DNA from: Chitinophaga pinensis
Lineage (GTDB): Bacteria; Bacteroidota; Bacteroidia; UKL13-3
DNA length: 32,650 bases
Assembly (NCBI GenBank): GCA_945873755.1
Contig: CAMCEM010000019.1
Coordinates: 1-32,650, forward strand
Direction of reading: 5' to 3'
Translations under genes and position numbers: made by a program
Part shown: one piece after another, positions 1 through 32,650 of the stretch
Layout of the letters: each line of letters opens with the position of its first letter
Numbering within the stretch: position 1 is the first letter of the stretch
Notes under the pieces: generated by a model
Database searches by the model: none
What the model was told of the DNA's origin: nothing
The model's input: the letters and a program-made list of their open reading frames with translations, nothing else

Positions 1-567
1 GCTAAAAATGGTGCGAGTTGTGCAGATTCAATTAGCAAAACTGTAACTGTTATTTCCAACCCAACAATTGGAAATATTAATGGCAACGCAACACCAACCT
101 CTTTAAACCAACCTTTTAATTACAATATTGCAAATCAGACTAATGTTGATTATAATTGGACTGTTGTAAATGGAATTATTCAAAACGGACAAGGAACAAA
201 TAGTATCAATGTAATTTGGCCTAATGTTGGAAACGGAAAAGTAAAACTTAAAGTTTTTAACAATTATAATTGTGTTGATTCAACTGAGCTAAATACATCA
301 ATAACATCAGTAGGAATTGACGAATTTAACTTAAACAACAGTTTAATGGCTTATCCTATTCCAACCAAAAATACAATAATAATAACTAGTAAATTAAATT
401 TAACAAACAAACAGTTTACCATAAGTAATATTGTTGGCCAAATAGTTTTGTCTGGCAAGTTAAATAATAATGAAACAACCCTTAATTTAGTTGATTTACC
501 CAATGGTTTATACCTATTAAATATGGAAGGTTCTTTAGATAAAAGCATAAAAATAATTAAGGAATAA
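1..567 (+). CDS. C-terminal end of a T9SS-exported surface protein (partial)
   Basis: The reading frame is open from the first base of the window to the stop at 565-567, so only the last 188 residues are present and the gene begins outside the window. The upstream part, Cys-containing and Asn/Thr-rich, looks like a PKD/Ig-like adhesin repeat (for example NWTVVNGIIQNGQG, then INVIWPNVGNGKVKLKVFN). The last ~75 residues look like a type A T9SS sorting domain: a YPIPT start (variant of the usual YPNPT), an FTISNIVGQIV strand, a DLPNGLYLL motif and a Lys-rich end (KSIKIIKE). In Bacteroidota this domain directs proteins through T9SS to the surface. The function of the passenger part cannot be told. 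The gene converges on the minus-strand gene at 643-1431, with a terminator between them. Confidence 0.85.
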   Translation, partial: AKNGASCADSISKTVTVISNPTIGNINGNATPTSLNQPFNYNIANQTNVDYNWTVVNGIIQNGQGTNSINVIWPNVGNGKVKLKVFNNYNCVDSTELNTSITSVGIDEFNLNNSLMAYPIPTKNTIIITSKLNLTNKQFTISNIVGQIVLSGKLNNNETTLNLVDLPNGLYLLNMEGSLDKSIKIIKE

Positions 568-610
568 CATTGATTTAATTTATTATGTTTCAATAAAATA
601 TTTTACAATA

Positions 611-635
611 AAAAAGCTCCAATTGGAGCTTTTTT
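611..635. terminator. Bidirectional rho-independent terminator
   Basis: There is a perfect palindrome AGCTCCAATTGGAGCT at 615-630, flanked by an A run on the left and a T run on the right. It lies between the stop codons of two convergent genes, so it can end transcription from both sides. Confidence 0.85.
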
Positions 636-642
636 ATTATAG

Positions 643-1431
643 TTAAAATGTAATTCCAAATTTTCGTAATTGGCGTTTTATAAAGTTTTTAGCACCTTCT
701 TTTATTGGGGTTAATGCTTTTTTAGCAGCACTATCAGTTGGGCGAGCTTTAAAAACAGTATCGTGGTATTTGGCAGCATCACCTCTTAGTTCGGTATAGT
801 AATAAGCATAGAACGATTTACGCGTAATTCCTTCTGGAAGTTTAATTTTATCGTATCCGTGGTAACTTATTTCGTTGGTTTCAAATATCAAACAGCGGTT
901 CATGGCAGGAAAAACTTTTTTATCTAAATTGGTCATATCGGCATTCCAAAGTTCGGTGTGTCCTCCGTATTCTTCTTTCCAATCTTTGTTAAAAAAAATC
1001 AGTAAGTTTATACGTCTGTGAATGCCTCTATCCGCATGAATATTAAAATCGATATGAATATCTAAAAAGCTTCCATTACCACCTTGGTGCAATCCACCTC
1101 CTAAAGCATCTTCAACCGAAAATAAAGCATCAATTCCGGTGATTTTACTCATTATTTCGCACCATTCTTTGCTATGTAATTCTTGGCGCATTTGGGTAAA
1201 TACTTCGGGAAAATCTTCAAAGTTTGAACCTTCGGCTTTAAACTCATTTACTCCTTTATATTTTTTGTTAAATACATCTTCCTTTGGAAAATGATTAAAC
1301 ATAAACTCGGCAGTTTCAGCATTTAAAAAATTATCAATAACCAAATGGCGATAAGGCTTTGCATTGCTAAACTCATTGCGCATTTTTTCAATATTTTCTG
1401 CACTGAATAAACTACTATTTACTAAATTCAT
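643..1431 (-). CDS. 2OG-Fe(II) oxygenase family protein
   Basis: This is a 262-aa protein that looks like a prolyl-4-hydroxylase-type 2-oxoglutarate/Fe(II) dioxygenase. The iron-binding facial triad is visible as H126-x-D128 (in LDIHIDFN) and H191 (in ISYHGYD). R204 (in GITRKSFYAYYYT) is the likely 2-oxoglutarate carboxylate ligand. The GGHTELWN segment (about 156-163) and the N-terminal YRHLVIDNFL strand also match the family. It starts at an ATG. Related Bacteroidota proteins often lie in polysaccharide or modification loci, but nothing nearby identifies a substrate. A TACATTTG box (1456-1449, minus strand) lies just upstream. The fold and cofactor call is firm; the substrate is unknown. 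Confidence 0.85.
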   Translation of the reverse strand: MNLVNSSLFSAENIEKMRNEFSNAKPYRHLVIDNFLNAETAEFMFNHFPKEDVFNKKYKGVNEFKAEGSNFEDFPEVFTQMRQELHSKEWCEIMSKITGIDALFSVEDALGGGLHQGGNGSFLDIHIDFNIHADRGIHRRINLLIFFNKDWKEEYGGHTELWNADMTNLDKKVFPAMNRCLIFETNEISYHGYDKIKLPEGITRKSFYAYYYTELRGDAAKYHDTVFKARPTDSAAKKALTPIKEGAKNFIKRQLRKFGITF

Positions 1432-1448
1432 TTTTAAATTTTTTTTGG

Positions 1449-1456
1449 CAAATGTA
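1449..1456 (-). promoter_or_regulatory. Candidate -7 box (TACATTTG) for the 2OG oxygenase gene
   Basis: On the minus strand TACATTTG matches the Bacteroidota -7 consensus TAnnTTTG exactly and ends 17 nt before the ATG at 1431. I do not see a -33 TTG at the expected spacing, so this is tentative. Confidence 0.3.
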
Positions 1457-1511
1457 TTGGTTGTTTAGATTATTTCTAAATAAAATTTTTGTAATTTTTG
1501 TAATACAAATT

Positions 1512-2174
1512 TTAATCAATGCATTCCATCAATAACAAATTTCCTTTGTTAAATGAAATTGATACCAATCCATCCACTTCGGTTTTATTGCTACTGCTGG
1601 TTCTTTCACCCAAATGCAAATCTTCATTTAATAAATTATATATTAAACCATTGGTGGTTAAACCAAATACACTTCCAAGTGGGATTAATGAAACATTGTA
1701 ATGAGCAGGATACCACTTAGTAAATTGATTGGGCAAATTAAAAACCTTTGAATGGTCATCGAGCAATACAATGGTTATTTGGTCTTTGTATTTGGCAATT
1801 GAACTTAAATTATTGATGTGGTGGTCGGCTCTTTTACCTGTTGCCCAAACTATGTTTACTGCTTTATGGCCTTTTGCAATTAAGTAATCAAGCCCTTTTT
1901 CTAAATCGGTTTTATTTTGGTCGGGTGTATGAACCACCGTTACGGGTTGCTGATTGGCTAATAATTCGTCCCAATTTTCAACTTTATCAAAATCACCTAA
2001 AACTATATCAATTTTAATTCCTAATGCCAGCACTCTATGAATTGCTCCATCAAGCACCATAACAACTGGGCTCCATTCAAGCAATTGCCCCAGCAACTCA
2101 AAACTACAACTTTGCCCATTGGCAATAATTAATGCGGGTTCTTGCTCATCGCGAACTATGTGGTGGCTGGACAT
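1512..2174 (-). CDS. Thiamine diphosphokinase
   Basis: This 220-aa protein is expected to transfer pyrophosphate from ATP to thiamine, giving thiamine diphosphate, in the cytoplasm. The family motifs appear in order: the N-terminal LDGAIHRVL segment (D42-G43), LGDFDKV (G60-D61-F62-D63), HTPDQNKTDLEKGL (D85-D90, the Mg/nucleotide-binding region) and TGKRADHHINNL (G113-H118). The C-terminal half (about 140-220) is the thiamine-binding beta-sandwich, with a GLTTNGLIYNL strand typical of ThiN/TPK. The length matches the family. It is on the same strand as the 2OG oxygenase, 80 bp upstream of it. I see no TPP riboswitch upstream, which fits a salvage enzyme expressed constitutively. It starts at an ATG. 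Confidence 0.92.
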   Translation of the reverse strand: MSSHHIVRDEQEPALIIANGQSCSFELLGQLLEWSPVVMVLDGAIHRVLALGIKIDIVLGDFDKVENWDELLANQQPVTVVHTPDQNKTDLEKGLDYLIAKGHKAVNIVWATGKRADHHINNLSSIAKYKDQITIVLLDDHSKVFNLPNQFTKWYPAHYNVSLIPLGSVFGLTTNGLIYNLLNEDLHLGERTSSSNKTEVDGLVSISFNKGNLLLMECID

Positions 2175-2383
2175 TTAAAATTTTTAGGCAAAATAAATAA
2201 ATAATAATAAAAATCGTAAATACTTATGTTATCTATAATTTAATGTACAAGTTTTTAAAATTGCTTTTAATAAGTTCAATATAAAAACGAAAATGGTTAC
2301 CTTTTTTGAGACAATCTTTTGTTGGTACTCACGTTAATAAGAACGTTCGCTCGTTCCTTGCAACAAAAGAAACTAAAAACCAA

Positions 2384-2415
2384 ACCGCTTTAAACAAAAA
2401 CTAAAGCAGTTTTTT
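2384..2415 (+). terminator. Terminator-like hairpin in intergenic DNA
   Basis: ACCGCTTTA (2384-2392) pairs with TAAAGCAGT (2402-2410) with one C-A mismatch and is followed by a T run on the plus strand. No plus-strand gene precedes it. It may end an unannotated small RNA or be part of a repeat. Confidence 0.4.
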
Positions 2416-2826
2416 ATATTGAAACTGCATAATTTGAATAGTAATAAAAATGTGGTTTGGTGTGGAGACAATCTACGGACAAAATGTTAGCACCCATTTT
2501 ATTTAAATTTTTAATAAACTAAAATAGAAATTGTATGAACCACTATTCCATTAACTACGTGCATGGGGTCGGCAAAAAGGCGGGCCAGCCCTAGCCTAGT
2601 GCGTGGAAGCTTTTTTTTGCCTTGATTTTTTGTTTCTTTTTCATCTAAGGAAAAAGAAAGAAGAAAAATTAAAGATGACTTTTTGAGGGTCGACTAATTA
2701 AATACTAATAGCATTAACAAGTTTTTTTATATAACCTTTCTTTCCACTACTAATAAATAATAAACTAAAGAGCCCAAATAACAAACGACAGCCAAACTCT
2801 CAATATCGACAAGGTTTCAAAGGAGC

Positions 2827-2862
2827 AAAAAAAAGACAACTCTCAAATAAATTGGAGTTGTC
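2827..2862 (-). terminator. Rho-independent terminator of the tRNA
   Basis: An 8-bp perfect stem (GAGTTGTC at 2855-2862 with GACAACTC at 2835-2842 on the plus strand) has an 11-nt loop. On the minus strand it is followed by eight T (2834-2827). It lies immediately downstream of the tRNA. Confidence 0.8.
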
Positions 2863-2867
2863 CTTTT

Positions 2868-2944
2868 TGGTGGGCCCACCTGGAATCGAACCAGGCACCT
2901 ACTGATTATGAGTCAGTTGCTCTAACCGAATGAGCTATAGGCCC
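2868..2944 (-). tRNA. tRNA with CAU anticodon (elongator Met or Ile2)
   Basis: The minus strand folds as a cloverleaf. The acceptor stem is GGGCCTA / TGGGCCC (2944-2938 with 2878-2872, one G-U pair). The D arm contains AGCTCATTCGGTTAGAGC. The anticodon stem ACTGA/TCAGT encloses the loop CTCATAA, and the T arm is CCTGG TTCGATT CCAGG. Discriminator A73 (2871) is followed by an encoded CCA (2870-2868). The CAU anticodon can read AUG (Met) or, after lysidine modification by TilS, AUA (Ile2). The acceptor stem has C4-G69 and C5-G68, pairs that in E. coli mark Ile2 for TilS, so the identity is open. It is not an initiator tRNA, because the three G-C pairs of the initiator anticodon stem are missing. 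Confidence 0.93.
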
Positions 2945-3124
2945 TATTTAAAAACAGATTGCTATTTTTAAAGGAGTGCGAAAGTATGTTTTTTGATTTA
3001 GCCAAGCAAATATTTTTATAAAAACTTTAATATTATCAGATTGTGCATTGTAAATTAGATTTTTACAATAAATAATAATTTAAAATTCTTAAATAATTAA
3101 AAAATTTGTAACATTGAGAAAAAA

Positions 3125-3748
3125 ATGTTGAAATACAAAGCAATTATTTTCGATTTAGGAGGTGTTATTTTAAATCTTGACCAAGAAAGAACCATTAGAA
3201 GTTTTAAAAGGTTAAACCTTGATTTAGATGTAGTAAACGATAAACTTCCCATTTTTAAACATTATGAAATTGGGAAAGTAGATACTGAAACATTTATACA
3301 AACCTTAAAAGCTGAACTAAAAGGCAATGCTAGCGAATTAGAAATAGAAAAGGCTTGGAACAACATGATTTTGAATGTGCCTAATGAACGTATTGAAATA
3401 TTAAAATACTTAAAAACTAAATATAAAATATTTATTTTAAGTAACACAAATGAACTTCACATACAAGAATTTGTAACTATTTTTAAAAAAGACCATCCAA
3501 CCGAAAGCTGGGAAAACCTTTTTGATAAAATTTATTATTCACATCAAATAGGGCTTAGAAAGCCTGATTTAGCTGCTTGGAAAATAATTTTAGAAGAAAA
3601 TAATTTGACACCAAGTGAAACTATTTTTATTGATGATACTTTAATGCACCATAAAGCAGCAGAAACATTGGGCATAAAAAGTATTTGGACAAAAAAACCA
3701 ATTGATAAATGGTTTTTAGAAGAATTAAAGAACTTTGAAAAACTATAA
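3125..3748 (+). CDS. HAD family hydrolase (subfamily IA, YihX-like)
   Basis: This 207-aa protein is a haloacid-dehalogenase-type phosphatase. Motif I is IIFDLGGVILNL with nucleophile D10; the usual second acidic residue is Gly, as in YihX-type sugar-phosphate phosphatases and related proteins. Motif II is ILSNTNELH (S106), motif III is K146 in LRKPDLAAW, and motif IV is IFIDDT (D170-D171). The alpha-helical cap lies at about residues 20-85. The length is normal. Its stop codon overlaps the 3' end of the convergent DUF6642 gene by 6 bp (3743-3748). The substrate cannot be read from sequence; a phosphorylated sugar is a family-based guess. Confidence 0.88.
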   Translation: MLKYKAIIFDLGGVILNLDQERTIRSFKRLNLDLDVVNDKLPIFKHYEIGKVDTETFIQTLKAELKGNASELEIEKAWNNMILNVPNERIEILKYLKTKYKIFILSNTNELHIQEFVTIFKKDHPTESWENLFDKIYYSHQIGLRKPDLAAWKIILEENNLTPSETIFIDDTLMHHKAAETLGIKSIWTKKPIDKWFLEELKNFEKL

Positions 3749-4312
3749 ATGAATGAGCTTAAAAGCTAATTTTTGAGCAAAGGTTTTGTAATACATTTTT
3801 ATATGTGCTTCTACCCTACTTACATCTAAAAACTCTTGAAACATATCGAGTAATAAAATGTCGAAAGCCGAGCTTTCAATAAATTTTATTTCTTTTTGAA
3901 AACCACAAATACACAACGCATTTGTTTTCTTTAAAAATCTTTTGAGTATTCTTAAATCAGTATCCATGACATGGCAGGCACCAAAATGAAAAATTTTATT
4001 TTTACAACTATCACCTAGCATTTCGGCCAATTCATCTAAACTAACAGGTTCTTTTCCAATTAGAATATTTCCAGGCTTGCCATGAAAAGCAAAGTAACCA
4101 ATACTGTATTTCGAATATCTTTTAAGCTTCCACTCATCTAAATAAAAAGCTAGGTTTTCTTTGGTTCCACAGTGTCTGTGTATGTATTCTATGTTTCTAT
4201 TTTCTTTTAAAAAATCAAGCGCTGCCTTTACACTATTTTGTTTTAATAAATTTCTGTTCCAATCGCCTTCTAAACAAAAAATATCTTTATCGTATGCTTT
4301 TGCCTTTTTCAT
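3743..4312 (-). CDS. DUF6642-like protein with a caspase-type His/Cys pair
   Basis: This 189-aa protein matches what I know of the DUF6642 family: a DIFCLEGDWN start, then IEYIHRHCGTKENL, YFAFHGKPGNILIG, and KIFHFGACHVMD, CICGFQKE. The hydrophobic strand ending in H77-G78 and the later strand ending in G111-A112-C113 have the layout of the catalytic dyad of clan CD (caspase/CHAT-like) cysteine peptidases. I infer a caspase-like fold; activity is not established. There is no signal peptide or membrane segment, so it should be cytoplasmic. It starts at an ATG, with a TACTTTTG box (4327-4320, minus strand) only 7 nt upstream. It is transcribed divergently from the deacetylase-like gene at 4408. 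Confidence 0.7.
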   Translation of the reverse strand: MKKAKAYDKDIFCLEGDWNRNLLKQNSVKAALDFLKENRNIEYIHRHCGTKENLAFYLDEWKLKRYSKYSIGYFAFHGKPGNILIGKEPVSLDELAEMLGDSCKNKIFHFGACHVMDTDLRILKRFLKKTNALCICGFQKEIKFIESSAFDILLLDMFQEFLDVSRVEAHIKMYYKTFAQKLAFKLIHL

Positions 4313-4319
4313 TGCTTTG

Positions 4320-4327
4320 CAAAAGTA
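4320..4327 (-). promoter_or_regulatory. Candidate -7 box (TACTTTTG) for the DUF6642-like gene
   Basis: This is an exact TAnnTTTG match on the minus strand, 7 nt before the ATG at 4312, which would give a nearly leaderless transcript. No -33 TTG sits at the normal spacing. Confidence 0.3.
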
Positions 4328-4407
4328 TTAATATTAAAATCATTCTGTATTATTCAATTTTTTTAATTTTAATAAAAATAATTAGTTTTGGTAAAAAAGT
4401 ACAAAGT

Positions 4408-5727
4408 ATGATTTTAATATTTGTAGCCGATGAAAAAGCACCACGATTGCTTTACATATTTAATGAAATATTATTAAAAAGACTAGGAATAACTTATACT
4501 TTAACAGATAGTTACGATTACTTTTCGCGTTCTAAAATGCCTAAAATAAATTACTCAACTACCATTTTTGAAAACTGCATAAATATTCCAGCTAATACAC
4601 TTTTATTTGAAGAGAATATTAAAAAAATATCCCTTTCAGTTGAAAAAAACAGTCGATTTGAATATTCGTTTTTTAATCAAAAACTAGATGCAGATAAATT
4701 TATAGAACCTCCAAAACAACATTTACCTTTCGATATTTTTAGTGCATCGTTTTATTTATTAAGTAGGTACGAGGAGCACATGAATCCAAGTTTCGATATG
4801 CACAACAGGTATAAAGTGGAAGAAAGTTTGGCTTATAAAAACGGATTTTTAAGAATTCCGTTGGTTGATATTTGGGCTTTGGAATTGGGTAAAATTATTA
4901 ATAATGAATACAACGAAATACAGTTTTTATTAAGCAATTACAATGAACTAAACACATTTGATATAGATTTTGCATACAAATACAAAGGCCTTTCACGATA
5001 CCGATTTTATAAAAAAGCTTTAGGTAACTTTTTTCGCTTTAATTTCAAAGAGTTAAAAAAACAATTTAATAAAACCATAAAAGACGAATACGATACCTAT
5101 GATTTTATTTTTGAGTCATTGGGCAATAAACCTTCTCTTTTCTTTTTTTTACTAGCAGAAATTGAAAGTACGCACGACAAGAACTTGCTGCCAGAAAGTA
5201 GCGAATATCAAAATTTAATACAGCAAATTGCTTCTAAATTCCCGGTTGGAATTCATCCATCATACCATGCTAGTTCAAGTAAAAAAATACTTTTTACCGA
5301 AAAAACTGAATTAGAAAAAATAAGCAATACCATAATTAATACAAGCAGGTTTCACTTTTTAAAATTTAAATTGCCATACAGCTATAATCATTTGGTAGAA
5401 AACAATATTTTACAAGATTATAGCATGGCTTATGCCAATAAAATTGGATTTAGAGCAAGCACCTGCAAAGGGTTTCAGTTTTTTAATTTAATAGAAAATA
5501 AAACCCAAAATCTCGAAATATTTTCCCCTTGCGTAATGGATGTAACGTTAAAAAATACAGAAAAATTAACTCCAAATGAAGCCAATTTAGCAATTGAAAA
5601 CATAAAGACAGAAATAAAAAAAGTAGGAGGAAACTTTATAAGTATTTGGCATAACTCCAACCTAACTGATACTCCAGAATGGGAACCTTGGCAAGTAGTT
5701 TGGTTAAAAATGGTGAATTTGATTTAA
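4408..5727 (+). CDS. Polysaccharide deacetylase family protein (DUF7033/NodB-like)
   Basis: This is a 439-aa protein starting at the ATG at 4408 (MILIFVADEK). The frame stays open upstream to 4294, but that extension would overlap the divergent gene and reads as AT-rich leader. Residues 1-180 resemble the N-terminal domain found in many Bacteroidota polysaccharide deacetylases (FDIFSASFYLLSRYEEH, about 108-124; FLRIPLVDIWALEL, about 147-160). The C-terminal half has degenerate NodB motifs: NTFDIDFAY (D185, D187; variant of TFDDG), VGIHPSYH (H283, H287; variant of HSxxH) and GFRAST (R349). In bona fide enzymes these bind a divalent metal and remove acetyl groups from glycans. The ligands are plausible here but the substrate is unknown. 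No signal peptide is evident. Confidence 0.75.
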   Translation: MILIFVADEKAPRLLYIFNEILLKRLGITYTLTDSYDYFSRSKMPKINYSTTIFENCINIPANTLLFEENIKKISLSVEKNSRFEYSFFNQKLDADKFIEPPKQHLPFDIFSASFYLLSRYEEHMNPSFDMHNRYKVEESLAYKNGFLRIPLVDIWALELGKIINNEYNEIQFLLSNYNELNTFDIDFAYKYKGLSRYRFYKKALGNFFRFNFKELKKQFNKTIKDEYDTYDFIFESLGNKPSLFFFLLAEIESTHDKNLLPESSEYQNLIQQIASKFPVGIHPSYHASSSKKILFTEKTELEKISNTIINTSRFHFLKFKLPYSYNHLVENNILQDYSMAYANKIGFRASTCKGFQFFNLIENKTQNLEIFSPCVMDVTLKNTEKLTPNEANLAIENIKTEIKKVGGNFISIWHNSNLTDTPEWEPWQVVWLKMVNLI

Positions 5728-5748
5728 TCATTTGTTTTATTATAAGTT

Positions 5749-5856
5749 ATGATGGATAAAGAATACAAAATATGGCTAATTAATTTAAAAAATAAAATTC
5801 GTTCGGCTCAACTTAAAGCATCTGTTGCAGTAAACGAACAAATGATTATTCTATAA
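5749..5856 (+). pseudogene. 5' fragment of the DUF1016 (YhcG-like) gene, separated by a frameshifting deletion
   Basis: From the ATG at 5749 a 35-codon frame reads MMDKEYKIWLINLKNKIRSA and ends ..VAVNEQMIIL followed by a TAA at 5854. This is the usual N-terminus of DUF1016 proteins, in which the text normally continues as a Tyr-Trp-x-x-Gly-Lys segment. The continuation (SITEQQWGSKIIEQMAKDL) is in a different frame from about 5850. About 7-8 codons of the conserved segment are missing, so a small out-of-frame deletion at about 5847-5852 explains the break better than a single-base sequencing error. Confidence 0.75.
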
Positions 5857-5891
5857 CCGAACAACAATGGGGAAGTAAAATTATTGAACAA

Positions 5892-6794
5892 ATGGCAAAA
5901 GATTTAAAAAATGAACTGCCAGAAACCAATGGTTTTTCGAGAACTAATTTATTTGCCATGCGCCAGTTTTATTTGTTTTACAAGGACTTTCTTATTGTTC
6001 ACCAAGTTGGTGGACAATTAGAAAACGATTTAGTCCAACAAGCTGTTGGACTAATTACCGAAGACAGTATTCTTTGCAAAATACCTTGGGGTCATCATGT
6101 GTCAATTTTAGGTAAATGCACAACTGTTGAGGATGCCAAATTTTATATACAACAAACCATACAGAACAATTGGAGTCGCAATGTTTTAGCAATTCAATTA
6201 GAAACTAAGCTAATTAACAGGTTGGGCAAAGCCCAAAACAACTTTGAACTTACGCTCCCAAAACTACAAAGTGATTTAGCCAAAGAAACACTCAAAGACC
6301 CTTATAAATTTGATTTTTTAAGTTTAGAAAATGATGTACAAGAACTTGAACTTGAGAAACGTCTTACCGAAAATATTACTAAATTTTTATTGGAATTAGG
6401 AAAAGGATTTGCTTTTATTGGAAGGCAATATCCTATCCAAATTGGCAAAAAAGAAAGAAAAATTGATTTATTATTTTATCATACACGAATGCACTGTTAT
6501 GTTGTTATCGACCTTAAAATGAGTGAGTTTGAACCAGAGTTTGCAGGCAAAATGAATTACTATCTTTCGGCTGTAGATGATTTATTAAAAACAGAAATAG
6601 ATCAACCTAGTATAGGTATTATTCTTTGCAAATCGAAAGAGGCATTAGATGTTGAATACGCCTTAAGAGACATAAAAAAACCATTAGGAATCAGTGAGTT
6701 TACCTTTAACGAACTTCCAAAAGAAATGCAAAACAATATGCCTACTGTGGCAGAGTTAGCATCAGAGCTTGAAAAATATATCAACCAAGAATAA
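5892..6794 (+). CDS. DUF1016 / YhcG-type PDDEXK nuclease domain protein (N-terminally truncated)
   Basis: The intact 300-aa frame begins at an internal Met of the ancestral protein; family members are usually somewhat longer, with an N-terminal helical domain. Residues 15-105 carry the rest of the N-terminal domain (FSRTNLFAMRQFYLFY, then IPWGHHVSIL). Residues about 150-270 are the YhcG C-terminal PDDEXK domain. There KIDLLFYH supplies D192 and VVIDLK supplies D207-x-K209, the catalytic core, followed by EFAGKMNYYLSAVDD. The nuclease residues survive, so the protein could still work if translated from 5892, but the coding sequence upstream is broken (see 5749-5856). Relatives occur in accessory, often mobile, contexts. 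Without a known target I can only call it a putative nuclease. Confidence 0.8.
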   Translation: MAKDLKNELPETNGFSRTNLFAMRQFYLFYKDFLIVHQVGGQLENDLVQQAVGLITEDSILCKIPWGHHVSILGKCTTVEDAKFYIQQTIQNNWSRNVLAIQLETKLINRLGKAQNNFELTLPKLQSDLAKETLKDPYKFDFLSLENDVQELELEKRLTENITKFLLELGKGFAFIGRQYPIQIGKKERKIDLLFYHTRMHCYVVIDLKMSEFEPEFAGKMNYYLSAVDDLLKTEIDQPSIGIILCKSKEALDVEYALRDIKKPLGISEFTFNELPKEMQNNMPTVAELASELEKYINQE

Positions 6795-6867
6795 CATTAA
6801 ACTTTAAATTTCTAATATTTCATCAATATCCTAAAAGCAGTTTGGTTAAATATGATTAGTAAATAAT

Positions 6868-8019
6868 TTATTCAGCAATAGTCTCTTTTTCAAAAACACG
6901 TTTGGTGCCTTGGTACATTTCGTATTGATGAAACTTACATTCTAATGGACCATTAAAAACCAATAACCGTTGAGAAGTTTTTAACCTGATACTTTTCATT
7001 GCTTCTTGGTTCGATGATAAAACCCAAGCTTGCCAACCTGAAAAATCTTTTTTGAATTTATCGCCAATCATTTTGTAAAACTCGGCTGCTTCTTCAAGCG
7101 CCAATCGCTCGCCATAAGGCGGATTCATTATTAAACAACCTCTTTCTGCATTGGGTTTCAAATTTTCAAAAGGTGTTTTATCTAATTTTATTACACCTGT
7201 TAAACCCGCTTTATCCACGTTCGATTTAGCTATTTCCAGCGTATCCCATGAAATATCAGATCCATTTATAGTTAATTTAATATTTTTTATTCCTGCTTTT
7301 CCTTCTTCTTTAACTTCCTGCCATAGCTTGTGGTCATAATCTAACCACGACTGAAAACCAAAGCGTTTGCGCAAATAATTAGCTGGAATATTTTTAGCCA
7401 TCATAGCAGCTTCAATTAAAATAGTTCCGCTACCACACATGCCATCCATTAAAGGTTCTGAACCGTTCCAACCCGTCATTTTTACAATGGCAGCAGCAGT
7501 TACTTCATTTAAAGGTGCTTTGTTTGCATCTTCGCGGTAACCCCTGCGGTGTAACGAATCGTTACTCGAGTCGAGTGACAGCGTAGCACTGTCTTGAAAA
7601 ATATGTAAGTTTAAACGTAAATCTGGATTAATAATATCAACATTTGGGCGCTTATTAAACTTAGTTCTAAATTGGTCAACTATGGCATCTTTTGCCTTTA
7701 AGGCAATGTATTGGGAATGGTTAAAAAAATCGGAACGAAGCAAACCATCAATAGCCAACGAACCATCAATACTCATAAAAGTACTCCAGTCAATAGTGCC
7801 AATTGCATCATACAATTCTCGGTCGTTTTTAGCTTTAAAACTATAAAAAGGCAATAAAATTTTTAACGCCAAACGCGAATGTAAGTTCACTTTATACATC
7901 AATCGTTTATCGCCATCGAAACTAACGGCTCTTTTTAAACGTTGGGTATTTGTTGCTCCTAGTTCTTGTAATTCTTTTTCTAGTAAAGGTTCTAAACCTT
8001 GTTGTGTTTTGGCAATCAT
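6868..8019 (-). CDS. THUMP-domain class I SAM-dependent RNA methyltransferase
   Basis: This 383-aa protein begins at ATG 8019 (MIAKTQQGLEPLLEKEL). A 10-codon extension exists only through a TTG at 8049 and is less likely. The N-terminal ferredoxin-like/THUMP region (about 1-155) binds RNA. The Rossmann methyltransferase domain follows, with motif I MDGMCGSGT (about 191-199) and motif IV NPPYGERL (299-306). The NPPY signature is typical of methylation of exocyclic amino groups. The architecture matches the RlmL N-terminal half / YpsC group that makes m2G in 23S rRNA. I infer a 23S rRNA guanine-N2 methyltransferase, but the exact position cannot be read from sequence. It stands alone, with the nucleotidyltransferase pair upstream on the same strand. 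Confidence 0.88.
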   Translation of the reverse strand: MIAKTQQGLEPLLEKELQELGATNTQRLKRAVSFDGDKRLMYKVNLHSRLALKILLPFYSFKAKNDRELYDAIGTIDWSTFMSIDGSLAIDGLLRSDFFNHSQYIALKAKDAIVDQFRTKFNKRPNVDIINPDLRLNLHIFQDSATLSLDSSNDSLHRRGYREDANKAPLNEVTAAAIVKMTGWNGSEPLMDGMCGSGTILIEAAMMAKNIPANYLRKRFGFQSWLDYDHKLWQEVKEEGKAGIKNIKLTINGSDISWDTLEIAKSNVDKAGLTGVIKLDKTPFENLKPNAERGCLIMNPPYGERLALEEAAEFYKMIGDKFKKDFSGWQAWVLSSNQEAMKSIRLKTSQRLLVFNGPLECKFHQYEMYQGTKRVFEKETIAE

Positions 8020-8161
8020 TTTAAATTGCCCTGTAGTAATGTTTTTCAAAATATTTTTATTTTTAAATAACTACTAACTCCTATAAATAGCTAGTAATAA
8101 GCTTAAAGTAATTTTTTTAAGCATGCAATAATAACTAAAATTTATTGGAGGAGACGAAATA

Positions 8162-8632
8162 TTATTTTTTAAAGGACTGTATTTTCTGAAGTTCCTCTAC
8201 ATCCAACTTATCTTTGGTTCTATTATTTCCAATTTTAGATAACACCAAATGATTTATATGTATAAAAGGTATTTTTACATTTTCAATTTCAGCAATTACT
8301 TTTTCTTTATCAGCTGTTTCATAATCAACAACTGCCACTTTTGTTAACACATCAACTTTGTAGGGAACTTCCCAAAAATTAAAAGCTAATGCATTAGTAA
8401 AATCCATTTTACCTATGGTGTTCAAATCATCCTTATTGAATCCCATCTCAATCAGCACTTTTATCATCTTATCTCTATTTTCGTTAGAGGGTTTCACCCA
8501 TAAATCCATATCACCAGTCGTTCGGTTGTAACCATGAAAATTTACTGCATAGCCACCAATCAATATAAAAGAAACATCGCCCTTTATTAGATTTTGGATT
8601 AATAAAAGATGCTTATCTAAAAAAATATTCAT
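8162..8632 (-). CDS. Nucleotidyltransferase-fold protein
   Basis: This 156-aa protein has the minimal DNA polymerase beta-type nucleotidyltransferase core: FILIGGYAVNFHGYNR (G26-G27), then TGDMDLWV (D41-x-D43, the metal-binding pair). A possible third acid lies in YKVDVLTK. This layout is common in DUF6036/AbiEii-like and MNT-type proteins, some of which are toxins or antitoxins that transfer nucleotides to RNA or protein. Its ATG overlaps the stop of the 66-aa gene as ATGA (8629-8632), so the two are co-transcribed and probably translationally coupled. There are no membrane segments. The fold is well supported; a toxin-antitoxin role is inference from gene arrangement. Confidence 0.75.
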   Translation of the reverse strand: MNIFLDKHLLLIQNLIKGDVSFILIGGYAVNFHGYNRTTGDMDLWVKPSNENRDKMIKVLIEMGFNKDDLNTIGKMDFTNALAFNFWEVPYKVDVLTKVAVVDYETADKEKVIAEIENVKIPFIHINHLVLSKIGNNRTKDKLDVEELQKIQSFKK

Positions 8633-8829
8633 AGATATTTACAATTAATTCTATTTGAAAAAACAGGTTTATAGTTCTTCAAATCATACGTCTGAACAAT
8701 CATTTCATGTAAATGAATAAGCCTTTGAATAGGTGAAATACTTGCCCAATATGCCCTCATACTATCCTCTTGCTCTTCTAAAGTGGATATGATAATCCTA
8801 TTGGTTTTTTCATTTAATGCATTTTCCAT
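8629..8829 (-). CDS. Small hypothetical protein coupled to the nucleotidyltransferase
   Basis: This 66-aa protein starts at ATG 8829 and overlaps the nucleotidyltransferase start by 4 bp. It is charged and helix-rich in the middle (STLEEQEDSMRAYWASISPI, then QRLIHLHEMIVQTYDLKNY). There is no signal peptide or recognisable DNA-binding motif. I do not recognise its family. It is too short to be a complete HEPN domain. Its tight coupling and small size suggest a partner protein of the downstream enzyme, possibly a regulator or the other half of a two-gene module. Confidence 0.7.
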   Translation of the reverse strand: MENALNEKTNRIIISTLEEQEDSMRAYWASISPIQRLIHLHEMIVQTYDLKNYKPVFSNRINCKYL

Positions 8830-8956
8830 TTCTAATTGTTTTTAACAAAAGTAAACAATGCACTAGATATTTCATTTAATAAAACGATAACTTTTAATAG
8901 AATAACTGTAAAATTGATAAAACTTTCTGTTCTTTTGCTCGCAAACCCAAAATATA

Positions 8957-9067
8957 ATGAAAGCATTTTACACCATACTACTTTTAACACTTTCAAATAC
9001 CTTTATGACCTTTGCTTGGTATGGTCATTTAAAATTTAGCAAAATAGTATGGATAAAAATCTTTTAG
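8957..9067 (+). pseudogene. Truncated DUF486 (DMT-family) membrane protein gene
   Basis: A 36-codon frame from ATG 8957 to TAG 9065-9067 reads MKAFYTILLLTLSNTFMTFA followed by WYGHLKFSKIVW. The MTFAWYGHLKF signature marks the N-terminus of the DUF486 small membrane proteins, which are normally about 110 residues with four membrane helices. Here the match stops after the first helix and the rest of the gene is absent downstream, where the SDR gene begins about 100 bp later. It is a decayed remnant. The rest of 8830-9170 holds only AT-rich spacer with an imperfect hairpin at about 9080-9117. Confidence 0.75.
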
Positions 9068-9170
9068 CATATTTATTTTCCAAATTATAAAATTATCTTT
9101 TCAATCTTATAATTTTGGTAAACTATTAAATCTAAAAATCATTCAATCAAAAAATCTTTAAATTTCATAC

Positions 9171-9872
9171 ATGAATTTACAAAACAAAATAGCGGTTGTT
9201 ACTGGTGTTAGCAAGGGAATTGGCAAAGCAGTTTGCCTGCAATTATTGGCAAATGAAGCTAAAGTATTTGGCCTAGGCCGAAATAATAACGATATTTCAA
9301 ATCCAAATTATACATTTATCCATTGCGATGTTCGCAGTTTCGAATCGGTGCAAAATGCTTTTTCACAGATTTTTGCTGCAAGCAACCAAACAATAGATAT
9401 TTTGATTAACAATGCAGGTTTGGGCTATTTTGGTTTTTTGGAAGACATGCCTGTAGAACAATTTCATGAAATGCAGGAAACCAATGTTAACGGCATATTT
9501 TATTGCTGTAAAATGGCTCTACCCAAAATGAAAGAAAAGGAAACGGGGCATATTGTCAATATTGCATCTACGGCTGCATTAGAAGGAATGGCACAAGTGG
9601 CAGGTTATTGCGCTAGCAAATGGGCAGTAAAAGGTTTAAGTGAATCGTTATTTAGAGAAGTAAGAGATTTTAAAATAAAAGTTACTTGCATTTATCCTGG
9701 TTCAACCAAAACCGATTTTTTTAGAAATAGCCCCGGAGTTAAACCCCACGATTATATGCTAATGCCAGAAGATGTAGCGGCAAATATTATTTATGCTTTA
9801 CAAACACCTGATAATTTTCATACAGTTAATTTAGAAATTAGACCTTTGCAACCCAAAGGACCAAAAAAATAA
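9171..9872 (+). CDS. Short-chain dehydrogenase/reductase (SDR) family oxidoreductase
   Basis: This 233-aa protein is a classical SDR. The NAD(P)-binding motif is TGVSKGIG (residues 11-18), NNAG is at 80-83, the catalytic Ser is S133 in NIAST, and the YxxxK pair is Y146/K150 in YCASKWAVKG. PGSTKTDF (about 176-183) is the segment after the active site that follows the cofactor. R37 in LGRNNN may favour NADPH. The length is typical of cytoplasmic SDRs acting on 3-oxoacyl or sepiapterin-like substrates, but the substrate cannot be assigned. A TAATTTTG box (9110-9117) lies upstream. Confidence 0.9.
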   Translation: MNLQNKIAVVTGVSKGIGKAVCLQLLANEAKVFGLGRNNNDISNPNYTFIHCDVRSFESVQNAFSQIFAASNQTIDILINNAGLGYFGFLEDMPVEQFHEMQETNVNGIFYCCKMALPKMKEKETGHIVNIASTAALEGMAQVAGYCASKWAVKGLSESLFREVRDFKIKVTCIYPGSTKTDFFRNSPGVKPHDYMLMPEDVAANIIYALQTPDNFHTVNLEIRPLQPKGPKK

Positions 9873-9932
9873 ACTATTGAAAAAATGTTAAACAAAATTG
9901 CAAAATAAATAGGCTACTATTCTGTTAAACAT

Positions 9933-9943
9933 TATTTTCGCAC
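9933..9943 (+). promoter_or_regulatory. Candidate -7 promoter box upstream of GSIII (TATTTTCGCAC)
   Basis: TATTTTCG is one base from the Bacteroidota -7 consensus TAnnTTTG and lies 17 nt before the ATG at 9960. The same 11-mer occurs upstream of the pyrophosphatase gene at 28030. There is no clear -33 TTG. Confidence 0.35.
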
Positions 9944-9959
9944 CAAAAATTTACGAAAA

Positions 9960-12149
9960 ATGCCAACTTTACGTTTTAATGCCCTAAAAACTGCTTTAAG
10001 CAGGAATCCAGTTATTACCAAAGCCCCTTCTGACAAAGTATCAGATTTTTACAATAGCAATGTATTTAACGACAGTGCCATGAAAAACTTTTTAAGCAAA
10101 GAAGCATACGAAGCGGTTTCAAGAGCAGTAAAAATGGGGGAGAAAATTGACCGTAGCCATGCTGATGCAGTAGCTTCAGGAATGAAAAATTGGGCTATGA
10201 GCAGAGGAGTTTCACATTACACCCATTGGTTTCAGCCATTAACTGGAGCCACTGCCGAAAAGCATGATGCATTTTTTGAACCAACAGAAGATGGCCGTTC
10301 TATGGAAAAATTTTCGGGCGGAGCATTGGTTCAGCAAGAGCCAGATGCCAGTAGTTTTCCAAATGGAGGTATAAGAAATACTTTTGAAGCTAGAGGCTAC
10401 ACCGCTTGGGATCCTTCATCACCAGCTTTTATAATGGAGGAAAGCAATGGCAAAACATTATGTATTCCTACAATTTTTGTTTCATACACCGGTGAGGCTT
10501 TAGATTTTAAGGCACCATTATTAAAAGCATTACATGCTGTTGAAAAATCGGTTGTAAGTGTTTGTGCTGATTACTTTGATAATAATGTAACCAAATCATC
10601 AGTAAGTTTAGGTATAGAGCAAGAATATTTTTTAATTGATGCAGCAATGTTTTATGCTCGTCCTGATTTAATGTTAACTGGCCGTACTTTATTAGGCCAT
10701 GCTCCCGAAAAAGGACAACAATTAGAAGATCATTACTTTGGTTCAATTCCTCCAAGAATCCACGATTTTATGGTTGATTATGAAACTGAAGCATACAAAT
10801 TAGGAATCCCATTAAAAACCCGTCACAATGAAGTGGCACCAGGCCAATTCGAGTGTGCTCCAAATTTTGAAGAAGCTAATTTAGCCGTTGACCATAACCA
10901 ATTGTTAATGGATTTGATGGAAAAAGTGAGTCAACGCCATGGTTTAAAAGTATTATTGCACGAAAAACCATTTGCTGGAGTTAACGGAAGCGGAAAACAC
11001 AATAACTGGAGTTTAATTACAAACACTGGTGTAAATTTATTGGCTCCTACCAAAAATCCAGAAACCAATTTACAATTCCTTACTTTTTTTGTCAACGTAA
11101 TTAAGGCCGTTAGTGATAATGCTGATTTATTGCGTGCTTCTATTGCAACTGCTAGCAACGACCATCGTTTAGGTGCAAACGAAGCTCCACCAGCAATTAT
11201 GAGTATTTTTATTGGAAGTCAAATGACTAATGTATTAGATTCAATTTTAAACGATAAATCAAGTGCTAAGGTTAATACAAAATCAAAACAAGCCATCAAT
11301 GTTATCAAAATTCCTGATATTTTACTAGATAATACCGATAGAAACCGTACTTCACCTTTTGCATTTACTGGAAATAAATTTGAATTTAGAGCTGTTGGTT
11401 CAAGTGCTAATTGCGCCAATGCAATGATTGTGTTAAACACAGTAATGGCTGACCAATTAAACAAATTTAAAACTGAAGTTGACGCTTTAATTAAAAAAGG
11501 AAAAAAGAAAGAAGAAGCAATTTTATCTGTTTTAAAAACATACTATAAAACTTCAAAAAATATATTATTTGAAGGTAATGGCTATAGCGATGAGTGGGTG
11601 AAAGAAGCTGAAAAACGCGGATTATCAAATGTAAAAACAACACCCGAAGCATTAAATGCTTACATTACTAAAGAATCGGCTGATTTATTTACTAGAAATA
11701 ATATTTTTAGTAAAATAGAGTTAGAAGCACGTTATGAAATTATGCAAGAATTATATGTTAAAAAAATTGACATAGAAGCAAAAACATTGTCACAACTTGC
11801 AACTTCGCATGTAATTCCAGCAGCAGTTGAATACCAAAGTAAATTAGCAATAAATGTACAAGCATTAAAAGGAGCAGGTTTAAATAAAACCAGTTACGAA
11901 ACTCAGTTAAAAACAATTGAATCTATATCGAAGCACATTAAAACTATTAGTGATAATGTAGATAAAATAATTGCAGAAACTGAAAAAGCCCACCATGCAG
12001 CTAATACTCATAAAGCAGCATTGGCATTTTGCCACAAAGTTAAACCTTTGTTCGATAATGTTCGTGGTGCAAGCGATTCGTTAGAGTTTATAGTTGACGA
12101 TACTTTATGGCAATTACCTAAATACCGCGAAATGTTATTTATTAAATAA
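9960..12149 (+). CDS. glnN: Glutamine synthetase type III
   Basis: This 729-aa protein makes glutamine from glutamate, ammonia and ATP; it is the long GSIII form common in Bacteroidota. The N-terminal signature HYTHWFQPLTG (about residue 86) is specific to GSIII. The catalytic domain has the Glu-rich metal motif IEQEYFLID (about 218-226), VNGSGKHNNWSL (about 341-352, ammonium/glutamate site region) and RTSPFAFTGNKFEFRAVGSS (about 461-480, ATP site). The helical C-terminal region (about 560-729) is the GSIII-specific extension. It is full length with an ATG start. No PII or amt gene lies beside it. A promoter-like box lies upstream and a strong terminator follows, so it is probably transcribed alone. 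Confidence 0.96.
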   Translation: MPTLRFNALKTALSRNPVITKAPSDKVSDFYNSNVFNDSAMKNFLSKEAYEAVSRAVKMGEKIDRSHADAVASGMKNWAMSRGVSHYTHWFQPLTGATAEKHDAFFEPTEDGRSMEKFSGGALVQQEPDASSFPNGGIRNTFEARGYTAWDPSSPAFIMEESNGKTLCIPTIFVSYTGEALDFKAPLLKALHAVEKSVVSVCADYFDNNVTKSSVSLGIEQEYFLIDAAMFYARPDLMLTGRTLLGHAPEKGQQLEDHYFGSIPPRIHDFMVDYETEAYKLGIPLKTRHNEVAPGQFECAPNFEEANLAVDHNQLLMDLMEKVSQRHGLKVLLHEKPFAGVNGSGKHNNWSLITNTGVNLLAPTKNPETNLQFLTFFVNVIKAVSDNADLLRASIATASNDHRLGANEAPPAIMSIFIGSQMTNVLDSILNDKSSAKVNTKSKQAINVIKIPDILLDNTDRNRTSPFAFTGNKFEFRAVGSSANCANAMIVLNTVMADQLNKFKTEVDALIKKGKKKEEAILSVLKTYYKTSKNILFEGNGYSDEWVKEAEKRGLSNVKTTPEALNAYITKESADLFTRNNIFSKIELEARYEIMQELYVKKIDIEAKTLSQLATSHVIPAAVEYQSKLAINVQALKGAGLNKTSYETQLKTIESISKHIKTISDNVDKIIAETEKAHHAANTHKAALAFCHKVKPLFDNVRGASDSLEFIVDDTLWQLPKYREMLFIK

Positions 12150-12173
12150 AATTTAGAAAAAAATGCTTTAAAA

Positions 12174-12208
12174 AAAACCAATCAAATTTACATTGATTGG
12201 TTTTTTTT
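12174..12208 (+). terminator. Rho-independent terminator after GSIII
   Basis: AACCAATCAA (12176-12185) pairs perfectly with TTGATTGGTT (12193-12202) around a 7-nt loop, with a T run to 12208. Confidence 0.88.
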
Positions 12209-12326
12209 ATTTAAATGTATTCATATTTAGGCATTTAAAAAAAATAAAATACCTAAAAAAAACATTGTTTAATAAGCTAAAAAACATAAAATTGCGTTTG
12301 TTCTATTTAAACTCAAAAATTTGCAC

Positions 12327-14441
12327 ATGAAAAAAAATTACTTGATAAAATTTACTGGAATTGTTTTAACAATATCTTTACTGTTTTTTGCTTGTAAAGG
12401 TGGTGGAGGAAACATTAATGATGCCCGAAAGAAATTTAAAGAATTTGAATATGCAGCTGCCGCTGATGTTTATAAAAAAGTTTATGGAACAACTAAAAAC
12501 AAAGACATAAAAAAAGAAGCCGCATTTTTTGCAGCTGAGTGTTATCGTTTATCGAACAATTGGACTGCTGCTGAAAGTTGGTATACCAAGGCAGTTCAGC
12601 AAGACCCTACCAACGCGGAAGCAAAATTTCGTCAGATACAGGCCTTGAAATTTTCAGAAAAATATGTTGAATCTATAACTGAAGCCAATAAATACAAAAA
12701 ATCAGTTGGCTCCGATCCTAAAATAGATTTAGAAGATTGTGGTAGCACCAGCGCCCAAAAATGGAAATCAGAAAAAACCAGGTACCTGGTTGAAAATGTG
12801 GCTAAGTTAAACACTAAATGGAGCGATTTTGCCCCAATGTATTACAGAAAAGATCAATTGATGTTTTCGAGCGATAGATTTGAAGTTGGAGTTAGAGGAA
12901 AAGATAAATATGGTTGGTTTAATAATGGATTTTGCGATGTTTATACAACTACTTTAAAATTAAACAAAAAAAATAAAGACATTATTGAAAACTACAGCTT
13001 GCCTGCGTTAACCGATAAAAAAAGTATTAATGGAAAATGGAATGATGGTTCAGTTTGTTTTGATGCTAAATTTACTACAATGTATGTTACAAAATGTAAC
13101 TATGGAGAGAAAAATGATGGCAAGGGTGCACATTGCAGAATTTATGAATCGAAATTATCAGGAACAGAATGGAGCGAACCAGTTCCACTTCCTTTTAGCA
13201 CCGATTCTTTCGATTGTGGCCATCCATATTTAAGCAAAGATGGTACAACTCTATATTTTTCGAGTAATATGCCAGGTAGTATTGAAAAAGCAGTATCAAG
13301 TGCCGAAAATCCTGATGGAACTATACTAAGTAAAGATTTATATAGTGTGAGCTATAGTAAAAGAGGAAATGCATGGGGCGATCCAGTAAACTTAGGCCCA
13401 AGTATCAATACAGATGGTGACGAAGCTTTCCCTTTTTTACACGATGATGGAACATTATATTTTGCATCGAATGGCCGATGTGGAATGGGTGGATACGACA
13501 TATTTTTTGCAAAAGGCCAAGCTGCAGATTGGAGTGATCCAATAAACATGAAAGCACCTATCAACTCTGGTGGTGATGACTTTGCTATCATTGTTTCTAA
13601 AGATAAAGAGACTGGCTTTTTCTCTTCAAACAGATTAAATGGAAAAGGAAGTGATGACATTTATAGATTCACAAAAACACCATTAATATTTACTTTAAGT
13701 GGCGTTGCCCGCGATGTTAAAACACGAGAAATATTAAAAAATACAGTTATTCAATTTACAAATAGTTCTGATACAATTAAATTAACAGTTAGAACAGATG
13801 CTGCTGGCTCATACAGAATACCATTACGTGCTGGAACTGATTATGATTTATATGGCTCAAAAGCACTTTATTACGATAGTAAAATATACTCACAAACAAC
13901 CAAAGGATTAGAGGTATCTACCGATTTAATTCAAGATTTAGAATTAAGACCAATAGATTTGGAAACTTTTACAGTAAAAGGAATTTTTTATGGCTTAGAC
14001 AGTGCTGATATTAGACCTCGTTCCGCAGAAATTTTAGACTCATTGGTATTGATTATGAACAAATATCCAATGTTAAAATTTGAATTGGGTTCACATACCG
14101 ATTGTAGAGCAGATTCATTTTATAATATAAAATTATCGCAAAGGAGGGCCGATTCGTGTGTAGGTTATTTAATAAGCCATGGAGTTGATTCAATGAGGTT
14201 AGTTTCGAGAGGTTATGGAGAAAATGAATTAGAAATTAAAGAATGTGCTTGTGAAGGGCCTAATGAAAGAGCTCAAGGACAAAGATGTACCGAAGACCAA
14301 CACCAACAAAATAGACGAACAACAGTAAAAGTAATTGATACCAATTATAACCCACCAGTAAAAACTAAAGATCCTAATGAGCCAATTAAATTAGGCCCTG
14401 GACAAAGAGTGAGGCCTGGTTCTCAACCTCCGAGAAGGTAA
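12327..14441 (+). CDS. porE: PorE-like OmpA-family lipoprotein (T9SS-associated)
   Basis: This 704-aa protein starts at the ATG at 12327; the frame is open to a TTG two codons earlier, which is unlikely. It has a lipoprotein signal peptide with lipobox LFFAC (Cys23). Next come TPR-like helices (about 30-105, ARKKFKEFEYAAAADVYKKV), a PD40/WD40-like beta-propeller (about 165-450, repeats such as PYLSKDGTTLYFSSN and FPFLHDDGTLYFASN), a carboxypeptidase-regulatory-like fold (about 455-545), and an OmpA peptidoglycan-binding domain (about 550-670, YGLDSADIRPRSAEIL then LGSHTDCRADSFYNIKLSQR). This order is that of PorE, the T9SS subunit that anchors the PorKN-linked machinery to peptidoglycan. Bacteroidota carry several paralogues of this type, so the symbol is tentative. 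The Pro/Arg-rich end (PGSQPPRR) is unstructured. Confidence 0.85.
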   Translation: MKKNYLIKFTGIVLTISLLFFACKGGGGNINDARKKFKEFEYAAAADVYKKVYGTTKNKDIKKEAAFFAAECYRLSNNWTAAESWYTKAVQQDPTNAEAKFRQIQALKFSEKYVESITEANKYKKSVGSDPKIDLEDCGSTSAQKWKSEKTRYLVENVAKLNTKWSDFAPMYYRKDQLMFSSDRFEVGVRGKDKYGWFNNGFCDVYTTTLKLNKKNKDIIENYSLPALTDKKSINGKWNDGSVCFDAKFTTMYVTKCNYGEKNDGKGAHCRIYESKLSGTEWSEPVPLPFSTDSFDCGHPYLSKDGTTLYFSSNMPGSIEKAVSSAENPDGTILSKDLYSVSYSKRGNAWGDPVNLGPSINTDGDEAFPFLHDDGTLYFASNGRCGMGGYDIFFAKGQAADWSDPINMKAPINSGGDDFAIIVSKDKETGFFSSNRLNGKGSDDIYRFTKTPLIFTLSGVARDVKTREILKNTVIQFTNSSDTIKLTVRTDAAGSYRIPLRAGTDYDLYGSKALYYDSKIYSQTTKGLEVSTDLIQDLELRPIDLETFTVKGIFYGLDSADIRPRSAEILDSLVLIMNKYPMLKFELGSHTDCRADSFYNIKLSQRRADSCVGYLISHGVDSMRLVSRGYGENELEIKECACEGPNERAQGQRCTEDQHQQNRRTTVKVIDTNYNPPVKTKDPNEPIKLGPGQRVRPGSQPPRR

Positions 14442-14450
14442 TACATCAAA

Positions 14451-14487
14451 AAAACCGATAGCTAAAAATTAGTTATCGGTTTTTTTA
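14451..14487. terminator. Rho-independent terminator between convergent genes
   Basis: AACCGATAGCT (14453-14463) pairs with AGTTATCGGTT (14471-14481) with one wobble, flanked by an A run and a T run. It lies between the PorE-like gene and the convergent HIT gene. Confidence 0.88.
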
Positions 14488-14505
14488 TTACAATATATTA
14501 GTTTT

Positions 14506-14898
14506 TTATAAAAAGCTTGCAATTGATGATGCAATTTCTTCAAATTCCTCTTTAGTAAAATGGATTTTTTTATTAGTAAAATTCATATCATTTACTCCAT
14601 TTATTGGAATTAAATGGATATGAGTATGAGGAACTTCTAAACCTATTACCGTTACTCCAATTCTTTCACAAGGAATTGCTTTTTTTAATGCAATAGCAAT
14701 GTTTTTAGCAAAAAGCTGAAATTCAATGTATGTTTCTTCTTCTAAATCAAAAATATAATCAACTTCAATTTTAGGCACTACTAATACATGCCCTTTTGCC
14801 AATGGATTAATGTCAAGAAAAGCAAAGCAAGTTTCAGATTCAGCAACTTTATAACAAGGAATTTCTCCAGTTATAATTCTTGAAAAAATACTTGCCAT
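14506..14898 (-). CDS. HIT family protein
   Basis: This 130-aa protein is of the histidine triad (HIT/Hint) group of nucleotide hydrolases acting on purine nucleoside phosphoramidates and similar compounds in the cytoplasm. The diagnostic HxHxH triad is HTHIHLIPI at residues 91-99 (H91, H93, H95). The N-terminal SIFSRIITGEIPCYKV and AFLDINPLAKGHVLVVPK are standard. The length is normal. It starts 1 bp after the greA stop codon, so the two form one operon, an arrangement I know as common in Bacteroidota. Physiological substrate unknown. Confidence 0.93.
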   Translation of the reverse strand: MASIFSRIITGEIPCYKVAESETCFAFLDINPLAKGHVLVVPKIEVDYIFDLEEETYIEFQLFAKNIAIALKKAIPCERIGVTVIGLEVPHTHIHLIPINGVNDMNFTNKKIHFTKEEFEEIASSIASFL

Positions 14899-14899
14899 T

Positions 14900-15400
14900 T
14901 TAACTAAATGAAATATTTAATATTTCTAATTTTATTGTACCAGCAGGTGCTGCTATTTCAGCAATTTCACCTAGTTTTTTTCCAAGTAAACCAGCTCCTA
15001 TTGGCGATTTTGCTGATATTTTACCAATTTTAAAATCTGCTTCATTCTCAGAAACAATTGTATAAGTAAACTCTTTTTTTACATTGTGATTCAAAACTAA
15101 AACTTTGCTTAAAAGCATAACTTTACTATTGTCTAACTTACTTTCATCAATAATTCTGCTTATAGCTAACAAAGATTCAACTTGAGAAATTTTAGTTTCT
15201 AAATGTCCTTGATCTTCTTTGGCTGCATGGTATTCAGCATTTTCACTTAAATCTCCTTTATCTCTTGCATCAGCAATTTGTTTTGAAATAAAAGGGCGTT
15301 TTACAAACTTTAAATCATGAAGTTCATTTTGTAATCTTTCAAAACCTTCTTTCGATAAGTAATTTAAAGGTTGTGATGGAGGTAAAGTTTTTTTTGCCAT
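14900..15400 (-). CDS. greA: Transcription elongation factor GreA
   Basis: This 166-aa protein starts at ATG 15400 (MAKKTLPPSQ); an earlier TTG (15418) is unlikely. GreA enters the RNA polymerase secondary channel and stimulates cleavage of backtracked transcripts. The N-terminal coiled coil spans about residues 15-85 and bears the acidic tip in ARDKGDLSENAEYHAAKEDQ (D50, E53). The C-terminal FKBP-like domain (about 90-166) includes ISAKSPIGAGLLGKKLGE. The length is that of the family plus a short N-terminal extension. It is followed directly by the HIT gene. Confidence 0.94.
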   Translation of the reverse strand: MAKKTLPPSQPLNYLSKEGFERLQNELHDLKFVKRPFISKQIADARDKGDLSENAEYHAAKEDQGHLETKISQVESLLAISRIIDESKLDNSKVMLLSKVLVLNHNVKKEFTYTIVSENEADFKIGKISAKSPIGAGLLGKKLGEIAEIAAPAGTIKLEILNISFS

Positions 15401-15423
15401 GTTATTTTTATAATTCAATTAAA

Positions 15424-15464
15424 CTAAAAAAAGAAACGCTCGGACTAATAAATCCGAACGTTTC
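15424..15464 (-). terminator. Rho-independent terminator of the TonB-receptor operon
   Basis: GAAACG (15433-15438) pairs with CGTTTC (15459-15464) and CGGA (15441-15444) with TCCG (15453-15456) around a small internal loop. On the minus strand a T run follows (complement of the A run at about 15425-15432). It lies just downstream of the PorV/PorQ-like gene. Confidence 0.82.
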
Positions 15465-15489
15465 TTTTCAATAAACAAATATAAATTTT

Positions 15490-16587
15490 TTATTCTTTAC
15501 TTCCTAATGTAAGTTTAAATCCTATACTGTGAATACCACTAAAAATTATTGTTGGTTGATAAGCATAATCAATTGATAATGCAGTACCTGCATCGCTTAT
15601 AGGTAAATTAAAACCTGTACCAACGCTTATGCCATAACTAGGCGATTTGTAATCTATATCGTTGAAATTATTTTCTTGGTGAGCATAACCAGTTCTTAAC
15701 ATGAACATATTTTTAAAACCATATTCAGCCCCAAAAGATGTAATATTTGAAGAAAAAGCATTGTAGTTGAAATTACCTGATACTGTTAAACGATGATCGT
15801 AAGTTTCTTCTCCTTTATCTAATCTGAAATCATACGCAACACCAATGTTTGCTAAAGCAGGCATATTAAAAGGTTGAGATCCAAATAAAGTTTTACGACT
15901 TGCACCAGTTGCTGTAACTGATGAATTTATTGACAATCCAGAACCAAGAAATGATAAATCGGGTCCTAAGTTACGAACAGCAATACCAAATCTAAAATCT
16001 TGTTTTTTAATTTTCTTACTTGGGTTCAAGGCAGTTTGGTATTGAACTCCAGCATCTAAAGTAATTCCACTTGCATTTACACTAGCAGTTCCTTCACTTA
16101 CGTATCTTATCATTAATCCACCAGTAATTGAATTTGAAAAGGTTTTAGAATAAGCTAAACCTAAATTTAAAATTTGAGTAGTATAAGTTCCTAAAGTATT
16201 ATCGGGTGCTTCAGTTGTGGTAATAGGAATACTTCCCATGTCCCAATAAGTAAAAGCTATACCTAATACTCCACCACTACCATTTTCTCCAAGAGATTGC
16301 GCCATTCCAAAATTATTTAAATAAATGTCGGTTCCAACTAAATACCTAGTTTGAGATGCTTGAACTTCGGTTTTCTTTACATAAGCCAAACCACCAATAT
16401 TTAGGTAATACGATTCTAAGCCGCGAGCAGAAGCTGTATTAGAATTACCTAAACCTACTCCTCTTACATAAGGATTAACTAAGAGCTGAGTTGCACCAGC
16501 TCCACCTGCTCTATCAGGATTTCCTGCATTTGCTGTTGCCAATATACCTATAAAGGCTACTAAAGTTTGTAAAATATACTTCTTCAT
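15490..16587 (-). CDS. PorV/PorQ family outer-membrane barrel protein
   Basis: This 365-aa protein has a Sec signal peptide (MKKYILQTLVAFIGILATANA, cleavage after about residue 21). The mature part is a series of amphipathic beta strands of the PorV/PorQ (FadL-like) family. The start of the mature protein (AGATQLLVNPYVRGVGLGNSNTA, then RGLESYYLNIGGLA) is the usual PorV/PorQ opening, and many GxxY/GxSYSKTF strands follow to the C-terminal SIGFKLTLGSK. In T9SS, PorV binds the sorting domain of cargo and shuttles it to the attachment complex. This is one of several paralogues expected per genome. It is the last gene of the three-gene operon 24287-15490, 77 bp after the 1282-aa gene, which suggests it serves that product. 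Confidence 0.85.
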   Translation of the reverse strand: MKKYILQTLVAFIGILATANAGNPDRAGGAGATQLLVNPYVRGVGLGNSNTASARGLESYYLNIGGLAYVKKTEVQASQTRYLVGTDIYLNNFGMAQSLGENGSGGVLGIAFTYWDMGSIPITTTEAPDNTLGTYTTQILNLGLAYSKTFSNSITGGLMIRYVSEGTASVNASGITLDAGVQYQTALNPSKKIKKQDFRFGIAVRNLGPDLSFLGSGLSINSSVTATGASRKTLFGSQPFNMPALANIGVAYDFRLDKGEETYDHRLTVSGNFNYNAFSSNITSFGAEYGFKNMFMLRTGYAHQENNFNDIDYKSPSYGISVGTGFNLPISDAGTALSIDYAYQPTIIFSGIHSIGFKLTLGSKE

Positions 16588-16664
16588 ATGAGTAATTTTT
16601 AAATTTTTTTATAAAGAAGTTCAATTAAAAAAATGTTTCAATTGAACTTCTAATTTTTTATATA

Positions 16665-19600
16665 TTAAAATGAATCGAAATCAGCTGGACGAATAACACC
16701 AAACCATTTAATAATTCTTTCTCCAATTCCTGGAGCATTGATATGAATTAAATATACTCCACTTGAAACAGGTACATTGGCATCATTTTTCAAATCCCAT
16801 TCTATATATGTTCTGGTGTCGTCATCTTTATTAATTCTTCTTACCAAAAATCCACTTTGTGTATAAATTGAAATAGTACATTTTTTTGGTGTGTTTACAA
16901 TTTTTACTCTGTTATCTAATGCATTTCCTGGATCTTCATAACCACTGTAAGCATAATAAGGATTTGGTGTTACATTTACCATATCTAACGCTTTGTTACC
17001 GGCAGTTTTATCATTTATACTTGGTGCTATACTATTTGTATTAAATTCATAAAGCGGTTGTCCTGCATTTCTAAGTGGGGTGTCAATGTTAGTAGTATAA
17101 ACAGCATAAGGGCGTTTTACTCTAATTTTAACTGTAGCAGTATTTGGTACTATCCCATCTTTCATTGAATTTAAGTTAGATGTAAAATTTAAAGTTGGAA
17201 TGGTAACCCACATAAACTGAGATAAGAAATAACGTTTTTTCAAAGTATTAGGCTCTTCAGCTGAAGAATTAACTGCCATTAATTCTTTATAAGATTTTCC
17301 TTCATCGTATTTTACACCTCTGTATAAAACATTGTTTCCAATTTTCAAATCTTTAGCAGCCATAATATAAACATGGTGCTTACCTCCAAATGCTGGAATT
17401 GCCCCATTCGAATTTTGGTCAAATAAATTTCTAGTTGGATTCCAAATCATATCATTGCCATTTTCACCTGGTAAAGATGAGTCTTCACCAAAAACAATAT
17501 TTAATCTTTCGCCTGTTTCAACGTTTATTGCATAGCCAGGGAACCAGCTTAAACCAAAACTACCTGCTTCTGGTTTACCGTCTTTGTCAACAGAATTAGA
17601 AGCCCTGATATTTCCTTTTGAGACACTTCCAATATTCAAATCTTTATTTTCTCCCATTTCAAGAACAATACAACGAGTCCATTTCGATTTGTCGCTAGTA
17701 AATACAACATCAACACCTTGTAAAGATGACAAAGGATTGTCCTCTGATACTTGATTTGTATTTGGGGTTAAACTTATTCCAGGACCATAACTTGGTGGAG
17801 TTGTTCCACTTCTAATCGATTTTGCAGCAAGTTCGAATGGAGCCCAAGTACCTTCTAACATGTTGCTATATTGTTTTCTTGGGTCAATTGCTACTTTGTT
17901 TCCTCCTATTGATCTAAAAAAATCATGTTCAATTAAATTAGTAAATTCAGGAGTTCCAGTATTTCCAGATCTAATCCAATTAAATGCAGGAAGTGAAATA
18001 GATCCATCAGCTACACCACTAAGCCATCGGTTAGTAGGGTCTTCAAATGTAATAGTTGCATCTATAAATCCATTTGACAAATCTGTAGTGTTTTGTGGAT
18101 CTCCGGGAGCATAAGCTTGAGCAACAGTAACTGATAAACCGATTTCTTCAAAAATTTGCTCATTGCTTATTACTAAGTTTCTTTTACCAACAAAAGTATC
18201 ATTGGTATTTTTATTTATCATGTACCATGTAGTGCTTGCTCTTGCCAATGAATCGTTTAATCTAGGACTTGCAACTGCATCCTTAATAAATAATACAAAG
18301 TTGGCCAAAGGAACTTTAAAAGGATTAATTACTTTAATTCCAACAGGACCTTGCCCTTCAATATATTTAGGCTTTTTAGCATAATAAGGTGATGATAACG
18401 CTTCTTCAATTGATTCTTTTGTTAAATTAATAAAGTTTCCACCGTTTCCAATTCCTTCAATTCTTGTTAAAGAAGGACCGCTATTAAAACCAGAGTTTAA
18501 TTGGGTTCCTTGTTGATGGCCAAATGGTAAATGAGGTGTTACTGAAACAATTACAGGTTTTGATCCAGATAAATACTGTAAAGCTTCATTTGGACAATTT
18601 GTTACTGCAGCATAAGGAACAATTAAAAAATGATAGTTTTTGTAATTTACTAAAGTTTGATCAGATTCAATTGAGAATGCGTCACGTGTTATTTGAAATG
18701 AATGTCTAATTCCTTTGTCTTCTCCATTAACCATTACTCTTTTAACACTTCCTAAATCAGCATCGTTAACGGTATTTACAATAAAACCAATTCCATCTTG
18801 TACATCGCATTGTGCAACTAATCTTGCTTGATCTCTATCTGAAAAATCACTTGGAGTTGATGGAATTTTTAATTGATAAATTTGATATCCTTGGAATTTA
18901 TAATCAGTTGAATCAGGGCATAAGCCTGCAACTTTAGCTTTAAACGCTTCAGGTTTATCAACGTTAACTAAGTTAATAATTAATTCTCTATTCAATTCAG
19001 TTACTTTAACTGCATTGTCTTCAAATTCTGGACCTCTTAATATTTTAAAATTATTTTTAAATAAAACAGTAGCTTTATCACTTGCTTCCTTTAATAAATT
19101 AAATGAACCTGTTGCACCTCCAGTAGTTGCTCTTGCCCAAACTACTCCAATTGTTACTTTATTCACAGCACCTGGCAATAATTTAAATGGTCCAGCGGTT
19201 TGTAAAAACCTCCTATCAGCAGGAGTATTTCCAGCAATTCTTTCAGTCCAAGCTGCCCTTCCAGAAGGGTCGGTTGAACCTGGAAACATATAACTTGCAG
19301 TATCAGATCCACCTCTTCCGTTTCCACCATAAGTTATATTCTGTCCATCTTTCCATCTTCCATTTAGGTAATTCCAAAAATGAGCTGGATTTGACGGATT
19401 TCCTTGTTGAGATTGATTATTATCGTAATAAACAAACTTTGATAAGCCTATTTGTTTTCCATTTTCATCCAATGGACCTTCGAAAAAGTTAACACCTACA
19501 CTTGGTGGATTTAAACCATATCCTAAAACACCTTCATCATTGTCATCGCCATTGTAGCAAATACCTAAATTTCTTGGTACGTCACATTCAACATAATCAT

Positions 19601-20513
19601 CGGTGTAGTTACCTAAATCTGGATCAACCCATTGACCAAAAATACAACTATCTATTATTTCAGTACCTCTGTTTATAATAGTGGTTTTATAAAAAGTCAT
19701 ATTATTAACTTCATCATTAGTAGCAAAACCAAAAGCTTGCAATCTAAATTCTAAATTTAATGGTAAACCTTGAGTTTCGGTATGTATATTCCCTTTGTCG
19801 TTGTAGCAAACAAACATCATTTGATCTGGAATAGAAGTAATACCTGCTTCACCATCATTAAAAGTGGGGTAATCTCCAGCTGAAGCATCATAAATTCCAT
19901 CATTATCAACGTCAAAGAAAGGAGCTAAAAACTTGGCTTCACCTGTTTTACCATTTCCTGGCCAATCGGTAATATCTGTTGGAATTGCTTCCCCATATTG
20001 ATCTGCAATTTGAAGTGCAATTTGAGAACGTGTAACAGAATAAATTCTATCAAATTCTTTACATCTTGCAGCAGTAATACTTGCCGAACCATCAATTTGT
20101 AAAGGTCCTGGATAAAAATCGTTTCCATTTTGGCGATAAGTTTGAGCCGCTAAACGTAAATTTCCTTGGGTGATACCACCAATCCACAGAGCACCAGAAA
20201 ACAATGAGTTTTTAGCTACTTGGCCTGTTTGAACTTTTGGAATTTCATACCTGGCATTACTTAAATTCCACCACATATCGCCACCATTTAAAATAATGGT
20301 TCTAACGTTATTTACTGATAGTTCTTTTTGAGCAGTTGCAGGTAAACAACCTGCACCCATTTTTGATAATGGATTAGATACTGTTGGAATATTATTGCCG
20401 GTTTTTAAAACAATATTTCCTTTTCCAACATTTTGACGTGCTTGCACATTTAAGCATAAACTTAAAGTGGTTATAGCAATTGTTGTTGTTTTGATATATT
20501 TAAACTTTAACAT
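16665..20513 (-). CDS. Large T9SS-type secreted protein in the TonB-receptor operon
   Basis: This 1282-aa protein has a signal peptide (MLKFKYIKTTTIAITTLSLC, with a VQA cleavage site at about 23-25). Residues about 100-130 hold FSGALWIGGITQGNLRLAAQ. Residues 201-209 (DVDNDGIYD) followed by AGDYP form an acidic, calcium-site-like segment. The C-terminal ~100 residues (NPYYAYSGYEDPGNALDNRV, then TISIYTQSGFLVRRI, SSGVYLIHINAPG) form a FlgD-like/T9SS-type domain ending in ..RPADFDSF. Proteins of this layout occur widely in Bacteroidota, usually annotated only as hypothetical or T9SS C-terminal domain proteins. It starts 12 bp after the TonB-receptor stop, so the two are in one operon. It is probably a cell-surface or secreted partner of the receptor; function unknown. 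Confidence 0.75.
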   Translation of the reverse strand: MLKFKYIKTTTIAITTLSLCLNVQARQNVGKGNIVLKTGNNIPTVSNPLSKMGAGCLPATAQKELSVNNVRTIILNGGDMWWNLSNARYEIPKVQTGQVAKNSLFSGALWIGGITQGNLRLAAQTYRQNGNDFYPGPLQIDGSASITAARCKEFDRIYSVTRSQIALQIADQYGEAIPTDITDWPGNGKTGEAKFLAPFFDVDNDGIYDASAGDYPTFNDGEAGITSIPDQMMFVCYNDKGNIHTETQGLPLNLEFRLQAFGFATNDEVNNMTFYKTTIINRGTEIIDSCIFGQWVDPDLGNYTDDYVECDVPRNLGICYNGDDNDEGVLGYGLNPPSVGVNFFEGPLDENGKQIGLSKFVYYDNNQSQQGNPSNPAHFWNYLNGRWKDGQNITYGGNGRGGSDTASYMFPGSTDPSGRAAWTERIAGNTPADRRFLQTAGPFKLLPGAVNKVTIGVVWARATTGGATGSFNLLKEASDKATVLFKNNFKILRGPEFEDNAVKVTELNRELIINLVNVDKPEAFKAKVAGLCPDSTDYKFQGYQIYQLKIPSTPSDFSDRDQARLVAQCDVQDGIGFIVNTVNDADLGSVKRVMVNGEDKGIRHSFQITRDAFSIESDQTLVNYKNYHFLIVPYAAVTNCPNEALQYLSGSKPVIVSVTPHLPFGHQQGTQLNSGFNSGPSLTRIEGIGNGGNFINLTKESIEEALSSPYYAKKPKYIEGQGPVGIKVINPFKVPLANFVLFIKDAVASPRLNDSLARASTTWYMINKNTNDTFVGKRNLVISNEQIFEEIGLSVTVAQAYAPGDPQNTTDLSNGFIDATITFEDPTNRWLSGVADGSISLPAFNWIRSGNTGTPEFTNLIEHDFFRSIGGNKVAIDPRKQYSNMLEGTWAPFELAAKSIRSGTTPPSYGPGISLTPNTNQVSEDNPLSSLQGVDVVFTSDKSKWTRCIVLEMGENKDLNIGSVSKGNIRASNSVDKDGKPEAGSFGLSWFPGYAINVETGERLNIVFGEDSSLPGENGNDMIWNPTRNLFDQNSNGAIPAFGGKHHVYIMAAKDLKIGNNVLYRGVKYDEGKSYKELMAVNSSAEEPNTLKKRYFLSQFMWVTIPTLNFTSNLNSMKDGIVPNTATVKIRVKRPYAVYTTNIDTPLRNAGQPLYEFNTNSIAPSINDKTAGNKALDMVNVTPNPYYAYSGYEDPGNALDNRVKIVNTPKKCTISIYTQSGFLVRRINKDDDTRTYIEWDLKNDANVPVSSGVYLIHINAPGIGERIIKWFGVIRPADFDSF

Positions 20514-20525
20514 AAAATTATTTAA

Positions 20526-23500
20526 TTAAAACTGAACTGAAAATCCTATACGTGTTAATCTTGGTAATAAAAATCTATCAGGATTAACCATCCTTGTATT
20601 ATATAAGTCAACAAACGACTGTGCATTGGTTGCAGTTCTAATTTGATCGGCAGCAAAAGGTGAACTTAAATAGCCATCATTGTAAGCACTACCAGTATAC
20701 CTAAAAACTCCTGTTACATTTGCTGCATTCAATAAGTTAGTAACTGTTAAAAACACACGCATTCTGTATTCTTTAACCCTAGCTCCTGCTTTTTCGTTTT
20801 TAATAGTAAAGTTTTTATCTACGTTTAAATCTACATTAAACTGAGCAGGTAAATTTGCACCATTTGGCGAACCTTTAATAGGACTTCTAGTTGCTGCACC
20901 GCTTTGAACGCCTGACGGAGTAGAAATTAAATCTTGAGTAAATGGACGACCAGAATAAGCTGAGAAAATAAAGTTAAAACCTGCATTTTCAAATATTTTT
21001 TTACCTGAAACAACTGGTCCATCATATTTTTTTCCATCCTTGTAATGAAAATCAAAACTTGTTTTGAAAGTATGGCGTGTATCAAAATCTAATGGGAAAA
21101 TAGTTCTATTATTTGGCAAACCAGCTTGAATTAATGCAGCACTAGAACCGGTATTTGACCCTGTTCCATCAGCAAATTGTAAATTGTAATTCGCATCTAT
21201 GTTTAAATTTCCTAACTCTATTAATTTGTATTCTAAGCCAACTGATTTTACAGTTGAAAAATCGATGTTTCCAATTGTAGTATAAGTATTAGGCCAAGCT
21301 TGAATAAAATTAAATAATTGTGTTTGGTTTCTATTTTCTCTGTAAGATGCAATAATTCCAATAGCTGAATTTTTACCAATTTGTTGACGGAAACCAATTT
21401 CATAATCAGTTACTTGAGTCATTTTCAAATCTGGATTTGCAATAATTCCAGTTAATCTGTTTGATAAGTAAAAATAATCATCTATTTGAGCCACATTACC
21501 ACCAGGTCTTTGTGTTAAAATGTCGTAAGTTCCATAAAACTGAGAAGAAGTAGATATAGGAAATGAAAACCAAATACGTGGTAACACTTGCAAATCTGGC
21601 TCATAATCTTTAAACGATTGTTCAGTAGGTGTTTTCGGATTTTTAGCATCTTGCACATAAGGAACATTTTGACTTGTACCTACTGCGCGTTGAATAGCGG
21701 CTGGATCAGATACAGGATTGCCATTTTTATCGTACCATTTATTTCCATCTCTATAACCTGCAACGCCATATGATTGTGCATCAAAATTATCGGTATTAAT
21801 GTATACTTTCCAATCATCTTTTACTGCACTAGCAATTTGATCTGATTGAATTTTTAAAGTGTTAGCTCCAGCTGCTCTAATTTCGCCTGCTGTTAAAATA
21901 GGTACCATTGAATATGGATCGCGCAATACCAATTGGTTTGCATCAAATCTTTCTACACGAACACCAACACGTAAAATTAAATCCTTAAACTGAAACTTAT
22001 CTTGCATCCATGCAGCAAAATAAATTGGTTGATAAGCGGGTAATATTCTATTTTTAAAGAACTCATTTATTCCTGGCTTGCCCGATACTGTATTTCCTAA
22101 ATGATCGTAACCAGAATAACCAACAAATGAGTTTCCATTGTTTAATAATTCGTTTGCACTGAACATATTTAAATTATATGTACCTGGTGAATATGAATTA
22201 ACATCTAAAAAAGTTTGACCTGTAATAGGATTTCCATTGTTATCTGTTATTCCATCTTGCATTAATTTACTTCTTAAATTTTTATCAAATTCTGTTTGAT
22301 CGGCATTATTTACTCTTCTGTTAAAAGTAATGGTATCTTGAAAAACTCCATTTGCATCGAATTTAGCAAACCCAATTGTATCAAGCCCAGCAAACTGACG
22401 ATTAGCCAATAAAGGCATTAATTGCCACAAAGCACTTGTTCCTAAACTATAGCTTCTTTGAATACGTTGTTCGTAAGTTAAACCAAATTGTAAATTATGT
22501 TTTGCTTTTAAATTTCTTCTTGGTGCAACAGTTGCATTCGACTCTAAGTACACAATATAATTTTCGAATAAATTTTTTGAGTAACCTGACTGAACATCAC
22601 CTAAATTACCCCACATTCCCGAATAAATAGAAATTGGATCATCGCCATTTTGTAAAGCTCCTAATCCTCTTAAAAGGTTAAAATTATTAAAATTCCTTTC
22701 ACCTCCATAATAGTTTATAAATGCTTGCGTATAATTTCCTCTTAATGTGTTAAAATTAGCTTTTGTAAATGTAAATGCCGAATCTCTAAAACCAGTTTGG
22801 CGCACATAACCTGTTAAATACATTTTATCACCATTTACTAAATTAATGGTATCAGGATTTTGTTGAAATCCTTTTCTAACTGTGGTATATGAAGGTGCAT
22901 TATACGTTTTAAAAGTTCCTACATATCCATATTTAAAGAAATCTTTTCCATGAGTAGGGTCAAAGGTTTCAGTAAAGTTTCTTTCATAACTAACACGAAT
23001 GGTATAATAAGCATCCGAAATTTTAGCTCCTTTTGTTAATGCATTTTCAATTCTAGCTCTGGCAGTATCTTCTTTCTTATTAAACATTTGAGTAAATTGT
23101 AAATACACTAACGATCTGTAACCTTCAGATTGTGAATTATTAGCAGAATTTAAAAGTGAATTATAACTGTTCCAATTGTTTTGTGAAAAGAACAATGCTT
23201 GGTATCCTAACTTTACATTTATGTTATTGTTAGGTTGATAGTTAAAGTTACCACTTGTATTTACGCTATAACCTGAAGCATTCTGACGGTTATCTAATTT
23301 TTCTAAATCGCCTTTGGTTAAAAATTCACCTGCAGGTACTAATGTTCCTAATGCATTTGGTCTTACAGGATTAGCTTCAATTTCTCTCATTTTAGCATCT
23401 TTCACTTTGTAAATATCAACAGCCGATAAACCACCATCTAATGCATATGAACCTCTAATTGAGTTGGTAAATCCTACTAAAACTTTTTCTCTGTCTCTGT

Positions 23501-24287
23501 TTCCTTTGTCTCTTAACAATATAGGACCAGAAACGAACGAAGTAAATTCGTTAGCATGTGAATTATCTAAATAACCATAAAAAGGAGAAGCACTTCTGAA
23601 TTCTATAAAACGAACCCACTGCTTGGTTGGTGCTTTTGTAGTTGCACTAATTGCACCACCAGTAAAATCGCCATACGATGCAGGAGTTCCACCTGTAATT
23701 ACTTCTAAGTTTTCAATGGCATTTGCAGGTAAATTAATACCAGTTACACGCACACCATCAATATAATAAGCAGTATTTTCAGCACGTGAACCACGAATAT
23801 TTGGTGTACCACCTCTTGAATCAACCCCACGAGAAATACCAGCGATGGCATTTATATTCTGAGTTGGTTTATTTTGAAGTTTTGAAAAATTATTCTGACT
23901 AGGGTCGTCTTTGTCAATTAATTGTTGTTTATCTCTAACTACAATTGTTGGACCTACCGTATTATTTAAAACAATATTACGGGAAGTAATTTTGTTATCA
24001 CCTCTTACTGTAATATCTTCTAAAATGGCTTTTTGATAACCAGTAAACGATACTGTAATGGTGTATTGACCAGCAGGAATGGCTGTAAATTCAAATTCAC
24101 CGTCTTTATCGGTGTATTTCGATTTTTTAGTTCCTCCCCCTCCTTCAATAGTAACTACTGCAAATTCTACTGGTTTTTTAGTTAAACCGTCTGTTACCTT
24201 GCCATCAAGCACCCCTAAATTAGATTGGGCACGAAGCATAGTTGAAAAGCCTATTAAGGCTGCTAATAATAAATATATCCTGTTCAT
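20526..24287 (-). CDS. TonB-dependent receptor with carboxypeptidase-regulatory domain
   Basis: This 1253-aa outer-membrane receptor begins with a signal peptide (MNRIYLLLAALIGFSTMLRA, about 1-20). A CarboxypepD-regulatory-like domain follows (about 24-105, LDGKVTDGLTKKPVEFAVVT and GQYTITVSFTGYQKA). The plug domain (about 125-215) has INAIAGISRGVDSRGGTPNI, then YYIDGVRV and ENLEVITGGTPASYGDFTGG. The rest is a long 22-strand-type barrel ending in RLTRIGFSVQF with a C-terminal Phe, as in Omp85-inserted barrels. It should import an unknown ligand with TonB-ExbBD energy. There is no neighbouring SusD, so it is not a classical polysaccharide-utilisation pair. It leads an operon with the 1282-aa protein and the PorV-like barrel. 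Confidence 0.92.
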   Translation of the reverse strand: MNRIYLLLAALIGFSTMLRAQSNLGVLDGKVTDGLTKKPVEFAVVTIEGGGGTKKSKYTDKDGEFEFTAIPAGQYTITVSFTGYQKAILEDITVRGDNKITSRNIVLNNTVGPTIVVRDKQQLIDKDDPSQNNFSKLQNKPTQNINAIAGISRGVDSRGGTPNIRGSRAENTAYYIDGVRVTGINLPANAIENLEVITGGTPASYGDFTGGAISATTKAPTKQWVRFIEFRSASPFYGYLDNSHANEFTSFVSGPILLRDKGNRDREKVLVGFTNSIRGSYALDGGLSAVDIYKVKDAKMREIEANPVRPNALGTLVPAGEFLTKGDLEKLDNRQNASGYSVNTSGNFNYQPNNNINVKLGYQALFFSQNNWNSYNSLLNSANNSQSEGYRSLVYLQFTQMFNKKEDTARARIENALTKGAKISDAYYTIRVSYERNFTETFDPTHGKDFFKYGYVGTFKTYNAPSYTTVRKGFQQNPDTINLVNGDKMYLTGYVRQTGFRDSAFTFTKANFNTLRGNYTQAFINYYGGERNFNNFNLLRGLGALQNGDDPISIYSGMWGNLGDVQSGYSKNLFENYIVYLESNATVAPRRNLKAKHNLQFGLTYEQRIQRSYSLGTSALWQLMPLLANRQFAGLDTIGFAKFDANGVFQDTITFNRRVNNADQTEFDKNLRSKLMQDGITDNNGNPITGQTFLDVNSYSPGTYNLNMFSANELLNNGNSFVGYSGYDHLGNTVSGKPGINEFFKNRILPAYQPIYFAAWMQDKFQFKDLILRVGVRVERFDANQLVLRDPYSMVPILTAGEIRAAGANTLKIQSDQIASAVKDDWKVYINTDNFDAQSYGVAGYRDGNKWYDKNGNPVSDPAAIQRAVGTSQNVPYVQDAKNPKTPTEQSFKDYEPDLQVLPRIWFSFPISTSSQFYGTYDILTQRPGGNVAQIDDYFYLSNRLTGIIANPDLKMTQVTDYEIGFRQQIGKNSAIGIIASYRENRNQTQLFNFIQAWPNTYTTIGNIDFSTVKSVGLEYKLIELGNLNIDANYNLQFADGTGSNTGSSAALIQAGLPNNRTIFPLDFDTRHTFKTSFDFHYKDGKKYDGPVVSGKKIFENAGFNFIFSAYSGRPFTQDLISTPSGVQSGAATRSPIKGSPNGANLPAQFNVDLNVDKNFTIKNEKAGARVKEYRMRVFLTVTNLLNAANVTGVFRYTGSAYNDGYLSSPFAADQIRTATNAQSFVDLYNTRMVNPDRFLLPRLTRIGFSVQF

Positions 24288-24332
24288 GTAAATGTTTGTT
24301 ACAAATTATTATTTGGATTGATTTTAAGAGCG

Positions 24333-24354
24333 TAAATTAAATAACTTTAATTTA
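24333..24354. repeat. AT-only perfect inverted repeat upstream of the TonB-receptor operon
   Basis: TAAATTAAA (24333-24341) and TTTAATTTA (24346-24354) are perfect complements with a 4-nt loop. It lies 46 bp upstream of the receptor ATG and downstream of the dehydrogenase stop, with no T run after it. It could be an operator or chance in AT-rich DNA. Confidence 0.35.
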
Positions 24355-24402
24355 ATAAATCAAACATCATTTCATTTAACCGCTCAAGTAATTTTATAGT
24401 GC

Positions 24403-25329
24403 TTATTTTAAGTTAGTTAATTTTGAAAGTATGGTTTGCGCAATTTTTTCATAGCTCTCAAAAGTCCAACCGGCAATATGCGGTGATAAAACTACATTTT
24501 GTTTGTTTATAAGGTAGTCAAAATCTTTTTGCTGTGGGTTGCTTAAGTTTAATAATTTTTCATTTTCAAGCACATCAAAACAAGCACCTAATATTTTACC
24601 ACTATCAATATTATCAATGGTTTGAGGCATATTTAATACCCCTCCTCTGCACACATTTATTAAATAAATATTTTTTTTAAATTTGGTAATAAATGAATTA
24701 TCAATCCAATTTTGAGTTTCGGCAGTTAAAGGAATATGGAGCGATAAAATATCTGATTCCTCGAAAATTTGTGCTAAAGTGGCTTCGTTTGCATTTTGGT
24801 TCGAATAATTTTTTAAATATTTATCGTAAGCCAAAATATTGACATCAAAACCAGCCAGTTTTTTTGCAAATGCTTTCCCAGTATTTCCAAAACCTATAAT
24901 ACCAACTGTTTTTCCGTTCAATTCAAAACCTCTATTCCCTTCTCTGTCCCATATTTTGTTTCTTACCTCATAATCTGCTTTATTTAAATTACGCATTAAA
25001 GTTAACAACATACCTAAAGCATGTTCACCAACGGCATCGGCATTGGCTTGCCCAGCATTAAAACAATAAATTCCTTTTTGTTCGGCAATTTTTAAGTCTA
25101 TATTGTCTAACCCACTTCCTGCGCGTGCTATTACTTTTAAATTATTGGCAGCATTTAATATTTCAGCATCTATATTTGTTTTGGTTCTTACAACCAAAAC
25201 ATGAAAAGGTGCTATTATTTGCAAAATATCTTGCCTAGTTATAGCATGTAAATAAGTTACATTATAGTTCAGTTTTTGTAACCCATTTATTAATAAAGCA
25301 TGTACATCGTCAATTATTAAAACTTTCAC
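24403..25329 (-). CDS. D-2-hydroxyacid dehydrogenase (phosphoglycerate dehydrogenase-like)
   Basis: This 308-aa NAD-dependent dehydrogenase has an N-terminal catalytic half (about 1-95, VLIIDDVHALLINGL, RAGSGLDNID) and a Rossmann domain with GIIGFGNTG (G146-x-G148-x-x-G151) followed by D169 (ILAYDK), which favours NAD. Catalytic residues are R228 (NVCRGG), an acidic residue at about E255/E257 (FDVLENE) and H284 (SPHIAGW). It has only the core and lacks the C-terminal ACT domain of long SerA enzymes. Short forms of this type serve as 3-phosphoglycerate dehydrogenases in serine synthesis in Bacteroidota; no serC lies next to it here, so that is tentative. The only start that gives the family N-terminus MKVLIIDD is a GTG at 25329. 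Confidence 0.88.
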   Translation of the reverse strand: MKVLIIDDVHALLINGLQKLNYNVTYLHAITRQDILQIIAPFHVLVVRTKTNIDAEILNAANNLKVIARAGSGLDNIDLKIAEQKGIYCFNAGQANADAVGEHALGMLLTLMRNLNKADYEVRNKIWDREGNRGFELNGKTVGIIGFGNTGKAFAKKLAGFDVNILAYDKYLKNYSNQNANEATLAQIFEESDILSLHIPLTAETQNWIDNSFITKFKKNIYLINVCRGGVLNMPQTIDNIDSGKILGACFDVLENEKLLNLSNPQQKDFDYLINKQNVVLSPHIAGWTFESYEKIAQTILSKLTNLK

Positions 25330-25398
25330 AACCGCAATAAAATAAAAAATATTAAAACATTTTGCTTAAAAAAATATTATAATTTTAATAAAAACAAT

Positions 25399-26037
25399 AT
25401 GCTACATTTACTTTCCAATGAAATTGAAAACCTAGATAAAAATAAAAGGACTAATTTAATCAATTGTCTATCGGGTTTAAGGGCTGCTAACTTAATTGGA
25501 ACTATCAATAATAATGGAGTATCTAATTTAGCTATTTTTAATTCGGTAAATCACATTGGTGCAAATCCACCATTGATGGGTTTTATACAAAGGCCTGCAA
25601 GTGTGGAACGACATACTTACGAAAACATAAAAAATACAGGTTGTTTTACAATAAACCATGTAAACCAAAATATATATAAGCAAGCTCACCAAACTGCTGC
25701 ACGATTTAACGAAAATGAGAGTGAGTTTGAAAAAACAGGATTAAATGAATATTACTCCAACATAATTAAAGCACCTTATGTAGCTGAAAGTTTAGTTAAA
25801 ATTGGTTTGACCTTTGAGGAGGAAATTTTAATAAAATCGAATAATACTATTTTGGTTATTGGTAGCGTAGTTGAGCTAATTATAAATGAAGAGTATTTAA
25901 CTGAAGACTATTTAATTGATTTAGGGAAGACAAAAAGTATAGCAGTGCAGGGTTTAGAAACCTATTACAGTGCCAATTTAATTGCTACTTTACCCTATGC
26001 AAAGCCTAATTTAAATATTTTAAAACCAGAAAATTAA
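25399..26037 (+). CDS. Flavin reductase family protein (FMN-binding split barrel)
   Basis: This 212-aa protein resembles flavin-reductase-like FMN-binding proteins. SGLRAANLIGTINNNGVSNL, AIFNSVNHIGANPPLMGF and GCFTINHVN fit the split-barrel core that binds FMN (about 25-95). The middle (about 100-130, HQTAARFNENESEFEKTG) is the usual helical segment, and EEEILIKSNNTILVIGSVVE completes the barrel. Such proteins reduce flavin with NAD(P)H or act as flavoprotein partners; the partner is unknown. It is divergent from the dehydrogenase and 50 bp upstream of lpxK on the same strand. Confidence 0.88.
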   Translation: MLHLLSNEIENLDKNKRTNLINCLSGLRAANLIGTINNNGVSNLAIFNSVNHIGANPPLMGFIQRPASVERHTYENIKNTGCFTINHVNQNIYKQAHQTAARFNENESEFEKTGLNEYYSNIIKAPYVAESLVKIGLTFEEEILIKSNNTILVIGSVVELIINEEYLTEDYLIDLGKTKSIAVQGLETYYSANLIATLPYAKPNLNILKPEN

Positions 26038-26087
26038 TTTTAAAACTTCATTTATTTTTAAATATTTAGCTAATATCGAAGCTAAAT

Positions 26088-27164
26088 ATGATATATTTAT
26101 TACGAATTATTGCTGCCCCTTTTGCTTTACTTTATGGGCTTATTTTATTATTTAGAAATTGGTGTTATACCAAAGGTTTATTAACGGAAACATCGTTTGA
26201 GTTACCCATAATAAATGTAGGAAATTTAGCTTTTGGAGGAACTGGAAAAACACCCCACATTGAGTATTTAATAAAACTACTAAAACCTACCCACAAAGTA
26301 GCGGTTTTAAGCCGAGGGTACAAACGAAAAACCATTGGTTATTTTTTTGCAAATAACGAAAGCACTGCTGCTGAAATTGGCGATGAGCCAAGGCAAATAA
26401 AACAAAAATTTAAAGATGAAATACACTTAGCTGTGAGTGAAAACAGGGTAATAGGCGTGCCTAATTTACTTTTTGATGCAGAGGATACCGAAGTAATTTT
26501 ACTTGATGATGCTTTTCAACACCGCGCTATAAAAGCAGGATTAAATATATTGTTAACCGATTACAACAATTTATTTACCAATGATTTTTTAACTCCCGCA
26601 GGCACATTGCGTGAATACCGTGCTGGCTACAAAAGAGCTGATATTATTGTAGTTACTAAATGTAAAGAAAATCTAAGCTTTGAAGAAAAGGAAAAAATAA
26701 AAGCCGAAATAAAACCCTTGCCCCACCAACAAGTATTTTTTAGTTATCAGCAATACGATAATTTGGTACATTATTATAACGAATCGATAATTGAATATGA
26801 TTTGTTAAAGCATGCTGACATTTTAATTTTTAGTGGAATTGCAAATGCAAACAGTTTTGAAAAATATTTAGAAAATTCGTGTAATGCTATTATAAATGCT
26901 TGGCAATTTGGCGATCATCATGATTTTTCGTATGAAGAGATTGAAAAGATTTTAAATGAATTTAACAACTATAATTCGAAAAATAAAATAATAGTAAGCA
27001 CCGAAAAAGATGCAATGCGCTTACAAACTGATGAATTTAAAGACCTATTAAAAAATTATCCTATTTATTATTTGCCATTACAAGTAACATTTATCGATAA
27101 CGATAAAGCTCTTTTTAATCAATCCATATTAAATTATGTTGAACAAAATACACGAAGCTACTAA
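26088..27164 (+). CDS. lpxK: Tetraacyldisaccharide 4'-kinase
   Basis: This 358-aa protein phosphorylates the 4' position of the tetraacyldisaccharide 1-phosphate in lipid A synthesis, at the inner face of the inner membrane. The N-terminal hydrophobic helix (about 4-22, LLRIIAAPFALLYGLILLF) is the membrane anchor. The P-loop is VGNLAFGGTGKTPH (about 44-57), unusually near the N-terminus as in all LpxK. VLSRGYKRKT (about 73-82), IGDEP (97-101, with the catalytic Asp D99) and LLDDAFQHR (138-146) are the other family motifs. The length is normal. Its 3' end overlaps the PNP gene by 29 bp, so the two are co-transcribed. Confidence 0.95.
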   Translation: MIYLLRIIAAPFALLYGLILLFRNWCYTKGLLTETSFELPIINVGNLAFGGTGKTPHIEYLIKLLKPTHKVAVLSRGYKRKTIGYFFANNESTAAEIGDEPRQIKQKFKDEIHLAVSENRVIGVPNLLFDAEDTEVILLDDAFQHRAIKAGLNILLTDYNNLFTNDFLTPAGTLREYRAGYKRADIIVVTKCKENLSFEEKEKIKAEIKPLPHQQVFFSYQQYDNLVHYYNESIIEYDLLKHADILIFSGIANANSFEKYLENSCNAIINAWQFGDHHDFSYEEIEKILNEFNNYNSKNKIIVSTEKDAMRLQTDEFKDLLKNYPIYYLPLQVTFIDNDKALFNQSILNYVEQNTRSY

Positions 27165-27939
27165 TTATATTTTATCGCAAACTAGTTTAAAACCTGAAAC
27201 TGGCATTATATTAGGAACTGGTTTAGGTGGTTTGGTAGCCGATTGTGATATTGTAAAAACAATTGATTACGAGGAAATTCCTCATTTTCCAACTACCTCA
27301 GTTACCAGCCACGAAGGCAAGTTAATTTTTGGTTATTTAAATAAAAAACCAGTTGTAATTATGCAAGGTAGGTTTCATTATTACGAAGGATACAATATGC
27401 AGGAAGTTACTTTTCCTGTAAGGGTTTTAAAATTTTTAGGAATTAGTAAACTGCTTATAAGCAATGCTGCGGGTGGAATTAATCGCAATTATAATATAGG
27501 TGATTTAATGCTTTTAAATGACCATTTAAATTTAATGCACGAATCGCCATTAAGGGGAAAACATTACCGAGAGTATGGAGATAGATTTCCGGATATGAGC
27601 GAACCATACAACAAAAATTTAATGGCTTTAGCTTTAAATATTGCTGTAGCAAATAATATAAAGTTACATCAAGGCTGTTATGCAGCAGTACAAGGACCAG
27701 CTTTAGAAACTAAAGCTGAATATAAAATGCTTGGTAAGTTGGGAGCAGATGCGGTGGGAATGAGTACTGTACCCGAAGTATTAGTGGCAGTGCAAATGAA
27801 ATTAGCCGTTTGTGCCATTTCTGTAATAACCGATTTAGGATTTTCAGAAACATTAAGACCAGCTAGTTTAGAAAAAATTATTGAAGCTTCAATTAATGCC
27901 AAACCGCAATTAAGTAAATTATTTTTAGAATTAGTTTAA
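27136..27939 (+). CDS. Purine-nucleoside phosphorylase (class I, trimeric type)
   Basis: This 267-aa enzyme splits purine nucleosides with phosphate into base and ribose 1-phosphate (salvage). The class I motifs are IILGTGLGG (25-32, phosphate site), SHEG with H59, MQGRFHYYEGY (R79, H81), SNAAGGIN (109-116) and AAVQGPALETKAEYKMLGKL (E191, base site), then ADAVGMSTVPE (M209-S210). At the base-recognition position there is Asp (ITDLGFSE, D233) where mammalian PNP has Asn, which may affect 6-amino versus 6-oxo preference. It overlaps lpxK by 29 bp (different frame), an arrangement that suggests translational coupling. No clear terminator follows. Confidence 0.94.
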   Translation: MLNKIHEATNYILSQTSLKPETGIILGTGLGGLVADCDIVKTIDYEEIPHFPTTSVTSHEGKLIFGYLNKKPVVIMQGRFHYYEGYNMQEVTFPVRVLKFLGISKLLISNAAGGINRNYNIGDLMLLNDHLNLMHESPLRGKHYREYGDRFPDMSEPYNKNLMALALNIAVANNIKLHQGCYAAVQGPALETKAEYKMLGKLGADAVGMSTVPEVLVAVQMKLAVCAISVITDLGFSETLRPASLEKIIEASINAKPQLSKLFLELV

Positions 27940-28006
27940 GTTTTAAATAATTAATTTTTTGATAACCTTTAACTTAAAAAGGTAATATTGGTAAAACATA
28001 GTAAAG

Positions 28007-28037
28007 TTGTTGTTTTAATTCATAAAACCTATTTTCG
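28007..28037 (+). promoter_or_regulatory. Promoter candidate for the pyrophosphatase gene
   Basis: TTG (28007-28009), a 20-nt spacer, and TATTTTCG (28030-28037) fit the Bacteroidota -33/-7 pattern (TTG, TAnnTTTG) with one mismatch. It lies 33 nt upstream of the ATG. The extended box TATTTTCGCAC is shared with the GSIII upstream region. Confidence 0.45.
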
Positions 28038-28070
28038 CACGATTTTTAAAAAAAGAGATATAAATAAAGA

Positions 28071-30608
28071 ATGGAAAATGTAATTTATTTAATTCCCGCG
28101 TTGGGAATAATTGGTTTAATAGTAATGGCTATTAAAAGCGCTTGGGTAAACAAGCAAGATGCAGGTGATAAAAACATGCAAGAACTAGCAGGTTATATTG
28201 CTGATGGCGCTATGGCATTTTTAAAAGCCGAATGGAAAGTATTAAGTATTTTTGTTGTTTTTGCTTCGGCTTTATTGGCTTATTCAGGAACAATTCATGA
28301 AATTAATGGAAAAGAGGTTCACGGAAGTTGGATTATTTCTATTGCTTTTATTATAGGTGCAGTATTTTCGGCAACTGCTGGATATATTGGTATGAAAGTG
28401 GCTACAAAAGCCAATGTTAGAACTACACAAGCTGCTAGAACTAGTTTAAAACAAGCTTTGAAAGTTTCGTTTACTGGCGGAACTGTAATGGGGTTAGGGG
28501 TTGCTGGTTTAGCAATACTAGGACTAGGTGGTTTATTCATTGTTTTCTTAAGCATTTTTGCTGACTTAGGAGAAAACACTGTTAAAACAGCAATTGAAGT
28601 ATTAACAGGATTTTCTTTAGGAGCTGAATCTATTGCTTTATTTGCCCGTGTGGGTGGTGGTATTTATACAAAAGCTGCCGATGTTGGTGCCGATTTAGTT
28701 GGTAAAGTTGAAGCTGGTATTCCAGAAGATGACGTTAGAAATCCTGCAACTATTGCCGATAACGTTGGTGATAACGTAGGTGATGTAGCTGGTATGGGTG
28801 CCGATTTATTTGGTTCGTACGTAGCAACTATTTTAGCTACAATGGTTTTAGGCCAAGAAGTAGTTGTTACTGATAATTTTGGTGGTATGTCGCCCATATT
28901 ATTACCAATGGTAATTTGTGGATTAGGTATATTGTTTTCAATAGTAGGAACTTGGTTTGTAACAATTAAAGATGATAAGTCGAATGTTCAAAATGCTTTA
29001 AATTTTGGAAATTGGGCATCTATGGGTTTAACTGTAGTTGCTTCCTATTTTATAGTAAATTGGATGTTGCCTGAAGGAATTATTTCATTACGTGGTGTTG
29101 AATTTACAAGAAATGGTGTTTTTGGTGCCATTTTAGTTGGAACTGCTGTTGGTGCAATTATGAGTATAGTTACTGAATATTACACCGCAATGGGTAAAGG
29201 TCCAGTTAACTCAATTATTCAACAATCAGCAACTGGACATGCTACTAATATTATTGGTGGTTTATCGGTTGGAATGAAATCAACAGTTATTCCTATTTTA
29301 ACTTTAGCTGCAGGTATTATGGGTTCTTATCATTTTGCAGGTTTATATGGTGTAGCTATTGCTGCTGCTGGTATGATGGCAACTACTGCTATGCAATTAG
29401 CCATTGATGCTTTTGGACCAATTGCAGATAACGCAGGTGGTATTGCTGAAATGAGTCAATTACCTCCTGAAGTTCGTGAACGTACTGATAATTTAGATGC
29501 AGTTGGAAATACAACAGCAGCTACAGGAAAAGGATTTGCAATTGCTTCGGCTGCCTTAACTTCTTTGGCATTATTTGCTGCCTTTGTTGGAGTTGCTGGA
29601 ATTGATGCAATTGATATTTATAAAGCTCCAGTTCTTGCTGCTTTATTTGTGGGTGGTATGATTCCTTTTATCTTTTCGGCATTGTGTATACAAGCAGTTG
29701 GAAAAGCAGCAATGGACATGGTACAAGAAGTTCGTAGACAGTTCCGCGAAATACCAGGGATTATGGAATACAAAGCCAAACCTGAATATGAAAAATGTGT
29801 AGCTATTTCTACCAAAGCATCTATTCGCGAAATGATGTTGCCAGGCGCAATTGCTTTATTAACACCAATTATAGTTGGTTTTGGTTTTAAAGGAATGTTT
29901 GCTGATGCTAGTTCTGCTGAAATGTTGGGCGGATTATTAGCTGGTGTTACTGTTAGTGGTGTGTTAATGGGTATTTTTCAAAGTAATGCTGGTGGTGCTT
30001 GGGACAATGCTAAAAAATCGTTTGAAAAAGGTGTAATGATTAATGGCGAAATGTTTTACAAAAAATCTGAGCCACATAAAGCTTCAGTAACTGGTGATAC
30101 AGTTGGTGATCCTTTCAAAGATACTTCGGGCCCATCTATGAATATTTTAATAAAATTAATGTCGATTGTTTCGTTGGTAATTGCTCCTTACATAGCAGTT
30201 CAAGGTGGATTGAAAGCAGATAAACTAGCATTAATGAATGGTGAAAAAATGGAATGTTGTGCCATGGATTCAATGGATATGGATCATTGTGGAATGATGG
30301 GTAATTGCGATATGAGCAAATGCATGAACATGACCAAAGAAGAGTGTGCAGTTTATTGCGATAGCTTGAAATGTACTCCTGAACTAAAAGCAATGTGCCA
30401 AAGCATGTATGGTGCCGATGGTAAATTTGATTTGGCAAAATGCAAAGCAATGTGCGAAAAGGAAAGTGGTTGTATGGAAGGTTGCGATAAAGGTTGCAAA
30501 ACAGAAGAAGAGTGCATGAAAAGTTGTGATAAAGCTTGTGTAGCTGCTCACAAAGAAAGTAAAGCTTGTTGTAATGAAGGCGAAGAAAACGCACACGATA
30601 AAAAATAA
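28071..30608 (+). CDS. hppA: Membrane-bound ion-translocating pyrophosphatase with a Cys/Met-rich C-terminal tail
   Basis: This 845-aa integral membrane protein has about 16 helices and couples PPi hydrolysis to export of H+ or Na+. The catalytic motifs are [11 protein letters not shown] (D204-E214, the DX7KXE substrate site) and DNVGDNVGD (230-238), with a second Asp-rich segment at [27 protein letters not shown] (about 477-486) has Ala at the position where K+-independent enzymes have Lys, so a K+-dependent enzyme is inferred; H+ versus Na+ cannot be decided. The normal protein would end near residue 725. Instead about 110-120 residues follow that hold 19 Cys and about 15 Met, plus His and acidic residues ([20 protein letters not shown], then [19 protein letters not shown]). 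A metal-binding or redox-sensing tail is the likely reading. The frame is continuous and a terminator follows, so this is not a fusion artefact. Confidence 0.94.
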
Positions 30609-30632
30609 TTAAACATAACAAATTATAAAACT

Positions 30633-30663
30633 AAAAAACACGCTATTTGGCGTGTTTTTTTTT
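30633..30663 (+). terminator. Rho-independent terminator after hppA
   Basis: AAACACGC (30636-30643) pairs perfectly with GCGTGTTT (30650-30657) around a 6-nt loop, followed by a T run to 30663. Confidence 0.88.
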
Positions 30664-30846
30664 GGGAATAAAATTGGTGCAATTATATTTTTTACATCTA
30701 CTTTTTCTAAAAGTTAGTTGATAACAACGACCGAAAGCAAAGTATATACTGCAAATTATAAACATTTTTTGCATTACAACTACAGTTTTGGAGCTATAAG
30801 TTGGCGATTTCGGAGACGAAAACTGTCTGCCACCACTGAATCCGTT

Positions 30847-30912
30847 AGCTAACGGACACAAAGCTTCATTTAACCACTGAACCGCCAATTTCTTGTAGGT
30901 GCTGTTAGTGGC
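30847..30912 (-). repeat. attC-like recombination site A (downstream of the S41 peptidase gene)
   Basis: On the minus strand it runs from the R''-like GCCACTAAC (30912-30904) to the R'-like GTTAGCT (30853-30847), about 64 nt between 7-mers. That is within the known attC size range (about 57-141 nt). The R' side sits in a perfect 14-bp palindrome CCGTTAGCTAACGG (30842-30855). Internal arms are weak (CTACAAG against CTTTGTG). It starts 5 nt past the S41 stop codon, as attC sites usually do. Confidence 0.55.
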
Positions 30913-30917
30913 AGTTT

Positions 30918-32102
30918 CTATTCTATTTCGTTCATTTTTTTAATTGTTTCGTCAATGTTCTGTGTCAGTATTGTTGGTTTATATTTTTCTCGTGGTATTC
31001 CGTTAATATGGTAAAGTCTTTCTGTTGGAATTTGAAAACCAATTTGTGTTTCTGTCATTACAAATCCGTTAATTGCACCTAATAATTTTGCCATTTCTGT
31101 TCCAATAATTTTTGCTCTTTTAAGTCCGTCAAAGCCAATAGCAATACCTTCTCCCATACTTCCTGTCCAATGTCCAACTATGATAAAAACATTTCCTTTA
31201 AATTGTGTTTTTCTTGGTATTACAAATTCAACCCATTTTCGTTGAGTTTGAAATTCTTTTTCGTCAAATTCGTGTTGTTGATAAGGCTTTGTTTTGCTAA
31301 TAAATCTTCCCATTATACACCTTGCAACAGTTGAGTTTCCTCCACTTGCAGTTTCTGTTAAGTCAATAACAAGATTTTTATATCCCATAAATTCATCAAC
31401 AGCGTTGTCAAAGTCTGCAATAGTTTTAAAGTCACCTAATGAATTATTAATTTTAATGTATGCAGTTGTTTTGTTTAATGCTTTTTTTTCAATTAAGTTA
31501 GTTGTTTCTGTTGTTTGCAAACTGTCTGGAAATAAATTTAATTGTTTTCCATTTCTGTTTATTGTAATTATTCTTTTGGTATCGTGAGTTCCTGCAAACA
31601 ACATATTCAAAGCATATTGATACATTTCTTGCGAATGTGTAGTAGTAAATTTTGGTAAGAATTTTTCTACTTGTTCAGGTATAGATTTGTTATTAAAAAG
31701 AATTATTTCATCGCCAATTTTCAAGCCTGATAACTCTGCTCCAAATCCTTTTCGTAAGTCAGTAATATAAAATTTCTTGTTCTGTTTTTGAACAAACATA
31801 TCCTGCCCACTTGGTATAATACGGTTTGAAGAGTTTAAATTCGTATTTAAAGAAATGTGTCCATTATGAAACTCGTTTAACGCAGTTTCCATCAACTGAA
31901 TAAAGTCGTTGTCGTTTGAAATCTGTTTTATTTTTGGCTGATAGATTTCTTTTACTTTATCCCAATTTATTTGTTGTTGGTCAAAGTAGGAATAGTTGTT
32001 ATTTACATCGTTCCAAAACTCGTTAAAGTCTTTTTCATACTTCGTTTGTCCGAATGATACGTTTGCAAACAGCAATGTTAAAAAGCCTAAAAATATTTTC
32101 AT
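30918..32102 (-). CDS. S41 family peptidase (tail-specific protease type), cassette-borne
   Basis: This 394-aa protein has a signal peptide (MKIFLGFLTLLFANVSFGQ), so it acts in the periplasm or at the surface. Residues about 25-90 are an N-terminal helical part. A PDZ-like segment follows (about 115-145, GFGAELSGLKIGDEIILFNN). The S41 catalytic core has NLVIDLTETASGGNS (243-257) and VGHWTGSMGEG (309-319) with the likely nucleophile S315. K339 lies 24 residues later, near the spacing of the Lys general base in CtpA-type enzymes; a tricorn-like Ser/His mechanism is also possible. The gene fits tightly between two attC-like sites: 45 nt from the cassette start to the ATG, and 5 nt from the stop to the next site. 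That suggests it is integron cassette cargo. Substrate unknown. Confidence 0.87.
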   Translation of the reverse strand: MKIFLGFLTLLFANVSFGQTKYEKDFNEFWNDVNNNYSYFDQQQINWDKVKEIYQPKIKQISNDNDFIQLMETALNEFHNGHISLNTNLNSSNRIIPSGQDMFVQKQNKKFYITDLRKGFGAELSGLKIGDEIILFNNKSIPEQVEKFLPKFTTTHSQEMYQYALNMLFAGTHDTKRIITINRNGKQLNLFPDSLQTTETTNLIEKKALNKTTAYIKINNSLGDFKTIADFDNAVDEFMGYKNLVIDLTETASGGNSTVARCIMGRFISKTKPYQQHEFDEKEFQTQRKWVEFVIPRKTQFKGNVFIIVGHWTGSMGEGIAIGFDGLKRAKIIGTEMAKLLGAINGFVMTETQIGFQIPTERLYHINGIPREKYKPTILTQNIDETIKKMNEIE

Positions 32103-32138
32103 TTGTTACTGTCTGTTGTTACGGGGTTTCGGTGAAAT

Positions 32139-32279
32139 TGCCACTAACGGTCCGATGCTTTGCGCAGGCCCGGCAAAAACCGCCGAAGCTCATTGCGAAG
32201 CACCATGTTCAAACATAACCCAATTTTCAATAGAACCACCACTTGCCGGGCTGGCGCTAAGCATATGTTATGGGCGGCA
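32139..32279 (-). repeat. attC-like recombination site B with 22-nt imperfect arms
   Basis: On the minus strand it runs from R''-like CGCCCATAAC (32276-32267) to R'-like GTTAGTGGC (32148-32140), 132 nt between 7-mers. The inner arms at 32155-32176 and 32243-32264 match as inverted repeats in 19 of 22 positions around a 66-nt spacer. The whole can fold into one long hairpin of the kind attC bottom strands form. It sits just upstream of the S41 peptidase gene. Confidence 0.62.
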
Positions 32280-32544
32280 GATGTGCATCACGATAATACA
32301 GGATTGTACGGGCTTTTCTCGTCCTTTTATTTCACTGATCAAGTTTTTGCTAAGCGAAACAGCGAGCCCTCGACATTTCTTTCGCTAATCACTATTTCCG
32401 CCCGCATGTGATGGTTGAGTCTTGTCGGTGATCCGACTATCGCGAGAGTGGGCTAGGAGGCGGAATAAAATAGAACCCCAGGTCGCCCATAACGTTTTGC
32501 AGCTTGGCCTTTAGTTTGAAAAATAGAAAAAAAACAATAAATTT

Positions 32545-32629
32545 CTCAAAGGAAAGCAGAAGTGAACTATTGGCTTGGCAAGAATAAAAGATCTATCCTT
32601 CGCATTAGTCTTCTGCTCCCTTCTTTGAG
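32545..32629. repeat. Imperfect inverted repeat near the window end
   Basis: CTCAAAGGAAAGCAGAAG (32545-32562) and CTTCTGCTCCCTTCTTTGAG (32610-32629) are near-perfect complements (outer 7 and inner 8 bases match), 47 nt apart. It could be the stem of a further recombination site, a terminal inverted repeat or an RNA hairpin; the contig ends too soon to tell. Confidence 0.45.
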
Positions 32630-32650
32630 ATAGTTGAGAGGCTTCAAATA

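Follow-up and report, generated by a model that had tools for sequence, protein, structure and literature searches.

According to published work, it is the I2 helix that enables an integrase to recombine single-stranded attC hairpins; this helix is described as confined to integron integrases, and IntI1 loses its function when the helix is deleted (PMC7790495). A classification of the recombinases mentions in passing IntI proteins in which the insertion is not fully conserved, and calls the insertion essential for function. In the Treponema integron the integrase is transcribed toward attI (PMC3607928), and clusters of attC sites lacking an integrase are termed CALINs (IntegronFinder, PMC9024848). 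Surveys with IntI-specific profiles have placed complete integrons within Bacteroidetes proper in Salinibacter only (PMC9024848). Integrons of Bacteroidota with a patchless integrase, that is, one without the approximately 41-residue insertion (patch, I2) of IntI, were not found described in the literature searched, which excluded preprints and most subscription journals, and priority is not established.

The window, by which we mean the whole stretch of DNA analysed, is the complete contig C19 (32,650 bp) of a 3.13-Mb Bacteroidota genome in 202 contigs. Judged by comparison of sequences, it very probably holds a two-cassette stretch of a Bacteroidota integron whose cassettes would be moved by a patchless tyrosine recombinase encoded elsewhere in the genome. 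With classical integrons (IntI-attI-attC; class 1, the Vibrio superintegron) the Bacteroidota system shares 3' attC hairpins, insertion at G|TT, an attI beside the integrase gene, arrays in one orientation, a catalytic core of the Xer/IntI type and a C-terminal ...SP(L/F)D motif. It differs from them in an integrase that lacks the ~41-aa insertion and usually has an extra N-terminal domain, in an attI that lies downstream of the integrase gene, and in R boxes that are conserved at AAC/CGTT only. The order integrase, attI, cassettes, all in the same direction, is that of the Treponema type, but the integrases described there are intI integron integrases (PMC3607928), whereas the Bacteroidota enzyme forms a patchless clade. 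The catalytic domain without the insertion is shared with XerA/XerC/XerD and the "simple YR" group (PMC8138268), as is the match to NCBIfam NF040815; unlike these, the Bacteroidota enzyme lies outside the XerC/D clade and is accompanied by attI, cassettes and the N-terminal domain.

By its anatomy the system is an integron: the cassettes are bounded by G|TT and end in a 3' attC with inverted R''/R' and L''/L' whose structure is conserved over its sequence, and an attI beside an integrase is found outside the window, on contigs C168 and C102 and in relatives. MAG assemblies break at attI/attC repeats, a caveat for such assignments. Under the strict definition, which asks for an IntI with its additional domain, the system would not be a member, because that domain was looked for and is absent.

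Organisation of the array

Three G|TT boundaries on the minus strand, read directly near the right end of the contig, delimit two cassettes. The features are as follows.

28071 to 30608, plus strand: conserved 845-aa ORF, tail-to-tail with the array and marking the insertion locus; in all 10 same-genus genomes, in several of them without an adjoining array.
30772 to 30912, minus strand: attC site B, with R'' GCCACTAAC (30912-30904), L'' AGCACCTACAAGAAATTGGCG, L' CGCCAACTTATAGCT and a degenerate R'; match to covariance model R1 at 30912-30772, 64.6 bits, E 5.5e-15.
30783 to 32147, minus strand: cassette 2, starting TTAGTGGC and carrying an S41-family protease gene; from the boxes read and attC site B.
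30918 to 32102, minus strand: gene of cassette 2, a 394-aa Tricorn_C1 + Peptidase_S41 protein (Pfam 7.9e-14 and 9.3e-13).
32140 to 32276, minus strand: attC site A, with R'' CGCCCATAAC (32276-32267) and R' GTTAGTGGC (32148-32140); R1 match at 32275-32140, 42.1 bits, E 4.4e-9.
32148 to 32492, minus strand: cassette 1 (345 bp), starting TTATGGGCG at 32492; boxes read directly.
32493 to 32510, minus strand: left boundary of cassette 1, ending GCCAAGCTGCAAAACG, which resembles the L'/R' end of a preceding attC (compare ...TAGCTGCAAAACG in related attCs).

Cassette 1 begins at the crossover 32493/32492, and the remainder of the site preceding it is close to or past the contig end, which is reached ~160 bp upstream of the array. 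The list of ORFs holds no substantial one on its cassette strand. Site A is a long imperfect hairpin with L'' ATGCTTAGCGCCAGCCCGGCAA and L' TTGCCGGGCCTGCGCAAAGCAT and the terminus ...GGACCG|TTAGTGGC (crossover 32148/32147). In site B, L' CGCCAACTTATAGCT at ~30806-30792 pairs with L'' AGCACCTACAAGAAATTGGCG in a hairpin of ~140 nt, and the site extends to ~30783-30772; the R' at the end of the array is degenerate (CAAAACTGTAGTTG), and the 3' boundary of cassette 2 is therefore placed with an uncertainty of ~4 nt (30783-30779). In relatives of site B the L' arm is CGCCAACTTCTTGTAGCTGC and the intact site reads ...CGCCAACTTCTTGTAGCTGCAAAACGTTA. The first-pass annotation, made from the letters of this DNA, had given lengths that stand for site A and fall short for site B, for which 64 nt had been proposed; the box at 30853 that it took as the end of site B is outside the conserved stem, the relatives placing the real L' ~50 nt further.

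Its central observation, integron-type cassettes with self-complementary ends paired by cassette and not by site, holds exactly: each cassette start is the reverse complement of its own downstream R'' (TTATGGGCG with CGCCCATAAC, TTAGTGGC with GCCACTAAC). The S41 gene was not found in the other 63 genomes of the same family, and an Rfam scan of the window returned a tRNA alone.

Recombinase and attI in the rest of the genome

The window contains two attC sites and neither attI nor, as had been annotated, an integrase; this absence is due to the contig ending at base 32650. Alone, the window would score as a CALIN, but the genome holds an integrase gene on contig C103 and an attI with cassettes elsewhere. 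C103 encodes an intact 347-aa recombinase without the patch and ends ~40 bp past the coding region; its homologues in relatives stand directly upstream of attI/attC, in the same direction. A search of all proteins of this genome for an intI, as had been proposed, gave none passing the IntI model TIGR02249: the best was this patchless recombinase, with 206.8 bits against a cut-off of 265 and a match that skips model positions 179-237. It passes NF040815 (227.2 against 220), scores 186-205 with the XerC/XerD models, below the cut-offs of 330-335, and does not group with the genome's own XerC/D proteins.

Contig C102 carries an integrase remnant, an attI and an attC. Contig C168 starts with attI and has four attCs; the start of its first cassette, TTAGCGGT, is matched by the R'' ACCGCTAAC at 1562, the second cassette also matches its R'', and the third and fourth do so partly or not at all. 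By eye, the products of its cassettes (L285) are two small proteins of SnoaL-like or lipoprotein-like kind, an HTH protein and a HigA-like antitoxin, cargo that is typical of integrons. Tandem-like repeats (GCCTATGGTCGGTGTTTTCACCGAACATTG; CAGATCGTCAGTTGGCAAACCA) surround an integrase remnant and attI at L012 (4690-5760).

Integrase-attI-cassette loci in other Bacteroidota

The layout of tyrosine recombinase, attI and cassettes, all in one direction, is repeated across Bacteroidota. The array of the window, annotated as a divergent array without an integrase, is not an isolated CALIN and belongs to a system that spans the phylum and has a distinct type of integrase. The attI core TATAAACAAG|TTA follows the recombinase stop codon at a median of 102 bp (range 70-168, 47 loci), and the first cassette begins at the TTA of this core. 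The first cassette start is matched exactly, over 9 nt or more, by an R'' at the head of the downstream attC hairpin at 16 of 27 loci of the family, against 0.7 with swapped starts (maximum 4, 300 trials), and at 45 of 58 named loci, against a mean of 0.9 (maximum 4). The named loci include those of Flavobacterium psychrophilum DSM 3660, several other Flavobacterium species, Pelobium and Algoriphagus.

These controls bear on the suggestion that boxes and hairpins are a dispersed repeat, such as a MITE or REP-like element, that flanks genes by chance. The site-B sequence is repeated and scattered, single copies included, as such an element would be, and boxes do occur genome-wide; yet the inserts that they bound differ, the breakpoints fall at G|TT, the sites lie in one direction downstream of the integrase, and R'' matches the start of its own cassette rather than the opposite side of the site. 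The swapped starts (0.7 and 0.9) led us to reject this explanation, whose chance we regard as negligible.

Could the arrays be ordinary CALINs, produced by a patch-bearing IntI in trans or in former hosts, next to an unrelated recombinase? In the phylum's other classes a true IntI is often present (105 of the 395 sampled Bacteroidota genomes), and one member of the family (G005) holds a true IntI that could act in trans. However, G005 is the only one of 64 family genomes with an IntI over the cut-off, against R1 matches to attC in 63 of the 64; just one genome listed for the window's class has a true IntI, nearly all the others lacking it; and in dozens of genomes the patchless gene stands at a fixed distance from attI, followed by the first cassette. 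We allow this explanation a slim chance, and hold to cassette movement by the patchless recombinase.

Several contigs stop at the attI crossover or within a few bases of it (L089, L097, L107, L110, L138), as expected if the following sequence varies or repeats. In the first-cassette starts after attI, position +9 is always A at the 47 loci (the first T past the crossover being 0), which is a constraint beyond the R box. In the attI of L107, L114, L143 and others the arm beside the crossover is often repeated, in direct and inverted orientation and in a manner specific to the lineage, which suggests integrase binding sites that may co-evolve with the enzyme.

Structure and distribution of attC

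Model R1 was trained on the attCs of 31 first cassettes in named genomes, this genome's sites being left out. A covariance-model search of the kind that the annotation had recommended, run with R1, finds both sites of the window, and the genome, searched for further copies, has 13 R1 sites at E below 1e-4. BLAST with the extended site B matches 55 of the 64 genomes of the same family. At the named integrase loci with kilobases on both sides, ~84 attC matches lie downstream, every one on the strand of the integrase, and R1 finds no attC in the 6 kb upstream of the integrase; the few weak minus-strand matches overlap the same palindromic sites. At some loci (L156, L160, L168, L174, L175) a span of 6 kb holds about six to eight attCs.

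Both sites of the window are hairpins. Folded as had been proposed, they have an unexceptional single-site energy (z -0.8 and -1.7); their support comes from the comparison with other sites. In the R1 alignment, RNAalifold unaided gives 14 pairs, each with double changes, and the stem covariation score is 0.554, against 0.161 when shuffled (0 of 500) and at most 0.10 with the 3' side slid. AAC and CGTT are invariant in the 31 sites and are the only invariant part of the core boxes, in agreement with the earlier remark that these deviate from RYYYAAC/GTTRRRY. Within the stem, 28 of the 31 sites retain an A.C mismatch, which is reminiscent, by analogy, of the extrahelical bases of classical attC.

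It could be argued that cassettes and integrase are real and that recombination is Xer-like, on double-stranded sites, the hairpin serving another role such as transcription termination. The Xer-like catalytic domain and the missing I2 helix, which in IntI reads the extrahelical bases, would fit this. The strong covariation of the stem, the conserved mismatch and the invariant AAC/CGTT, however, indicate that the folded form is selected, and the arms pair over a long range and vary in their sequence, as those of attC do. This alternative keeps a small but appreciable chance beside recombination of a folded attC.

The patchless recombinase and proposed mechanism

The spacing from the catalytic lysine (K) motif to HxxR is 106 aa in 17 of 17 IntI and 64-68 aa in 27 of 27 patchless proteins; the ~41-residue insertion of all IntI examined is missing from the attI-linked integrase of Bacteroidota. 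In the tree, the 26 attI-linked proteins group together (100/93), separately from IntI (100/100), and do not fall within XerC/D. In other lineages, too, patchless recombinases (L241, L250, L254, L256, L257, L258) are followed downstream by a G|TT, its matching R'' and attC; of these, L257 and L250 branch as sister to IntI (98/92). The tree hints that IntI lies among patchless integrases, its deeper nodes being without support. Several generic simple recombinases at 40-50% identity lack any attI, so similarity by itself does not define the enzyme family. L240, a recombinase from a lineage with no downstream attI, is accompanied by a divergently oriented cassette bounded by attC, which may be a layout of another kind.

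In most members there is an additional domain at the N-terminus, of beta-beta-alpha-beta-beta type, to which Pfam assigns no family. Its best Foldseek match is the HARP domain of SMARCAL1, a weak one (probability 0.60, E 0.26; profile E 0.76) that had been guessed before the structural search; the predicted resemblance is a weak lead only.

In the mechanism that we propose, the patchless tyrosine recombinase would excise and insert cassettes by joining the G|TT of attC hairpins to that of a double-stranded attI, which lies ~100 bp past the recombinase gene. One attC strand would recombine as a folded single strand, perhaps with the aid of the extra N-terminal domain. The boundaries, the complementarity of each cassette, the covarying stems, the order of attI and first cassette, the movement at G|TT and the missing IntI insertion can be read in the DNA and its translations; catalysis by the patchless recombinase is what we infer from them.

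A broader proposal, which we put forward tentatively and think somewhat less probable than its opposite, is that a phylum-wide class of Bacteroidota integrons recombines folded attC without I2 by another hairpin-recognition device (perhaps the HARP-like N-terminal domain), that classical IntI arose within patchless integrases, and that cassette capture predates I2. A widespread natural patchless integrase beside attI/attC arrays allows direct tests of how I2 originated and of how hairpins are recognised. If such an enzyme runs these integrons, it does so without a part of the protein thought essential, which would change the view of how integrons work and arose; surveys of integrons and inventories of cassettes would also have overlooked a large share of a major phylum, cultured Flavobacterium species included.

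Array mobility and neighbouring genes

The 845-aa ORF beside the array is, by eye, probably a membrane pyrophosphatase. In four same-genus relatives this neighbouring pump gene is without the array, and the S41 gene is absent from that context. In another genome (G040) an unrelated attC occupies the locus, with an array right beside the terminator of the pump gene.

Cassettes have moved elsewhere. In the complete genome G062 a stretch of 2,550 bp is found at two places with 99.8% identity and a left breakpoint ACG|TTAGC. A 1.3-kb stretch, 92.9% identical, is shared by two genera, following attI in one and attC in the other, with the breakpoint G|TTATGTGC. The annotated insertion by crossover at G/TT in a Bacteroidota chromosome is borne out by such breaks of identical cassettes at G|TT.

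Dispersed over the chromosome of G062 are at least 48 matches to the attC model and several copies of the recombinase, some of which are broken (for example L046-L055, L078, L079); this is a case of multiple integrons in one genome. The right ends of arrays (L029, L030, L034, L037, L039, L173; L265) are often without GTT and abut a similar terminator-like sequence, CG|TCAnACTGTCTAAAAAC... In G025 an IS3-like insertion (L056, 9829-11385) lies close to the 3' end of an attC.
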